Positions 1 through 64,000 of a DNA stretch of 64,000 nt are shown here, in pieces. The stretch comes from Exiguobacterium sibiricum 7-3 (GTDB taxonomy: Bacteria; Bacillota; Bacilli; Exiguobacteriales; Exiguobacteriaceae), in contig NZ_KK211190.1 of NCBI RefSeq assembly GCF_000620865.1, positions 261,971 through 325,970 on the forward strand. Reading direction: 5' to 3'. The notes beneath the pieces were generated by a model, which was given only the letters and a program-made list of their open reading frames with translations, did not search any database and had not been told where the DNA came from. The stretch's first letter is position 1, and every line of letters begins with the position of its first letter. The translations under genes were made by a program, and so were the position numbers.

Positions 1-1
1 T

Positions 2-78
<77 letters not shown>

Positions 79-104
79 ATTTTAAACTTAACTTCAACTT
101 TACT

Positions 105-135
105 ACGAAACGTTCAGCGTTTCGTATTTTTTTTT
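105..135 (+). terminator. Rho-independent terminator after tRNA-fMet
   Basis: An 8-bp perfect stem (ACGAAACG / CGTTTCGT) with a 5-nt loop is followed by A and nine T residues. Confidence 0.9.
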
Positions 136-185
136 GCCTTTTTTGTTCGGTACAATGGAGTAAGAGAAAAGGAGGAGGGACATCG

Positions 186-632
186 ATGATGGAACTTGAA
201 ATGATGAGTCTCGAACAAACGACGACGCTTGCCGTTGAACTGGGCCAACGTGCCTTTAAAGGAATGGTCGTAACACTTGATGGTGACCTGGGCGCAGGAA
301 AAACGACGTTTACACAGGGGTTTGCGAAAGGACTTGGGGTGACACGTAACGTCAACAGTCCGACGTTTACGATCATGAAAGTTTATACTGGACGATTGCC
401 ACTCTATCATATGGATGTCTATCGTCTCGAGGGCGGGGATGATATCGGTCTTGAAGAATATTTAAATGGAGACGGTGTCGCGGTCGTCGAATGGTCGGAA
501 TTGATTGCCGACGTCCTTCCGCCAGAACGTCTTGCGATTACGATCGAACGGACAGGTGATGAGTCACGCCGTTTTCGTTTAGAACCAATCGGTGAGCAGT
601 ACATCCAACTATGTAAGGGGTTGAATCCATGA
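186..632 (+). CDS. tsaE: tRNA threonylcarbamoyladenosine biosynthesis ATPase TsaE
   Basis: TsaE is the P-loop ATPase that works with TsaB and TsaD to transfer threonylcarbamoyl to A37 of ANN-decoding tRNAs (t6A). The 148-residue product has the family's length. It carries a Walker A motif GDLGAGKTT at about residues 33-41 and the downstream NSPTF segment (about 56-60). A strong GGAGGAGG lies 6-9 nt upstream of the first ATG; a second ATG follows at once, so the start could be 186 or 189. Its stop overlaps the tsaB start by 4 bp, which indicates translational coupling. It heads a tsaE-tsaB-rimI-tsaD operon, as in B. subtilis (ydiB-ydiE). Confidence 0.96.
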   Translation: MMELEMMSLEQTTTLAVELGQRAFKGMVVTLDGDLGAGKTTFTQGFAKGLGVTRNVNSPTFTIMKVYTGRLPLYHMDVYRLEGGDDIGLEEYLNGDGVAVVEWSELIADVLPPERLAITIERTGDESRRFRLEPIGEQYIQLCKGLNP

Positions 633-1282
633 AAATCGTAGCGATTGATACATCGACGAAACAACTGTCTGTTGCGTTATCGGACGGACAACAGATTTTG
701 GCAGAAGCCTCTTATGTGACGTCTTTGAACCATGCGACAAAACTGATGCCTTTACTCGAACGCATGATGCAGGAAGTCAACTGGTCGCCGCGAGATTTAA
801 CACGTATCGTCATCGCTGACGGACCCGGTTCTTATACAGGTCTTCGGATCGGAGCAACGACAGCTAAGACATTGGCGTATACGTTGGGTATCGATTTAGT
901 GCCGGTCTCGACGCTTGAATTGATGGCAGCTTCAGCAGGGTTAACCGGACGAATCGTTGCGATTCAGGATGCGCGCCGTGGAACCGGATTCGTCGGCTTC
1001 TATGAAGATGGTCAATTGGTGGGCGAAGAACAGCATACGGTCGTTGCTGAGTTCGTCAAGACGCTGCCAGCGGATACGAAAATGACAGGTGATACAGACA
1101 AGTTCACAACGGAACTTCAATTATTCTCAATCGTGAATCCGGCATTCCGTGCACCACGGGCTGGTGTCCTTGCCTTGCTTGGAGCTGCACGTGAACCGGT
1201 CGAGACTCATGCATTCGAACCGCGTTACTTACGTCTCGCGGAAGCAGAAGCCAAGTGGATTGAGGCACAACGTCATGACTAA
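629..1282 (+). CDS. tsaB: tRNA threonylcarbamoyladenosine biosynthesis protein TsaB
   Basis: TsaB is the ASKHA-fold, non-catalytic partner that dimerises with TsaD in t6A synthesis. The protein opens with the typical strand and loop IVAIDTSTKQLSVALSDG and has the conserved DGPGSYTGLRIG segment (about residues 65-76). At 217 residues it is close to the usual 220-240. The ATG sits in an ATGA overlap with the tsaE stop, and the end overlaps rimI by 8 bp, so the operon is tightly packed. Confidence 0.95.
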   Translation: MKIVAIDTSTKQLSVALSDGQQILAEASYVTSLNHATKLMPLLERMMQEVNWSPRDLTRIVIADGPGSYTGLRIGATTAKTLAYTLGIDLVPVSTLELMAASAGLTGRIVAIQDARRGTGFVGFYEDGQLVGEEQHTVVAEFVKTLPADTKMTGDTDKFTTELQLFSIVNPAFRAPRAGVLALLGAAREPVETHAFEPRYLRLAEAEAKWIEAQRHD

Positions 1283-1730
1283 CGTCTCTATTCGAAAAAT
1301 GACGGTCACGGATGCGCCGGGTGTGCATGCCGTGGAACTCGAATCCTTTGCGACACCGTGGACGCTGGAATCATTCATTGCGGAGATGACACAAAATCCG
1401 AATGCGTATTACCTGGTTGCAGAGACGGATGAAATCATCGGATTCGCGGGGCTGTGGCACATTGCCGATGAAGGGCATATCACGAACGTCGCTGTTAAAA
1501 AAAAGGCACGTGGTCTTGGAATCGGTGAGGCATTGCTGGTTGCGTTAATTGAACAAGCAAGACAATTGGGATTACGGGCGATGACGCTTGAAGTGCGTGT
1601 ATCAAATACACCGGCACGGACCCTGTATGAAAAACTGGGATTTTTATATGCCGGAACGAGAAAACGGTATTATCAAGATAATAATGAAGATGCAGCCATC
1701 TATTGGCTGGAACTGGAAGGAGACGAGTGA
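1275..1730 (+). CDS. rimI: Ribosomal protein S18-alanine N-acetyltransferase RimI
   Basis: A GNAT acetyltransferase of 151 residues. RimI acetylates the N-terminal Ala of ribosomal protein S18 in E. coli, and the family is commonly encoded between tsaB and tsaD. The acetyl-CoA loop appears as [10 protein letters not shown], and the C-terminal [17 protein letters not shown] is typical of RimI. The reading frame is open further upstream (to 1149), but ATG 1275 is preferred because it fits both the family's N-terminus and the operon overlap. Its stop TGA overlaps the tsaD ATG by one base (TGATG). Confidence 0.94.
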
Positions 1731-2737
1731 TGACACAGCCGTTGATATTAGCCATTGAATCAAGTTGTGACGAGACAGCTGCGGCTGTCGTCCGCGGAGG
1801 GACAGACGTCTTGTCGAATGTCGTATCTTCCCAAATTGAAAGTCATAAACGTTTTGGAGGAGTTGTCCCGGAGGTGGCATCCCGTCATCATGTTGAACGC
1901 ATCACGTATGTCATCGATGATGCATTGACGGAAGCTGGTGTCACGATGGATGACATCGATGCGATTGCCGTTACGGAAGGTCCGGGGCTTGTCGGAGCGT
2001 TACTCGTTGGCGTCAGTGCAGCAAAAGCGTTGGCGTTCGCGCATAGTAAGCCGCTCCTCGGTGTCCATCATATCGCAGGTCACATCTATGCCAACCGTCT
2101 GCAACAAGAGCTCCACTTTCCACTCGTCTGCTTGATTGCGTCCGGTGGACATACGGAATTGATTTACATGCCGGAAGATGGTGTGTATGAGGTCATCGGT
2201 GAAACCCGTGATGATGCAGCGGGAGAGGCCTATGATAAAGTAGCACGGACCTTGAAACTGCCTTATCCGGGTGGTCCCCGAATTGATCAACTGGCGCAAA
2301 CCGGTCAGGATACTTTCCATTTCCCGCGGATTTGGCTTGAAAAAGAGTCGTATGACTTCAGCTTCAGTGGACTCAAATCGTCTGTCATCAATGCGGTTCA
2401 TAATGCTGAACAACGCGGAGAGGTGATTATTCCTGAAGACTTGGCTGCCAGTTTTCAGGCCAGCGTCGTCGAAGTGCTCGTTACGAAAGCCATCCGTGCC
2501 GTCAAAGAAAAGGGTGGCAAACAGTTGCTTGTCGCGGGTGGTGTTGCGGCAAACCGCGGACTGCGAACAGGATTGACAGAAGCCTGCGAACGCGAAGGCA
2601 TCGAGCTGGTCATTCCACCGATGCACTTATGCGGCGACAATGCCGCAATGATTGGAGCGGCAGCGATTCACCCTTACCGGGCAGGCCGCCAATCGACACT
2701 TGCCATGAATGCCGAACCTGGGCTAGATTTAAAGTAA
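1730..2737 (+). CDS. tsaD: tRNA N6-adenosine threonylcarbamoyltransferase TsaD
   Basis: The catalytic subunit of t6A synthesis, which transfers threonylcarbamoyl from TC-AMP to A37 of tRNA. The protein starts with [16 protein letters not shown] and has the family's metal-ligand motif [10 protein letters not shown] at about residue 110. It also has SGGHTEL, the YDKVAR segment, and a C-terminal [10 protein letters not shown]. The start at ATG 1730 has GGAAGGAG 5 nt upstream and overlaps the rimI stop; the frame is open to 1703 but that would overlap rimI more. Length is 335 residues, normal for the family. It is the last clear member of the operon. Confidence 0.97.
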
Positions 2738-2767
2738 GGAATTCGAGAGACATGGGGGAAAAATGGA

Positions 2768-3337
2768 ATGAAAAAAGTCATCATCGTGTTATTAGGTGTA
2801 CTTGTCATTGTCGCAATCGGCTTACAGATTCGTGAAATCGTCAATGCCTATCAAATCGCCTACAAAGAAGAGCTCGTACCGGATAAAAAAGCCGTCGAGA
2901 CAAATACGAAGCAAAAGCCGTTGTATGAAATCGGTCGCGCGGAAGGTGAGCAGACACGGATTGAAAAACTGTACGCCTTTGATCAAACTGTCGATGGCGA
3001 GCTGAAGAATGTTGTGGTCGTCGACCGGAAGTATGGTTTGACGAATAAAGCGAGTGATGACTTCTTCACGATTGCACCGGGAAAACCGGCAACCGAACAA
3101 GAAAAAAAATCATTCCAACCGATGATCGATCGTCTGGATGGAGAGCAGGTCCAAGCAGAGGTCATTTCAAAACACCAAGTCGTTGCCAGTGAAAACAACA
3201 AAAAGCGGACGTTGACGCTTTACAAAGTGTTTTATAAAGACACCGACCAAAAAGAATACTTGTTCTTTATCGAAAAAGACGGCGGCTTGAAGCTGGATCT
3301 CTTTAAAAAAGGTTTCTCACGTCTTGCGAACTATTAA
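2768..3337 (+). CDS. Membrane-anchored protein of unknown function
   Basis: This 189-residue protein has one N-terminal hydrophobic helix (about residues 3-21) followed by a charged, Lys/Glu-rich domain. It is probably anchored in the membrane with the domain outside. No lipobox or catalytic motif is visible and I do not recognise a family. It starts 30 bp after tsaD with GGGGG 9 nt upstream of the ATG, and no terminator separates them, so it may be the last gene of the tsa operon. A strong terminator follows. Confidence 0.75.
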   Translation: MKKVIIVLLGVLVIVAIGLQIREIVNAYQIAYKEELVPDKKAVETNTKQKPLYEIGRAEGEQTRIEKLYAFDQTVDGELKNVVVVDRKYGLTNKASDDFFTIAPGKPATEQEKKSFQPMIDRLDGEQVQAEVISKHQVVASENNKKRTLTLYKVFYKDTDQKEYLFFIEKDGGLKLDLFKKGFSRLANY

Positions 3338-3340
3338 AAT

Positions 3341-3378
3341 AAGCGATGTTCCCCACAAATCTTGGGAGAGCATCGCTT
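3341..3378. terminator. Bidirectional terminator
   Basis: The stem AAGCGATG / CATCGCTT has extra GG/CC pairs inside and lies between two convergent genes. It is followed by short T-rich stretches on each side. Confidence 0.6.
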
Positions 3379-3381
3379 GTT

Positions 3382-4047
3382 TCATTTCCATTCAAGTAGA
3401 CCGGTCAAGTCATCGTAAATGCTGTCCGGATCAAGATTCAGCTCTTCGACCGGCAGACCGGATCGATTGATCCAGGCTGTCCGGAAACCAAAACTTTTAG
3501 CACCGGTGATATCCCAGCCGTTCGACGACATGAACAGGATTTCTTCCCGCTTGAGACCCAGTGTATTGAGGGCATGCATGTATGATGCCGGGGTCGGTTT
3601 GTATTGTTTGATATCATCGACACTGATGATGTGATCAAACCGCTCCGCTAGACCGGACTGTTCAATCAACGGGTCCAGCATGTCGTGTGAGCCGTTTGAG
3701 AATACAGCCAGTTGTTTATGACTCATCTGTTGTAAGACGGAATCGACTTCTGGGTAATGATTGAGCTTCAAATAGACTTCCATCAGGGCGGCAATATTTT
3801 CTTCCGTGACGTGGAGCTTCAGTTGCAGTAAGGCGTAACGGAGCGCATCACGCGTCACTTGGCTGAACGGAACGTATTGACCGTTCAACTGGCGTAAAAA
3901 TGAGTATTCGAGTTGCTTTTGGCGCCAGGCTTGGCTGATCGCTTCTCCATGTTCCGGATACAATGCTTCTGCTTTCACTTTGACGGAATGGACATCGAAT
4001 AAGGTCCCGTACACATCAAAGACTAATGCTTTAATTGGTTGCGTCAT
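3382..4047 (-). CDS. HAD-family hydrolase, type II haloacid dehalogenase-like
   Basis: A 221-residue HAD enzyme. The nucleophile motif is DVYGTLFD (Asp at about residue 11). Motif II is FSNGSHDML, the Lys lies in YKPTPASY, and the C-terminal MSSNGWDITGAKSFGF followed by WINRSG is characteristic of L-2-haloacid dehalogenases. Such enzymes hydrolyse the C-halogen bond of 2-haloacids, but many relatives are phosphatases, so the substrate is unknown. An in-frame GTG at 4056 overlaps the AAAGGTGA ribosome binding site, so ATG 4047 is the likely start. It is convergent with the previous gene and divergent from the next. Confidence 0.85.
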   Translation of the reverse strand: MTQPIKALVFDVYGTLFDVHSVKVKAEALYPEHGEAISQAWRQKQLEYSFLRQLNGQYVPFSQVTRDALRYALLQLKLHVTEENIAALMEVYLKLNHYPEVDSVLQQMSHKQLAVFSNGSHDMLDPLIEQSGLAERFDHIISVDDIKQYKPTPASYMHALNTLGLKREEILFMSSNGWDITGAKSFGFRTAWINRSGLPVEELNLDPDSIYDDLTGLLEWK

Positions 4048-4079
4048 GCTGATCACCTTTCTGAGTTACATGTTATCTG

Positions 4080-4166
4080 TATCTAGTTCCCGAAAACTGA
4101 TGTCGCTGAAACACGTATTAGAGGAGAGAGCGGAGGCGTGACGCGAGCCGGATTCGGGAACTGATA
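4080..4166. repeat. Imperfect inverted repeat in divergent intergenic region
   Basis: The arms TATC-t-AGTTCCCGAA and TTCGGGAACT-GATA pair over 14 bp with one bulged base and enclose about 58 nt. The interior contains GGCGTGACGCGAGCC (4135-4149), which resembles a core in the two larger repeats at 24750 and 43356. It could be a structured leader or a short repeat copy. Its function is unknown. Confidence 0.55.
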
Positions 4167-4206
4167 GATAAGACCAGGCTCTACCGGAAAGGAAATGAGA
4201 CATTTT

Positions 4207-4860
4207 ATGACACGCCAACAAAAAATCATTCGAATTCTTCTGCTTGTCCTGATCATCAGCGGACTGATCTGGTTCAGCCGTTCCTATCTCAACCTCCGTC
4301 CAAGCGACATCAAGGACTGGATCTTATCATTCGGGATGTGGGCGCCGATTCTGTATATCTTACTCTATACGATTCGTCCGTTGATTTTCTTCCCGGCATC
4401 GGTCCTGTCGATCACCGGTGGTTTGGCGTTTGGTGCCTGGCTCGGGACACTTTACACCGTCATCGGAGCGACACTTGGCGCTGTCGTTGCTTTTTTAGTT
4501 GCTCAAAAGCTTGGGAACCGGCTAATCAAGAAAAAGGAACAAGTAGGAAAACTCAATCAGATTCAGCAGCAACTCGAAAAAAATGGATTTATCTATGTCC
4601 TGATTTTCCGGCTGTTGCCGATTTTTAACTTCGATTTGATCAGCTATGCCGCCGGGCTGTCGAAAGTCCGCTTGTTATCCTTTTTCCTCGCAACGTTGCT
4701 TGGAATCATTCCCGGTACGTTTGCTTATAACTTTTTAGGCAGCAGTATCGTCTCAAAAGATCCACAACTCATCATCGGTGCCATCCTCGTCTTTCTCGTA
4801 TTGACGATTGTCCCGTGGTACATTCAAAAACGCTGGAAAGCAAAAAAAGACCTTGGCTGA
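4207..4860 (+). CDS. TVP38/TMEM64 (DedA-like, SNARE-associated domain) membrane protein
   Basis: A 217-residue polytopic membrane protein of the VTT/SNARE-associated superfamily. Several hydrophobic helices are visible. The family-typical segments are RPLIFFPASVLSITGG followed by AFGAWLGTLY, and FRLLPIFNFDLISYAAG in the second half. DedA-superfamily members have been linked to lipid scrambling or flipping and membrane homeostasis, but the substrate of this one is not evident. An earlier ATG at 4195 lies directly against the GGAAAGGA ribosome binding site, so ATG 4207 is preferred. It is monocistronic with a strong terminator. Confidence 0.85.
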   Translation: MTRQQKIIRILLLVLIISGLIWFSRSYLNLRPSDIKDWILSFGMWAPILYILLYTIRPLIFFPASVLSITGGLAFGAWLGTLYTVIGATLGAVVAFLVAQKLGNRLIKKKEQVGKLNQIQQQLEKNGFIYVLIFRLLPIFNFDLISYAAGLSKVRLLSFFLATLLGIIPGTFAYNFLGSSIVSKDPQLIIGAILVFLVLTIVPWYIQKRWKAKKDLG

Positions 4861-4877
4861 CGACAGCCGAGGTCTTT
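4846..4877. terminator. Bidirectional terminator
   Basis: A 14-bp stem, AAAGACCTTGGCTG / CAGCCGAGGTCTTT (one G-T pair), with a tetraloop overlaps the end of the upstream gene. It has A- and T-rich flanks between convergent genes. Confidence 0.8.
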
Positions 4878-4880
4878 CGT

Positions 4881-5336
4881 TTAAGCATGTAATCGTTGTG
4901 CCCGTTCGAAAAATTCTTCAGCGAACGTGTGACAGGCGGCTTGTTTCTCCGGTGTATCCGGGTCAAACTCAATCTTCAGACCAGGAGCGATGACGGTCGC
5001 ACCGGCTGATTGTAACGTCTGTTCGAGCAAATCGACAGCGGCGCAGTATTTCGGATAATCACGATCCCCCGAACCAAAGGCGGCAGCTGCCAAACCTTTC
5101 AAGTCACTATCAGCAAGATCCACAACAAAATCTTCCGCTTCATACGGTAAATCGCCGTCTCCCCATGTGTACGAGCCGAGTAGCACGGCATCATACTGAG
5201 AGAAGTCAGATGGATATAACTGATCAAGCTCTTGTATATGAACCGTACAGCCCTTACGTTCGAGTTCCGCCCGCAAAAGGTGCACGATATCTTCTGTATT
5301 GCCGGACATGCTGACAAAACCAATCATGATGTTCAT
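4881..5336 (-). CDS. Short-chain flavodoxin
   Basis: A 151-residue FMN-binding electron carrier. The phosphate-binding loop is SMSGNTED at about residues 9-16. The isoalloxazine-side segments GSYTWGDGDLPYE and FGSGDRDYPKYCAAVD are classical for flavodoxins. The length fits YkuN/YkuP-type short flavodoxins, which replace ferredoxin under iron limitation. An in-frame ATG at 5345 abuts the GGAGAAAGG, so ATG 5336 is chosen. A Fur-box-like sequence sits about 45 bp upstream, which supports iron-responsive control. A likely reductase partner is encoded at 22149. Confidence 0.93.
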   Translation of the reverse strand: MNIMIGFVSMSGNTEDIVHLLRAELERKGCTVHIQELDQLYPSDFSQYDAVLLGSYTWGDGDLPYEAEDFVVDLADSDLKGLAAAAFGSGDRDYPKYCAAVDLLEQTLQSAGATVIAPGLKIEFDPDTPEKQAACHTFAEEFFERAQRLHA

Positions 5337-5379
5337 CTGAATCATCCTTTCTCCAAATCATGAACACCTTTAGTTTAAA

Positions 5380-5394
5380 TGATAATCGTTCTCA
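5380..5394. promoter_or_regulatory. Fur box upstream of flavodoxin
   Basis: TGATAATCGTTCTCA matches the 7-1-7 Fur consensus TGATAAT-N-ATTATCA with a perfect left half and 5 of 7 positions in the right half. It lies directly upstream of the flavodoxin gene. It implies repression by Fur with iron. Confidence 0.75.
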
Positions 5395-5408
5395 ATACAA
5401 ACGAAAAT

Positions 5409-5439
5409 AAAAAGCCTCTCCGGAGTGGAGAGACTTTTT
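5409..5439. terminator. Terminator for HxlR gene
   Basis: The stem AAAAAG-CCTCTCC / GGAGAG-A-CTTTTT has a 5-nt loop. Read on the minus strand it ends in a T-run just after the HxlR stop. Confidence 0.75.
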
Positions 5440-5442
5440 ATG

Positions 5443-5763
5443 TCAGTCTTGGAGCTCGGCCCATTCTTCGATTGAACGAATGACAGGTTCAAGCTGACGA
5501 CCTTTGTCAGTCAAACTGTATTGAATTTTAATCGGACGTTCCGGAATGACGGTCCGGATGACAATACCTTCCGCCTCAAGTTCCTTCATGCGCTCCGTTA
5601 ACATACGACCAGATAACTCCGGAATCGCATCTTGAATTTCGTTGAAACGACAGGTCTTCGTCATAAGATGACGTAAAATCAAGCCCGTCCACTTCTTGCC
5701 CAAAATTTCAAAGGCATGTTCGACTTTCGGACAAAGGGCAGTCGGAATCAATGTCTCTTCCAT
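5443..5763 (-). CDS. HxlR-family winged-helix regulator (YodB/CatR-like)
   Basis: A 106-residue DNA-binding regulator. It has the HxlR signature WTGLILRHL followed by RFNEIQDAIPELSGRMLTERMKELE and the wing IVIRTVIPERPIKIQYSLT. A single Cys near the N-terminus (ALCPKVEHAF, about residue 11) is at the place where the thiol-sensing B. subtilis members YodB, CatR and HypR carry their redox Cys. It may therefore sense quinones or other electrophiles; this is inference. GTG 5769 is possible, but ATG 5763 fits the AAAGG spacing better. It is divergent from a DoxX gene with two palindromes between, the expected operators. Confidence 0.88.
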   Translation of the reverse strand: MEETLIPTALCPKVEHAFEILGKKWTGLILRHLMTKTCRFNEIQDAIPELSGRMLTERMKELEAEGIVIRTVIPERPIKIQYSLTDKGRQLEPVIRSIEEWAELQD

Positions 5764-5823
5764 CAGCACTCATCCTTTCTATAGTCTTAGTATACCCACT
5801 CTGATGCAAAATTACGAATTATT

Positions 5824-5873
5824 TTACTTAAAGTAATAAAATAAACAAAAACAAATCTATTTACTTTTAGTAA
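5824..5873. promoter_or_regulatory. Tandem palindromic operators for HxlR regulator
   Basis: Two palindromes share the half-site TTACT: TTACTTAAAGTAA (5824-5836) and TTACTTTTAGTAA (5861-5873). They are 37 bp apart, start to start, in the AT-rich divergent region between the HxlR and DoxX genes. Position and symmetry suggest binding by the HxlR dimer and co-regulation of both directions. Confidence 0.6.
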
Positions 5874-5946
5874 GTGTTAGTTTATAGTCGTATTTAGGTT
5901 ACGAAAAGTAATTAAAAAACATTAAGTAAAAGGAGTTTTGATCAAG

Positions 5947-6345
5947 ATGATGGATTTAGGATTATTTCTTATTCGATTGGTGATTGGATTAACATTTGCA
6001 GCACATGGGACACAAAAATTGTTTGGCTGGTTCGGTGGACACGGGATTGCAGGAACAGGCGGCTGGTTCGAGTCGATCGGGATGAAACCGGGTAAAACAC
6101 TTGCGCTTGCAGCAGGACTGGCAGAACTGATTGGTGGTTTACTATTTGCCGGTGGATTGTTCTTATGGTTCGCGGCAGCACTGATTATCGGGTCGATGCT
6201 TGTTGCGATCATCAAGGTGCACGGACAAAATGGTTACTGGGTGACACAGAACGGGTACGAATACAACATGGCACTGATCGTCATCGCCCTTGGCGTCGCC
6301 TTGATTGGTGCCGGAGACTATTCACTCGCAGCCATGCTCGGGTGA
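5947..6345 (+). CDS. DoxX-family membrane protein (CatD-like)
   Basis: A 132-residue, four-helix DoxX protein. It begins LGLFLIRLVIGLTFAAHGTQKLFGWFGG, then GTGGWFESIGMKPG, helices over AGLAELIGGLLFAGG and AALIIGSMLVAI, and a last helix near the C-terminus. In B. subtilis the DoxX protein CatD is controlled by the HxlR-type regulator CatR in the response to catechol and quinones. The identical pairing here suggests a similar role. A TTG at 5938 is too close to AAGGAG, so ATG 5947 is taken. It is followed after 21 bp by a flavin reductase-like gene, probably in one transcript. Confidence 0.85.
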   Translation: MMDLGLFLIRLVIGLTFAAHGTQKLFGWFGGHGIAGTGGWFESIGMKPGKTLALAAGLAELIGGLLFAGGLFLWFAAALIIGSMLVAIIKVHGQNGYWVTQNGYEYNMALIVIALGVALIGAGDYSLAAMLG

Positions 6346-6366
6346 TCAGAGAAAGCGGGTAAAAAG

Positions 6367-6960
6367 ATGAAGTTTGATGCACAGTCACTCAGTCCAAAAG
6401 AAAATTATAAATTGTTGATCGGGAGTATCATCCCGAGACCGATTGCCTTTGTCACGACGAAAGGAGCGGACGGAACGGTCAATGCCGCCCCGTTTTCGTT
6501 CTTCACCGTCGCTTCGAGCCATCCGCCGCAACTGTTGATTGCCGTTCAAAAGACGGATCAGGGCGAAAAAGACACCGCTAAAAACATCTTATTGAATCAA
6601 GAATATGTCATCCATATCGTCAGTGAAGAGATCGTCGAAGCGGTCAACGAAACGGCAGCCCCGCTCGCTTACGGTGAAAGTGAACTGGAGCGGACGAATC
6701 TGACACTGATCGACAGTGATTTGATTGACGTCCCGGCAGTTGCGGAAGCGAAGGTTCGCTTTGAACTGAAGCTGACACAACACGTTGAGCTGGAGGCAGC
6801 TGATTTATTGATCGGCGAAGTCATTCGATACCATGTCGCAGATGAACTCGAGGAGTCGTTCCGGATTGATGCGGACGGTTTAAAAGCAATTGCCCGTCTC
6901 GCCGGAAATGATTATGCCAAGATTGGTGAAATCTTCACGATTGCCCGCCCTACGAAATAA
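6367..6960 (+). CDS. Flavin reductase-like FMN-binding protein
   Basis: A 197-residue split-barrel flavoprotein of the flavin reductase/flavoredoxin family. The N-terminal GSIIPRPIAFVTTKGADG followed by NAAPFSFF is the FMN-binding signature, with SSHPPQLLIAV after it. These proteins use FMN to reduce flavins or other electron acceptors; the substrate is unknown here. It lies directly downstream of the DoxX gene and shares its regulator context, which fits quinone or electrophile detoxification. A strong terminator follows. Confidence 0.88.
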   Translation: MKFDAQSLSPKENYKLLIGSIIPRPIAFVTTKGADGTVNAAPFSFFTVASSHPPQLLIAVQKTDQGEKDTAKNILLNQEYVIHIVSEEIVEAVNETAAPLAYGESELERTNLTLIDSDLIDVPAVAEAKVRFELKLTQHVELEAADLLIGEVIRYHVADELEESFRIDADGLKAIARLAGNDYAKIGEIFTIARPTK

Positions 6961-6973
6961 GACAACGCCATAC

Positions 6974-7022
6974 AAATAGACGAGGAAAGCAGATTCGATA
7001 TCCGCTTTCCTCGTCTATTTTT
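6974..7022. terminator. Bidirectional terminator
   Basis: A 17-bp stem (AAATAGACGAGGAAAGC / GCTTTCCTCGTCTATTT) lies between convergent genes and is followed by T-rich sequence. Confidence 0.85.
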
Positions 7023-7027
7023 GTTGC

Positions 7028-7420
7028 TTACTCCATGTTATGGCGTTTACTGTACTGGAAACCGTCCAGCAGATAAAACAGGACGGCAAGCGCCCAGATT
7101 CCGACACAACTGATCAAAAAGGCGACCAGTGGTGAGACAGCGCCGTAATACATGATGATCATCGGATCATTCAGTTCGACGAACGACTGAATCGTCAACA
7201 ACGTGCAGATCAGACCGGACAATAAACTGATGAACAGTCCGCTCCACGTTTGGATGACAAGACCAATCATACAGGAAATTAAGATGAACAATGGATAAAC
7301 GGCATTAAACGCATCCGGACGAATGAAAGCCGAGACATAGTCCGCATACATCGGGACGAAGTAGAGGACGCCGGACAATAATCCTTGGATCAGATTGATC
7401 AGATAACTTTTCGAGCGCAT
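7028..7420 (-). CDS. Integral membrane protein of unknown function
   Basis: A 130-residue protein with about four hydrophobic helices and short loops; the C-terminus is hydrophilic. No family is recognised. The ATG overlaps the stop of the upstream ABC-F gene in a TGATG arrangement, with GTGGGAG a little upstream, so it is translationally coupled to that gene. A GTG at 7438 would extend the frame inside the ABC-F gene and is less likely. Confidence 0.7.
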   Translation of the reverse strand: MRSKSYLINLIQGLLSGVLYFVPMYADYVSAFIRPDAFNAVYPLFILISCMIGLVIQTWSGLFISLLSGLICTLLTIQSFVELNDPMIIMYYGAVSPLVAFLISCVGIWALAVLFYLLDGFQYSKRHNME

Positions 7421-9321
7421 CAGTGGAACGACTCCCACTGTTCCATCAAATCGAGCAAGTCGACATCAATCTGATCGCGCTCTGCCGAAAGGGCGGTCGC
7501 TTTCGGAATATCATTAAAGACTTCCGGTTCGCACAACAACTGTTCGATTTCAACCGACCGGTTTTCTAACCGTTCAATTTCTTGTTCGAGCTGCTCGAGT
7601 TGCTGTTTCTTTTTACGTGCTTCTTTTTGGGCTTCCTTGTCAATCGTCTTTGTCGACGCGACTTTGATTGCTTTCGCTTCTTCCGCTTCGAGACGGGCGA
7701 TTTCTTCCTTCTCGGCTTTTTTCTCCATATAATACGAGTAGTCACCGAGGTAATCGGTCACACCGTCTGTACTCATCTCGATGACGCGGGTCGCAACCCG
7801 GTCGATGAAGTAACGGTCGTGGGAGACGAACAGCAAGGTGCCTTCGTAATCGACGAGTGCGTTTTCGAGGACCATTTTCGAATCAAGATCCAGGTGGTTC
7901 GTCGGCTCATCCAGCACAAGCAGATTCGTTTTCCGTAACTTCAGCTTCGCGAGCGCCAGACGTCCGCGTTCACCGCCCGATAATTCATGGACGAGCTTGA
8001 AGACATCATCGCCGCTGAATAGGAACTGCCCGAGAACGGACCGGACTTCCTGTTCGCGCATCAACGGCCATTCGTTCCAAATCTCATCGATGACACGGTT
8101 GCGGTCATTCAGTTCCGCCTGCTCCTGATCGTAGTAGCCGATTGAGACACCGGTACCGAAACGATAGTCACCGAACAGCGGTTTGAGACGGCCGACAAGC
8201 ACTTTCAGTAACGTCGACTTGCCTATTCCGTTTGGTCCGACGAGCGCCAGTGATTCCGCACGTTGCAGCCGGAACGTAATGTTTTTCGAGACGGCTTCTT
8301 CGTAGCCGACAGCGAGTTGATTGACCTGCAGGACATCATTGCCGCTCTGCTTTTCAATCGGGAATGACAGAACCGTACTGCGTTCGTCACCGTCCGGACG
8401 GTCGATTCGGTCGACTTTTTCGAGACGCTTGCGGACACTTTGCGCCCGTTTCGTCGTCGTCGCACGGGCGATGTTACGCTGGATGAAGTCCTGCATCTTC
8501 GCGATGTCTTCCTGTTGCTGTTCGAACTGTTTCATTTCCTGTTCGTACAGTGCCGCTTTTTGTTCGAGATACTTCGTATAGTTGCCGGTGAATTTCCGCG
8601 ACACGTTCCGGGACAATTCATAGACGACGTTGACGACTTGATCGAGGAAGTAGCGGTCGTGGGAAACGATCAAGACGGCACCACGGTAACCGGATAAGTA
8701 GCTTTCGAGCCAAGACAACGTATCGATGTCGAGGTGGTTGGTCGGCTCATCGAGAATCAACAGTTCCGGTGCCTGGAGCAACATCTTCGCCAGGGCAAGC
8801 CGGGTCCGCTGTCCACCAGAAAGCGTCTGAATCCGGCGGGAATAATCGTCCGGATAAAAACGCATCCCGTGTAAGACAGAGCGGATGTTGGCTTCGAACT
8901 GATAGCCGCCGGCTTCCGAGAAGTCGTGTTGCGCTTGATCATACGTTTTCAGGAGACGGTCATAGGCAGTCGGATCATTTAATATGTGCTCCATGCCCAT
9001 TTCGATTTCCATCCGGCGAAGCGCCCGTTCCTGATCCTGCAGATGCTCAAAGACGGTCAGCATCTCGTTCCAAATCGATTCGTTCGACTCGAGTCCGCTG
9101 TCCTGCGCGAGATAACCAATCCGGACTTCCTTGCTTTTCATGATCTCCCCCGAGTCATGTGACAGCTCCCCGGCGATGATTTTTAAAAGTGTCGATTTTC
9201 CGGCACCGTTTCGTCCGACGAGGGCGATCCGGTCCCGTTCCTGTACTTCGAGTTTAATATTGTCTAAAATCGGCTCTACGCCGAATGATTTTGAGAGTTG
9301 GTTTACTTGTAAGAGAATCAT
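7420..9321 (-). CDS. ydiF: ABC-F family ATP-binding protein (YdiF-like)
   Basis: A soluble ABC-F ATPase of 633 residues with two nucleotide-binding domains and no membrane part. Walker A motifs are GRNGAGKST (about 36-43) and GPNGIGKST. The signature motifs are LSGGQRTRLALAKML and LSGGERGRLALAKLK, and both D-loops read LDEPTNHLD. The linker between domains is charged, and the C-terminus is a coiled coil rich in Glu, Lys and Gln (about the last 90 residues). ABC-F proteins act on the ribosome E site. The position next to rex matches B. subtilis ydiF. ATG 9321 suits the GGAAGG; ATG 9327 and GTG 9339 are alternatives. Confidence 0.92.
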   Translation of the reverse strand: MILLQVNQLSKSFGVEPILDNIKLEVQERDRIALVGRNGAGKSTLLKIIAGELSHDSGEIMKSKEVRIGYLAQDSGLESNESIWNEMLTVFEHLQDQERALRRMEIEMGMEHILNDPTAYDRLLKTYDQAQHDFSEAGGYQFEANIRSVLHGMRFYPDDYSRRIQTLSGGQRTRLALAKMLLQAPELLILDEPTNHLDIDTLSWLESYLSGYRGAVLIVSHDRYFLDQVVNVVYELSRNVSRKFTGNYTKYLEQKAALYEQEMKQFEQQQEDIAKMQDFIQRNIARATTTKRAQSVRKRLEKVDRIDRPDGDERSTVLSFPIEKQSGNDVLQVNQLAVGYEEAVSKNITFRLQRAESLALVGPNGIGKSTLLKVLVGRLKPLFGDYRFGTGVSIGYYDQEQAELNDRNRVIDEIWNEWPLMREQEVRSVLGQFLFSGDDVFKLVHELSGGERGRLALAKLKLRKTNLLVLDEPTNHLDLDSKMVLENALVDYEGTLLFVSHDRYFIDRVATRVIEMSTDGVTDYLGDYSYYMEKKAEKEEIARLEAEEAKAIKVASTKTIDKEAQKEARKKKQQLEQLEQEIERLENRSVEIEQLLCEPEVFNDIPKATALSAERDQIDVDLLDLMEQWESFH

Positions 9322-9388
9322 ATCCATCCATCCTTCCACCCTTTAGTCTATCACGAAAAATCCTGCCGAATATAATATTTGTTACTCT

Positions 9389-9406
9389 ATGTGAAGTGGT
9401 TTACAA
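9389..9406. promoter_or_regulatory. Rex operator
   Basis: ATGTGAAGTGGTTTACAA matches the Rex box TTGTGAA-N4-TTCACAA at 12 of 14 half-site positions. It lies about 70 bp upstream of the rex start and close to the divergent ydiF start. It suggests autoregulation by NADH/NAD+ ratio and possibly control of ydiF. Confidence 0.6.
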
Positions 9407-9477
9407 TCAAGGGGAGTAGAATTCTTTGCATTGATTTGGGTGCCACGTCAGAACGTGGCCGAAGGGGGAACTGCAGT

Positions 9478-10137
9478 ATGAATGGGCCAGACACAAAAAT
9501 ACCACAAGCAACGGCGAAACGACTGCCGTTATATTATCGTTTTATCCAGAGTCTCTATAACTCCGGCAAGCTGCGCGTCTCGTCAGCAGAGCTCAGCGAA
9601 GCGGTCAAAGTCGACTCCGCGACGATCCGTCGTGACTTTTCCTACTTTGGGGCGTTAGGGAAAAAAGGGTACGGTTATAATGTTCAACATTTGTTAACAT
9701 TTTTCCGAAAGACACTCAACCAAGACGAGGTCACGAATGTCGCCTTAATCGGGGTCGGACATCTCGGAACAGCGTTTGCAAATTATAACTTTTTAAAGAA
9801 TAATAGTACTCGTATCGTCATCGCGTTTGACGCCGATGAAGACAAGGTCGGAACGACGACGCAGGACGTTCCGATTTATCATGTGTCGGATATGAAAGAA
9901 CAAATCAAAGCGAACCATGTCGATGTCGCCATCTTGACGGTACCGTCCCAGTTCGCCCAGTCAGTGGCGGATGAGTTAGTTGAGTACGGTGTGACCGGCA
10001 TTCTGAACTTTACACCGGCCCGGTTGAATGTACCGGCCCATGTCCGGGTGCATCACATCGATCTGTCAATCGAGCTGCAGTCGCTCGTCTATTTCATGAA
10101 GCATTATTCGCAATCAGCTGAAGGAGTGAAATCATAA
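9478..10137 (+). CDS. rex: Redox-sensing transcriptional repressor Rex
   Basis: A 219-residue NADH-sensing repressor. The N-terminal winged helix (about 15-75) contains [24 protein letters not shown] and GKKGYGYNV. The Rossmann fold carries the dinucleotide motif GVGHLG at about 92-97, and the swapped C-terminal helix ends the protein. Rex represses anaerobic and fermentative genes until NADH rises. The frame is open from 9379, but AAGGGGGAA precedes ATG 9478, which fits the family length. Its stop overlaps the tatA start by one base, so rex-tatA-tatC form one unit, as in B. subtilis. Confidence 0.97.
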
Positions 10138-10340
10138 TGGAAAACTTAATCCCGTTAACACTTGGTATTGGACCGGCAAGCATCGCCTTGATCGGTGTCG
10201 TCGCCCTCATCATCTTCGGACCGAAGAAATTACCGGAACTCGGCCGCGCGGCCGGTCAAACGTTAAAAGAGTTCAAGAGTGCGACACATGGCATCATGGA
10301 AGATGATAAGGACAAAAAGGACGAAATGAAAGAGAAGTGA
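10137..10340 (+). CDS. tatA: Twin-arginine translocase subunit TatA
   Basis: A 67-residue TatA: one N-terminal membrane helix (about 14-30, [20 protein letters not shown]) with the conserved [12 protein letters not shown] hinge. An amphipathic helix and a charged Lys/Asp tail follow. TatA oligomers form the pore for folded proteins with twin-Arg signals. It starts on the last base of the rex stop, with GAAGGAG upstream, and is followed 7 bp later by tatC. Confidence 0.95.
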
Positions 10341-10347
10341 GTGAATC

Positions 10348-11127
10348 ATGGCGATCGATCAAGAACAGAGTGTGACATCGCACTTAGATGAACTGCGTAA
10401 GCGGATCATCTGGTCGCTCATCATCGTGGTAGTCATGTTTATCGCAGCCTTTCCGCTCGTCCGGCCGCTCGTCCGTTTCTTACAGGCCGACTTAAAGGAA
10501 CTCGGAATCGGTTTAAATGCGTTTAACGTCGTTGATCCGCTGATGTTATATCTGAATCTTGCGTTCATCATCGCAATCGTCTTGGCGTCCCCGTTTTGGA
10601 TGTACCAGCTTTGGGCGTTCATCCGTCCCGGTCTGCACGACCAAGAACAAAAAGCGACGTTGACGTACATTCCCGTGACGTTTTTCTTATTCCTCGCGGG
10701 CGTTTCGTTTTCTTATTTTTGGCTGTTGCCGTTTTTACTGGAAGTATCAACGGAACTCGGACAAGAGCTTGGGATTGAACAGGTCATCGGGGTCGAGAAC
10801 TATTTCAGTTTCCTGATCCGGTTGACGATTCCGTTTGGTCTGTTGTTTCAGTTACCGGTCGTGACGATGTTTTTGACACGGCTCGGACTCGTGACGCCGT
10901 TCTTCATGCGGAAGAATCGGAAGTATGCGTATTTTGCGCTGTTCGTGATCGCGGCGTTGATCTCACCGCCCGACATCACATCGCATTTGATGATTTCTGT
11001 TCCGTTGTTCGTCCTGTATGAAATCAGTATCATCATCTCGGCACGGACGTATAAAAAAGTGCTGATTCTCGAGCAACAGGCGGAACTGGAACGACAGGCA
11101 GATCTGATGCGTGAGTTAAATAAGTAA
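10348..11127 (+). CDS. tatC: Twin-arginine translocase subunit TatC
   Basis: TatC is the six-helix receptor that recognises twin-arginine signal peptides. The 259-residue protein shows the family start SVTSHLDELRKRIIWSL and the cytosolic loop WAFIRPGLHDQEQK. It also has the FSFLIRLTIPFGLLFQLPVV segment and the last-helix signature ALISPPDITSHLM. Together with TatA it makes a minimal Gram-positive TatAC system. It is the last gene before a terminator. Confidence 0.97.
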   Translation: MAIDQEQSVTSHLDELRKRIIWSLIIVVVMFIAAFPLVRPLVRFLQADLKELGIGLNAFNVVDPLMLYLNLAFIIAIVLASPFWMYQLWAFIRPGLHDQEQKATLTYIPVTFFLFLAGVSFSYFWLLPFLLEVSTELGQELGIEQVIGVENYFSFLIRLTIPFGLLFQLPVVTMFLTRLGLVTPFFMRKNRKYAYFALFVIAALISPPDITSHLMISVPLFVLYEISIIISARTYKKVLILEQQAELERQADLMRELNK

Positions 11128-11134
11128 AAAGAAG

Positions 11135-11174
11135 AAGCTTTTTCTTGCCGTGATGGCAGGAAAAGCTTTTTTTT
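11135..11174 (+). terminator. Terminator after tatC
   Basis: The stem AAGCTTTTTCTTGCC / GGCAGGAAAAGCTT is followed by eight T residues. Confidence 0.85.
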
Positions 11175-11194
11175 GTAAGCGGTCTAATTTTATA

Positions 11195-11223
11195 TTGAAA
11201 AAATGAACAGAAGTGGTTATACT
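11195..11223 (+). promoter_or_regulatory. Sigma-A promoter for tRNA-Ala
   Basis: TTGAAA (11195-11200), a 17-bp spacer and TATACT (11218-11223) lie 16 bp upstream of the tRNA gene. Confidence 0.75.
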
Positions 11224-11239
11224 CGTAATAGAAACACAC

Positions 11240-11312
11240 GGGGGCTTAGCTCAGCTGGGAGAGCGTTTGGCTGGCAGCCAAAAGGTCGTCGGTTCGAGCC
11301 CGATAGTCTCCA
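11240..11312 (+). tRNA. tRNA-Ala (GGC anticodon)
   Basis: A cloverleaf with anticodon loop CTGGCAG (anticodon GGC, reading GCC/GCU). The acceptor stem is GGGGGCT / AGTCTCC, which places the G3-U70 wobble pair that is the alanine identity element, and the discriminator base is A. The 3' CCA is not encoded (the next bases are T, A, T), unlike the tRNA-fMet at the left edge. It stands alone between tatC and a protease gene with its own promoter and terminator. Confidence 0.92.
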
Positions 11313-11329
11313 TATCGCTTTACCTGCCG

Positions 11330-11356
11330 AAACCTTGGGAAACCAAGGTTTTTTTA
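11330..11356 (+). terminator. Terminator after tRNA-Ala
   Basis: A 9-bp perfect stem, AAACCTTGG / CCAAGGTTT, with a GAAA loop is followed by T residues. The rest of the gap to the protease gene (about 11357-11558) is AT-rich with no other feature recognised. Confidence 0.9.
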
Positions 11357-11558
11357 TGTCCTTTTTTATTTACCTGTAAGAAATAGATAAGGAAATATAA
11401 GGATTTATACCTTTTGTGATGTAATAAACAAACAAATACTTTTAAAAAGCACCAAATTTAAATTGTATATTAAGCGAAAGTTAATTAAACTAAAAATACA
11501 GAATTTTCGTTTAATACGTTTTTGCTCCACATTACATTTTTGGAAAAGAGGAAAAAGA

Positions 11559-14500
11559 ATGAAGAAAAAGAAGATTGCTCTGATGGCAGCTGCCCTCATG
11601 ACATCTTCCAGCCTAGTTCATGCTGAGGGACACGTGTCATCACAAAAAGTGGATGTACAAAAGCCACAAGCACTCTCACTGAAAAAAGCGGGTCAAGAAA
11701 AGTCATACAGTCAAAACGAAAAAGTACGGATTGTCGTCGAGCTCGATCAAAAAGCAGCGATTGAACATGCACAAGCACAAAATAAGCGTTACAGCACGTT
11801 AAGCAACACGGAAAAAATTATTCTTAAGAATCAAATCGTCAATAAACAAAAAGAAGTCAAAGCAGCGATTGCCCAAAAAGATATTTCTGTTTCGTATAAA
11901 GAAAGTTTCACAACTGTCTTGAACGGTTTCAGCGGCGAAGTCAAATACGGTGAAATCAAAGAGTTGAAGAAATTAAGCGGCATCAAAAATGTACATATTG
12001 CACACGAATATGCGCGTCCAGAAGTTGAAAAAGGCGCGACACCAAACATGTTGCACAGCAAAGACATGGTCAATGCGAAGGAAACATGGCAGGACTACGG
12101 CTATAAAGGTGAAGGAACAATCGTTGCCGTCATCGATACGGGAATTGACCCGACGCACAAGGACATGGTCCTTAGTCCGGAGACAAAAGTTGATTTGACG
12201 TCTTCAAAAGTCGAGAGCTTTAAATCGTCAAAAGGCTTAAAAGGAAACTACTTTACGGAAAAAGTCCCGTACGGTTATAACTACGCCGATCATGACAGCG
12301 AAATCCGTGACCTCGGAGCAGGCGCTTCGATGCACGGGATGCACGTTGCCGGTACGGTTGGTGCCAACGGCGATGAGACGAACGGTGGCATTAAAGGTGT
12401 TGCACCGGAAACACAACTGCTCGCAATGAAAGTCTTCGGCAATGATCCAGGTATGCCGTCGACATTCAGTGATATTTATATCAAAGCGATTGATGATGCG
12501 ATTGCCCTCGGTGCAGACGTCATCAACATGAGTCTTGGTTCAACGGCATCCTTCGTTCAAAAAGATGATCCAGAACAAAAAGCGATCGTCAATGCGATGA
12601 ACAACGGTATTTTATGTGCGATTTCAGCCGGTAACTCAGCTTTTGCCGGAAGCGGTGCCGGAAATCCATACGCGTCGAATCCGGATGTCGGTGTTGTCGG
12701 TTCACCTGGACTGATCAGCGAATCGCTTCAAGTCGCGTCTGTTGAAAACACGCAATTGACACTTGAAGGTATGGCATTGACGGTCGACGGGCAGGATGCC
12801 GGTTACCTGGCGTACCAAAAACAAGATTCACCGAACCCGATTGCGGTCTTTGATAAAGAAAAGATGGATGTCGTCTATGTCGGTGATGGCAGTGAAGCCA
12901 ACTATGCCGATAAAGACGTCAAAGATAAAGTCGTCTTCGTCGTCCGTAACGGCGGTTTTAACTATGCGATGATTCAAGCGGAAGCCGAAAAACAAGGGGC
13001 AGCCGGTGTCATCGTCCGTGGTCGGGTCGAGCACGGGGACTATGTCAGCATGGCACTTAACAAACCGACGATTCCACTCGTCTCGTTAAGCATCGCAGAC
13101 GGCAACGAGCTCGAAGTAAAAGCGAAAGCCGGTAAGGCACTGACAGTGACGTTTGACGGGAAAGCCGTCTCGACACCAAACCCGGTTGCCGGTGAAATGT
13201 CTGACTTCACATCATGGGGTGTGACGCCGAACCTAGACTTCAAACCGGAAATCACGGCACCAGGCGGAAAAATCTATTCGACGCTTAATAATAACGAGTA
13301 TGGCGTCATGAGCGGGACATCGATGGCAGCACCACACGTCGCCGGTGGAACGGCACTCGTCATGCAACGGATTGATAAAGACTTCAAGGTCAGTGGCGCG
13401 ACACGCGTTAAACTCGCGAAGACCATCTTGATGAACACATCACGTCCGCAGCTGGATTCAGGTAAGTACAATCAGGAAGCGAAGACTGGCAATTACTACT
13501 CACCACGTCGTGAGGGAGCCGGACTGATGGACTTGCATGCCGCCATGAAAACACCGGTCGTCGTAACGGAAACGAAGTCGGGTGAAGGAAAAGCAGCCTT
13601 GAAACAAGTCGGCGACAAGTTCAGCTTTACGCTCGACTTAAAGAACTACAGTAATGAAAAGTTAACGTATAAACTTGCCGGAACGGTTCAATCGGATCTT
13701 GCCGTCCAAGGTCAAAATTTCCTTGAAGCGAACGGAATCTTCAAAAAAGGAACAGTTGATTCGGTTGATGCCAACAAAGGGACGTTCCCGATTTCCTTTA
13801 CGGTCGGCTCGAAGAAAGCAAGCTCGGTCGCGATCAACGCGAAGAGTACGACAAAAGTCAACGTTACGGTTGATTTAAAAGATACAGTCGATTGGGCAAA
13901 CGGTGCACCGCTTGAAACCATCTTCGAAAACGGCTACTTCGTCGAAGGATTCGTCCGTCTGATCGATACGAAGAGCAAAAATCCTGAGTTGACAGTTCCG
14001 TACGTTGGTTTCAAAGGAGCATGGGACAAAGCACCAATTGTTGATGCACCACTCTACGATGACAACACGTTCTACGGCGTCACAGGTCTTGCGACAGAAG
14101 TGAAGGATAACTTCAACTTCCTCGGAACGAATGCTGCAGGCGACGTCGTTAAAGAAAAAGTCTCGTTCTCACCGAACGGTGACGGCAGTGCCGATGAGGC
14201 CTTCCCGGTCCTGTCGTTCTTACGGAACGCGAAAAAAGTCGAGTACTCGATTCTTGACCGCAATAAATCAACACTCCGTAAACTCGAAACGCAGTCAGAC
14301 GTCATCAAAAACTATTACGATGGCGGATCGGAAGATGGTTTCACACCGGTGACGAATGCGGCATGGGATGGAACGGTCAACGGTTCAAAAGTCAAAGATG
14401 GTCTGTACTACTACCAGGTCAAATCGGTCGTCGATTATCCGAATGCGAAATGGCAGACGGCGTTATTCCCGATCTACATCGATACAAAAGTTCCGGCAGC

Positions 14501-15302
14501 AACCGTTAAATGGGATGCTGACAAAAAAGCAGTTTCCTGGACAGCCGGTGACCAAGGAACGGGTATCGCTTCATTCGATATCCTGGTCGATGGAAAAAGT
14601 GTATTGGAACAGCCGCTTGCGCCATCTGCTAAAAACTACACGTTGACGGATCTGCCGAGCCGAGCAAAAGTCACGTTCGTGGTATCAGATTACGCCGGCA
14701 ACAGCGTGAAGAAAAACGTCAACACATCAGGTGTCGATAAAGCCGTTCCGAGTGTCCAGATCGATACACCGGAAGCACTGGGCTTAACGACATCACAACA
14801 AGTGACGGTTTCAGGAAACGTCGCGGATGAGTCTGGTGTCAAATCATTCAAAATCAACGGAAAAGCCGTTAAATTACGCTGGGATGCGGTTCAACAACAC
14901 TATGCATTCAGCCATGACATCACGTATACGACAGATGGTGTGAAGTCGTTTAAAGTCGAAGCCTATGATGGAAAAGGCAATCGTGTTGCCTTCAGCCGTC
15001 AAGTCATCATCGACTCGGAGCGTCCGACAATCCGCGTGACAGCACCAAAAACGGTTTCAAGCAAAACGAAAACAGCCAAGATGACGATTGTCCTGCGCGA
15101 TAACTACGATGAGTTACGCTTTGATCTGAATGGCAACGCCGAATACCGCCGTTCGTTCAAGGAGCCATACGAGATGCGCGCCTTTAAGAAAACGATCAAC
15201 AAGACCGTTACCTTGAAAAAAGGTCAAAACGTCTACAACTTGAAATTAAAAGATCTAGGCGGCCATGTCGTCGAGAAGAAAGTCGTCATCACGAAGAAGT
15301 AA
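11559..15302 (+). CDS. Secreted lactocepin-like subtilisin-family (S8) serine protease
   Basis: A 1247-residue exported endopeptidase. It has a Sec signal peptide (cleavage likely after HA at about 22) and an inhibitor-I9-like propeptide (about 45-165). The catalytic triad is Asp193 in VIDTGIDPTHKDM, His259 in MHGMHVAGTVGANG, and Ser588 in SGTSMAAPHVAGG. A protease-associated insert lies around residues 385-520. An Fn3-like middle domain follows, then Ig-like modules at the C-terminus. HGMHVAG in place of HGTHVAG is the form seen in lactocepin (PrtP) proteinases. No LPXTG anchor or SLH repeat is visible, so it may be released or wall-associated by charge. ATG 11559 follows AAAGAGGAAAAAG and gives a clean signal peptide; the frame is open to 11463. 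Confidence 0.93.
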   Translation: MKKKKIALMAAALMTSSSLVHAEGHVSSQKVDVQKPQALSLKKAGQEKSYSQNEKVRIVVELDQKAAIEHAQAQNKRYSTLSNTEKIILKNQIVNKQKEVKAAIAQKDISVSYKESFTTVLNGFSGEVKYGEIKELKKLSGIKNVHIAHEYARPEVEKGATPNMLHSKDMVNAKETWQDYGYKGEGTIVAVIDTGIDPTHKDMVLSPETKVDLTSSKVESFKSSKGLKGNYFTEKVPYGYNYADHDSEIRDLGAGASMHGMHVAGTVGANGDETNGGIKGVAPETQLLAMKVFGNDPGMPSTFSDIYIKAIDDAIALGADVINMSLGSTASFVQKDDPEQKAIVNAMNNGILCAISAGNSAFAGSGAGNPYASNPDVGVVGSPGLISESLQVASVENTQLTLEGMALTVDGQDAGYLAYQKQDSPNPIAVFDKEKMDVVYVGDGSEANYADKDVKDKVVFVVRNGGFNYAMIQAEAEKQGAAGVIVRGRVEHGDYVSMALNKPTIPLVSLSIADGNELEVKAKAGKALTVTFDGKAVSTPNPVAGEMSDFTSWGVTPNLDFKPEITAPGGKIYSTLNNNEYGVMSGTSMAAPHVAGGTALVMQRIDKDFKVSGATRVKLAKTILMNTSRPQLDSGKYNQEAKTGNYYSPRREGAGLMDLHAAMKTPVVVTETKSGEGKAALKQVGDKFSFTLDLKNYSNEKLTYKLAGTVQSDLAVQGQNFLEANGIFKKGTVDSVDANKGTFPISFTVGSKKASSVAINAKSTTKVNVTVDLKDTVDWANGAPLETIFENGYFVEGFVRLIDTKSKNPELTVPYVGFKGAWDKAPIVDAPLYDDNTFYGVTGLATEVKDNFNFLGTNAAGDVVKEKVSFSPNGDGSADEAFPVLSFLRNAKKVEYSILDRNKSTLRKLETQSDVIKNYYDGGSEDGFTPVTNAAWDGTVNGSKVKDGLYYYQVKSVVDYPNAKWQTALFPIYIDTKVPAATVKWDADKKAVSWTAGDQGTGIASFDILVDGKSVLEQPLAPSAKNYTLTDLPSRAKVTFVVSDYAGNSVKKNVNTSGVDKAVPSVQIDTPEALGLTTSQQVTVSGNVADESGVKSFKINGKAVKLRWDAVQQHYAFSHDITYTTDGVKSFKVEAYDGKGNRVAFSRQVIIDSERPTIRVTAPKTVSSKTKTAKMTIVLRDNYDELRFDLNGNAEYRRSFKEPYEMRAFKKTINKTVTLKKGQNVYNLKLKDLGGHVVEKKVVITKK

Positions 15303-15313
15303 GGATTTGAAAG

Positions 15314-15360
15314 CAGTGTTGGTCCCGGTGGACGTTCGCCGGAATCGACACTGTTTTTTT
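15314..15360 (+). terminator. Terminator after protease gene
   Basis: The interrupted stem CAGTGT...CCGG / CCGG...ACACTG is followed by a run of T. Confidence 0.7.
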
Positions 15361-15449
15361 CGCAGTGTGTTACAGAAAGGCTTTCGGTGTTTATCAAGTT
15401 CCGGGAATGGGAAATTTCTTTATAGGTTATTTTTTGAGGGGGAACTCGT

Positions 15450-15608
15450 ATGAATCCATTTACTACACTCATTGCCTTCATCGTCGGCTGTCTGGTTCTG
15501 TATCTCGGAATTCGGGATAAGAACGGTTGGTTGATTGGTGTCGCAATGATTCCGCTTGCCATTGTTGCATACAGTGTCATCTATCTAATCATCCAGGTCT
15601 CGGCCTAG
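15450..15608 (+). CDS. Small two-helix membrane protein
   Basis: A 52-residue open frame with GAGGGGGAA at good spacing before the ATG and a strong terminator right after the stop. It consists of two hydrophobic helices (about 4-20 and 28-48) joined by RDKNGW. I do not recognise it. It has its own transcription unit just upstream of the five-gene membrane-protein array and could be related to it functionally, which is speculation. Confidence 0.65.
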   Translation: MNPFTTLIAFIVGCLVLYLGIRDKNGWLIGVAMIPLAIVAYSVIYLIIQVSA

Positions 15609-15639
15609 AAACTTCTTTTGCAGAAGTTTCTTTTTTTTT
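15608..15639 (+). terminator. Terminator after small membrane protein
   Basis: An 8-bp perfect stem, GAAACTTC / GAAGTTTC, is followed by nine T residues. Confidence 0.9.
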
Positions 15640-15702
15640 GAAACATAACTGGTAAAATGTAAGTATATGACAGTGAAGAACAAACGAAAGGAACGTGCCC
15701 GA

Positions 15703-16152
15703 ATGGAAACTGTAACGGTTCAACAAACCGAATTAAAGGCGCTATATCAACACATGCATCAACGAACGACCGCTAAATTATGGGGTGTCTTGGCTCTGTT
15801 CTTATTCGTCAGCAATATGATCGAACGACCGTTGTTTGCCTTAATCATTCCGATTCTGTATTTCATATATGATGTAGTGATGCAACGCCGCCGTTTTCAA
15901 ATCGTTGCCCGTCACACGTCAAAAAAATCAGCAGACCGTCTGTTCCGTCTGCATGTCGGCGTCGGCCTGTTTCAATACGGAGCGCTGGCTGCGTTGATTG
16001 TTCTCACGGCTAATCGTTCGAGCACGGTCTTTTTGCTCGGACTGTGTCTTGGCGTCATCCCGTTTTACTGGCTCTGCAGACGCTTCTTGACGTACCGCTC
16101 CAAACAGATTGATCCGACCTATATCAGCGAAACAGAGATTCAGCAAGGATAA
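15703..16152 (+). CDS. Four-helix membrane protein, array member 1
   Basis: A 149-residue protein of unknown function. Its plan is a short charged N-terminus, two helices (about 24-40 and 43-60), a basic loop with MQRRRFQIV, two more helices (about 84-102 and 108-126), and a C-terminal tail KQIDPTYISETEI. That plan and the tail motif recur in the next four genes. It is the most divergent of the first three. ATG 15703 has AAAGGA 10 nt upstream; the frame is open to 15667. It leads a five-gene array with gaps of 14-23 bp, so one transcript is likely. Confidence 0.75.
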   Translation: METVTVQQTELKALYQHMHQRTTAKLWGVLALFLFVSNMIERPLFALIIPILYFIYDVVMQRRRFQIVARHTSKKSADRLFRLHVGVGLFQYGALAALIVLTANRSSTVFLLGLCLGVIPFYWLCRRFLTYRSKQIDPTYISETEIQQG

Positions 16153-16166
16153 AGGAGGAAAGCCGG

Positions 16167-16643
16167 ATGCAAACGGCACGGGACGAACGGTTACACGAAC
16201 TGACGCTTGCTTATATCGACAAGAGTCAACTGCAAAAGAACGGCTGGCTGATGGCGGCAGTAGCGGCGACGCTCGGCATTTTTTCGGAAACGATGGATTC
16301 AGCCCTTTACTTCGGTCTGTTGCCGCTTGTCTATCTGATTTTTGATTTCCCGTTCCAGCTGGAAAAACGCAGGATTTTAGAACGGTATCTCTCAAAAGAT
16401 CAGATCATGACACAATCGATGCTGTGGCTCGGAATTCAGATTGTGTTATATGGCTCATTGCTCATGGTTGTACTCGAAACGAAAGGTCTGTCCTTATGGA
16501 AGATGACTTTTTGGATCATCTTGATTCTCGCTCCGATTTATTTTGCGACCGATTGGCTGTTTAAGAAAATGGCACGGTCAGGCGATCCCGACTTCGTCAG
16601 TGATCAGGAAGTGCATAAGCACGTGAAGTATCTGGAAGAATGA
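16167..16643 (+). CDS. Four-helix membrane protein, array member 2
   Basis: A 158-residue paralogue. The N-terminus TARDERLHELTLAY is nearly identical to member 3. Two helices (about 28-60), a basic loop LEKRRILERYLSKDQ, two helices (about 82-128) and the tail GDPDFVSDQEVHKHV follow. No catalytic or transport motif is visible. A strong AAAGGAGGAAAG ribosome binding site precedes the ATG, 14 bp after member 1. Confidence 0.8.
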   Translation: MQTARDERLHELTLAYIDKSQLQKNGWLMAAVAATLGIFSETMDSALYFGLLPLVYLIFDFPFQLEKRRILERYLSKDQIMTQSMLWLGIQIVLYGSLLMVVLETKGLSLWKMTFWIILILAPIYFATDWLFKKMARSGDPDFVSDQEVHKHVKYLEE

Positions 16644-16663
16644 CATCTAAAGGAGAGAACATC

Positions 16664-17125
16664 ATGCGCACGGCACGGGACGAACGGTTACATGAGTTGA
16701 CGCTGGCTTACATGGAGAAAGACCTTTTAGGAACGAAGTGGTTATGGACAGTTCTACTTTTGATGGGTATCGGGATTTTAATGACGTGGTTTGATTCGAT
16801 TCTACTGACGCTGTTATTTCCGGCTGCTTTCCTTGGATCCAATCTTCGTTATCAAGTCAAAAAACGTCAGATTCTTGAATCGTACATCGGTGAAGAACTG
16901 GCAACCAGACACTGGCGGTTTTGGCTTGTCCAAAACGTTGTCTTAAGTGTTACTTTTGCAATCCTTTTGGTACAGACGATGAATATGTCGTTTTGGCAGA
17001 TGTGGGGATTGATTCTGATTATCCTGCTCCCGATTTACTTGGTTTCTGAATGGTGGTTTAAAAAACGTATTCGGCGCGATGATCCGGATTTTGTCAGTGA
17101 TCAGGAAGTGTACAAAAATGTGTAA
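16664..17125 (+). CDS. Four-helix membrane protein, array member 3
   Basis: A 153-residue protein, closest to member 2. It shares TARDERLHELTLAYMEKD at the N-terminus, VKKRQILESYIGEEL in the central loop and DDPDFVSDQEVYKNV at the C-terminus. The two look like a recent tandem duplication. An in-frame start at 16640 exists inside the upstream gap, but ATG 16664 follows AAAGGAGAG and aligns with member 2. Confidence 0.8.
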   Translation: MRTARDERLHELTLAYMEKDLLGTKWLWTVLLLMGIGILMTWFDSILLTLLFPAAFLGSNLRYQVKKRQILESYIGEELATRHWRFWLVQNVVLSVTFAILLVQTMNMSFWQMWGLILIILLPIYLVSEWWFKKRIRRDDPDFVSDQEVYKNV

Positions 17126-17143
17126 AGTAGGAGCGAAAATCAA

Positions 17144-17617
17144 ATGAACACACTGCTTGAAAAAAATACACGGTTGAATTTGCTTGGACCGCCGCTCAAA
17201 AAACTTCAACATCTGACGCCGGTTCCGGTTTTGATCCTCGCATTGATTGGTTGGTTCATTCCGGGTTTTTGGGAGACCGGACTGTTTACGTTGTTTTCGA
17301 TTACCGTACTTTGTTTAGGCGGTGTCGTCCGCGAAATCATGCGTCTGCGAATTTTAAAACAACGTCTGTCGGTTGAGTTGTATCAACAGACCGTTTTAAA
17401 GGTCGGTCGGGCTTCGATGATCGGCTATCTTGTCCCTATCATTTTATTCTATGCAGGAATGATCTTTCCCCAGTATTCAAGTGTTTCTTTCACCCTGATT
17501 CTGTTCTGGGTCTTTGCGATTACAGTATATGTCTCTCGATTAAATACGATAGCGAAACAACTGGATCCCGCGTTCGTGACGATGCGGGAAGTCGAGCAGT
17601 ACCGGAAAAGAAGTTAG
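17144..17617 (+). CDS. Four-helix membrane protein, array member 4
   Basis: A 157-residue membrane protein with two helix pairs around a basic loop (MRLRILKQRLS). The tail KQLDPAFVTMREVEQYR matches the DPxF[VI]SxxEV motif of the other members. The N-terminus is different (NTLLEKNTRLNLLG), so it has diverged. GTAGGAG precedes the ATG. Function unknown. Confidence 0.75.
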   Translation: MNTLLEKNTRLNLLGPPLKKLQHLTPVPVLILALIGWFIPGFWETGLFTLFSITVLCLGGVVREIMRLRILKQRLSVELYQQTVLKVGRASMIGYLVPIILFYAGMIFPQYSSVSFTLILFWVFAITVYVSRLNTIAKQLDPAFVTMREVEQYRKRS

Positions 17618-17640
17618 TTCGGTGGAAAGGGGAGAATGGT

Positions 17641-18126
17641 ATGGAAGAGGTGGGACGACAACGAAAGCTTGATTATCTGCGCTTCACGAAACGTGCCCGG
17701 CATGTCCAGACGGTATTTTTTATACTCGTCTTGGTCGTCTTTTTGTTTCTGGCAGATGATTTTAATTTCTCTGAAGCATCGATGCATTATTTTTTACTGA
17801 TTCCAGTCCTCGGCTACCAATGGACGGTTCGTTTGTTGAAGTACCGTTACTTCACAAAACGATTTGACCGGATGGAAGTTTGGGATCACCTCGGGTTGCC
17901 GTACATCGTCATTACGATTAGCGAGCTGCTACTTGTCGTTGCGTCCCAGTTCTTGATTCCGTATGTGTCGCGACCAACGCTGATTGGACCGATTCTTGTC
18001 TTTTTACTGTCCGTCTTGTCACTCGACCGTCTCGTCGATTCCCGGATCAAACGACTCGATCCGACGCATTTATCAGAACGCGAGCTGATTCTCGCGGAAC
18101 GGGAAGCGCGGCGCGTTAAATATTGA
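17641..18126 (+). CDS. Four-helix membrane protein, array member 5
   Basis: A 161-residue membrane protein and the last of the array. It has helix pairs at about 25-60 and 85-125, a central loop LLKYRYFTKRFDRME and the tail KRLDPTHLSERELILAE, a variant of the shared motif. AAAGGGGAG precedes the ATG. A strong bidirectional terminator follows, which ends the five-gene unit. Confidence 0.75.
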   Translation: MEEVGRQRKLDYLRFTKRARHVQTVFFILVLVVFLFLADDFNFSEASMHYFLLIPVLGYQWTVRLLKYRYFTKRFDRMEVWDHLGLPYIVITISELLLVVASQFLIPYVSRPTLIGPILVFLLSVLSLDRLVDSRIKRLDPTHLSERELILAEREARRVKY

Positions 18127-18178
18127 ACAACAAAAAAACGAGGAGCGGAGTAAATATCCGGTCCTCGTTTTTTGTTGT
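18127..18178. terminator. Bidirectional terminator
   Basis: A long stem, ACAACAAAAAAACGAGGA / TCCTCGTTTTTTGTTGT, with an inner CGGA/TCCG lies between the convergent membrane-protein array and the siderophore transport genes. Confidence 0.9.
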
Positions 18179-18180
18179 CG

Positions 18181-19188
18181 TTATTTTTTAAGCAACAGAT
18201 AGATAAAGTACGGGGCACCAATAAGGGCAACGACGATACCGGCAGGCACGCCGTCCGGATCGGCAATGTTGCGTCCTATTGTATCGGCCAGGACGAGCAA
18301 AAATCCGCCAATCAACAGCGCAATCGGTAAAAACCATTGATGGCGAGGACCGACGAGCGCACGGGCAATGTGCGGCGCCATCAAACCGATAAAGGAAATC
18401 CCACCGGTGACAGAGACGGCGGATGCAGCGAGTGCGACAGCCGTCAGCAACAGTTGAATCCGTTCCTTTTCAATCGATACGCCGACGCCAATTGCGACCG
18501 GTTCATTTAAGGCGAGCAGGTTGAGCTTGTTCGATTTATAGAGTGTAAACGGAATCAGGACGATCAGCCACGGCAACAGAGCATAGACAAACGTCCAGTC
18601 CGTGCCCCAGATGTTACCGGCCAGCCATTTGGCAATGAAGTCGACCTTTTCGCGTTTTGTCGACGAGATCAGAATGACCATGATGCCGGACAACGCCATC
18701 GAAAAGCCGACGCCGGTCAAAATCAACCGGATTGGTTGCAAGCCGCGATTCCGGTCGTAAGAAAGCGCGTAAATGGCTACGGCCGTCACTAAAGCACCTA
18801 AGAATGCAGCAACCGGTAATCCGTAGATAAATGAGCCGACATCAACCGGGAAATAGAGGAAGAAAATCGCCACCGCAACACCGGCTCCTGTGTTGATCCC
18901 GATGATTCCAGGGTCCGCCAATTCATTACGAGTGATGCCTTGCAAAATCGAACCGGACAAGGCGAGTGCCATTCCCGCAAGTAATGTAATGATAATTCGT
19001 GGCAGACGGAGCGAGAACAGAACGAAGTCCTCTTTGAACGATCCTTGTCCGAACAGGGTCGGCAACAGGCGATCGTACGAGACGGACGCAGGCCCCAGAC
19101 CGATACTGATGACAATCGTTCCAAGCAATAACAGACTTAATAATAAAAAGATCAGGCGTTGACGGTTGCGTAAACGGGTTTCCATCAT
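18181..19188 (-). CDS. Iron-siderophore ABC transporter permease (FecCD family)
   Basis: A 335-residue multi-helix permease of the FecCD/BtuC type. Family marks are GSILQGITRNELADPGIIGINTGA near residue 80 and the C-terminal GLMAPHIARALVG followed by LVLADTIGRNIADPDGVPAGIVVALIGAPYFIYLL. It forms the membrane channel with the permease encoded just upstream, taking up ferric siderophores. Its ATG overlaps the previous stop in an ATGA, with AAAGGAGGT ahead of it. It is the last gene of the minus-strand import cluster. Confidence 0.93.
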   Translation of the reverse strand: MMETRLRNRQRLIFLLLSLLLLGTIVISIGLGPASVSYDRLLPTLFGQGSFKEDFVLFSLRLPRIIITLLAGMALALSGSILQGITRNELADPGIIGINTGAGVAVAIFFLYFPVDVGSFIYGLPVAAFLGALVTAVAIYALSYDRNRGLQPIRLILTGVGFSMALSGIMVILISSTKREKVDFIAKWLAGNIWGTDWTFVYALLPWLIVLIPFTLYKSNKLNLLALNEPVAIGVGVSIEKERIQLLLTAVALAASAVSVTGGISFIGLMAPHIARALVGPRHQWFLPIALLIGGFLLVLADTIGRNIADPDGVPAGIVVALIGAPYFIYLLLKK

Positions 19189-20186
19189 GAGAAAACGTGA
19201 CCTCCTTTACGGACAATCAACAAGAAGAACGGCAGTCCGAGCATCGAGACAATCGCAATGACCGGGGTCTCGTACGGTGCGAACAGCGTCCGGCCGATCG
19301 TATCGGCAAGCAGCATGAAGGTTGCTCCGAATACAGCCGTCATCGGCAGAATGTAACGGTAATCGGTCCCGACGATCGCCCGGACGATATGCGGAATCAT
19401 CAATCCGATGAAGGCCATGTTGCCGACTAAGGCGACGGCAGCACCGGCAAGCAGGATGACGACGACGTACAACACGACTTTGATCCGGGTGATGTTTTGA
19501 CCAAGACCAAGTGCAACTTCTTCCGACAGGCTGAGAATCGTCAATTGACGTGCGAAAATCATCGCAATCAATGTACCGATGATGATGACCGGCGTGATGG
19601 CTTGAAGCTGTCCCCAGGTCGTGCCGACGAGACCGCCTGACGTCCATTGCGAGACGTCCTGGGCAATCTTAAAGTAAATCCCGATCCCTTCAGCAATCGC
19701 ATACAGGAAGGCGGAAATCGCAGAGCCGGCAAGGACGATCCGAAGCGGCGAAAAGCCGCCTTTTCGGGAAGCACCGATGCCGAAGACGAGTGCTGCGCCA
19801 AGTGCTGCCCCGAGGAAACAGGCGAGCATGATGCCGTAATAGTTGATGCCGGGAATGAAGACGAGTGCCAGGGCAAGGGCCGCATTGGCACCGGCTGTTA
19901 GACCGAGCAGACCGGGATCCGCCAACGGATTTCGGGTCATTGCCTGCATGATCGCCCCGGAGATGCCGAGGGCGGCCCCGACGAGAATCGCTGCCAGTTC
20001 ACGCGGCAGCCGGATTTCCTGAATGATTTTTGCTTTATCGTTAAGCGGACCGAACGTCAAGGCGTTCCAGACTTCGCGGATCGTCGTATCAGCAGCACCA
20101 AACGTCATCGATAGCCAAAACATGATGACGAACAGAATGAGTCCGAATGAAATTTTTAAGCCAAAAGGTAGTCGAGCGGATGACAC
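19185..20186 (-). CDS. Iron-siderophore ABC transporter permease (FecCD family)
   Basis: The second 333-residue FecCD permease, with GAIMQAMTRNPLADPGLLGLTAGA, GLMIPHIVRAIVG and ADTIGRTLFAPYETPVIAIVSMLG. The start is a GTG with GGAGG 8-10 nt upstream; no in-frame ATG fits better. It pairs with the downstream permease. A hairpin terminator lies between this gene and the binding-protein gene upstream, so the permeases may be made at a lower level. Confidence 0.92.
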   Translation of the reverse strand: MSSARLPFGLKISFGLILFVIMFWLSMTFGAADTTIREVWNALTFGPLNDKAKIIQEIRLPRELAAILVGAALGISGAIMQAMTRNPLADPGLLGLTAGANAALALALVFIPGINYYGIMLACFLGAALGAALVFGIGASRKGGFSPLRIVLAGSAISAFLYAIAEGIGIYFKIAQDVSQWTSGGLVGTTWGQLQAITPVIIIGTLIAMIFARQLTILSLSEEVALGLGQNITRIKVVLYVVVILLAGAAVALVGNMAFIGLMIPHIVRAIVGTDYRYILPMTAVFGATFMLLADTIGRTLFAPYETPVIAIVSMLGLPFFLLIVRKGGHVFS

Positions 20187-20214
20187 GGATATCGCCTCCA
20201 GTTTGTATGAATCC

Positions 20215-20248
20215 CAAAAAAGGAGGGAGCGATGAGGCTCCCTCCTTT
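20215..20248 (-). terminator. Intra-operon terminator/attenuator
   Basis: The stem AAAGGAGGGAG / CTCCCTCCTTT is followed by T residues on the minus strand. It lies between the siderophore-binding lipoprotein and the permease genes. Partial termination would give more binding protein than permease. Confidence 0.7.
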
Positions 20249-20256
20249 AGTATACG

Positions 20257-21168
20257 TTACGCGCCAAGGAAATTTTTCTTGAAGAACTCCAGTTGACGTT
20301 CCAGTGTGAGTGGATCGTTGAAGTAGAACTCTTTTGAATCAACTTCGAAGACGTGGTTGTTTTTAACGGCAGGGATGTTTTTGTACGTGTCCGTTTTAGT
20401 GAACGAGTTGTCTGCTTCCGCTGTTTTGCTGAAGATCAGATAGTCGCCTGCATATTCCGGCAGAACTTCAGGTGATAACGCGTAATAGCCGTCTTTTAAC
20501 GCCATTTCCGTGACTTTTTTAGGCATTTTCAATTTCATCTCTTGGTAGAGGATTTCTGTACCGCGGCCCCAGTTGTCGCCGAAGACGTACAGCTGTTTGT
20601 CGAAGCTTTCGATGACGGAAACCGTTTTGTCTTCACCGATTTTGGCTTTGATTTCTTTTCCAGCGTCCGCAGCACGTGTTTTGAAGTCTTTGACCCAGTC
20701 GCGTGCTTCCTGCTCTTTGTTGAGTAATTTACCGATTTCGATGTGTTGCGTCAAATAGTCGACTTTTCCGTATGTGTATGTGACGGTCGGTGCGATTTTT
20801 TTGAATTTATCGATGTTTTTTGTCGTGTTGTAACCGATGATGAGATCCGGATTGAGTTCGATGACTTTTTCGACGTTTTCTTCTGAAACTTCTTTGACGT
20901 TTTTCAGATCAAACTTCGGATTTGATTTAGACCATGAGTCGACACCGACGAGTGGGACGTCGAGCGCCATGACGTTTCCGGCAAAACCGGCGAGGACGAC
21001 GACACGTTTCGGATTCGCCGGTACTTCGACGTCTCCGTTTTCGGATTTATAGGTAATCGTTTCTTTTTTTGTATCAGCGGACGATGTCTCTTCTTTTTTC
21101 TCCGTGTTGCCACAGGCGGCAATCACAAGCGTTAACAATAAAAGAACCGGTAATAGCAGTTTTTTCAT
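20257..21168 (-). CDS. Iron-siderophore substrate-binding lipoprotein
   Basis: A 303-residue class III binding protein. It has a lipoprotein signal peptide with lipobox VIAAC (Cys at about residue 19), a Glu/Lys-rich linker, then two lobes joined by a long helix. NPKRVVVLAGF, NPDLIIGYNTT and the tail of the family (NDPLTLERQLEFF) are recognisable. It captures ferric siderophore outside the cell and hands it to the permeases. It follows the ATPase gene by 4 bp. The cluster is preceded by a Fur box. The ligand type cannot be told from the sequence. Confidence 0.92.
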   Translation of the reverse strand: MKKLLLPVLLLLTLVIAACGNTEKKEETSSADTKKETITYKSENGDVEVPANPKRVVVLAGFAGNVMALDVPLVGVDSWSKSNPKFDLKNVKEVSEENVEKVIELNPDLIIGYNTTKNIDKFKKIAPTVTYTYGKVDYLTQHIEIGKLLNKEQEARDWVKDFKTRAADAGKEIKAKIGEDKTVSVIESFDKQLYVFGDNWGRGTEILYQEMKLKMPKKVTEMALKDGYYALSPEVLPEYAGDYLIFSKTAEADNSFTKTDTYKNIPAVKNNHVFEVDSKEFYFNDPLTLERQLEFFKKNFLGA

Positions 21169-21172
21169 GACT

Positions 21173-21964
21173 TCAATCTCCCTTAATTAAGTTGTAGGTG
21201 ACGCACATCGGTTTATTCGTGCGCGGATCACGACCGATTTCGGCATCGATATGGAATACATCTTTCAGGACGTCTTTTGAGATGACTTCCTCACACGTTC
21301 CGGCTTTAACGACTTCACCGTCTTTCATGGCGATGATGTAGTCGGCGAAACGTGCCGCTTGATTCAAATCGTGTAACACCATCACGATTGTCCGGCCTTG
21401 CGTCCGGTTGAGCTGTTCCAGCAGCTCGAGGACTTCCAGCTGGTGGGCGAGATCAAGATAGGTCGTCGGTTCGTCGAGGAAAATGATGTCCGTTTCCTGA
21501 GCGAGGGCCATCGCGATCCAGACCCGTTGCCGCTGACCGCCGGACAAAGCGTCGACCGGACGATGTTTGAATGCCGTCGTGTCTGTCGCTTCCAGTGCCC
21601 AGTCGATGATCTCGTAATCATGTTTCGTCAGACGCCCGAATCCTTTTTGATAGGGAAAGCGACCGTATGAGACAAGCTCTGCGACCGTCAGACCACTTGC
21701 ACTTTCCGGTGTTTGCGGCAGGATAGCCATTTTCCGGGCAAGCAGTTTCGTACTCTCCTTCGCGATATCGAGACCATCAAGTAACGCGCGTCCCGATTGA
21801 TGGGGAATGATCCGGGTCATCGCTTTCAGTAACGTCGATTTGCCGCATCCGTTCGCCCCGATGATCGTCGTGATTTGTCGATCGGGAATCTGAACCGTCA
21901 AGTCTTTGACGATGGTACGATCTCCGTAACCGATGCTGATTTCTTCTGTTGCTAGACGTACCAT
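21173..21964 (-). CDS. Iron-siderophore ABC transporter ATP-binding protein
   Basis: A 263-residue FecE/FhuC-type ATPase. It has Walker A GANGCGKST (about 33-41), signature LSGGQRQRVWIAMAL, Walker B IIFLDEPTTYLDLAHQ and switch His in VLHDLNQA. It powers siderophore import with the two permeases. An ATG at 22000 is in frame, but AAAAGGAG lies 9 nt before ATG 21964, and the latter matches the family N-terminus. It is the first gene of the minus-strand cluster. Directly upstream is a perfect Fur box. Confidence 0.94.
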   Translation of the reverse strand: MVRLATEEISIGYGDRTIVKDLTVQIPDRQITTIIGANGCGKSTLLKAMTRIIPHQSGRALLDGLDIAKESTKLLARKMAILPQTPESASGLTVAELVSYGRFPYQKGFGRLTKHDYEIIDWALEATDTTAFKHRPVDALSGGQRQRVWIAMALAQETDIIFLDEPTTYLDLAHQLEVLELLEQLNRTQGRTIVMVLHDLNQAARFADYIIAMKDGEVVKAGTCEEVISKDVLKDVFHIDAEIGRDPRTNKPMCVTYNLIKGD

Positions 21965-22000
21965 ATGCACAGACTCCTTTTCGTTTAAAGCTGTATTCAT

Positions 22001-22015
22001 TGATAATGATTATCA
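22001..22015. promoter_or_regulatory. Perfect Fur box, siderophore ABC operon
   Basis: TGATAATGATTATCA is a perfect 7-1-7 palindrome of the Gram-positive Fur consensus. It lies about 37 bp before the ATPase start. Confidence 0.93.
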
Positions 22016-22103
22016 CTATCGTCCACCTAACCATACCAGTTCGATAAAAACGCTGTCAACATTTTTTCTTGTCTTCAAGACATGTTCACGTTATCATTGG
22101 GAA

Positions 22104-22118
22104 TGAGAATGATAATCA
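22104..22118. promoter_or_regulatory. Fur box upstream of FNR-type reductase
   Basis: TGAGAATGATAATCA matches the Fur 7-1-7 consensus at 12 of 14 half-site positions. It lies about 30 bp before the reductase start, so both directions of this divergent region appear iron-controlled. Confidence 0.82.
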
Positions 22119-22148
22119 GTCGTATCGAATCGTGAGGGAGTGAGCGAG

Positions 22149-23207
22149 ATGGAACAGCAGGAATTGTTCGATGTAACGGTAATTGGTGGAGGCCCGGCCG
22201 GGTTATACTCTACTTTCTATAGTGGACTACGCGGAATGAAGACGAAATTGATCGAATATCAGGCAGAACTGGGTGGAAAGATTCACGTCTATCCGGAGAA
22301 GATGATTTGGGACGTCGGGGGTCAGCCGCCCATTACCGGTGCAAAGCTGATGGAACAGCTGGTCGAACAAGGACTGACGTTTAATCCGACCGTTCATCTG
22401 AATGAAAAGATCATCTCGATCACGAAAGATGTGTTTGGCAATTTTGTGCTAGAGGCAGAATCGGGAACGGTCCACTATTCGAAGACGGTCATCGTTGCCG
22501 TCGGAGGCGGAATCCTCAACCCGCAGAAGCTGAAAATCGAAGGCGCTGAACGCTATGAAGTGTCGAACTTGAACTATACCGTCAAATCAATTGAACGGTT
22601 TAAGGATAAGACCGTCATTATTTCCGGCGGGGGTAACTCGGCAATCGATTGGGCGAACGAGCTCGAACCGGTCGCAAAAAAAGTTTACGTCACGTACCGG
22701 AAAGACTGCTTCACGGGGCACGAGGCGCAAGTTGAACAGCTCGTCAACAGCTCGGCTGTTTGTCTGCTCAATACGACGATCCATAAGCTGGTTGCGAGTG
22801 ACGACCATCACCGGATTGCCTCGGTCGAACTGATCGATTGTGCAACAAGCGAGACGGTGGCGCTTGAGATTGACGAAGTCATCATCAACCACGGCTATGA
22901 GCAGGATGCAGAGTTGCTTGCGAACTGCGATCTTGAGTTGCAACAGGTCGATGATTTTTACATCGCCGGTACAGCATCAAGTGAGTCAAGTGTGCCCGGC
23001 CTTTACGCAGCCGGTGATATCCTGTCGCATGATGGCAAAGTTCATCTCATCTCCGGTGCATTCCAGGATGCAGCGAATGCTGTCAACCGGGCGAAGAAGT
23101 TTATTGAACCGGAGGCACCGAAAGTCGCGATGGTGTCGTCCCATAATGAAGTCTTTAAAAAACGGAATCGGGAATTGATTCAGGAAATGGTCAATCAAAA
23201 TCGTTAA
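22149..23207 (+). CDS. Ferredoxin/flavodoxin--NADP+ reductase, thioredoxin-reductase-like type
   Basis: A 352-residue FAD protein of the YumC/YcgT (FNR2) type. The FAD motif is VIGGGPAGLYSTFY, the NADP motif is VIISGGGNSAIDWANEL, and the C-terminal LYAAGDIL precedes the FAD-covering tail. There is no CxxC redox pair, so it is not a thioredoxin reductase. It passes NADPH electrons to ferredoxin or flavodoxin; homologues such as S. aureus IruO also support iron release from siderophores and haem. Its Fur box and divergence from siderophore import suggest this use. ATG 22149 follows GAGGGAG; GTG 22140 is possible. Confidence 0.92.
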   Translation: MEQQELFDVTVIGGGPAGLYSTFYSGLRGMKTKLIEYQAELGGKIHVYPEKMIWDVGGQPPITGAKLMEQLVEQGLTFNPTVHLNEKIISITKDVFGNFVLEAESGTVHYSKTVIVAVGGGILNPQKLKIEGAERYEVSNLNYTVKSIERFKDKTVIISGGGNSAIDWANELEPVAKKVYVTYRKDCFTGHEAQVEQLVNSSAVCLLNTTIHKLVASDDHHRIASVELIDCATSETVALEIDEVIINHGYEQDAELLANCDLELQQVDDFYIAGTASSESSVPGLYAAGDILSHDGKVHLISGAFQDAANAVNRAKKFIEPEAPKVAMVSSHNEVFKKRNRELIQEMVNQNR

Positions 23208-23217
23208 CAGACAGAGC

Positions 23218-23263
23218 AAAAACGTGTTTCTACAGCCTTTTTGGCAGTAGGAACACGTTTTTT
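23218..23263 (+). terminator. Terminator after FNR gene
   Basis: A long stem, AAAAACGTGTT-CTAC-GCC / GGC-GTAG-AACACGTTTTTT, is followed by T-rich sequence. Confidence 0.88.
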
Positions 23264-23290
23264 GTCCATTCTGTACTAATACAGAACGAT

Positions 23291-23319
23291 TTGACATCTT
23301 GCTGTATTTAGGACAAAAT
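23291..23319 (+). promoter_or_regulatory. Putative sigma-A promoter of the symporter gene
   Basis: TTGACA (23291-23296), 17 bp and CAAAAT (23314-23319) lie 45 bp upstream of the ATG. The -35 is perfect and the -10 weak. Confidence 0.55.
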
Positions 23320-23363
23320 TCACTTATGTGTTTTTAAAACGTGTGAAATTAAGGAGGCAGATT

Positions 23364-24659
23364 ATGGCAGCAACGAAACGCAAACCACTTGGTCTTGCTT
23401 GGCAGATTTTAATCGGATTGATTCTCGGGATTACCGTCGGTGGTATCTTTTACGGGAATCCACATGTCGCGGAGTGGCTGAAGCCAATCGGTGATATCTT
23501 TATCCGGATGATGAAAATGATCGTCGTCCCAATCGTCTTTACAACAATCGTTCTCGGTGTCTCATCGGTCGGAAGTCCAAAAAGTCTTGGTCGTCTCGGC
23601 GCGAAGACACTTGGTTACTTTACAATCGTTACGATGATTGCGATCTTTACCGGATTATTCGCAGCAAACCTTGTTGAGCCGGGAGCCGGTATCAATATGG
23701 CGACGCTCGAAAAGACAGACATCTCAACGTACGTCGCAACGGAAGAAACGACGAAAGATCAAGGTCTTGTCGAGAAAATCGTTAATATCGTTCCGACGAA
23801 CATCCTGGATGCGATGGTGCGTGGCGATATGCTGGCCATCATCTTCTTCTCAGTTCTGTTCGGACTTGGTGTCGGATTCGCGGGGGAAAAAGGTTTACCG
23901 GTCGTCCGCTTCTTCGAAGGGGTCGCGGCGGCAATGTTCAACCTGGTTAACATCGTCATGAAGTTCGCCCCAATCGGTGTCTTCGCCCTGATTGGTGTTA
24001 CCGTCTCGACGTTCGGAATCGAATCACTCGGTTCATTGTTTAAATTGATCGGAACGTTATATGTCACAGCACTTCTATTCATGGTCATCGTCTTCGGGTC
24101 GATCATGAAATGGGTCGGGGTTCGTGTCTCGGATTTCGTCCGTGTCTTCAAAGATGAATTACTTCTGACGTATTCGACGGCATCGTCGGAAACGGTGTTA
24201 CCGCGTGTCATGGAAAAACTCGAAAAAATGGGTGTTCCAAAGTCAATCGTCAGTTTCGTCGTTCCGACGGGTTACTCGTTTAACCTCGATGGATCAGCAC
24301 TTTACCAAGCGATGGCGGCGTTATTCATCGCGCAGATGTACAACATTGATTTATCGATCGGCACGCAGTTGACGCTCGTCTTCGTCTTGATGTTGACATC
24401 AAAAGGAATGGCTGCGGTACCTGGCGTTTCGTTCGTTGTTTTACTCGCGACACTTGGAACGGTTGGAATTCCGCCAGAAGGTCTTGCCTTCATCGCCGGG
24501 ATCGACCGGATCATGGATATGATGCGTTCTGTCGTCAACGTGACAGGGAACACGCTTGCATCACTCGTCATCGCGAAATGGGAAGGTGTCCTTGACTCCG
24601 ACCAGCTGGACGAGTTCATGTCGACGGAAGGTAAGCAGGATAAAGTGAAAAGTGCATAA
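23364..24659 (+). CDS. Glutamate/aspartate-type cation symporter (GltP/GltT, DAACS family)
   Basis: A 431-residue secondary transporter of the dicarboxylate/amino acid:cation symporter family. The Ser-rich hairpin motif is TASSETVLPRVMEKL. Also present are PTGYSFNLDGSALY and the substrate region near NVTGNTLASLVIAKWEG. These correspond to GltT-like glutamate/aspartate:H+ or Na+ symporters. Substrate preference between glutamate, aspartate and C4-dicarboxylates is not certain. The frame is open to 23328, but AAGGAGG precedes ATG 23364. It is a single-gene unit with terminators on both sides. Confidence 0.92.
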   Translation: MAATKRKPLGLAWQILIGLILGITVGGIFYGNPHVAEWLKPIGDIFIRMMKMIVVPIVFTTIVLGVSSVGSPKSLGRLGAKTLGYFTIVTMIAIFTGLFAANLVEPGAGINMATLEKTDISTYVATEETTKDQGLVEKIVNIVPTNILDAMVRGDMLAIIFFSVLFGLGVGFAGEKGLPVVRFFEGVAAAMFNLVNIVMKFAPIGVFALIGVTVSTFGIESLGSLFKLIGTLYVTALLFMVIVFGSIMKWVGVRVSDFVRVFKDELLLTYSTASSETVLPRVMEKLEKMGVPKSIVSFVVPTGYSFNLDGSALYQAMAALFIAQMYNIDLSIGTQLTLVFVLMLTSKGMAAVPGVSFVVLLATLGTVGIPPEGLAFIAGIDRIMDMMRSVVNVTGNTLASLVIAKWEGVLDSDQLDEFMSTEGKQDKVKSA

Positions 24660-24672
24660 TAGGTACGACAGC

Positions 24673-24704
24673 AGACCAGATGAATCGTCATCTGGTCTTT
24701 TTTT
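24673..24704 (+). terminator. Terminator after symporter gene
   Basis: An 11-bp stem, AGACCAGATGA / TCATCTGGTCT, is followed by seven T residues. Confidence 0.92.
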
Positions 24705-24749
24705 GTTATCTTAGAAATAGGAGGACGTAATCTGTTGTTCGCTGACCGC

Positions 24750-24884
24750 GGTATCGTGTTTGTCACGCCCGCTTTTCTCGGGCGGAACGCAAGCCGCTGT
24801 CGTCTCTGACGAAAGGGTCTCGCCTGTTCCTGACGGAAGCGGAGCTTCCTTTTCCCGCAGAAGTCGGGCGAAACACACGATACC
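24750..24884. repeat. Dispersed imperfect-palindromic repeat, copy A
   Basis: A non-coding element of about 135 bp is closed by GGTATCGTGT / ACACGATACC and an inner CGCCCG / CGGGCG. It holds a core GGCGGAACGCAAGCC (24781-24795), GTCTCTGAC, GGTCTCGCCTG, and TTTTCCCGCAGAAGTCG near the right end. The same ordered blocks occur in copy B (43356-43511). The pattern resembles a repeat family widespread in Bacillaceae intergenic regions, whose copies carry similar CCGCAGGAGTC sequences; that link is from memory. It fills most of the 307-bp gap. Confidence 0.75.
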
Positions 24885-24925
24885 TTCCTTTTGTCGAATC
24901 GTTACATCGTTTGATAGGATCAGAA

Positions 24926-24964
24926 AAAAATGAGATCACCGAGTAAAATCGGCGATCTCATTTT
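24926..24964. terminator. Terminator after ydiK/ydiL genes
   Basis: The stem AAAATGAGATC-CCGA / TCGG-GATCTCATTTT lies right after the ydiK stop on the minus strand. Confidence 0.85.
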
Positions 24965-24967
24965 GCA

Positions 24968-25201
24968 TTATTTCTTGTCGTTCTTTTTTTCCTGTTCTTT
25001 CTTAATCATCTTCTTGGCTGCCATCCGGAAGCGGAAGATGAGGTAAAGACGGTAAAAGTCGACCGCTGCGAACAGCGTCAAGAGGATTGTCCAGAAGTTG
25101 AAGACCGTTCCGGCCTCAATCGAATTGCTGTACGCGAGGTACATGAACAGAATACCGAAGATGGCATAAAAGAATGCCATGAAGTTTGAACCTTGTCGCA
25201 T
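24968..25201 (-). CDS. ydiK: YdiK-like small membrane protein
   Basis: A 77-residue protein with two hydrophobic helices (about 8-25 and 33-52). It ends in a strongly basic tail of Lys and Asn. Position next to a ydiL-like gene and groESL matches B. subtilis ydiK, and length is similar. Function is unknown. AAAGGTAG precedes the ATG. It lies 21 bp downstream of the CPBP protease gene, probably co-transcribed. Confidence 0.7.
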   Translation of the reverse strand: MRQGSNFMAFFYAIFGILFMYLAYSNSIEAGTVFNFWTILLTLFAAVDFYRLYLIFRFRMAAKKMIKKEQEKKNDKK

Positions 25202-25222
25202 GAAAACACTACCTTTCGTTAA

Positions 25223-25915
25223 TTAAGTCGTTGCGTAGAGGGCAAGCACGACGATGCCGTTATTAAAGACGTGAATGGCGATCGGTGCAATGATACGGCG
25301 GGTCTTGACGAAGACAAGCGAGAAAACGAAGCTCATCGCGACGTATATCAAGAATTTATTATCTCCGTGAATCAAACCGAAGATGACACCGCTGAGAACG
25401 AAGCTGAAGATGAAGTTCAGTTTCGTCGAGAGGTTTCCGAACATGATATGGCGGAACAAAAATTCTTCCATGATTGGACCAAGCAGGACGACCATGACTT
25501 GAAGAATCGGAATGACCTGGATGGCCTTCATGATTTCATCCGTATTTTGTGATTTCGCAATATTCTCGATACCACCAGACAGCCAAGCATCCACCAGATT
25601 GACACTGATCAGGGAGACATACAACAAGACAATCCCAATCCCGATCCACTTTAACGTATCCATCGTGTCGGTCTGATTGCCTTCTGCTTTCCACTTTTGC
25701 CAATCAGGACGCAGACAATAGAAGGAAACAATCACGGCGACGGTAAAACCAATCGCGAGCCACCAACCGAGGACGCTCGGAATCTGACTTTTTGAGAGGA
25801 AACTCGGAAAGGTTGCCGGAACAAGTTGCACGATTAAATAAATCACGATCGGAATGACGTGACGCATTTGCCACTTCTCTGCCATGTTGAACGGCAGATT
25901 GACGGAATTTTTCAT
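25223..25915 (-). CDS. ydiL: CPBP-family intramembrane metalloprotease (YdiL-like)
   Basis: A 230-residue integral membrane protein of the CAAX protease and bacteriocin-processing family. Motif 1 is GPIMEEFLFR (EExxxR), motif 2 is FGLIH (FxxxH), and motif 3 is HVFNNG (HxxxN). These supply the glutamates and histidines of the active site. Bacterial members are often tied to bacteriocin self-protection or signal processing; the substrate is unknown. Gene order (ydiK, ydiL divergent from groESL) matches B. subtilis. AAAGGAG lies 15 nt upstream of the ATG, which is rather far. Confidence 0.88.
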   Translation of the reverse strand: MKNSVNLPFNMAEKWQMRHVIPIVIYLIVQLVPATFPSFLSKSQIPSVLGWWLAIGFTVAVIVSFYCLRPDWQKWKAEGNQTDTMDTLKWIGIGIVLLYVSLISVNLVDAWLSGGIENIAKSQNTDEIMKAIQVIPILQVMVVLLGPIMEEFLFRHIMFGNLSTKLNFIFSFVLSGVIFGLIHGDNKFLIYVAMSFVFSLVFVKTRRIIAPIAIHVFNNGIVVLALYATT

Positions 25916-26039
25916 CGGTTAGGACACAACTCCTTTGTAATGAAGGTACTGTCCCGATTGTAACAAACAAACCGACCGGGCGCACGAATGGTGATGGTTC
26001 AAAGATGGCGATTTCGGGAAAACGGATAAGGGTTCGGGC

Positions 26040-26068
26040 TTGAATTCCAACTGAAAACCGTTTAAGAT
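26040..26068 (+). promoter_or_regulatory. Sigma-A promoter of groESL
   Basis: TTGAAT (26040-26045), a 17-bp spacer and TAAGAT (26063-26068) lie just upstream of the CIRCE element. The element therefore covers the transcription start. Confidence 0.8.
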
Positions 26069-26077
26069 AAAAATATG

Positions 26078-26104
26078 TTAGCACTCCAATTAAGTGAGTG
26101 CTAA
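26078..26104. promoter_or_regulatory. CIRCE operator (HrcA binding site)
   Basis: A perfect TTAGCACTC-N9-GAGTGCTAA palindrome is the canonical CIRCE element bound by HrcA. It represses groESL at normal temperature. Confidence 0.98.
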
Positions 26105-26135
26105 AAAACAGTCATGTTCAAGGAGGATGTTTCGC

Positions 26136-28077
<1,942 letters not shown>

Positions 28078-28138
28078 TTTAGCTACATGAATTCCTGATT
28101 AATGGGGTTCGTGTTTGGTAATTCACTTTTAACGTTCT

Positions 28139-28188
28139 AGAAGGTCCTTTGTAAGTTCTTTGAACTTATAAAGGGCCTTCTTTTTTTT
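28139..28188 (+). terminator. Terminator after groESL
   Basis: The stem AGAAGGTCCTTT / AAAGGGCCTTCT (inner AAGTTC/GAACTT) is followed by a run of T. The following about 150 bp to 28341 is AT-rich, with a possible -10 TATAAT at 28289-28294 and nothing else seen. Confidence 0.9.
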
Positions 28189-28341
28189 AGTATGGAATTT
28201 CTTTTGATATGAATAAAATTATTTTTGGATTCTTTGAAAAATTAGTAGTCTATTTTCAAATAAATGTAATTTCAATTCAGGAAAACTATATAATTAGAAG
28301 TCTAGTATAGTAAGCGGTAAAACTGTAAGGAGGAATGAAGC

Positions 28342-28881
28342 ATGGAGAACAGGATTCATATCATGGGTGCTTCGGGATCCGGAACATCCACACTGGGAAA
28401 AGCTTTAGCAGAGGTTCTACGATGTAATGCTTTAGATACAGATGATTATTTTTGGATATCTAAATTTACTGAACAACGACCTATACCTGACAGGATAGAA
28501 ATGCTGAAAAATGATTTGTCCAAATCCGAAAAATGGGTTTTATCAGGAGCTGTTGTGAAGTGGGGAGAATGCTTAGAGTCGCATTTTGATCTCGTTGTTT
28601 TCTTATGGGTTCCGCCACAAACCAGACTTGCAAGATTACAGCAACGTGAAATAGCACGATATGGAGAAGAAGTATTGCCGGGTGGCGATAAGTATGAACA
28701 ATCGCAAACTTTTCTTAAGTGGGCTGCTCTGTATGATCATGCAGGTATGGAAGTAAGAAGCAAAATTTTACATGAACAGTGGATGCAAAAATTATCTTGT
28801 CCGATCTTAAGAATTGAAGGCGACTATTCTATTGAAGAATGTGTTACAAGGGTTAAACAGTATTTGGATAAAAATATTTAA
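28342..28881 (+). CDS. P-loop kinase/NTPase, adenylate kinase-like
   Basis: A 179-residue P-loop protein with a Walker A GASGSGTST at about residues 9-17. A DTDDYFW segment follows that resembles the substrate-binding part of shikimate/adenylate kinase-like enzymes. Later LARLQQREIARYG resembles a LID region. The Walker A has Thr in place of the usual Lys (GSGTST, not GSGKST), as seen in some small AAA-like proteins. The substrate is unknown. AAGGAGG precedes the ATG. The gene is more AT-rich than its neighbours, which suggests recent acquisition. Confidence 0.78.
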   Translation: MENRIHIMGASGSGTSTLGKALAEVLRCNALDTDDYFWISKFTEQRPIPDRIEMLKNDLSKSEKWVLSGAVVKWGECLESHFDLVVFLWVPPQTRLARLQQREIARYGEEVLPGGDKYEQSQTFLKWAALYDHAGMEVRSKILHEQWMQKLSCPILRIEGDYSIEECVTRVKQYLDKNI

Positions 28882-28965
28882 ACTAATGTTAAAATTCAGA
28901 AGAAGTATTTAATATTTTTTTTATGAAGTGTTACCTTGGAAATTACATAGCAAAGGATGAGTTCA

Positions 28966-29541
28966 ATGGATCCGTTTGAAAAAATTATAATTCAGCCGTT
29001 AAAAGATTATCTTGTAACTATCGTCAACACGACTAATGACTTCTTTCCGATCATCGGTAAGCTTATTCCGAATTTTTCGAACGGCATCTGGTCCTATGAA
29101 GAAGAGTTATATGATACTCCATCTGAAATCCGCTTTCCGGATGACAAATTGGATTGGTCTGCTTATATCGACAGCAGTGAAAAAATTGTCTTGTTAGCTT
29201 TTCATGAAGACACTTGCATCGGTCAAATCCGTCTCGTGAAAGACTGGAACCGTTTTGCCTATATTGAAAACATTGCTGTCAAAAAGGATTTCCGGAAAAG
29301 CGGTGTCGGTCACTTATTGCTTGAAGCAGCAGAAACCTGGGCGAAGGGACAGTCGTTGATTGGCCTATCGCTTGAAGCACAAAACGATAATCTGATTGCC
29401 TGCCGTTTTTACGTCAAAGAAGGATTTGTCCTTGGTGGTGTGGATACGCTGAAACAATCCGCTAATCCGAACATTGATTTGACACTATACTGGTACAAGA
29501 TTTTTTCGGAAACTGAAGGAACTGCCGATGAACAAGGATGA
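28966..29541 (+). CDS. GNAT acetyltransferase, streptothricin acetyltransferase (Sat) family
   Basis: A 191-residue GNAT enzyme. The segments DTCIGQIRLVKDWNRFAYIE, IAVKKDFRKSGVGHLLL, WAKGQSLIGLSLEAQNDN and ACRFYVKEGFVLGGVDT resemble Sat4/SatA-type streptothricin N-acetyltransferases. Those inactivate the antibiotic by acetylating its beta-lysine chain. Actual resistance is inferred, not shown. ATG 28957 lies against the AAAGG; ATG 28966 has better spacing. The stop lies 14 bp inside the next gene, so the two are coupled. Confidence 0.82.
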   Translation: MDPFEKIIIQPLKDYLVTIVNTTNDFFPIIGKLIPNFSNGIWSYEEELYDTPSEIRFPDDKLDWSAYIDSSEKIVLLAFHEDTCIGQIRLVKDWNRFAYIENIAVKKDFRKSGVGHLLLEAAETWAKGQSLIGLSLEAQNDNLIACRFYVKEGFVLGGVDTLKQSANPNIDLTLYWYKIFSETEGTADEQG

Positions 29542-30469
29542 ATTGATCGCATTAGCGGAACAGATGTCGATTGATGAATATGTGTACGATGAAGAACGAG
29601 GTTATTCCACGAGTGAAGGTTCGCCGTCTGACTTGGCGTATGAAATAGCACGGCGCTTTCAGGATGTTCAAATGCTTCCTGTGTTAATGGACCTGCTTGA
29701 ACAGACGAAGCGACTAGAAATGAAACAGTATTTCTACTTTATGCTTGGCACGATTGGTACGAATACAGGCGACGTCCTTGTTGTTAACCTACTGTTAGAA
29801 CGGCTGGCACAAGAGACAAAGCCGACATTAATCGTCAAAGTCCTTGATGAACTGGCGAAACAGGAACAGGTGGACGATGCGGCAGCTATCATCAAGTATG
29901 TCGAGGATCCTCGTTCGGCTGTTCGAAATTCGGCAATTGAGGCATTACGTGTCTGTCGGGGAGATGCAGTAGAGGATGCTTTAATTCGATTTATTACGAC
30001 CTCCACTGATTCATTTGAAATCACAAGTGCAAATTTTGTGTTGGCAACAATCGGAACGAAGCGGGTGATTCCGTATCTGTTACCGCTCCTAGATCATCCG
30101 AAAGGTGATGTCCGGCACTCGGCACTCAATGCGCTCAGTGAACTTGGAGACGATTCGTTCCTGCCGTTGTTTTTAAAAGGTTTGGAGGATCGGTCAATCG
30201 ACGTCAAAACGTATGCCTTGCTCGGAATTGTGAAACACGGAGATGCATCCGCCATTCAGCCGGTCATCAAACGGCTGAAAATAATGTTGAAGCGGAAGCG
30301 GCAGATTCAAAGTGACGAAGGCCTGGCTGCACTGCGTTTTTTAAATCGCTATCGACAATCCGACAAGACGATTCCGGTGTTATTTGACTGGATCGTCGCG
30401 AAAAAATGGAATGTTATGTTTGACGACGAGCAAGACTGGCTGAATGAGCATCTCGAAGGCAACAGATGA
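29528..30469 (+). CDS. HEAT-repeat protein
   Basis: A 313-residue, mostly alpha-helical protein. From about residue 90 it shows repeated helix pairs of HEAT/PBS-lyase type, for example EDPRSAVRNSAIEALRV, DHPKGDVRHSALNALSELG and EDRSIDVKTYALLGIVKHG. Such scaffolds bind other proteins. No enzyme motif is seen. GAAGGAACTG precedes the ATG. It overlaps the acetyltransferase gene by 14 bp and is followed by a terminator. Confidence 0.82.
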   Translation: MNKDELIALAEQMSIDEYVYDEERGYSTSEGSPSDLAYEIARRFQDVQMLPVLMDLLEQTKRLEMKQYFYFMLGTIGTNTGDVLVVNLLLERLAQETKPTLIVKVLDELAKQEQVDDAAAIIKYVEDPRSAVRNSAIEALRVCRGDAVEDALIRFITTSTDSFEITSANFVLATIGTKRVIPYLLPLLDHPKGDVRHSALNALSELGDDSFLPLFLKGLEDRSIDVKTYALLGIVKHGDASAIQPVIKRLKIMLKRKRQIQSDEGLAALRFLNRYRQSDKTIPVLFDWIVAKKWNVMFDDEQDWLNEHLEGNR

Positions 30470-30495
30470 TCTGTACAATCTAGATTCATCAACAA

Positions 30496-30539
30496 TAAAA
30501 AAAGACGAAACCGGATTAAAGTCCGGCTTCGTCTTTTTT
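30496..30539. terminator. Bidirectional terminator
   Basis: The stem AAAAAAGACGAA-CCGGA / TCCGG-TTCGTCTTTTTT lies between convergent genes. Confidence 0.92.
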
Positions 30540-32337
30540 ACTTCAACCCGTTCTTTTCAATGATCGCGTCCGACAGACGCAAATCGTTCCGCACCTGTTT
30601 CGTCTGCGGTCGGCACATGTCGCGCGCGACCGCTTCTTTTGTCGAGACGTCATAACACGTGCCATTGCCCGCTTTCCCGGTCAGCTTCGCTTTGTAATAG
30701 TAGTTTTTATAACGGAATGAACCGTCGCGGAACGCTGTCAGGTTCGGTTCGTCATCAAGCAACGAGTGTCCCGTCATGTACGGGGCGTCGAGATTGAGTA
30801 AATCGACGATCGTCGGGGCGATATCGATTTGTCCGCCGTTTTCCTGGATCGTTTTACCCGTGTCCTGATTCGGTTTCTTGATGAACAGCGGTACACGGCG
30901 GTCGAGTTCAAAAGCATCGACAGCATTGTCGATTTGCGCTTTTTGCTGCATCTCACTGTCTTTGTTCGTCAGACCGCTGTCATGATCGCCGTAAAAGATA
31001 ACGAGTGTGTCGTCCCACATGTCTTTTTTCTTCAATTCCTTGACCATCTGTCCGACGGCCCCGTCGACATAACGGATCGTTTGATAATACCGTTTCAGCA
31101 TCGGATCCTCGTAACCGGACAAGTCCAGTTGCTGTTCGTCTTTCGGAATTTCATATGGGGTATGACTCGTCAAAGCGACGAGGAACGAGAAGTATGGTTC
31201 CTTTAACGTTTCCATGTGTTCAATCGATTTTTGGAAAAACTGTTTATCATTTAATGCCATACCGATTTTCTTTTGTTTCGGATAATCGTCCTGGCTGAAA
31301 AAATGCTTGAATCCGATGTTTTGATAGACCTGATCGCGGTTCCAAAAGCCTTTTTCATACGCATGCATCGCGGCCGTATCATATCCGTTCGTACGCAACA
31401 GATTGGGCAGCGCGTCAAACTCGTTATCCGGGAACCGGGTATAGACGGAACCGGATTTTAACGGATAAAGCGACGTGTTCGTAATGAATTCGGCGTCCGA
31501 AGTCCGCCCTTCGTGTGTCTGATGATAAAACGATGGGAAATACAGCGATTCTTTTTTCAGCTGATTTAAGTTCGGTGTTAAGGTCTGACCGTTAATCTGT
31601 TGATCGATGACAGAAGCCTGGAACGATTCGAGCTGGACGAGAATGATATTCGGTTTTTTCGTGACGCCGTCTGCGGCTGAAGTCGAGTTGCCCTCGATTC
31701 GTTGACGCTCAGACGCGGTCAAGCTTTCTTCTGAGCCGATTGCTCCTTGGATTCCGCGGAACAGATCGAGTCCATGGTACCCCCAGAAACCGAGCTGATA
31801 ATAGTCCCGCATGTCGGAGACCGACTGGCTGAGCCGTTGATCTTCTTTGACGACGCTGTAGGTGACTGGCGCAGCAAACAGGATTACACCCGTGAGGAAG
31901 ACAAGACCTGCCGTCTTCTGGCGTTTGCTTTTCGTGACCGCAAACGTCTTGTTGCGTGTAAAGAAGAGAATCGCTAAGAAAATCAGGCTGTCCGCAAACA
32001 ACAGGAAGTCGGACGGCAGGATCAGGGCGGCGAAACCGCTGCTGACATCACCCATCTGCAACATCTGCGACATCAACGAGACTGACAGGAAATCTTCGAA
32101 GTAACGGTAGTACCACAGATCGGAAATCAAGAGGAAGCTGTGGGCAATTAAAAGACCCAACCAAATCCAGCGGCGTTTGTTCCACTGGATCAACAGCGTC
32201 CAACTCGACAGCACGAACATCCCGCCGAGGTTCATGAAAAAGAGGTCAACCGGGAAAGCGGTGTTGGTATAAAAGCTGAACAGCACGAATTTTAACGTGC
32301 CTAACAATAAGTAGAGGGCGTAACCAAATACAATCAT
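30538..32337 (-). CDS. LtaS-family lipoteichoic acid synthase-like protein
   Basis: A 599-residue membrane enzyme. About five N-terminal helices (to about residue 165) are followed by an extracellular sulfatase-fold domain starting KPNIILVQLESFQ. The catalytic Thr is in EGRTSDAEF, metal ligands are in IFYGDHDSGL, and HTPYEIP supplies a His. LtaS enzymes polymerise glycerol phosphate from phosphatidylglycerol into lipoteichoic acid. Relatives include primases (YvgJ-type) and stress paralogues, so the exact role is open. TTAGGAG precedes the ATG. It is alone on its strand, divergent from a secreted protein gene. Confidence 0.9.
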   Translation of the reverse strand: MIVFGYALYLLLGTLKFVLFSFYTNTAFPVDLFFMNLGGMFVLSSWTLLIQWNKRRWIWLGLLIAHSFLLISDLWYYRYFEDFLSVSLMSQMLQMGDVSSGFAALILPSDFLLFADSLIFLAILFFTRNKTFAVTKSKRQKTAGLVFLTGVILFAAPVTYSVVKEDQRLSQSVSDMRDYYQLGFWGYHGLDLFRGIQGAIGSEESLTASERQRIEGNSTSAADGVTKKPNIILVQLESFQASVIDQQINGQTLTPNLNQLKKESLYFPSFYHQTHEGRTSDAEFITNTSLYPLKSGSVYTRFPDNEFDALPNLLRTNGYDTAAMHAYEKGFWNRDQVYQNIGFKHFFSQDDYPKQKKIGMALNDKQFFQKSIEHMETLKEPYFSFLVALTSHTPYEIPKDEQQLDLSGYEDPMLKRYYQTIRYVDGAVGQMVKELKKKDMWDDTLVIFYGDHDSGLTNKDSEMQQKAQIDNAVDAFELDRRVPLFIKKPNQDTGKTIQENGGQIDIAPTIVDLLNLDAPYMTGHSLLDDEPNLTAFRDGSFRYKNYYYKAKLTGKAGNGTCYDVSTKEAVARDMCRPQTKQVRNDLRLSDAIIEKNGLK

Positions 32338-32522
32338 AATATTCTCCTAACGTTCGTCATTATTGTGAAGTAGTCTATACCCTCAACTAAATGGGAACGA
32401 ACGTTTGAATCGGTTGGGATATGTTTGTCATTGACCTGATGTATCAAAAAACATCTGAATAGAAAAAATAAATGGAATAAAATAGAATTAATCACTGAAT
32501 TTTGAAAGGATGTTCTACATAC

Positions 32523-34682
32523 ATGAACTGGAAACATTGGATGGGAGGTGCCGCGGTCGTCTGCGGAACCTGGTTAACGCTGACGACATTGACGGAAGCA
32601 GCACCGTACGACATTAAAAAGAATGATCAAGCAATCATCGGATTTTATGACTTAGAAACGAAGCAGACGACACCGTATCCAAGCGGCGTTTCACCATACG
32701 CGTTCCTGCGGGCGGACTCTGCGGACAAGACATGGTTCCTGTTCCAGGACGATTATTTTGACGAAAGCTTCCAGCCGTACTATTTGATGAATGCCAAAAC
32801 CGGTACATCGGAAGAAGTAAAGCTTCCGGCTAACCTGGAGTATTTACGGGTTCTCGATCAAAATCATCTTATGGCGCGCGGGATCTCGGATGCGTTTCAT
32901 ATAGTAGAGCGGCAGGGAAACGAATTCGTCATCAGCGATACACTAAAGGATGGACGTAGTCCCTCCGTTCAGTGGATCAGTCCAAATCGTTTCTCCCTGA
33001 TCCGTGACGGGGTTGCCGACTGGTACGATGTGAAGACAGACGGGACGTTTGAAAAAGTCCGGACCGTCGAAGTAAACAGCTTTTATTCGTTAACCGGTGA
33101 CTGGATTCTTGATGTCAGCAAAACAGCTGTAATTCGGAATGTCGAAACGAAGCAGACGTACGCCTTACCGAATAAACGGACCGATCAGGTTGTCCGTGGC
33201 GCCTATGAGACGGCAGACAGTTTGTATATCCAATTGACGGAAGAGGACGAGACAAAAGACGATCACCAATCAACTTCCTTGTATGTTCTAAACAAGCAAA
33301 CAGGACAAGTCAAAACACTCGTCGACTATTCCGACGGTCTGGCACAGGAAGTTCTGACGGATGGACGCGCCGTTTACCGGGTGAACGGTCAAACGACGCT
33401 GCTCGACTTTAAAGCGTATTTACGTCAACCGATTGCGATTGACGATCGGACGAAAGCGGATACGGCATTTCTTGAAAAGACGGCATTGACACCGGATGTC
33501 CAACTGACGCGAATCGACGGGACAACGGAGCCGCTTGCGCTTCGAGATATTACGTTTACGGGCGACGTGGACCAGGAGAACGGTGTCCGGATTCCGACGA
33601 GTCAAAAGCGGATTTACAATACGGCCTATACAGTCGCGTATACGGCGGAAACAGGTGTCGTCCTGAAAGACACGACGCGTTATCAACACAAACGCTATTT
33701 GACGGCGACGCTCGATTCACTGAAGGAAGTCAAAGAAGGGGTCTATACGTACCCGATTGATCTGGGACAGGCTGATGTACCGGTCAACGTGTTCCGTCAG
33801 GACGGAACACTTATCAACAGTGCGGTCTCGGACGAGAAGGGGATGCTGACCATCGGACTCGGCACGACCGGATTGCTCGGGCAGCCGGTCTCGTTTAAAA
33901 TCGGTGACGAAAATACGTTCGATCAGAAAACGACGGTACAACGGACGGTCGCCGGATACGAAATTCCGCGTGTGACCCAGTCGACGAATACGAATTTCAA
34001 AACCTTTACGTACCGGTTGGAGAGTAAACAGGACGGCGGAACGTATACCGTCTATCATGGAAAGAAAAAAATCACAGCCGTTCCGGCAACGAAGAAGACG
34101 GAACTGACGATTCCGTATACCAATCAACTGGCCGAGTACCGGATTGTCCGTTCCGGCAGTTACGTCTCGAAATCACTGGCGTTAAAAGACAGCGTGATGT
34201 TGTACAGTACGTTAAACAATCCGTTAAACGACGAACAGACGACAATTGACGGTGTACTCGATGCGGATGCGTCTTACGGAAAACTCTACATCGACGGCAA
34301 GTACACAGCGTACATCGACCGGAAGAAAACACGGATTTTCGCCATCCCGACCAAACCGTTGAAAGCCGGCCAGGTCGTCAAGCTCGTGGCGCGCAAAGGA
34401 ACGCAACTGCAGGTTTCCGAGCAACGGGTCGTCGCAGCCGGTAATCCGACGCTGAAATCGTACACGACGACACTAAGTCCGACGAGTACAGCCTGGAAAG
34501 TCAAAGCGACAAAAGGCAAGACGATTGTCGTGACGATCAATCAAAAGCGGTATACAAAAATCGCGACCGGCAAAACACAGACGATGACGTTCCCGAAACA
34601 AAAACGCGGCACACGTGTGACGGTTCATGCGGAATCAATCAAATTACGCAAGAGTAAAATCTTTACACTGACTGTGAAATAA
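32523..34682 (+). CDS. Large secreted protein of unknown function
   Basis: A 719-residue exported protein. The signal peptide has cleavage likely at TEA-AP (about residue 26). The first half is beta-rich with propeller-like segments such as GFYDLETKQTTPYP and VLNKQTGQVKTLVD. The second half is made of Ig-like or beta-sandwich modules and ends in a basic Lys/Thr-rich tail. No catalytic motif or wall anchor is recognised. The tail resembles that of the secreted protease at 11559 in composition only. ATG 32523 gives the proper signal peptide; a TTG at 32502 is in frame. It may work at the cell surface. Confidence 0.75.
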   Translation: MNWKHWMGGAAVVCGTWLTLTTLTEAAPYDIKKNDQAIIGFYDLETKQTTPYPSGVSPYAFLRADSADKTWFLFQDDYFDESFQPYYLMNAKTGTSEEVKLPANLEYLRVLDQNHLMARGISDAFHIVERQGNEFVISDTLKDGRSPSVQWISPNRFSLIRDGVADWYDVKTDGTFEKVRTVEVNSFYSLTGDWILDVSKTAVIRNVETKQTYALPNKRTDQVVRGAYETADSLYIQLTEEDETKDDHQSTSLYVLNKQTGQVKTLVDYSDGLAQEVLTDGRAVYRVNGQTTLLDFKAYLRQPIAIDDRTKADTAFLEKTALTPDVQLTRIDGTTEPLALRDITFTGDVDQENGVRIPTSQKRIYNTAYTVAYTAETGVVLKDTTRYQHKRYLTATLDSLKEVKEGVYTYPIDLGQADVPVNVFRQDGTLINSAVSDEKGMLTIGLGTTGLLGQPVSFKIGDENTFDQKTTVQRTVAGYEIPRVTQSTNTNFKTFTYRLESKQDGGTYTVYHGKKKITAVPATKKTELTIPYTNQLAEYRIVRSGSYVSKSLALKDSVMLYSTLNNPLNDEQTTIDGVLDADASYGKLYIDGKYTAYIDRKKTRIFAIPTKPLKAGQVVKLVARKGTQLQVSEQRVVAAGNPTLKSYTTTLSPTSTAWKVKATKGKTIVVTINQKRYTKIATGKTQTMTFPKQKRGTRVTVHAESIKLRKSKIFTLTVK

Positions 34683-34691
34683 GCCGGATAT

Positions 34692-34727
34692 AATACGACT
34701 CTTCCACGCTGGAGGAGTCGTATTTGT
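34692..34727 (+). terminator. Terminator after secreted protein gene
   Basis: The stem AATACGACTC / GAGTCGTATT is followed by TTGTT. The AT-rich gap to 34887 shows no other feature. Confidence 0.75.
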
Positions 34728-34887
34728 TATGGGAAAAAACGAATAAATTGTAAAATTTAATTTCTAAATGTTGTGGATTTTATAAGTATTTTACTTTAGG
34801 ATGGATTGGTGCGTGTTTAACGATGAAGGGAAAAATTTCAATTCAATTTTTTCTGCATGAGAAAAAAAGTATAGGAGCTAATACAAA

Positions 34888-36921
34888 ATGAATCAACTGA
34901 ATCAAAAAGAAGCACCGCCTCAAAAACTCATTAACACCAAAAGCCAGTTCCGCCCTGAAATCGAGGGGTTGCGTGTTGTCGCCGCCCTGCTCGTCGCGGT
35001 CTATCATATTTGGTTCAACCGTGTCTCGGGTGGTGTCGATGTTTTCTTCGTCATCTCCGGATTCCTGATCACGACGTCGATTATCTCGACGATCAACCGG
35101 ACGGGTGAATTTCGTTTCCTGCCTTATGTGACAAAATTAATTAAACGGCTGTTGCCGTCGGTCCTGTTCATTTTGGCCGTCGTCCTCGTTCTCAGTTCAT
35201 TTTTACTGCCGCAATCGATTCTAGAGAAGACAATTCGTGAAGTCGTCGCCTCGATGTTTTTCTATCAAAACTGGCAACTCGCCATCTCGAGTACGGATTA
35301 CCTGGATGCGAGTCAGATGAAATCGCCGGTCGAACATTTCTGGGCACTGTCGATTCAAGGTCAGTTCTATATGATTTGGTTTGTTCTGTTCTCATTCATC
35401 TTATGGATGGTCAAGAAGTATACGATTAAAAACGTCAAACCGATGATCAACACGATTTTAGGGGTGTTGTTCGTCACATCGTTAAGCTATTCGATTTATT
35501 TAACTGAAGTCAATCAGCCGTGGGCCTATTTCATCACGATGACGCGCGTTTGGGAATTTGCCTTAGGTAGCCTGCTTTGCATCAACCTGTCGTCGATCCA
35601 TGTTCCGAAATGGATGGCGACCTTGATGGGCTGGCTCGGTCTGATTGGTCTTGTCCTGACCGGTATCCTCTTTAACGTTTCTCAAATGTTCCCGGGTTAC
35701 ATCGCCCTTTGGCCGATGACCTGTGCATTGTTCATCGTCTTGTCCGGAACACGCGACACGACGTTCGGCATCAAACGTTTCCTCGGATCAAAGCCGATGG
35801 TCAAACTCGGAGGCATCGCCTTCGGAATTTACCTTTGGCACTGGGTCCTGCTTGAATTTTACCGCTACAACGTCCAGCAGACACCGGGCTTCCTCATGGG
35901 AACGGCCATCATTCTATCAGCGATTTTATTGTCGTACCTGATGACGGAATTTATTGAAAAACCGATTCGCAGTGCAAAAGTCGACCGGGCGGCTTTCAAG
36001 AAGCTCGGCATCATGATGAGCATCAATGTCTTGTTGATCGGGTCACTCTTCGGACTGAAATATTTCGAAGAACAGGAATTAAAGAACGGTGTCAGCGCAA
36101 GCGATTATCCGGGCGCAATGGCCGTCAAGAATCCGGACAAAACGCCGGAGCACGATCCGTTCCCATCGTATGCGAATGTCTTTGATGATCTGCCGCTCGT
36201 CCATGTCGACGGCAGCAACCAAGGACTAAATAAAAGTGACGTCAAAGTCGGCGAATACGGTGAGACGAAAGACTACATCGCGACCATCGCTCTTGTCGGG
36301 AGCTCACACTCGGAGCAGTGGTTCGGAGCGATTCATGAAGCCGCAAAAGGCGAAAAGTACCGTATTTTAAACATTACCCGTTCCGGGACACGCTTCTCGA
36401 CCGGCTATGATGATAATGTCTTAAAAGGCATCTGGAATCAAAACGTCCTCGACTATTTAAAGGATGCTGATGTCGATCTGATCATCTCGCACGTCACGGC
36501 GGCAGATGCGACGAAAGATAAGATTCATCAACAGATGGTCGATCAAATGCAGTACGTCAAGGATGAGTACGGCATCGATGGTCTGGCGCTGCGGGATAAT
36601 CCGCGTTACAGCTTCAACGTCCTCGAATCGCTTGAGACGACGAACATCAAGGAAACGACGAAAAAGATGAACGCCGAAGTCAACCAACGCGATGAAGCGT
36701 ACTGGAAAAACTTCGAAAAGACGAACAAGTCGCTCTATAAACTCGATTTAACGGATCACTTCCGGGTCGATGGCGAATTCCGTCCAGTCATCGGGAACGT
36801 CGTCATCTATCGTGACGTCAGTCATATGACGAACTCGTATGCTGAAAGCTTCGGACCGGTCTTCAAACAGAAACTGAATGAAGTCGTGACGGATATCCTG
36901 AAGAAAAAAGAAGAAAAGTAA
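34888..36921 (+). CDS. OatA-like acyltransferase with SGNH domain
   Basis: A 677-residue two-part enzyme. The N-terminal acyltransferase-3 domain (about 25-400, ten or so helices) starts FRPEIEGLRVVAALLVAVYHIW with the catalytic His and has the GGVDVFFVISGFLIT motif. The C-terminal extracellular SGNH hydrolase-like domain has IALVGSSHSEQWFG (Ser) and DVSHMTNSYA (Asp-x-x-His). This layout is that of OatA, which O-acetylates peptidoglycan MurNAc, and of polysaccharide O-acetyltransferases; the acceptor here is not known. GGAGC precedes the ATG. A terminator follows. Confidence 0.9.
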   Translation: MNQLNQKEAPPQKLINTKSQFRPEIEGLRVVAALLVAVYHIWFNRVSGGVDVFFVISGFLITTSIISTINRTGEFRFLPYVTKLIKRLLPSVLFILAVVLVLSSFLLPQSILEKTIREVVASMFFYQNWQLAISSTDYLDASQMKSPVEHFWALSIQGQFYMIWFVLFSFILWMVKKYTIKNVKPMINTILGVLFVTSLSYSIYLTEVNQPWAYFITMTRVWEFALGSLLCINLSSIHVPKWMATLMGWLGLIGLVLTGILFNVSQMFPGYIALWPMTCALFIVLSGTRDTTFGIKRFLGSKPMVKLGGIAFGIYLWHWVLLEFYRYNVQQTPGFLMGTAIILSAILLSYLMTEFIEKPIRSAKVDRAAFKKLGIMMSINVLLIGSLFGLKYFEEQELKNGVSASDYPGAMAVKNPDKTPEHDPFPSYANVFDDLPLVHVDGSNQGLNKSDVKVGEYGETKDYIATIALVGSSHSEQWFGAIHEAAKGEKYRILNITRSGTRFSTGYDDNVLKGIWNQNVLDYLKDADVDLIISHVTAADATKDKIHQQMVDQMQYVKDEYGIDGLALRDNPRYSFNVLESLETTNIKETTKKMNAEVNQRDEAYWKNFEKTNKSLYKLDLTDHFRVDGEFRPVIGNVVIYRDVSHMTNSYAESFGPVFKQKLNEVVTDILKKKEEK

Positions 36922-36926
36922 GAACT

Positions 36927-36962
36927 GAAACACTTCCACTTATGGGTGGAGGTGTTTTTTGT
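36927..36962 (+). terminator. Terminator after acyltransferase gene
   Basis: The stem AACAC-TTCCAC / GTGGAG-GTGTT is followed by a T-run. Confidence 0.85.
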
Positions 36963-37028
36963 AGAGAAAACAGGTCTTTGGAATAATTTGGGGAATATAA
37001 CAGGGAACGTAAAAAGGGGGAACAACAC

Positions 37029-38063
37029 ATGACAGAAACTGAACTCGCACAACGTTTTCAGACGTTTGCCGAACGGGAGTGCCGCGACTCCAGTCCGTTA
37101 TACGAATACTTATCACTCGAAATTGCCAAGGATCCAGGAATTCTTAGCCTATGCCGGCATGCCCGCGACGGTCAACCGGTGCCGAACCTCCTGTTCGGAG
37201 CAGTTCATTACCTGCTGCTCAAAGGCGTCGATCATCCGCTCGCCACGTATTATCCGAGCGTGACGAACCAGCCGAAGCCTTTTAATAATGCGTTTGCCGA
37301 CTTCCAGTCATTTTGTCAGACGTACGAAGCGGATCTGATTCTGTTGCTTGCGCAACGGCTCGTTCAAACGAATGAAGTCCGGCGCTGTACGTATCTTTAT
37401 CCGGTCTTCAGTCAGATTCATCAACAGACCGAGCAACCACTTGCGTTGCTCGAAATTGGAACAAGTGCCGGCTTGCAATTGTTGTTTGATAAATACAGCT
37501 ACGTATACGGAAACGGGGAAGTCGTCGGAAATCCATCATCGCGCCTTCAGTTGACATCGGTCATCGAGGGGACGGAAACGCCTGCCATGGCACAAACACC
37601 GCCGCCGGTCACAAGTCGGATCGGACTTGATCTGAACATCGTCGACTTGAAAGATGCGGACGAACAACTCTGGCTGAAAGCGTTAATTTGGACGGAACAC
37701 CACGAGCGGCTCGCGATGTTCGAGTCGGCTGCCCGGTACGTCGAAGAGTTCCCGCTGGAGCTGGTCGAAGGGGACGGAGTCCGCTTGTTGCCGCACTATG
37801 CAGCACAGACACCGGATGACAGCATCCTCTGTATCTTCCATACGCATGTCGCGAACCAGATGCCGCTCGCGGTCAAAAAAGAACTGTTGCAGGTCGTCGA
37901 AGAAATCGGTCGGACGCGCAATCTCTATCACGTTTATAACAATGTTCAGGATCGTTATCTGCACCTTGATTCGTACATCGACGGCGTCTTGACGGAACAG
38001 ACGATTGCCGAAACGGACGGACACGGCCGCTGGTTCAAATGGCTCGTAACACAAGAAGTGTAA
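37029..38063 (+). CDS. DUF2332 family protein
   Basis: A 344-residue cytosolic protein of the DUF2332 family, which I recognise from the N-terminal plan (YEYLSLEIAKDPGILSL, NLLFGAVHYLLL). LLEIGTSAGLQLLFDKYSY resembles a SAM-binding GxSxG loop of methyltransferases, though activity has not been established. AAAAGGGGG precedes the ATG. It is followed after 105 bp by a WrbA-like gene with no clear terminator between. Confidence 0.8.
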   Translation: MTETELAQRFQTFAERECRDSSPLYEYLSLEIAKDPGILSLCRHARDGQPVPNLLFGAVHYLLLKGVDHPLATYYPSVTNQPKPFNNAFADFQSFCQTYEADLILLLAQRLVQTNEVRRCTYLYPVFSQIHQQTEQPLALLEIGTSAGLQLLFDKYSYVYGNGEVVGNPSSRLQLTSVIEGTETPAMAQTPPPVTSRIGLDLNIVDLKDADEQLWLKALIWTEHHERLAMFESAARYVEEFPLELVEGDGVRLLPHYAAQTPDDSILCIFHTHVANQMPLAVKKELLQVVEEIGRTRNLYHVYNNVQDRYLHLDSYIDGVLTEQTIAETDGHGRWFKWLVTQEV

Positions 38064-38168
38064 AATCCTCTTGAATTCAAGGGAAACGTGTTACTTTATC
38101 CAAAAAACGGGAAAAGATGATTTGTACATCCATCGTCCGTCACTGTTTTTGAAAAAAGGAGCGAAGTC

Positions 38169-38771
38169 ATGTCTAATGTGAAACTGGCTGTCATCTATTA
38201 CAGTTCGACCGGAACCAATTATCAACTCGCCACGTGGGCGAAAGAAGCAGGAGAAGCGGCCGGCGCTGAAGTCCGCCTTGCGAAAATCAAGGAGACGGCA
38301 CCGGCAGAAGCAATTGCCTCGAATCCACTCTGGCAAAAACATACCGATGCGACACGCGACGTCGAGGAAGCGACACCGGATCTGCTCGACTGGGCGGACG
38401 CCATCATCTTCAGCGTCCCGACCCATTACGGACACGTCCCGGGACAATTCCAACAGTTCCTCGATACGACAGGCGGTCTTTGGGGACAAGGAAAACTCGT
38501 CAATAAAGTCGTCAGTGCCATGTCGTCTGCACAAAATCCGCACGGTGGACAGGAAGCAACCGTCCTTGCCGTCTATACATCGATGTTCCACTGGGGCGCG
38601 ATTGTCGCAGCACCAGGCTATTCGGACCCGGTTCTGTTCGCAGCAGGCGGAAACCCGTACGGTACGACCGTTACTGTCGACCAGGACGGAAACATGGTCG
38701 AGTCAGTCGAACCTGCCGTTCGTCATCAGGCGAAACGGACCGTCGATATCGCAAGCCGCATCAAAGGATAA
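38169..38771 (+). CDS. WrbA-like NAD(P)H:quinone oxidoreductase
   Basis: A 200-residue flavodoxin-fold protein. The FMN phosphate loop is YYSSTGTNYQLA (about residues 10-20). The middle motif is SVPTHYGHVPGQFQQFLDTTGGLW, and the C-terminal GGNPYGTT is typical of WrbA. These tetrameric enzymes reduce quinones by two electrons and protect against semiquinone stress. GGAGCG precedes the ATG. It is convergent with the sensor kinase gene. Confidence 0.92.
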   Translation: MSNVKLAVIYYSSTGTNYQLATWAKEAGEAAGAEVRLAKIKETAPAEAIASNPLWQKHTDATRDVEEATPDLLDWADAIIFSVPTHYGHVPGQFQQFLDTTGGLWGQGKLVNKVVSAMSSAQNPHGGQEATVLAVYTSMFHWGAIVAAPGYSDPVLFAAGGNPYGTTVTVDQDGNMVESVEPAVRHQAKRTVDIASRIKG

Positions 38772-38773
38772 TA

Positions 38774-38816
38774 AAAAACCGCACCATTCCGACAAGGAAG
38801 TGGTGCGGTTTTTTCG
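38774..38816. terminator. Bidirectional terminator
   Basis: A 14-bp stem, AAAAAACCGCACCA / TGGTGCGGTTTTTT, lies between convergent genes. Confidence 0.93.
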
Positions 38817-41255
38817 TCATAACGGTGGAGTCGGATTGAGCGGTAAGTCGACCGTGAACGTCGAACCTTGTCCTTCAATCGATTCGACATGAATCTCGCC
38901 GTCATGGGCACGGGCGATTTCGCGGCAAATCGATAAGCCAAGCCCGGTTCCGCCAATTTGACGGGTATCGGAATTGTCGACACGGTAGAATTTTTGGAAC
39001 AATTCACTCATCGCTGAAGACGGAATCCCGATGCCGTGATCGGTCAAGGCGACCGTGACACGGTTGTTCTGTTCCGTCAATCGGATTTCAATCGGACCAC
39101 CGCCCGGTGAATACTTGATGGCATTGTTGACCAAGTTTCCGAACAGTTGACGGATTTTCTTCGAATCCCCGTTAATGATTTGGACCGTCTCCTCGGAGAA
39201 GATCTGGATGTTATGTGCTGAAGAGGACAAGCTGTGCAACTGCTTTAAGTCCTTCATCATCGCCAGTAAATCAAATGGCTCGAACGTATACTCCTGTCGA
39301 TTTGCTTCCATTCGCTGAAGATCGAGGAAGTCGTTGATCAACAGCGACAGCCGTTCGGTTTCCGAATGGACGGCAGCCAGATATTTCTTTTGACGGTTTG
39401 GTGGCAGGTCACGTTGAATCATCAGTTCCGTGAACCCGTAGATCGAGGACAACGGAGTCCGTAATTCGTGCGAAATCGTCGAGACAAGTTCGTTTTTGAT
39501 CCGGTCGATTTCCACTTCGTTGGTTACGTCACGGAGGACGAGCAGAATCCCGCGGAATTTTCCGCCGTAGTGAATTTCTTCCGAATACGTTTTGATAAAA
39601 CGTTTCTCCCGGTTGATTGAGAAGGTGATACCTTCGCCTGTTTTGCGCTCGATGAACGTTTGACGTAAATAGAGTTCAAACTCCGGCAGTTGATCAACCT
39701 GATATTTTAAATGAGTGATGGAATCATTGACTTCAATCAGCCATTCCGCTTTCGAATCCTTCACAGACGGGTGGTCGAACAAATCGAGTAACGGACGATT
39801 GATCAATTGAATCGGTCCATCGGGTTCGATGTAGACGATCGATTCCCGGATCGAGTTCAACAAGCGGGCCGTTTTTTCGCGTTCCCGTCCGATTTCGTCG
39901 AACGTCCGCATCCGGAGTAACGACAAGGCAAGTTGACGTGCAAAGGCAGCAAGTTCTTCTTGTTCCTGCGAATCAAACGGATGATGGAGACGCATCAGGT
40001 AGATATAGGCGATGATCTCATCGGTGCTGGCATCAAGAACGGGTGTGACGGCAATCGCGCGTTGGGCAAACTGAGCGGTATGCGGGATTTTATCCTTCCG
40101 TGCTCTGCGGATGACGGGTTCGATGGTCGCAATCAAATCGTCCTGTTCCTGTTCCGTCAGACCGTAGGAAATGATATTTGTCACCGTCGTCCCTTCCTTG
40201 AAGATCAAGGACCCGTTCGTCGAATCCGTAATCTCCACCATCTTTTCGATGACGGCAGGATAGGCGGTCACTGTGTCGCGGGAAGCAAGGGTCTCCGTCA
40301 ACTGATTCCGGATTTTCAAGTGTGCTTCGTTCCGTAAGGTGAGTTGCAGCGCCTGCTCTAAATTATCATTGGACGACATCAACCGGTGTTTATTGTCGGT
40401 CAGGGCCGTCGCCATTTGATGGAACGATTTACTGAGCTCACCGATTTCGTCGGTCCGATTCATAGGAATCAACGGTGCGGTATGTTGTCCTTGCGCAAGC
40501 AGCTTACTTTCTTTACTGAGGAGTTGAATTTGACGTGTCGTCCGTTCAATAAACGGTCGGATGATCAAAAGAATGACGAGGAAAAGGACAAGTAAATTGA
40601 CGAGCCAAATCCATTCCGCATATTTCGTTTGTTTGATGAGTTTATCCTTCGCCATCGATTCTTTCGCTTGAAGGCTCGTCCGGTAGCTCGTGAAGACACT
40701 TTCCATCGTGTTGACACTTTTCCGCATCGTTTCGCTGTTCGAAGCGTTCATCTTGAATTTTCGATTCGGATCCCGTTTGACTTGCGGCATCATCGATTTC
40801 AAACTCGGCATCTGTAAAAACGTTTCATCGACAGTGCCGTCTTGTTTTGCTTTCACGTATTTAATCAGGCTCGGCATGACGAATGTCGTGTAAGACGTAT
40901 AGAGGGAGCGGACATCCGATGCATAAATTTGATCGGCTTTATAGGTTCCGTTTTGTTCGAACCACTCTGTTTTTTGCTCAAGTGATGCTTTTTTTTCATT
41001 GATGGTCTCAAGAACGGTGTCATCGCCGAATACAATGTATCCGCGCATCTCATATTGTAAGGATTGCCAATCATCCCACAACGACGTCGCCCGTTCTTGA
41101 CGTTCACTGATGGCATCAAGACTTTTTTTGGCACTTACGACCTGGTGATTTGTATAAAAGTAAGCGGCAATCGAAGATACTGACAGCGTAATCAGTATAA
41201 GGTAGAAAGCAGACATGATTTGCCGGCTTATTTTTTGATTGAACCATTTTTTCAT
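38817..41255 (-). CDS. Orphan membrane sensor histidine kinase
   Basis: An 812-residue hybrid of sensor parts. Helix 1 (about 12-32) is followed by an extracellular CHASE3-like helical region to about 215, then helix 2 (about 216-236) and HAMP (to about 295). A GAF-like domain (about 315-450), a PAS domain (about 465-590), HisKA with phospho-His in SHELRTPLSS, and an HATPase come next. The HATPase has NLVNNAIKYSP, DHGIGI and GGTGLGLSICREIA. It should phosphorylate a response regulator, but none is encoded next to it. The ribosome binding site AAAGGGG lies 15 nt from the ATG, a little far. The signal is unknown. Confidence 0.92.
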   Translation of the reverse strand: MKKWFNQKISRQIMSAFYLILITLSVSSIAAYFYTNHQVVSAKKSLDAISERQERATSLWDDWQSLQYEMRGYIVFGDDTVLETINEKKASLEQKTEWFEQNGTYKADQIYASDVRSLYTSYTTFVMPSLIKYVKAKQDGTVDETFLQMPSLKSMMPQVKRDPNRKFKMNASNSETMRKSVNTMESVFTSYRTSLQAKESMAKDKLIKQTKYAEWIWLVNLLVLFLVILLIIRPFIERTTRQIQLLSKESKLLAQGQHTAPLIPMNRTDEIGELSKSFHQMATALTDNKHRLMSSNDNLEQALQLTLRNEAHLKIRNQLTETLASRDTVTAYPAVIEKMVEITDSTNGSLIFKEGTTVTNIISYGLTEQEQDDLIATIEPVIRRARKDKIPHTAQFAQRAIAVTPVLDASTDEIIAYIYLMRLHHPFDSQEQEELAAFARQLALSLLRMRTFDEIGREREKTARLLNSIRESIVYIEPDGPIQLINRPLLDLFDHPSVKDSKAEWLIEVNDSITHLKYQVDQLPEFELYLRQTFIERKTGEGITFSINREKRFIKTYSEEIHYGGKFRGILLVLRDVTNEVEIDRIKNELVSTISHELRTPLSSIYGFTELMIQRDLPPNRQKKYLAAVHSETERLSLLINDFLDLQRMEANRQEYTFEPFDLLAMMKDLKQLHSLSSSAHNIQIFSEETVQIINGDSKKIRQLFGNLVNNAIKYSPGGGPIEIRLTEQNNRVTVALTDHGIGIPSSAMSELFQKFYRVDNSDTRQIGGTGLGLSICREIARAHDGEIHVESIEGQGSTFTVDLPLNPTPPL

Positions 41256-41468
41256 ATAATTATGGATGCCCCTTTACGTCAGCTTTCCTCGTGGATAAAT
41301 AGATGTAACTACTATACCTATTTCTTACCGTAATCGTACATTTTTTAGACTCAGAAAAATAGTCTTATTAGAAAATTATCTTAAATACAAGAAATTCATA
41401 CCAAAAAAACTGCATGATGGGTAAGAAGTAAGAAGGAATGGTACTTTCGCACAAAAGGAGGAAAAAAG

Positions 41469-41642
41469 ATGAACTATCGATTTTTAGCAGTGCTGTTTGC
41501 GGCGGATGCTGCGGTCCTGATTATCGGAGGGATGTTGCTGCGTGATACGTTTCAATATGCACCAGTCATTGGCTGGGCGGGAGGACTCCTGTCGTTGTTT
41601 GCCGCCATCGTCTTTTCGATGAGACGTCAAAAAAACAGATAA
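41469..41642 (+). CDS. Small two-helix membrane protein
   Basis: A 57-residue frame with AAAGGAGG at 6-8 nt from the ATG and a terminator after the stop. It has two hydrophobic stretches (about 5-23 and 33-50) and a basic C-terminal tail. No family is recognised. It is an isolated unit between the sensor kinase and a dehydrogenase. The upstream gap (41256-41468) is AT-rich with no other feature seen. Confidence 0.7.
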   Translation: MNYRFLAVLFAADAAVLIIGGMLLRDTFQYAPVIGWAGGLLSLFAAIVFSMRRQKNR

Positions 41643-41649
41643 TCAAAAA

Positions 41650-41692
41650 CAGGGCGTGCTTCTCGAAAGAGAAAGGACGCCCTGTTGTTTGG
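41650..41692. terminator. Bidirectional terminator
   Basis: The stem AACAGGGCGT / ACGCCCTGTT with an inner CTCG/AGAG hairpin lies between convergent genes. Confidence 0.85.
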
Positions 41693-41693
41693 A

Positions 41694-42716
41694 TCAATGC
41701 TGTTCGACGACGATTTTACCGATCGTCTTGCCACTCTCGACGAGGCGGTGGGCCTCTTTTAAATTCTCTGCGTTCAGTCCGATCAACGTTTGGGTGACAG
41801 TCGTCTCCAGTGTCTCTTCATCGAGCCAGGTCGCGACTTGCGTCAGAATTTCATGTTGGCGGATCATGTCAGGTGTCTCGAACAGGGAGCGGGTGAACAT
41901 GAACTCCCAAGCGAAGGTGGCACTCTTTTGTTGCAACGCGCTGAGATTGAGTGCTTGATCGGTCTCGACGATACTGCAAATTTTTCCTTGCGGAGCGATG
42001 ACATCGACCATCGCATCAAAATGCTGATCCGTCGCATTCAGACAAAAAATGTAGTCCACGTAAGAGTAACCGAGCTTCTTCAATTGTTCCCGGAAATCAT
42101 CGTGGTGATTGATCGTATGATGGGCACCATGTGCTTTCGCCCAGTCAATCGTTTCCGGACGGGATGCGGTCCCGATGACGGTCAGGCCGGCATGGTTCGC
42201 GAGTTGCGTCGCGATGGAGCCGACACCGCCGGCTGCTCCGATGATTAAGATGGTCTTCTCAAGATTTGATTTGGCATCGAATGTCAGTTGGAGGCGGTCC
42301 GTCATGGCTTCGTATGCCGTCAAAGCGGTTAAGGGAAGAGCTGCCGATTCACTGAACGTCAAACGTTCCGGCTTCTTCGCAACGATTCGTTCATCGACGA
42401 GTTGGAAAGCACTGTTGGAACCGGGACGATTGATGGCGCCGGCATAGTAGACTTCATCACCGACGGAAAAGAGGGATGCGTGATCCCCGACTTCGACGAC
42501 GACACCAGATGCATCATAGCCGATGACTTTCGGTTCCTGTTCGTCCGCGCCCTTAGCCCGGACTTTCGTATCGACCGGGTTGATTGAAACGGCTTTGACT
42601 TCAACTAAAAGATCGTGTCCTTGTGCGACCGGGCGTTCGATCTCAAGATCAATCAGGCTGTCAACTTCTGTAATCGGTAAATGTTTGTGGAATCCAATAG
42701 CCTTCATTTGTTGCAT
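41694..42716 (-). CDS. Zinc-type alcohol dehydrogenase-like / quinone oxidoreductase (MDR family)
   Basis: A 340-residue medium-chain reductase. The N-terminal GroES-like fold has DVKVRAKGADEQEP-type residues (VKAVSINPVDTKVR, VIGYDASGVVVEVG). The Rossmann motif is IIGAAGGVGSIATQLA, which binds NADPH. Structural zinc Cys residues of classical alcohol dehydrogenases are absent, so a quinone or enone reductase of the zinc-independent kind is likely; the substrate is unknown. The frame extends to 42761, but AAAGG lies 10 nt ahead of ATG 42716. Confidence 0.87.
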   Translation of the reverse strand: MQQMKAIGFHKHLPITEVDSLIDLEIERPVAQGHDLLVEVKAVSINPVDTKVRAKGADEQEPKVIGYDASGVVVEVGDHASLFSVGDEVYYAGAINRPGSNSAFQLVDERIVAKKPERLTFSESAALPLTALTAYEAMTDRLQLTFDAKSNLEKTILIIGAAGGVGSIATQLANHAGLTVIGTASRPETIDWAKAHGAHHTINHHDDFREQLKKLGYSYVDYIFCLNATDQHFDAMVDVIAPQGKICSIVETDQALNLSALQQKSATFAWEFMFTRSLFETPDMIRQHEILTQVATWLDEETLETTVTQTLIGLNAENLKEAHRLVESGKTIGKIVVEQH

Positions 42717-42886
42717 GACAAAACATCCTTTCAGAGATAAGTATCTTTTGAACTTTTCCACGCGTCACGAAAAACGAAACCCGTCCAAAATTAGAAAACG
42801 CATTTCCTTCCTCTGACGTCAAATCATTAAATTGGGAATTTGTAGTAGAATATAAAATATGAATCTTCCTAAAGGAGTCGAATTGT

Positions 42887-43324
42887 ATGCATGATGTCAT
42901 TTCTTTTCCGGCTGCCCCGACACAATCAATCATTGAACGGTTTTTAGTCCATGCGCATCCGTATCCCCGCTCGTACCAACCGGCGAAGTTGATTGCGCTT
43001 CGACGGGAACGAGGGGTCATGAACCGGTTATACCGGACAGAACGCGAATTGATTCTTCGTCCGAGTGAGCCGCTTGCCCCGCAAGTGCAGCGCCTGTCGC
43101 TCGAACAACAACGGCGTCTGATCGGTTATATGGAAGCCCGAAAAAATAGTTTCGGATTTGATGAGGCGGAAACGTATAAGTTTTATCTCCTTGAGGTTGC
43201 TTATGAATTACGGCATCTTCCACGGACCAGTCAACCGCTTCGGGCACATACATATTATCAGCTCGAGGAGCTATTATCAGGTAAACCGTTTGTTCTTCAT
43301 GCGACGGCTCGCCTGAAACGGTAA
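42887..43324 (+). CDS. Hypothetical protein
   Basis: A 145-residue soluble protein, rich in Arg and Leu, with no membrane helix and no motif I recognise. Its middle (LEQQRRLIGYMEARKNSFGFDEAETYKF) is probably helical. AAAGGAG is well placed before the ATG. It is flanked by a dehydrogenase gene on the other strand and by repeat copy B. Confidence 0.65.
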   Translation: MHDVISFPAAPTQSIIERFLVHAHPYPRSYQPAKLIALRRERGVMNRLYRTERELILRPSEPLAPQVQRLSLEQQRRLIGYMEARKNSFGFDEAETYKFYLLEVAYELRHLPRTSQPLRAHTYYQLEELLSGKPFVLHATARLKR

Positions 43325-43355
43325 GTCTTTACTTTCAAAAAGGGGCTGACACAAA

Positions 43356-43511
43356 AAAGAATCACTCGTTCTTTCACGCCCTTTCCTCAGGCGAGACATA
43401 AGCCAGTTTTCCTGCCCGTATTCAGGCAGGAAAGCGGGTCTTATTTGTCTCTGACAGCGCAAGTAGACTTGCGCTTTTCCTGTAGGAGTCGCGTGAAGAG
43501 AGTGATTCTTT
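43356..43511. repeat. Dispersed imperfect-palindromic repeat, copy B
   Basis: A non-coding element of about 156 bp is closed by AAAGAATCACTC / GAGTGATTCTTT and TTCACG / CGTGAA. It shares with copy A the ordered blocks CACGCCC, GGCGAGACATAAGCC (43390-43404), GTCTCTGAC, and a right-end CTTTTCCTGTAGGAGTCGCG. Internal hairpins are TTTCCTGCC / GGCAGGAAA and GCGCAAGT / ACTTGCGC. Copy B occupies most of the 269-bp gap. Confidence 0.78.
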
Positions 43512-43522
43512 TTTTTACGAGA

Positions 43523-43561
43523 TAAGGGTGGTGGAGTACAATTCTGCCACCCTTATCTTTG
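43523..43561. terminator. Hairpin, possible terminator
   Basis: The stem GATAAGGGTGG / CCACCCTTATC with a 14-nt loop lies between repeat copy B and the lipoprotein gene end. The T-tract is weak on both strands, so the role is uncertain. Confidence 0.5.
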
Positions 43562-43593
43562 GAGACTGATTACTGAGTCAGCCGATTTTTGAT

Positions 43594-44091
43594 TTAGAGG
43601 GCCGGAGTCGGAGTCGGTTTGGCACCCGTCTTTGCATAGGCCGCATCAATATCAGAGCGGATTTTTTTGACCGGAGTACCTTGTTGGTAAGCGACGATCG
43701 ATTGGGCTGCGATATCAAGACACGTTCCGCACGTAATCCCGTGTGTCGTCCAAGTCGTTTTTCCGTCTGCTGTTTGATCGGCGATGAAGCAGTCGTAGTT
43801 GCTCGTGTGTCCGGCCGATTCCCCGCATCCGCAATAACACGGCATCTTTTCCAAAAGATCCTGATGTTTGGCGACAGACAGGTAAATCGTCTGAATCGAA
43901 GAATCCGTTTCTTTTAAGAACGCCGGTGCAATCGCCGGCGACGTCGTCTGTTCCAGTTGATCGGCACTTGTGTGCGTCGCATGGGCCTCATGGTCAGTAT
44001 GCGGCGCACTCTTTTGTTCCGTCTGTCCGCACGCACCGAGGGCAAGCGTTGCCGATAGTGTCATGATCATCCATCCGGTTTTTTTAGGCAT
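43594..44091 (-). CDS. PCYCGC-motif lipoprotein
   Basis: A 165-residue exported lipoprotein. The signal peptide ends at lipobox LGAC (Cys at about residue 21). A His-rich linker (HTDHEAHATHTS) and then a Cys-rich domain with PCYCGCGESAGH and HGITCGTCLD follow. Six Cys and several His suggest metal binding, in line with the family's name motif. It lies directly downstream (93 bp) of a manganese transporter cluster on the same strand. GGAGG precedes ATG 44091 at 7 nt; ATG 44097 is too close. The function of the family is not known to me. Confidence 0.87.
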   Translation of the reverse strand: MPKKTGWMIMTLSATLALGACGQTEQKSAPHTDHEAHATHTSADQLEQTTSPAIAPAFLKETDSSIQTIYLSVAKHQDLLEKMPCYCGCGESAGHTSNYDCFIADQTADGKTTWTTHGITCGTCLDIAAQSIVAYQQGTPVKKIRSDIDAAYAKTGAKPTPTPAL

Positions 44092-44184
44092 CTTCATTCC
44101 TCCATCACTCGTTGATTCTTTCCTTAGTATACGGTGGAAGAATCAACGGCAGGTAAACCAGGGATGGCGATCCGATGACAGTTT

Positions 44185-45102
44185 TTAGCGGTTCAATTGT
44201 TGTTCAATCGTCTCGAAGTTCATTTCCATCATCGTCAAGTACGTCGAACCACCTGTTCCTTTTGCCCCGAGTGAATCCGTGTAGAGGGTTCCGCCGATCG
44301 GAACACTGGTTTCGCGGGAGACCGTCTCCATGCTGCGCCGGTCGACACTCGTCTCGACGAACAGTACCGGAATGTCCTGTCGTTTGATCAAATCGACGAT
44401 TCGGCGGACTTGATCCGGTGTACCTTGGTTGTCGGAATTGATTTCCCAAATGTAGTCGGCGTTAAAATCGTATGCGTCGCTGAAGTATTTAAAGGCACCT
44501 TCACTTGTGATCAGATGACGCTCGGCGTCCGGAATCGCAGCAAAGCGTTCCTTCGCGTTTGCATCGAGTGTCTTGAGTTCCTTGATATAGGCGGAAGCAT
44601 TCTTCTCATAATCGGCTTTGTTCGCCGGATCTTCTTTAATCAATCCGTCTTTGACGTTTTCGACATATTGAATGCCGTTGCTGAGATCAAGCCAGGCATG
44701 AGGATCGGTTTCCTGTTCTTTTCCGGCTGCCGTCAGATACTTTGGTTCGACACCCTTACTGAGCGCATAGACAGGCGCGTCTTTGCCGTCCTTGTTCGTA
44801 CTCGAGCGGAGTTTATTGAACCATGATCCGCCGGCTTCAAGATTCAGACCGTTATAAAAGACGACATCGGCATCTGCCATCTTCCGGACATCGGTCGGCA
44901 GCGGATCGTATTCGTGCGGATTTTTGCCAATTTTGACCATGCTGTGGACATCGACATGTTCACCGCCGACGACACGGGTCATATCTTCTAAAATCGAATA
45001 AGTCGTAACGACTTGCAGTTTCCCGTCGTCGGCAGAATCTGGAGTACAGCCGGTCAGTAAAACAGCGAGACCGGTTAAAGGAATCCATCGTTTGAATGTC
45101 AT
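44185..45102 (-). CDS. mntA: Manganese ABC transporter substrate-binding lipoprotein
   Basis: A 305-residue cluster A-I (ZnuA/MntC-type) binding protein. The lipobox is LLTGC near residue 19. QVVTTYSILEDMTRVVGG, KIGKNPHEYDPLPTDVRKM (His/Glu metal site), HAWLDLSNG and FVETSVDRRSMETV carry the typical metal ligands. The lack of a His-rich loop and the MntR-like boxes upstream favour manganese over zinc. AAAGGAG precedes ATG 45102, and the frame runs on to 45132. Its start overlaps the permease stop by 4 bp. Gene names follow B. subtilis usage; other species name them differently. Confidence 0.88.
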   Translation of the reverse strand: MTFKRWIPLTGLAVLLTGCTPDSADDGKLQVVTTYSILEDMTRVVGGEHVDVHSMVKIGKNPHEYDPLPTDVRKMADADVVFYNGLNLEAGGSWFNKLRSSTNKDGKDAPVYALSKGVEPKYLTAAGKEQETDPHAWLDLSNGIQYVENVKDGLIKEDPANKADYEKNASAYIKELKTLDANAKERFAAIPDAERHLITSEGAFKYFSDAYDFNADYIWEINSDNQGTPDQVRRIVDLIKRQDIPVLFVETSVDRRSMETVSRETSVPIGGTLYTDSLGAKGTGGSTYLTMMEMNFETIEQQLNR

Positions 45103-45959
45103 GTCGTGAGCTCCTTTTTCGGTGATTTCCATTTCCGAAGCAACCCGTGGCGCGGTGAAAAAATAAATACCAGCGCAAACAGGACGGTCGCGACGAGGAC
45201 GATCGAGGCTCCGGACGAGAGGTTATAGGTGAAACTGAAATATAAACCGACGACGGAAGAAATCGTCCCGAGACCGGCTGACAGGAAAATCATCCGTGAC
45301 AACCGGTTCGTCAACAGATAGGCGGTCGCAGCCGGCGTAATCAACATCGCGACGACGAGAATGATACCGACTGTCTGGAGAGATGCGACCGTGACGAGGG
45401 TCAGCATCGTCATCAGCAGGTAATGAATCAACCGTGTCGATAAGCCGTAAGCGGCAGCCATCGTCGGATCAAATGAGGTCACGAGCAGTTCTTTGTAGAA
45501 TAGAAAAATTGCCCCAAGGACAATCAGACCGATGGCAAGCGTCATCCACATGTCACTTGGACGGACGGCGAGGACGTTTCCGAACAGGATATGGTACAAA
45601 TCGCTGCTGCTGCGTAAAAAGGAAATCAGGATGATACCAAGCGCAAAGGCCGACGTAAATAAAATACCGATTGCCGTATCATTTTTGATCCGGCTGTTTT
45701 GACTGACAAAACCGATGCCGAGAGCTGTCAACAGACCGGTCGCGACAGCGCCGATGAAGAAGTTGATCCCGAGCAGATACGAGATGGCGACACCCGGCAG
45801 GACCGCATGGGAAATCGCGTCGCCCATCAGCGACATCCCGCGTAAAATGATGAAGCAGCCGATGACGCCACAGATGATGCCGACCATGACGGACGTCACA
45901 AGGGCTTTCTGGAGAAAATCATATTCGGTCAAGGCTTGGATGAAATCGAGGATATTCAT
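45099..45959 (-). CDS. mntC: Manganese ABC transporter permease
   Basis: A 286-residue membrane permease of the ABC-3 (ZnuB/MntB) family with seven to nine helices. It starts FLQKALVTSVMVGIICGVIGCFIILRGMSLMGDAISHAVLPG, the family's signature region. It pairs as a homodimer with the ATPase, since only one permease is encoded here (B. subtilis mnt has two). The ATG overlaps the ATPase stop by 4 bp. Confidence 0.92.
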   Translation of the reverse strand: MNILDFIQALTEYDFLQKALVTSVMVGIICGVIGCFIILRGMSLMGDAISHAVLPGVAISYLLGINFFIGAVATGLLTALGIGFVSQNSRIKNDTAIGILFTSAFALGIILISFLRSSSDLYHILFGNVLAVRPSDMWMTLAIGLIVLGAIFLFYKELLVTSFDPTMAAAYGLSTRLIHYLLMTMLTLVTVASLQTVGIILVVAMLITPAATAYLLTNRLSRMIFLSAGLGTISSVVGLYFSFTYNLSSGASIVLVATVLFALVFIFSPRHGLLRKWKSPKKELTT

Positions 45960-46696
45960 GACGAAACCTCCGCTTTCTGAAGGAAGGCAAGCGGATTGCC
46001 GTATGCGCCTTCGATGATATGCGGCTGCAGGACATCTGTTGGCGGACCAATCGAAATGACCCGGCGATTAAGCAGCAACAGGGTATCAAAATAATCGGCA
46101 GCCTTACTTAAATCGTGGTGGACGACGACAATCGTTTTGCCTTCATTGCGTAGTGTACGCAATAAATCGATGATGACCCGTTCGCTGCCGGCATCGACTC
46201 CGACGAACGGTTCGTCCAGTAACAGCAGTTCTGCTTCCTGCGCCAAGGCACGGGCCAAAAAGACACGTTGTTGTTGACCGCCCGACAGTTCACCGATTTG
46301 TCGGTCGGCATAGTCCTGCATGCCGACGCGTTCGAGACAAGTAATCGCCAAGGCCCGGTGTTGTTTCGTCGGACGCTTGAATAAACCGAGTTGTGGATAA
46401 CAGCCGATCAGAACCGCGTCGAGCACCCGAATCGGAAAATCCCAATCAATCGCACTGCGTTGCGGAACATAAGCGACTTTCGTCCGGGCCTCTTTCGTCG
46501 ATTGACCAAGCAAACGGATCGTAGTTGCTTCTGCCGGAATCAATCCCATGATTGCCTTGATGAAGGTTGATTTTCCGGCACCGTTCGGACCGATGATGCC
46601 TACAAGCTGCCCTGACATGAATCGAACCGACAATTTTTCTAAGGCGATGTTTTCGAAATACGAAACGTTTAATCGCTCTACTTCTACTGCGTGCAT
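45956..46696 (-). CDS. mntB: Manganese ABC transporter ATP-binding protein
   Basis: A 246-residue ABC ATPase. It has Walker A GPNGAGKST (about 36-44), signature ELSGGQQQRVFLARAL, Walker B LLLLDEPFVGVDAGS and switch His in VVHHDLSKA. It energises Mn uptake with the permease and binding protein. AAAGGAG precedes the ATG. It is the first gene of a coupled three-gene operon whose promoter region carries two MntR-like boxes. Confidence 0.93.
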   Translation of the reverse strand: MHAVEVERLNVSYFENIALEKLSVRFMSGQLVGIIGPNGAGKSTFIKAIMGLIPAEATTIRLLGQSTKEARTKVAYVPQRSAIDWDFPIRVLDAVLIGCYPQLGLFKRPTKQHRALAITCLERVGMQDYADRQIGELSGGQQQRVFLARALAQEAELLLLDEPFVGVDAGSERVIIDLLRTLRNEGKTIVVVHHDLSKAADYFDTLLLLNRRVISIGPPTDVLQPHIIEGAYGNPLAFLQKAEVSS

Positions 46697-46743
46697 GTGA
46701 AGATACTCCTTTCAACTGCTTTATTTTTGGTGTGGAAACAAAT

Positions 46744-46758
46744 GTTTCCTTAGGGCAA
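46744..46758. promoter_or_regulatory. MntR-like operator 1
   Basis: On the minus strand this reads TTGCCCTAAGGAAAC, close to the MntR box TTTGCCTNAGGGAAAC of B. subtilis mnt genes. It lies about 48 bp before the ATPase start. Confidence 0.7.
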
Positions 46759-46816
46759 GAAAAACTCTAAAAAAAGAGTTTGCCTAATTACATAGATTAT
46801 TCTCCTAACTAATAAT

Positions 46817-46832
46817 GTTTCCTTTAGGCAAA
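46817..46832. promoter_or_regulatory. MntR-like operator 2
   Basis: On the minus strand this reads TTTGCCTAAAGGAAAC, a near-consensus MntR box. It lies 74 bp from box 1 and about 100 bp before mgtE. A further half-site TTTGCCTAA occurs at about 46779-46787, next to a small hairpin AAACTC/GAGTTT. Confidence 0.72.
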
Positions 46833-46931
46833 TTTTAAGGTGGGATGAAAGAAATGTCAACTGCTTTCGTAGAAGTGCTTTTGAAAACATCGTGCTAAGA
46901 TGGAAGAGGAGAAAAACGCGGGGGTGAGAGG

Positions 46932-48284
46932 ATGAGTCAGTCAGAGGAACAACAATGGAAGTTACTGTTACTTGAGGCATTGGTGAAAGAGCGGCGTGAA
47001 GATGCGCAGCAAGTGATTGAAGAAGTTTATCCATATGACTTAGCAAACTGGTATGGTGAGCTCGGTGCGACGGAGCAAGAACGGCTCCTCCGTTATCTTG
47101 ATCATGAGCGTTTGGCGGACGTCATCGAGGAACTTGAACTTGAACAGCAACTCGAGGTGTTACGACGCCTTGATGTCGAGCATGCCGGTCACGTGATGGA
47201 CTTGATGGAAAATGATGATTTGGCAGACATACTGGAAGAATTACCAAAAGAAGAAGTCGACCGCTTGTTATCCGGTATGCGTCAGGACGAAGCCTTGATT
47301 GTTCGAAACTTACTGACGTATCCGGCAGAGACGGCAGGCCGCTTGATGACGAACCGTTTCATCTGGGTGACGGATGAGTCGACGATTGGCGAGACGATCG
47401 AGAAGATGCGCGATTATATCGAATACTCGGAGACGATCAATTACGTCTATGTCGTCAATCAGCTGAGTCAGCTCGTCGGTGTCATCTCGTACCGTGATTT
47501 GATTCTTGCGAGTAACGACGAGCGGATTGCGGACGTCATGGACCGGAAAGTGATCAGCGTCTCGTCCGAGACCGATCAGGAGGATGTTGCGAAAATGTTT
47601 GAACGCTACGATTTAGTTTCGTTGCCGGTCGTCGAAGGGGACGTCCTCGTCGGATTGATTACGGTCGATGATGCCCTCGACGTCTTACGGGAAGAAGCCA
47701 ACGAAGACATCGAGAAGTTATCCGCTTCCGGTAAGTCGATTGATTTTGATACAAAGCCCTGGGTGGCCGCGACCCGGCGTTTACCCTGGTTGATTTTGTT
47801 ATTATTCATCGGACTGGTTTCAGGATCAATCATCAGCCAGTTTGAGGAAACCTTATCAAAAGTCGTCGCGTTGGCATTCTTCATGCCGATGATTGCCGGG
47901 ATGACCGGAAATACAGGGACCCAGTCGCTGGCCGTCGTCGTTCGTGGTTTGATTACGCGTGAAGTCGACAAAAAAGTCGTCACCCGACTGATTCTCCGGG
48001 AGTTACGTGTCGGTCTGATCATCGGTGTGACATGTGGCATCTTGATTGCCATCATTGCCTATGTCTGGCAAGGGGACCCGATTCTTGGTCTCGTCGTCGG
48101 CAGTTCACTGATTATCACATTGATTTTCGGAACACTGGCCGGAACAATCATTCCACTGATTTTGCATCGTCTGAATATCGACCCGGCGATTGCATCCGGT
48201 CCGCTCATCACGACGCTGAACGATATCCTGTCGTTGCTCGTGTATTTCGGGATTGCGACAGCCTTTATCAGCCGTTTGATGTAA
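46932..48284 (+). CDS. mgtE: Magnesium transporter MgtE
   Basis: A 450-residue Mg2+ channel. The N domain (about 1-130) has repeated alpha-helical hairpins (for example LANWYGELGATEQERLLRYL). Two CBS domains (about 135-255) sense cytosolic Mg, and five helices of the pore follow. The selectivity segment is PMIAGMTGNTGTQSLAVVVRGL. GGGGGTGAGAGG precedes the ATG. No M-box riboswitch is visible in its leader. It is divergent from the manganese import operon and shares the intergenic region with its MntR-like boxes. Confidence 0.95.
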   Translation: MSQSEEQQWKLLLLEALVKERREDAQQVIEEVYPYDLANWYGELGATEQERLLRYLDHERLADVIEELELEQQLEVLRRLDVEHAGHVMDLMENDDLADILEELPKEEVDRLLSGMRQDEALIVRNLLTYPAETAGRLMTNRFIWVTDESTIGETIEKMRDYIEYSETINYVYVVNQLSQLVGVISYRDLILASNDERIADVMDRKVISVSSETDQEDVAKMFERYDLVSLPVVEGDVLVGLITVDDALDVLREEANEDIEKLSASGKSIDFDTKPWVAATRRLPWLILLLFIGLVSGSIISQFEETLSKVVALAFFMPMIAGMTGNTGTQSLAVVVRGLITREVDKKVVTRLILRELRVGLIIGVTCGILIAIIAYVWQGDPILGLVVGSSLIITLIFGTLAGTIIPLILHRLNIDPAIASGPLITTLNDILSLLVYFGIATAFISRLM

Positions 48285-48288
48285 CACA

Positions 48289-48337
48289 AAAAAGTATCGT
48301 TCTGCCGAATCTGTTGGATCCGGCGAAACGATACTTT
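48289..48337. terminator. Bidirectional terminator
   Basis: The stem AAAAAAGTATCGTT-CCG / CGG-AACGATACTTTTTT lies between convergent genes. Confidence 0.93.
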
Positions 48338-48354
48338 TTTCTATCGACTGGAAA

Positions 48355-49926
48355 TCAGTCGGTCTGGGCATCAAGTGTCTCTAACAAGTTCACCCAACGC
48401 GTTTCATAGTGTTGATCCGAGAACGGTTCAAGTGCTTTAGCGGCACGTGATCCCATCAGTTGTCGGGCATCGGGATGCATCATCAAGTCGATTGCGGCTT
48501 CGGCGAACTTAGCCGTATCTCGTTTAGGAATGAGACGTCCTGTCACCCGGTCCTCGATGATTTCTGCCGGACCATAACAAATATCGTAAGCGATGACCGG
48601 AATCCCGTAGCTCATGCTTTCGAGAATCGCCATCCCGAACCCTTCGGATTGTGAGGTGAAGAGCGTTGCGACGGCACCAGCATACGCTTCCCGCATATCA
48701 GCGACGAATCCTTTGAAGTGAATGTGATCGGTCAAAGCCAGTTCCTTGATCAATGCCAAAAGATCTTTTTCGAGTTGATCGTTATAACCGAACCCATAGA
48801 AATCAAGGAAGGCATTCGGATTATGATCGACGATCCGACGCATCACCCGAACGGTTTCTGCGACATCCTTTTTGATCTGAATCCGTGATACGACGACGAA
48901 TCGATTCGGATTGACGGGATCAACAACAAGCTCATCCGCCACTGTGTTCGTAAACGCATGCGGGATGGAATGGAACAGGGACGCGTGACCAAACTGTTGC
49001 TTCATATGGTCGGCCTGTCGGGATGTCGCTGTAATGACAGCACTCCACTCATCAATCCGTTTGAATAAAGTATTCCAGACACCACTGACGGCTGCGGTTT
49101 CATCAAAAGGCGAAACAAAATGATTGCTGTGTCCAAATGCCACTTTCCGAATGTTTGGATGCTTGACGTTCAGTACGACGGCATCCAGGTTCTGTTTCGG
49201 TAAGTTCGGCAGACGGTCCCGGAATTCGGACGTCAGCAGGACAGCCGGATACTGTGCCAATAAGCGATTGAGTGCAAACGTATAAAAAGCAGCCGGGTCA
49301 TTGAATTGGAGCTGTTCGTTTTTTCCGAAATAGAACAGATGACTCCAGTCCACGGAATTCATCTTGTGCCAAAGTGTTAAATAACAGGTGCCGTTGCCGT
49401 GAAGAAACTGGCGCGAGACAGGTTTGTTCGTCGTCTTGGAATAATGAACGATTTGGAAAAGTTGTCCGTTTTCAAGATATTCTTCCCGTTTTAGTCGATG
49501 ACGTGTATCTGAAAAATAATCGATGAAAACAAGCCGATCCATTGCATCAAAACGGACATATTGGACGTAGACGCCATTGTCAAAGATACGGTAGGAATCG
49601 TTTTCCGTCCGGCTTACGTCATCAAAGACAATGAAGTGCCGATCTAACCGTTTCAAGAGTCGGGCTTTTGTCTGCTTCTCGTTTGCCTTCTGCTGTCCTA
49701 ACGTATGGATCAGGTTCGTGACCTGGACATGCGGATTCAGAAGGTCAAGCTGTATCATCTCTTCTCGGGTACTATCGATCTGAGTCTGGAGACCAAGTGT
49801 CAAAAGATGGACAGCCCGGTCTGGTTCAGCAGCGGCGACCGTATTTGCTCGTTTGATGACGGCTTTGACAAGCCCGCCGCGTTTCGTGCCCAATGTATTT
49901 AAAGTGAAAAAAGTTGTTCTTTTCAT
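48355..49926 (-). CDS. GT4 glycosyltransferase, TagE/TarM-like (wall teichoic acid glucosylation type)
   Basis: A 523-residue glycosyltransferase. The N-terminal GTKRGGLVKAVIKRAN is the substrate loop of the TagE-type family. The middle domain is specific for this family (FYTFALNRLLAQYPAVLLTSEF). The C-terminal GT-B half has the donor-binding motif SEGFGMAILESMSYGIPVIAYD. Relatives attach glucose or GlcNAc to teichoic acid polyols; the acceptor here is inferred. ATG 49926 fits the family start, but no ribosome binding site lies near it. A strong AAGGAGGTGA lies about 50 bp upstream (see findings). TTG 49950 is an alternative. Confidence 0.85.
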   Translation of the reverse strand: MKRTTFFTLNTLGTKRGGLVKAVIKRANTVAAAEPDRAVHLLTLGLQTQIDSTREEMIQLDLLNPHVQVTNLIHTLGQQKANEKQTKARLLKRLDRHFIVFDDVSRTENDSYRIFDNGVYVQYVRFDAMDRLVFIDYFSDTRHRLKREEYLENGQLFQIVHYSKTTNKPVSRQFLHGNGTCYLTLWHKMNSVDWSHLFYFGKNEQLQFNDPAAFYTFALNRLLAQYPAVLLTSEFRDRLPNLPKQNLDAVVLNVKHPNIRKVAFGHSNHFVSPFDETAAVSGVWNTLFKRIDEWSAVITATSRQADHMKQQFGHASLFHSIPHAFTNTVADELVVDPVNPNRFVVVSRIQIKKDVAETVRVMRRIVDHNPNAFLDFYGFGYNDQLEKDLLALIKELALTDHIHFKGFVADMREAYAGAVATLFTSQSEGFGMAILESMSYGIPVIAYDICYGPAEIIEDRVTGRLIPKRDTAKFAEAAIDLMMHPDARQLMGSRAAKALEPFSDQHYETRWVNLLETLDAQTD

Positions 49927-50087
49927 GAATTTTGGCTGTCGGATAAACAATATTTTTTAGTTGGATAAAAGACAACCTCACCTCCTTTTTGTCTTTTTGA
50001 GTGATGCCAACCTTAGCACATCTATCGAAGACAAGGAAATAAGGGTTCATACATATACTCTCGAAATTGAATCGATTTAGACTAATT

Positions 50088-50720
50088 TCATCTTATCCAC
50101 ACGGCGAGCGGACCGATATCATCAAACCCGGCTTCGAGTGCTGTGATTAATTGATCGCCGTATTCATAGCCGACGAGCGGCTGCCCCGGAAAGTGGGCGG
50201 AACTGAGGCGAATGACATCATCCCAGAGCCGTTCATCCAGGTAATCCGAAGTCAGGTGTGACAATCCGGTCGTTTGACCGTTCGAATAGGCGATAAAACC
50301 TGCTTGCTGATGATCCGAAAAAAATAAGCGGACATCCGAACGGGCAAACAAGCTGTTCGGTAAATCTTCCGTTTCAATGAGTGTGAAAAAACGTGTTGCC
50401 TCACTTGAATTGGTCACAACGGTCCAATCGGCGGGAAGTGCCCGGCGATCAAGAATGGGACGGCGCGTAATCCATTCTGCCGTGAACAGATGGGTCAATC
50501 CAGCGCGTGAAAAATCGTAACTGGCGGTACAATCCTTGACGCTCGTAATCCCGGACAGGTCCAGCTGTTGTTGATGAGAGCGGACCATCATCTCCGGATA
50601 GAGCGGAGGCACGTCACCTTTCGCGAGCCAGCTATCCGGTGTTTCTGTCACGGTACATCCATGTAATTCGCAAATCAGACGACACCAATCGAAATTATTT
50701 TGAATGGCTGCTTGCCGCAT
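50088..50720 (-). CDS. GNAT-like protein of unknown function
   Basis: A 210-residue protein. The C-terminal VGYEYGDQLITALEAGFDDIGPLAVWIR resembles the last strand and helix of GNAT acetyltransferases. No clear acetyl-CoA loop (RxxGxG/A) is seen, so it may be a degenerate or distant member. AAAGGGGATG precedes ATG 50720. The longer frame to 51164 runs through the ion channel gene in another frame and is not real. It is third in a GGDEF-channel-GNAT operon, 14 bp after the channel gene. Confidence 0.65.
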   Translation of the reverse strand: MRQAAIQNNFDWCRLICELHGCTVTETPDSWLAKGDVPPLYPEMMVRSHQQQLDLSGITSVKDCTASYDFSRAGLTHLFTAEWITRRPILDRRALPADWTVVTNSSEATRFFTLIETEDLPNSLFARSDVRLFFSDHQQAGFIAYSNGQTTGLSHLTSDYLDERLWDDVIRLSSAHFPGQPLVGYEYGDQLITALEAGFDDIGPLAVWIR

Positions 50721-50734
50721 CCAGACATCCCCTT

Positions 50735-51061
50735 TCAGTCTTCTTGTTCCTTGATCAAGACATAGGCCAGTGTGGCAATCAACGTAAGGAATAAACCACA
50801 TCCGATTGTGATGTAGGCCATCGTAAAGATTTTCCCGAGTGTCGTGACGGGAGCAAACGTCGGATGACCGACCGTGCTCAACGTCGTGATACAGAAGTAA
50901 AGAGCATCGACGACGGTTAAATTTTCCTGGGTGCTGTAAAAAATCGTTCCGGACAGTAACGTCAACAGACAAAGTATCAATAGACCGCGAAAATAAGATA
51001 ACTGGAAAGCATGGCGTAATCCTTTGAATAACCGTGAAAAAATCGCAAGCATGGAAATCAT
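50735..51061 (-). CDS. Two-helix ion channel protein (potassium channel family, unusual filter)
   Basis: A 108-residue 2TM pore protein. Helix 1 is at about 24-42, a pore helix follows (LTVVDALYFCITTLSTVG), and helix 2 is at about 80-101. The selectivity filter reads TVGHP where canonical K+ channels have TVGYG, so ion selectivity is uncertain. There is no RCK domain. It overlaps the stop of the upstream GGDEF gene by 4 bp with GGAGG before the ATG, so synthesis is coupled to that gene. Confidence 0.82.
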   Translation of the reverse strand: MISMLAIFSRLFKGLRHAFQLSYFRGLLILCLLTLLSGTIFYSTQENLTVVDALYFCITTLSTVGHPTFAPVTTLGKIFTMAYITIGCGLFLTLIATLAYVLIKEQED

Positions 51062-52641
51062 CGTGAGCCTCCTTCGGACGGTCGTTGGACCGAATCGAGT
51101 GTATCATGAATCCGGTATCCGTTTTTACCATTGTATTTGATATGATACATGGCCTGATCAGCATGATGAATCAATGTATCCAAACTGATACCGTGATCGG
51201 GTGAATAGCTCAGCCCGATACTTGTTCGAATCTCGATCAACTCTTCCGCGAGCGTAAACGGATTATCCTGGAAGGTCTGTAAGAGGGAAGTGGCGAACTG
51301 GTGCAACTGTTCCGGTGTTTGATTGTGCAACAGTAAAAAGAATTCATCACCGCCGACGCGGGCAGCGAAGCCAAGCGGTTCAACGGTCCGCTTCAGTAAC
51401 CGAGCCAAGTGAATCAAAAAGGCATCACCAATTTGATGGCCGTACGTATCATTGATACCTTTAAAGCCGTCGAGGTCAACGACGACAATCGTGACACTGT
51501 CTTGCTCGAGAATCGCTTGCCCGGCCCGTTCGTAAAAATTACGCCGGTTGGGGATTTTCGTTAACGGGTCGTGGTAGGCGAAAAAGCGAATCGTTTGCTC
51601 GGCTTCTTTGAATGACTGGATATCCCGGATCAACAACATCCCGTGGATCTCCTGTTCGATGAAGACAAAGTCCGCGTCCATGACGACATAGCGTTCCTGT
51701 TGCTCGAGTGTCAGAATTTTTGTTTCGTATTCATTGAATTTACGCTGGGAAGCAAAATGGACCTCATAATGCTCAAGCCAACCCCGTTGCTTTTTCTCCG
51801 GCAGATAGTCGACGAAGGGATGACCTAGTAATTCTTGTTCCTTGAGCAGCGTATAAGCAGCTGGATTTGCACTCTCGATCCGTCCGTGACGGTCAAGCAA
51901 CAGAATCGCCGAAGGATTCAAGTTGTAAAGCGTCGCAAACCGCTTTTGGTAAGAGGCAAGATAATCGAACCGGCGCATGGCAATCGTTAAAGCACCCGCC
52001 CAAAACAGCCCGCCGTACATATAGGCATAGGGTGGCATCACTCCGTAAAACGAGTTGTATCCGAAGACAACATCCCAAACGAGAACCAGGAGTGCAACAC
52101 CCAGCAGAACATGGATGATGCCGCGCCGTGCATCCCGCAATTGAGTCCGGGCATAAAACAGTAAGCCGATTACAAGAAGGTGGAAAACGTTTCCCACAGT
52201 CATCGTGATTAAGTACGATGCATTGAATTCCGGATAAATGAAGGAACCGATCCGTTCAAATTGCTGACTGTTGATGACATTCGTCTGAAAGACATACGTA
52301 ATCAGGACAATGACCATCGGTACATAAAAGACGCCCGGGTAAAGAAAGCGCGGCATCTTTTTCCACAGATTCGAGACACGGAAGATGAAGTGGAGCGATG
52401 TACTGAAGACAAGTAATCCGGCATTACCGAACCAGTACGTCACAAAAGCGGGACTCATGGAGACGGGAGCAGCATTACGGAAAAATTCGCCGAGGAACAG
52501 CATCCCGTAGGCGAAAGTGAAGAGACTCAGCAAGCGATGCTGCGAGCGTTTCGGGTTTCGCAAAAAGATGTCGATGGCCATATAAAACATAATGAACGTC
52601 GGAATCAAGTAGACGGCCGTGTATAAAAATAAGTGTGCCAT
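51058..52641 (-). CDS. Membrane diguanylate cyclase with 7TM, PAS and GGDEF domains
   Basis: A 527-residue signalling enzyme. About seven N-terminal helices (to about 225, histidine-kinase-N-type 7TM region) are followed by a PAS domain (about 235-350, NPSAILLLDRHGRIESANPA). The GGDEF domain starts FFAYHDPLTKIPNRRNF, with DLDGFKGINDTYGHQIGD and an intact GGDEF. The active-site motif suggests synthesis of cyclic di-GMP. No RxxD inhibition site is seen upstream of GGDEF. It is the first gene of an operon with a channel and a GNAT-like protein. Confidence 0.9.
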   Translation of the reverse strand: MAHLFLYTAVYLIPTFIMFYMAIDIFLRNPKRSQHRLLSLFTFAYGMLFLGEFFRNAAPVSMSPAFVTYWFGNAGLLVFSTSLHFIFRVSNLWKKMPRFLYPGVFYVPMVIVLITYVFQTNVINSQQFERIGSFIYPEFNASYLITMTVGNVFHLLVIGLLFYARTQLRDARRGIIHVLLGVALLVLVWDVVFGYNSFYGVMPPYAYMYGGLFWAGALTIAMRRFDYLASYQKRFATLYNLNPSAILLLDRHGRIESANPAAYTLLKEQELLGHPFVDYLPEKKQRGWLEHYEVHFASQRKFNEYETKILTLEQQERYVVMDADFVFIEQEIHGMLLIRDIQSFKEAEQTIRFFAYHDPLTKIPNRRNFYERAGQAILEQDSVTIVVVDLDGFKGINDTYGHQIGDAFLIHLARLLKRTVEPLGFAARVGGDEFFLLLHNQTPEQLHQFATSLLQTFQDNPFTLAEELIEIRTSIGLSYSPDHGISLDTLIHHADQAMYHIKYNGKNGYRIHDTLDSVQRPSEGGSR

Positions 52642-52735
52642 GAAAAACCGTCCTTCTAAAATGAATTTAAAGAGATAGCTTCATTATAGAAAGAAGCAAA
52701 GAACGAATCTGATTTTGTTTTGAATAAAAGGGAAA

Positions 52736-53575
52736 TCAGTCTAAATTTAGTGTCAGTTGCCGGGTTTTGATTGTTCCGACAAGACCGGACGGATCGCTCG
52801 CCGTTTTATGTGCAACAAAAGCTTCATCTTCCGGTGCCGTCCGAACGCGCAACGGCTTTTCATCGGCATGGACGAGTTCAAAAATCAACTCGGCAATCGT
52901 TTCCGGTGACTGGCGCTCGGCGTGTCGGACTCGGTACGTCCGTAAATAACTTTCGACGATCGGTTTGAAATCATCGTCATGAAGACCACCCGTCTGCTCC
53001 AAACGATCGAGGACGTTTGCTGTGAAGTTCGTCTCGACGGCAGCCGGTTCGATTAATGTGACGTCGATCGAGAAAAACGGTTTGTAGTAAGTGGCGAGGC
53101 TTTCGAACAAACCTTCGAGTGCAAACTTGCTGGCACAATAGATTTCGTTCATCGGCTGACCGACGAGTCCGCTGATGCTCGAGGTGGCTAATAGATGACT
53201 GCCATTCGGAGCGGCTTTCAGGAGCGGCAGACAACATTCAATGGTCCGCATGACACCAAACACGTTGATATCGAACAATTGATTGATTTCATAACTCGTC
53301 GCTTGTCCAAGCGCCCGTAACAATCCTTGACCGGCATTACAAAATAAAGCATTCAAGTGACCAACTTCCTGCTCGATGACGGAAACGGCCTGTTTTAGAC
53401 TCGCGAGATCAGTTACATCGACTTCAAGAAAGTGCAGATGCGGTAAGGCGGCTTGTTCGAGTGCCGGTGTCAGTTCACGTGTACCGGCATACACCGTCCA
53501 TCCTTCTTCAGCAAAACGTGTCGCCGTCGCGAAACCGATTCCGGACGAAGCACCGGTGATGAAAATCGTACGCAT
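52736..53575 (-). CDS. Short-chain dehydrogenase/reductase
   Basis: A 279-residue SDR oxidoreductase. The NAD(P) motif is TGASSGIG at residues 7-14, with CNAGQG and the catalytic Ser (SSISG) and Tyr-x-x-x-Lys (YCASKFALEG). The C-terminal region is that of the classical family with larger substrates. The substrate is unknown. GAGGAGG precedes the ATG. It is divergent from a DeoR-type regulator. Confidence 0.9.
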   Translation of the reverse strand: MRTIFITGASSGIGFATATRFAEEGWTVYAGTRELTPALEQAALPHLHFLEVDVTDLASLKQAVSVIEQEVGHLNALFCNAGQGLLRALGQATSYEINQLFDINVFGVMRTIECCLPLLKAAPNGSHLLATSSISGLVGQPMNEIYCASKFALEGLFESLATYYKPFFSIDVTLIEPAAVETNFTANVLDRLEQTGGLHDDDFKPIVESYLRTYRVRHAERQSPETIAELIFELVHADEKPLRVRTAPEDEAFVAHKTASDPSGLVGTIKTRQLTLNLD

Positions 53576-53706
53576 ACATCATTCCTCCTCGTGAATTCCT
53601 GGTTATACCGTTCTTTACCCGAATTCACTGAAGTTATTTTGCGTTAAAATTGCATAATTTAATCAAAAAACTTAAAATGAAGAAAAAGAACGGGAGGACA
53701 GGCAAC

Positions 53707-54462
53707 ATGGCGCAACAGGATCGACTTCAACAAATGCGGGAATGGATCAAGACGGCACCTGAAATTTCACTCGATCAGTTGATGGAGGCGTACCGCATTT
53801 CGCGTGATACGGCCCGGCGTGATTTGATTCAACTGGAGCGGGAAGGAAAAATCATCCGGGTCAAAAACGGTTTGATCCGTGTTGGGACGAACACGACCGT
53901 TCAGTACGACCGGCGAACCGAACAGCCGGAAAAAAATCGGATTGCCAAACGTGCTGTTCAGTATATTCAACCGCAGCAAAAAATCATTCTTGATGCGGCT
54001 TCGACCGTCGCCCGGATGGCGGTTCATCTGCCGGCGCAACCGCTCCAGGTCATTACAAACGCACTGGCGATTGTCGACCAACTCGAAGCCCGTCCCGAAA
54101 TCGATTTGTATGTGACCGGAGGGAAGTTGGACCGGCATGCGCGCAGTCTCGTCGGTATTAAAACGGCGGATGATATTTTGAACTATCAGGTCGACCGTGT
54201 GTTTCTTGGAGCATGTGGGCTGACGGAACAAGGGATATTCGCTGAAAACCTGGAAGAAGCAATCGTGAAAAAGGCAATGATCCGGAGTGGTGCGGAAATC
54301 ATCGTACTGGCGGACCATACGAAGTTCGAGAAACGATTTCTGCACAAAGTCTGTGATCTTGCTCAGATCGATGTCCTGATTACGGATGAACGACCGCCTG
54401 AACAGTGGCAGGCCTGGTTGCACGAAGCGGATGTCTTACTGGAAATAGCAGAGGAGGAATAA
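53707..54462 (+). CDS. DeoR-family transcriptional regulator
   Basis: A 251-residue repressor. The N-terminal helix-turn-helix is SLDQLMEAYRISRDTARRDLIQLEREGKIIRVKNG (about 19-55, with the DTARRDL recognition helix). The C-terminal DeoR sensor domain includes DAASTVARMA and YVTGGKLDRHARSLVG, which bind phosphorylated sugars. GGGAGGACAGG precedes ATG 53707; the frame is open to 53650. It is followed after 2 bp by a Gfo/Idh/MocA oxidoreductase, which it probably regulates in the same operon. Confidence 0.92.
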   Translation: MAQQDRLQQMREWIKTAPEISLDQLMEAYRISRDTARRDLIQLEREGKIIRVKNGLIRVGTNTTVQYDRRTEQPEKNRIAKRAVQYIQPQQKIILDAASTVARMAVHLPAQPLQVITNALAIVDQLEARPEIDLYVTGGKLDRHARSLVGIKTADDILNYQVDRVFLGACGLTEQGIFAENLEEAIVKKAMIRSGAEIIVLADHTKFEKRFLHKVCDLAQIDVLITDERPPEQWQAWLHEADVLLEIAEEE

Positions 54463-54464
54463 AC

Positions 54465-55505
54465 ATGACGACGATTCAAACGACACTGGTCGGATTCGGA
54501 TTTTCAGCTGTAACGTTTCATGCTCCATTGATTCAAGCATTACCCGAATTCACGGTCCGGCAAGTCGTATCAAGCCAGGCGGACAAAGTGGCGACCGTGT
54601 TCCCGGAAGCACAAGTGATCGGGACGCTCGAAGAGGCTTTGGAAGATGAACAGACAGAACTGGTCATCATCACGACTCCGACGGCTTTACATTTTGAGAT
54701 GGCGAAACAAGCCGTCGAAGCAAAAAAACATGTTTTGCTCGAAAAACCGGCGGTCGTGACACTCGAAGAAGCAACGGAGCTACAGCGCCTCGCAACACAG
54801 TACGGCGTTTATGTCGCGGTTTATCAAAACCGCCGTTACGACGGCGATTTTCTGACGGTTGAACAGTTGGTCGAGATGAATGAAATCGGGGATTGGCAAT
54901 TGTTCGAATCACGATTTGACCGGTATCGTCCGGTCGTCCGGGATCGTTGGCGGGAAAAGCCGGGAACGGGTTCGGGTATTTTGTTTGATCTCGGTTCCCA
55001 CTTGATTGATCAGGCGCTTGCTTTATTCGGTGAACCAGATGCTGTGGTCGGAGATGTCTTATTCCAGCGTGACGGGGCGGAGACGGATGACGGATTCCAG
55101 ATTACATTGCATTACGGAAAACGCCGGGTCGTCTTACGCTCGAATTCGTTTATTCAAGGAAAGACCCCGCGATTTGAACTGCATGCCACACGTGGCAGTT
55201 ACATCAAATACGGAATGGATCCGCAGGAAGCACGCCTTGCGTCAGGACAAGCCGTCGATGCCTCAATTGGTCAAGAGGAAACCACCGACTTTGGATATCT
55301 GAAGATTGCCGATCATCCGGCCGAGCGATTGGCGACACTCCCGGGCAACTACCTTGGTTTTTACAAAGCGCTTGCTACAGGGCTGAAGACGGGTAACGTA
55401 CCGGTTGATTTGACGGATGCTCTCAAGACGATGCAACTCATCGAGGCTGTTCGCTTGAGCAGTGAGACGGGACGCAAAATCTTCCGGAAGGAGTGGGATC
55501 AATGA
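54465..55505 (+). CDS. Gfo/Idh/MocA-family oxidoreductase
   Basis: A 346-residue NAD(P)-dependent sugar or inositol-type dehydrogenase. The N-terminal Rossmann motif is GFGFSAVTFHAPLIQ, the conserved EKP lies in LLEKPAVVTLEEA, and the C-terminal alpha/beta substrate domain has GSGILFDLGSHLIDQAL. GAGGAGG precedes ATG 54465. It lies between a DeoR regulator and a UPF0303 gene with overlap, so the three form a unit for use of an unknown sugar or polyol. Confidence 0.92.
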   Translation: MTTIQTTLVGFGFSAVTFHAPLIQALPEFTVRQVVSSQADKVATVFPEAQVIGTLEEALEDEQTELVIITTPTALHFEMAKQAVEAKKHVLLEKPAVVTLEEATELQRLATQYGVYVAVYQNRRYDGDFLTVEQLVEMNEIGDWQLFESRFDRYRPVVRDRWREKPGTGSGILFDLGSHLIDQALALFGEPDAVVGDVLFQRDGAETDDGFQITLHYGKRRVVLRSNSFIQGKTPRFELHATRGSYIKYGMDPQEARLASGQAVDASIGQEETTDFGYLKIADHPAERLATLPGNYLGFYKALATGLKTGNVPVDLTDALKTMQLIEAVRLSSETGRKIFRKEWDQ

Positions 55506-55954
55506 AACTGACGAAATTGTTGGCGCAAGAAGAGACACTGACATTACGTCAGTTTACGAATCACGATGCCCTCCGTGCCGGACAGTATGTCATCGACCGG
55601 GCCTTACAGGATAAACTCAGCGTTGCCATCGAGCTGAAACGGAACGGGCAACGGTTGTTTTATGCAGCACTTGACGGGACGGCACCCGATCAGGAAGAAT
55701 GGATACGGCGAAAATCGAACGTCGTCCTCCGGCACGGACACAGCTCACTCTACATGCGGTTGTATAATGAAGCGAAACAGCGTGCGTATCATACGATGTA
55801 TGCTGTCAATCCGGCGGACTATGCGGATGCCGGCGGGTCATTCCCGATCCGCGTCACAGGGGTCGGTGTCATCGGAACGATTACCGTATCGGGTTTATCG
55901 CAGGAAGCCGATCATCAGCTGGCGATTGATGCATTAGCCTTTTTAAAAAAGTAA
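55502..55954 (+). CDS. UPF0303 / heme-degrading-domain family protein
   Basis: A 150-residue protein of the UPF0303 group (GlcG/HbpS-like fold). It has SVAIELKRNGQRLFYAALDGTAPDQEEWIRRKSN and the C-terminal VTGVGVIGTITVSGLSQEADHQL. Members bind small ligands or haem; the reaction, if any, is not known to me. The start overlaps the previous stop in an ATGA with GGAAGGAG upstream. It is the last gene of the DeoR operon, with a terminator after. Confidence 0.85.
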   Translation: MKLTKLLAQEETLTLRQFTNHDALRAGQYVIDRALQDKLSVAIELKRNGQRLFYAALDGTAPDQEEWIRRKSNVVLRHGHSSLYMRLYNEAKQRAYHTMYAVNPADYADAGGSFPIRVTGVGVIGTITVSGLSQEADHQLAIDALAFLKK

Positions 55955-55965
55955 GCAGACGAAAA

Positions 55966-56003
55966 ACCGGGAGTGCCTTCGAGTTGAAGACACTCCCGGT
56001 TTT
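55966..56003. terminator. Bidirectional terminator
   Basis: A 13-bp stem, AAAACCGGGAGTG / CACTCCCGGTTTT, with a T-run lies between convergent genes. Confidence 0.92.
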
Positions 56004-56011
56004 GTATGGTC

Positions 56012-56494
56012 TCAAGAAGCCATCGAGTCGGAGGCAGGTGCCTCGACACGCCGTTTGTTGCCGCGGTAAATGAAGAACAAGGCGGCTAACATGAACAGAA
56101 GACCGGCAAAACGTTTAAGATCAAATGCCACCTCGACGCCACCGAATGTCCCGAAGTGATCCAGTACCATTCCGGCCGACAACTGTCCGATGACGGTTGC
56201 GATACTTGCTGCCGTGACCCCGATTTTCGGGACAGCGAGGATGGTCAGGAAGAGATAACTGACACCAAACCAGACGGCACTGAGCTGCCACCGGGGAGCA
56301 TCAAGAATCAGCAGAACATCTCCTTGTCCGAAAAAGAGGACGGCGAGGGCGAGCAGGAGCATGCCTGTGAAAAAAGTTAAAAACGTACTTTCGAGTGCGC
56401 CGGCTTTTTGACCGAAGGCACCGTTGATTGAAGACTGGGCACTGAGGAGAATCCCTCCGAGCAGTGTCATCCCGAGTAATGCGATATTCATCAA
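56012..56494 (-). CDS. DMT-family small transporter (DUF606/YdcZ), subunit 2
   Basis: A 160-residue, five-helix protein of the DUF606 branch of the drug/metabolite transporter superfamily. It opens with LLSAQSSINGAFGQKAGALESTF, typical of the family, and ends in a Lys/Arg-rich tail. DUF606 proteins are half-size and often occur as pairs. It is 9 bp downstream of a second member. The substrate is unknown. GGAGG precedes the ATG. Confidence 0.87.
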   Translation of the reverse strand: MMNIALLGMTLLGGILLSAQSSINGAFGQKAGALESTFLTFFTGMLLLALAVLFFGQGDVLLILDAPRWQLSAVWFGVSYLFLTILAVPKIGVTAASIATVIGQLSAGMVLDHFGTFGGVEVAFDLKRFAGLLFMLAALFFIYRGNKRRVEAPASDSMAS

Positions 56495-56503
56495 GTTTCC
56501 TCC

Positions 56504-56932
56504 TTAGAAAATCAAAAATAGCGCAATGACCATCAGGCCGGATGCGATTAATTTGTCTTTGTTGATGGCGACGCGGGGACTTCCGAGCCAGCCTTTATGT
56601 TCAATGATCATGCTGGCGATCATCTGACCGATGATGACACTGATCATGGCGAGTCCGACACCGACAAGCGGGATGCTGATGATCAGGATCGTCAAATAGA
56701 TGCTCCCGAGCAATCCGCCGAGCAACGTCCATTTCGGTGCCTTGAATGTATAGCCGAGCGAACCCTTTCCGAAAAAGAGGGTGATGATACCGATGATGAT
56801 TGTACCGGCAAAGAAATTATAAAAGCTGCTTTCGAGTTTCCCGATGCTGTTGCCAAGTTCTCCGTAGATGGCGCCTTCAATACTGAGCGCGATTCCGGCA
56901 AGTAGAGCCAACAGGTAATAAATGAATTTCAC
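56504..56932 (-). CDS. DMT-family small transporter (DUF606/YdcZ), subunit 1
   Basis: A 142-residue, five-helix DUF606 protein with GIALSIEGAIYGELGNSIGKLESSFYNFFAGT at the N-terminus. It makes a likely heterodimeric transporter with the next gene. It is preceded by a palindrome (56964-56987) and an ArsR-type gene on the same strand, so its expression is probably controlled by that regulator. Confidence 0.87.
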   Translation of the reverse strand: MKFIYYLLALLAGIALSIEGAIYGELGNSIGKLESSFYNFFAGTIIIGIITLFFGKGSLGYTFKAPKWTLLGGLLGSIYLTILIISIPLVGVGLAMISVIIGQMIASMIIEHKGWLGSPRVAINKDKLIASGLMVIALFLIF

Positions 56933-56963
56933 AATCCGTTCCTTCTTTCTTTGTCGAATCTAT

Positions 56964-56987
56964 ATATCGAGAATTGTCGATATATGA
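56964..56987. promoter_or_regulatory. ArsR-type operator upstream of DUF606 pair
   Basis: A perfect inverted repeat, ATATATCGA-N6-TCGATATAT, lies about 30 bp before the first transporter gene. Its core recurs at 57333-57350 before the ArsR gene. Confidence 0.7.
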
Positions 56988-57002
56988 ACAAAGGAAAACC
57001 CA

Positions 57003-57320
57003 TTAAAGTTCTCCTTTTAGATACTCTGCCAACTCGTTGATCTTCTCTTCATTTCGACGGTAATACGTCCACTTGCCGTGACGTTCGGATTCGAGCAATC
57101 CGACTTTTTGTAACATCGCCAGGTACTGGGATACGGTGGATTGGGACAAATTTGCCTTCTCCTGGATATCTCCGACGCAGACGCCTCCTTTTTCAGCGAG
57201 ATTCGTTGACAAGTGAGCGGCCGGTTTGTTGAAATGAGTCTCTGGATCCTTGAGCCAGCGTAAGATGTCGAGACGGACTTCGTTCGACAACGCTTTGAAA
57301 AGATCTACTTGATGTGTCAT
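57003..57320 (-). CDS. ArsR-family winged-helix regulator
   Basis: A 105-residue repressor with an HTH region VCVGDIQEKANLSQSTVSQYLAML and wing GLLESERHGKWTYYRRNEEKI. The family's metal ligand ELCVCDL in helix 3 is replaced by VCVGDIQ (one Cys), so classical As/Cd sensing is unlikely. The start has only a weak ribosome binding site. The DNA boxes on both sides of the gene match each other, which suggests autoregulation and control of the transporter pair. Confidence 0.86.
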   Translation of the reverse strand: MTHQVDLFKALSNEVRLDILRWLKDPETHFNKPAAHLSTNLAEKGGVCVGDIQEKANLSQSTVSQYLAMLQKVGLLESERHGKWTYYRRNEEKINELAEYLKGEL

Positions 57321-57332
57321 GCCATCAATCTA

Positions 57333-57350
57333 ATCGATACTTCTCGATAT
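57333..57350. promoter_or_regulatory. ArsR-type operator upstream of arsR-like gene
   Basis: ATCGATACTTCTCGATAT has TCGATA and TCGATAT halves that match the palindrome at 56964-56987, with one weaker arm. It lies just before the regulator start. Confidence 0.6.
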
Positions 57351-57356
57351 GTCAAT

Positions 57357-57806
57357 TCATCGGTTTGAGTTGGCGAAGGATGTTTTATCGATCGTATGCG
57401 TGATTTTTTCACCGGAAACGAGTTGAAATCCGAGCCCTTGATAAAATGGATCGGCCTGTTCGCTGTAGAGGACTAACCGGTCATACGTCAAAAATGCTTC
57501 AGACATAATTTTTTCCAGTAAGGCAGTCCCGATTCCGTGCGATCGGGCTTCCGGCAATACATAGACGTGGCGGATCCGACCCGTTCCGGATTGACCGACT
57601 TGTTTCATATATCCACCGCAGGCGAGGACTTGATTGGTCGTCGACAGGACGACGAACATCGCTTCCCCGTTTTCTTGAAACGATTCCTCCCGGCGGTTTC
57701 GTAACATCCGCTCGATAAGTTGAAATCCTTCTTGGGAACTTTTAGCGAGTAACGGAAGCCAGTTGTATCCATCAAAATCGTTCACCCGTTCAATTGTCAC
57801 ATCCAT
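57357..57806 (-). CDS. GNAT-family acetyltransferase
   Basis: A 149-residue GNAT enzyme. The acetyl-CoA loop is RSHGIGTALLEKIM, and the C-terminal FYQGLGFQLVSGE is typical. The substrate is unknown. GGAGGAATC precedes the ATG. It lies upstream of the ArsR-type gene on the same strand with an operator between them. Confidence 0.88.
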   Translation of the reverse strand: MDVTIERVNDFDGYNWLPLLAKSSQEGFQLIERMLRNRREESFQENGEAMFVVLSTTNQVLACGGYMKQVGQSGTGRIRHVYVLPEARSHGIGTALLEKIMSEAFLTYDRLVLYSEQADPFYQGLGFQLVSGEKITHTIDKTSFANSNR

Positions 57807-57976
57807 CCGTGATTCCTCCTTCTTTTCTTTTGGATTATTCCTTTTTCGACCCTGTCAAAAACCCGATTTTCCTTTTCGGAGAATCTTTTTTTACGAGGGA
57901 CTGGATTTTTAAAAGCCCTTTTGCGTATAATGAGAAGTAATGGATTGAACGCAAATGAAAGGAAGTGGCCGTCACA

Positions 57977-58501
57977 ATGAGCCTCAGCCGTTTAAGTAAA
58001 GAAGAAATTACCGATCTTTCACTGATTAACTTCGTCAATGAAATGCTGCAAGAAGCGGGCGAACAGCCTATTACTTTCGATGACATCACAAAAGAAATCG
58101 AAAAATATCATACGTTTAAAAATGAAGAGGATAAGTTCGAGAAACTTGCCCAACTTTATACGGACATGAACATCGATGGGAACTTCGTTAACGTCGGAGC
58201 TAACCGTTGGTCGCTTCGTGCTTGGTACCCATTCGATAAATCGGATGAGGATTTGGTCATTGAAGCCCGTCAACGTGGTGAACTCGATGAGTTCGAAGAA
58301 GAGTTCAACTATGACGCGGAAGAAGATGAGTTCGAGACGATCGAAGATGATCTCGATACATTCGCGAAAACTGCTGATTATGATGCAGCAGACGACAGCG
58401 AAGAAGACACATTCAAAAAAGTTGCGGTCATTGATGACCTCGAAGACGATTTGGATGAAGAAGACCTCGAAGATTTCGAGGAAGATGACGAAGAAGTTTA
58501 A
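57977..58501 (+). CDS. rpoE: DNA-directed RNA polymerase delta subunit RpoE
   Basis: A 174-residue delta subunit. The folded N-terminal domain (about 1-90) has FVNEMLQEAGEQPITFDDI, YTDMNIDGNFVNVGANRWSLRAWYPFD. It is followed by a very acidic Asp/Glu tail (about 95-174), the hallmark of delta. It increases RNA polymerase recycling and promoter selectivity in Firmicutes. ATG 57977 matches the family; GTG 57965 is in frame and close to the AAAGGAAG. A -10 TATAAT lies at 57926-57931 with a weak -35. Position before pyrG matches B. subtilis. Confidence 0.94.
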   Translation: MSLSRLSKEEITDLSLINFVNEMLQEAGEQPITFDDITKEIEKYHTFKNEEDKFEKLAQLYTDMNIDGNFVNVGANRWSLRAWYPFDKSDEDLVIEARQRGELDEFEEEFNYDAEEDEFETIEDDLDTFAKTADYDAADDSEEDTFKKVAVIDDLEDDLDEEDLEDFEEDDEEV

Positions 58502-58511
58502 CAACCGCAAC

Positions 58512-58547
58512 CTGCCATTTTTGAACATGAAAATGGTAGTTTTTTCG
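58512..58547 (+). terminator. Terminator after rpoE
   Basis: The stem CTGCCATTTT / AAAATGGTAG (one G-T pair) is followed by six T residues. Confidence 0.88.
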
Positions 58548-58594
58548 TTGACGGCTGACACAAGGACGTGTGATTTTTTTCTTTAAAAATCTGC

Positions 58595-58633
58595 TTGACG
58601 AAGTTTTCGGAATGACGTAAGTTAGTCATGGGC
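58595..58633 (+). promoter_or_regulatory. pyrG promoter with GGGC transcription start
   Basis: TTGACG (58595-58600), 17 bp and TAAGTT (58618-58623) place the start at GGGC (58630-58633), 6 nt after the -10. Transcripts of B. subtilis pyrG start with GGGC, and CTP shortage causes extra G residues to be added there. Confidence 0.8.
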
Positions 58634-58659
58634 TTCTTTAAGCAACGTGCTTAATTTCA

Positions 58660-58700
58660 GCAAAAGTGTCTCCTGTGAATGGGGGCACTTTTGCTTTTTT
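58660..58700 (+). terminator. pyrG leader attenuator
   Basis: The stem GCAAAAGTG-TCTCC / GGGGG-CACTTTTGC is followed by a T-run between promoter and gene. The 5' arm carries UCUCC, which added 5' G residues could pair with to prevent termination. Confidence 0.82.
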
Positions 58701-58709
58701 ATTTTTTAA

Positions 58710-60350
<1,641 letters not shown>

Positions 60351-60369
60351 GAAATTTAGCGAACGGCTA

Positions 60370-60410
60370 AACACCCCTGTTTCCAAATTGGAGACAGGGG
60401 TGTTCTGTTT
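60370..60410. terminator. Bidirectional terminator after pyrG
   Basis: The stem AACACCCCTGTTTC / GAGACAGGGGTGTT with T-rich flank lies between convergent genes. Confidence 0.8.
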
Positions 60411-60430
60411 ATTATTATAGAAGAAAAGCG

Positions 60431-60940
60431 TCATTCCCACTCTTCCGTCATCTCTTGTAATTGCGTCAAAATGTGCGTCAACAGGAAGGCACCCAACGCG
60501 AGACTCGGCAAACCGTGACGGGAACCGTCCTCAGCCGGAAGCAGACCTTTATCGAATTTCAAGGCAAGCGGTGCGATTGACCGTTCCAGTGTGTCGGTCA
60601 TGTCGCCGAGCGTGATGATCGAATAGGGCGTATGCCACGCATCATAGCGGGCAAGTGACGCCAGCAGATCGGAGCGCTCCGTATCCGGTGTGAAAATCAA
60701 CACACGGTCGACCGCATGAAGGGTTTTATGATCCTTAATTTTCGTGACACGCTTCATCTGGTCCGGACCGTCGGACAGCATCGGATAAAGCCCTTCAAAC
60801 TCGCCGTAGGCATCGAGATAGACTTTTCCTTGACCGACGAGTGCCTGAGCGAGCAGGCGGACGACATCAAACAGTTCGTCTTCCTGTTTTGTAAGCGTTT
60901 GTAGTTTTCCGTTGAATTGTGTCGCTAAAATTTTCAGCAT
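60431..60940 (-). CDS. ywjG: DUF2529 family protein (YwjG-like)
   Basis: A 169-residue protein recognised mainly by position: B. subtilis has ywjG (DUF2529) on the opposite strand between pyrG and spo0F. It contains AQALVGQGKVYLDAYGEFEGL and a possible SIS-like sugar-phosphate fold, and ends with a helix. The function is unknown. ATG 60940 has AAAGG 10 nt upstream, and the longer frame to 60985 is less likely. Confidence 0.82.
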   Translation of the reverse strand: MLKILATQFNGKLQTLTKQEDELFDVVRLLAQALVGQGKVYLDAYGEFEGLYPMLSDGPDQMKRVTKIKDHKTLHAVDRVLIFTPDTERSDLLASLARYDAWHTPYSIITLGDMTDTLERSIAPLALKFDKGLLPAEDGSRHGLPSLALGAFLLTHILTQLQEMTEEWE

Positions 60941-61033
60941 TTCTAACATCCTTTCTAAATTTCTCTCATGGATAGTATATAGCAAGTTTTGCTTTCATGT
61001 AGAATGGAAATAACTAGAGGAGGAGTGTGGGAG

Positions 61034-61408
61034 ATGAAAGGAAGATTACTCATCGCGGAAGATGAACCGGGGATTCGGAATTTACTGGCACAATTATTTC
61101 GGGCACAGGGGTATACGACCGACGTCGCTGTCGATGGTCTTGAGACGATCGAACGGCTGAAAGAGACGGAATACGACTTATTATTGATGGATGTCAATAT
61201 GCCGGGTCGAACCGGTCTTGAAGTATTGCGTCATCAGGATGAGGTCGGACGACGGATTCGGACGATTCTGATGACCGCTTTAGACGAAACGGAAGCGATG
61301 GAAGAAGCGAAACGACTCGGTGTCGTCGCCTTCTTCGGAAAGCCGTTTGACATCTTTGAATTAAAAAAAGAAGTGACTGTGCAAATTTCGAACGATGTAA
61401 GCGGTTAA
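61034..61408 (+). CDS. spo0F: Spo0F-like single-domain response regulator
   Basis: A 124-residue receiver domain without an output domain. Acidic pocket residues are Asp10-Glu11, phospho-acceptor Asp53 (LLLMDVNMPG), Thr81 (LMTALDE) and Lys103 (FFGKPFDIFEL). The end GKPFDI resembles Spo0F AKPFDI. In B. subtilis Spo0F is the phosphorelay shuttle for sporulation. The gene order ywjG-spo0F-fbaA is the same here. If the host is Exiguobacterium (non-sporulating) the protein must have another use. GAGGAGGAG precedes ATG 61034. Confidence 0.88.
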   Translation: MKGRLLIAEDEPGIRNLLAQLFRAQGYTTDVAVDGLETIERLKETEYDLLLMDVNMPGRTGLEVLRHQDEVGRRIRTILMTALDETEAMEEAKRLGVVAFFGKPFDIFELKKEVTVQISNDVSG

Positions 61409-61476
61409 TCCTTCACGTCGTCGTCACAATCCTAAATTCGGAGTGAAATGCTGTACGTTCCGGTGAATCAGTGTGT

Positions 61477-61482
61477 TATAAT
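61477..61482 (+). promoter_or_regulatory. Extended -10 promoter of fbaA
   Basis: TGTTATAAT is a perfect -10 (61477-61482) with an upstream TG, typical of an extended -10 element. No good -35 is visible. Confidence 0.6.
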
Positions 61483-61540
61483 CAGTCTGAAAATGCACGT
61501 TTACGTGTAAGTAGCGATCAAAACAGAGGAGGATGTCATT

Positions 61541-62395
61541 ATGCCATTAGTATCTATGACAGACATGTTAAACAAAGCTCTCGAAGGTAAGTACGCAGTA
61601 GGTCAATTCAACATCAACAACCTCGAGTGGACTCAAGCAGTACTCGGTGCGGCTCAAGAAGAGCAGTCACCGGTTATTCTTGGAGTATCTGAAGGTGCAG
61701 CACGTCACATGGGCGGTTTCTACACAGTTGTTAAAATGGTAGAAGGTCTCGTTCACGACATGAAAGTAACAGTTCCTGTTGCAATCCACCTCGACCACGG
61801 TTCGAGCGTTGAAAAATGTAAAGAAGCGATCGACGCTGGATTTACATCTGTAATGATCGACGATTCACACAGCCCGATCGACACGAACATCGAAACAACA
61901 AAAGCTGTTGTTGAGTATGCACACTCGAAAGGTGTTTCAGTTGAAGCGGAAGTTGGTACAGTTGGCGGACAAGAAGACGACGTCATCGGTGATGTCATGT
62001 ACGCGAAACTTGACGACTGCGTTCGTATCGTCAAAGAAACTGGAATCGACACGCTCGCTCCTGCACTCGGTTCTGTTCACGGACCATACAAAGGTGAACC
62101 AAACCTTGGTTTCGCTGAAATGGAAGAAATCCGTAACGCAACAGACCTTCCACTCGTTCTTCACGGTGGAACAGGAATCCCGACACACGATATCGAAAAA
62201 GCGATTTCGCTTGGTACTTCGAAAATCAACGTCAACACGGAAAACCAAATTTCGTTCGCGAAAGTGGTTCGTGAAGTCTTGGCTGAGAAACCAGAAGCAT
62301 ATGACCCACGCGTATTCATCGCACCAGGTCGCGAAGCAATCAAACAAACAGTCATCGGTAAGATGCGTGAGTTCGGTTCAAGCAACAAAGCTTAA
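61541..62395 (+). CDS. fbaA: Class II fructose-bisphosphate aldolase
   Basis: A 284-residue zinc aldolase that cleaves fructose-1,6-bisphosphate in glycolysis and condenses it in gluconeogenesis. Motifs include [11 protein letters not shown] (zinc His), [37 protein letters not shown] and [10 protein letters not shown] (phosphate loop). AGGAGG precedes the ATG. Codons are strongly biased as expected for a highly expressed gene. The order fbaA-transaldolase-murA2 matches B. subtilis. Confidence 0.97.
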
Positions 62396-62405
62396 TTTTT
62401 CATGC

Positions 62406-62443
62406 CTAAAGCACGGTAGACACTCGTCTATCGTGCTTTTTTT
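62406..62443 (+). terminator. Terminator after fbaA
   Basis: The stem AAGCACG-TAGAC / GTCTA-CGTGCTT is followed by seven T residues. Confidence 0.92.
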
Positions 62444-62560
62444 CATCTAAATCACCAGATTGTTTTGGAAAACGTTAGGACTTCTCCGTGAAAAAATTTA
62501 TAATGGAAGAGTAAGCGATTTCAAGGGAAATTTTTAAGGGATGAAAGGGGAAAGAGAGAG

Positions 62561-63208
62561 ATGAGATTTTTTATCGACACAGCAAACGTAGAGGATATTA
62601 AAAAAGCACATAAAATGGGGATTTTGGATGGGGTCACCACAAACCCGTCACTCGTCGCAAAAGAAGGCGTCGATTTCCATACACGCCTGCGTGAAATCTG
62701 TGAGATCGTCGGAGACGTCTCCGTCAGTGCCGAAGTCATTGCCCTCGATGCAGAAGGAATGATCCGGGAAGGGAAGGAACTTGCTCAGATTGCACCGAAC
62801 ATTACTGTAAAGGTTCCGATGACACCGGCAGGACTCGAAGCCGTTGCAGCACTTTCGAAAGAAAACATCACGACGAACGTCACATTGATCTTTAATCCGA
62901 ACCAAGCCCTGCTCGCAGCGCGTGCAGGTGCGACATACGTATCACCGTTCCTCGGTCGTCTGGATGATATCGGTCAAGATGGGATGGGACTGGTCGAAAC
63001 GATTGCTCAAATCTTCGTCATTCATGATATTCCGACACAAATCATCGCGGCTTCTGTCCGTAATCCGGTGCACGTCACGAATGCGGCACTCGCTGGGGCT
63101 GACATCGCGACGATTCCGCTCAATGTCATTGAGTCACTGACGCAACACCCGTTAACGACGCAAGGAATCGAACGTTTCCTCGCGGACTGGGAAAAAGCGC
63201 AGCAATAA
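62561..63208 (+). CDS. tal: Transaldolase, TalC/FSA small type
   Basis: A 215-residue aldolase of the small transaldolase (MipB/TalC) group. The N-terminal [13 protein letters not shown], the loop [13 protein letters not shown], and the Schiff-base Lys84 in ITVKVPMT are diagnostic. It moves a dihydroxyacetone unit in the pentose phosphate pathway or acts as fructose-6-phosphate aldolase; sequence alone does not separate these. AAAGGGGAAAG precedes the ATG. It corresponds to B. subtilis ywjH. Confidence 0.93.
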
Positions 63209-63235
63209 AAGATTGTAGAGAAAGGTTGATGGAAT

Positions 63236-64000
63236 GTGGACATTTTGCATATCGTAGGACAACAGCGTCTTGAAGGAACCGTCATGATCAGTGGATCGAA
63301 ACAGAGTGCGATTCCGTGTCTCGCGGCAGCATTGCTGACCGATCAACAGGTCATTCTTGAGGGGGTACCGGACATTGGCGACGTTGCGACGATGATCCAA
63401 ATCATTGAGATGCTTGGAGCTGTCGTAACACGTCAAGGCGATATGGTGACGATTGACCCGAGTCATGTCGAACCGATGCCGCTCACAGGAGCAGATACAC
63501 GGAAGTTACGTGGATCGATTTACCTGATGAGTGTCCTCGCGGCACGATTCAAACAGGGGGTCGTCGGTCTGCCCGGTGGTTATGCCATCGGTCCTCGGCC
63601 GATTGATTTACACATCAAGGCATTAGAACGACTTGGTGTCGAGATGCGAAATGAACAAGGGGTTTACTACATGCATGTCGAAGAGTTGAAGGGAAACCGG
63701 ATTTATTTGGACCTTCCTTCATTCGGTGCGACAATCAGTGCTTTACTGGTCGCCGTCATGGCGGAAGGAACGACGGTCATTGAAAATGCAGCGTGTGATC
63801 CGGAAGTCATCGACGTCAGTACGATGTTGACGAACATGGGTGCGAGTGTCAAAGGTGCAGGGACCGATGAAATTCGAATCAAAGGCGTCAAGACGCTTCA
63901 AGGATGCCACCACACCTTGATTCCCGATCGAATGGAAGCAGGTACGTTCCTGGCAATGGGAGCAGTCCTCGGCCGTGTGACGGTCGATAATGTCATTCCG
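63236..64000 (+). CDS. murAB: UDP-N-acetylglucosamine 1-carboxyvinyltransferase-like protein MurA2 (partial)
   Basis: The first 255 residues of an EPSP-synthase-fold protein; it continues past the window. The order after transaldolase matches B. subtilis murAB (murZ). MurA adds enolpyruvyl from PEP to UDP-GlcNAc, the first peptidoglycan step. SGSKQS (Lys22), LRGSIYLM (Arg92) and GPRPIDLH (Arg121) align with MurA. The loop reads LPGGYAIG, with Tyr116 at the catalytic Cys115 position, and Gln23 replaces Asn23. The enzyme may be inactive or modified, and fosfomycin-insensitive. GTG 63236 has AAAGG 10 nt upstream. Confidence 0.9.
   Translation, partial: MDILHIVGQQRLEGTVMISGSKQSAIPCLAAALLTDQQVILEGVPDIGDVATMIQIIEMLGAVVTRQGDMVTIDPSHVEPMPLTGADTRKLRGSIYLMSVLAARFKQGVVGLPGGYAIGPRPIDLHIKALERLGVEMRNEQGVYYMHVEELKGNRIYLDLPSFGATISALLVAVMAEGTTVIENAACDPEVIDVSTMLTNMGASVKGAGTDEIRIKGVKTLQGCHHTLIPDRMEAGTFLAMGAVLGRVTVDNVIP

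Follow-up and report, generated by a model that had tools for sequence, protein, structure and literature searches.

Several membrane proteins of Bacillus subtilis that protect against bacteriocins are described as being driven by the sigma factor SigW (PMC8144471, PMC3498285). Tandem, fast-changing membrane paralogues are described as a feature of immunity arrays (PMC9484751, PMC7456083), among them the TsaI (DUF443) arrays of Staphylococcus aureus, in which polytopic membrane paralogues stand in tandem in variable copy number (PMC9484751, PMC7456083). The TsaI proteins are predicted to have five helices, with the N-terminus outside and the C-terminus inside (PMC7456083), and the array is reported to adjoin the toxin gene tspA. 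The EsaG and TipC immunity arrays likewise consist of paralogues in tandem, with gains and losses of copies (PMC9484751), and are described as linked to type VII toxins.

The array described here lies in a 64-kb window of the Exiguobacterium sibiricum 7-3 genome, the window being the whole stretch of DNA that was analysed. The preliminary description of five adjacent open reading frames of 149–161 residues, spaced 14–23 bp apart, was borne out at every coordinate; the gaps are 14, 20, 18 and 23 bp, and the five genes (A to E) are probably one operon. The features are as follows.

15607..15631, + strand: terminator-like hairpin from a hairpin scan, the boundary between the 52-aa gene and the array.
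15639..15667, + strand: ECF-sigma (SigW-type) promoter-like site TGAAAC-N17-AGTATA, conserved in 18 of 18 arrays.
15703..16152, + strand: paralogue A, 149 aa (open reading frame list, MAFFT alignment, sister-genus profile).
16167..16643, + strand: paralogue B, 158 aa (open reading frame list, MAFFT alignment, sister-genus profile).
16664..17125, + strand: paralogue C, 153 aa, sister of B (open reading frame list, alignment, profile, tree, AlphaFold model).
17144..17617, + strand: paralogue D, 157 aa (open reading frame list, MAFFT alignment, sister-genus profile).
17641..18126, + strand: paralogue E, 161 aa, known from one clade of the genus only (open reading frame list, alignment, profile, AlphaFold model).
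18138..18173, strand not assigned: inverted repeat followed by a T run, a possible terminator after E, noted by eye; its loop is longer than the hairpin scan allows.

The array shares with the SigW-driven operons of B. subtilis (YknWXYZ, YfhLM, YdbST and YqeZ-FloA-YqfB) membrane-protein products and, likely, the class of sigma factor and promoter. It differs from that regulon in being built of fast-changing tandem paralogues, and in that a search of class genomes outside Exiguobacteriaceae found no member of its family.

The five proteins are true homologous paralogues by sequence comparison, and the homology extends past the tail. In the MAFFT alignment of A to E (n = 5), D137, P138 and E145 (A numbering) are invariant, so that the proposed common C-terminal motif is in register in all five; the tail consensus of the family is DPxxV(S/T)xxE. 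Each protein was also scored against a profile of the other four, giving 54.6 (A), 99.6 (B), 79.9 (C), 21.1 (D) and 19.6 bits (E), compared with 6.5–9.9 bits for the best of 200 shuffles of each and 4.8–8.8 bits for the best of 151 other hydrophobic open reading frames. A profile made solely from 126 proteins of the sister genus gave A–E 26.1–41.9 bits, with 12.3 bits for the best of 1000 shuffles and 10.6 bits for the best other open reading frame. B and C had been proposed to be a recent duplication. They are indeed sisters in the tree, next to the one B/C gene that the other clade has, which places the duplication within one clade of the genus; with an identity of only 42–43%, however, it is recent in a relative sense. 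The tree places E apart from A–D, among sister-genus members, a position that is unsure because the method was a quick one and many branches are long.

Hydropathy and charge indicate a pair of tight hairpins with a basic loop between them and a charged tail after them, from which both ends are predicted to be cytosolic. Four helices are predicted for the family, as had been claimed; in the simple hydropathy analysis A and D have four over the threshold, while B, C and E have three, one helix in each falling below it. In the AlphaFold model of C (39 input sequences; pLDDT 82, pTM 0.70), four long helices are preceded by an N-terminal helix and followed by a short C-terminal one; the model of E is less certain (pLDDT 74, pTM 0.54). 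Foldseek with the C model returned no PDB match at E ≤ 0.001, and none of the fold matches was convincing.

No Pfam or NCBIfam model matched A–E above its cut-off, in agreement with the earlier suggestion of an undescribed system. When 30 members were scanned, the best matches were DUF3169 (8e-4) and FtsW (9.9e-6), each in one of the 30, and none of nine family members matched the PADLOC anti-phage defence models at E ≤ 0.01. Membership of the TsaI/DUF443 family was considered and rejected: DUF443 is absent from the Pfam-A matches of A–E at E ≤ 10, and the array proteins have four predicted helices with both ends cytosolic, in contrast with the five helices and N-out, C-in arrangement of TsaI. 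The EsaG and TipC arrays were compared with A–E through the Pfam and NCBIfam scans. Four helices with tight hairpins also recall the layout of SMR proteins, and the paralogues might be small subunits of a transporter or channel by which a membrane-damaging compound is exported, the more so as putative YdcZ-family exporters and an ABC transporter are found among the sister-genus members. We regard this as improbable, given the lack of any transporter family above the Pfam and NCBIfam cut-offs for A–E; the negative Foldseek result points the same way, as a weak and non-excluding argument.

A–E appear to represent an undescribed family of small membrane proteins with four predicted helices, so far found only in Exiguobacteriaceae. 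A 30-row profile matched at E ≤ 0.01 in all 38 genomes of this family, which are also the 38 genomes of the order; the match in one of them, G025, is weak (0.003). Across 398 genomes of the class there was no convincing match outside Exiguobacteriaceae, weak partial matches aside. In total 217 family open reading frames were collected, 76 from the genus of the window and 141 from the sister genus. The named protein matches are from Exiguobacterium and are mostly annotated as hypothetical proteins, for which a stress promoter would be a first handle on function.

In the promoter-like site before the array, TGAAAC and GTATA are invariant in the 18 genomes that carry the array, while the seven bases after TGAAAC, and the preceding terminator, vary between clades. 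We call the site SigW-type by comparison with the B. subtilis SigW consensus, the window having A where the canonical −10 has C; relative to the box that precedes sigW in this genome, the window −10 likewise differs by one base. The array box is the sole match of its pattern in the window, where 0.01 would be expected. A longer version of the pattern has ten matches in 84,980 public genomes, nine of them on Exiguobacterium contigs, which include E. sibiricum 255-15, E. undae, E. antarcticum and E. indicum. The tenth, an exact match, comes from Gracilimonas mengyeensis, outside Bacillota (L181).

Among the 76 members of the window genus, which come from the 18 arrays and three second-site stretches, 18 have the box at −150 to +60, compared with 0 of 301 other open reading frames. 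The corresponding counts in the sister genus are 13 of 141 members and 14 of 280 other open reading frames; these 14 fall in 12 loci and are either a putative ABC-permease gene next to the clusters or open reading frames that overlap it. The sister-genus clusters sit behind TGAAAC-N16-17-CGTA or GGAACTT-N14-15-CGTATA, and a solitary member at another site, in G012, also has a TGAAAC-type box. The second of these boxes, which reads GGAACTT-N14-15-CGTATA in the copies found, has 16 occurrences in 752,541 bases, all of them 11–48 nt before a family member; five of these 16 loci were uninspected when the pattern was written, so the remaining matches are partly by construction. Reversed patterns, used as a control, had no match. 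In the genome of the window a looser pattern matched 18 sites and its reverse six, so that about a third of such sites may be due to chance.

An ordinary housekeeping promoter could also lie here, in which case the array would be a lineage-specific family unrelated to envelope stress. TAAAAT between the two boxes, conserved in 15 of 18 arrays and replaced by TAAACT in three, could be an ordinary −10, and no ECF box was found before two further family members at a second site near 1.55 Mb in the window's own genome. This reading nevertheless has little probability in our judgement: it is at odds with the invariance of TGAAAC and GTATA next to seven variable bases, and with the same or a related box preceding members at other sites in another genus.

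SigW is encoded in the genome (NF007223, 296.9 bits, cut-off 209; TIGR02948, 255.7 bits, cut-off 243.1), and the gene beside sigW has a weak anti-sigma match (25.7 bits, cut-off 100). TGAAAC-N16-CGTATA precedes sigW itself, and TGAAAC-N17-CGTATA precedes a gene that matched no NCBIfam model and that we take to be NfeD/YqeZ-like. The box in 18 of 18 arrays, the related boxes of the sister genus and the presence of SigW with a box of its own make an envelope-stress promoter of the ECF (SigW) type likely, and give substance to the earlier hint at envelope stress. The array is thus probably transcribed from such a promoter, and it is probable that it encodes ECF-regulated membrane proteins; SigW itself may drive it.

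The array is present in 18 of 19 genomes of the window genus, in every case between the 52-aa gene and iron-transport genes; in G025 the 52-aa gene directly adjoins the iron-transport gene, with no array between. Of these 18 arrays, that of the window among them, four have five genes and three are without A; two have five genes with C broken in frame, eight have three genes, and one has three genes with the middle one broken. Intact copies thus number 2 to 5 per array, although some of the breaks could be assembly errors. The sister genus has clusters of 5–11 members per genome in the stretches read (17 of 19 genomes); of the two genomes outside these, G009 has 13 profile matches and G012 one clear member.

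By simple counting in nine of 17 relatives, with saturated values and comparisons with a missing orthologue left out, dN/dS is 0.06–0.34 for the array genes and 0.00–0.08 for the protease, 52-aa and iron-transport genes. Between the window and the other clade, array members are 37–54% identical, compared with 81–83% for the protease, 86–95% for the iron-transport genes and 98–100% for the 52-aa protein. The low dN/dS values, together with identities below those of the neighbours, indicate that the array proteins are kept by purifying selection and yet diverge rapidly. The N-terminus and the tail are among the best conserved parts of B and C, in which the second outer turn and helix 4 are the most variable; helix 3 is variable too in C. 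In D it is the helices that vary most, and the pattern of B and C is not seen in A or E. In one relative (L025), synonymous divergence from the window is 0.04–0.06 in A and B and 0.33–0.51 in the protease and iron-transport genes; this difference suggests recent recombination between strains in the A/B part of the array. Three genomes have transposase-like open reading frames, IS3-like and TnpB-like on visual inspection, next to or within the array (L031:6425-8004, L040:6517-8096 and L030:8655-9299).

These data bear on a stress-induced structural or membrane-remodelling complex, a homo- or hetero-oligomer with a flotillin- or PspA-like role and no specific antimicrobial target. The same promoter evidence fits such a complex, the conservation of B and C at the N-terminus and tail is what would be expected of parts that hold a complex together, and in 12 loci of the sister genus the box stands before two neighbouring members. 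Clades differ, however, in copy number and membership, and the proteins change faster than their neighbours, which is unusual for a core structural complex. The absence of A or E from whole groups speaks against a fixed five-subunit machine, and we consider the structural role on the whole unlikely.

The explanation we prefer, tentatively and as something approaching an even chance, is that the array is a SigW-type operon of an undescribed four-helix family that protects the membrane against antimicrobials. The predicted promoter would switch the array on under envelope stress, and the proteins would act in the membrane as homo- or hetero-oligomers, protecting it against bacteriocins or antimicrobial peptides, so that the array would form an inducible bank of protection or immunity proteins. 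Purifying selection combined with fast change and copy-number turnover resembles, by analogy, the behaviour of immunity arrays; this likeness, the parallel with the SigW regulon and the sister-genus neighbours make protection against membrane-active compounds the likeliest role in our judgement, although antimicrobial protection, taken as a step by itself, falls somewhat short of an even chance.

No linked toxin or bacteriocin gene was demonstrated for the array, nor was a direct antimicrobial link found. Tandem, fast-changing paralogues as described in PMC9484751 would suit a role in immunity to a type VII (LXG) toxin system, comparable to that of the TsaI or EsaG arrays of S. aureus. Such a role is very improbable here: a search for the LXG domain, positive in its B. 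subtilis control, found it in none of the 38 family genomes, and DUF443 is lacking as noted above. It is possible, if rather doubtful, that Exiguobacteriaceae keep an inducible, expandable immunity repertoire without linked toxins, behind two kinds of ECF promoter, in which copies would be duplicated, diverge and be lost again in step with changes in the membrane-active bacteriocins present locally. The array offers a testable case of probably stress-inducible membrane paralogues under birth-and-death evolution with no known linked toxin. If the protective role is true, banks of immunity proteins also exist away from toxin-linked loci, and SigW regulons include parts that are specific to a lineage and change fast.

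The secreted protease and the 52-aa two-helix protein upstream (the latter at 15450-15608, 98–100% identical across the genus) had been brought into connection with the array, and are probably unrelated to it. The 52-aa gene is present in one copy in each of the 38 family genomes, and lies hundreds of kb from the cluster in the four sister-genus genomes in which the two share a contig (G005, G007, G010 and G013). The terminator-like hairpin separates it from the array, and no protease match was found in the L026 stretch, which contains the array.

Several other genes accompany the family in the sister genus. A two-gene putative ABC transporter with its own ECF-type box, consisting of a permease without a Pfam match and an ATPase, is found beside the clusters (L044:2629-4110 and 11 other loci). 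At nine loci (L044:7116-7383, L042, L048, L049, L051, L052, L053, L057 and L059) a 67-aa protein is encoded behind a TGAAAC-N17-CGTA box and divergently from a family member; it has one helix and a zinc-ribbon-like Cys-x2-Cys ... Cys-x2-Cys tail. A 75-aa helix-plus-coiled-coil protein with a TGAAAC-N17-CGTAAT box occurs near clusters (L048:15710 and L057:15401). Finally, a protein with a SUKH-1 (SMI1/KNR4) domain, a known kind of immunity protein, is encoded among the sister-genus members (L044:5802-6593).
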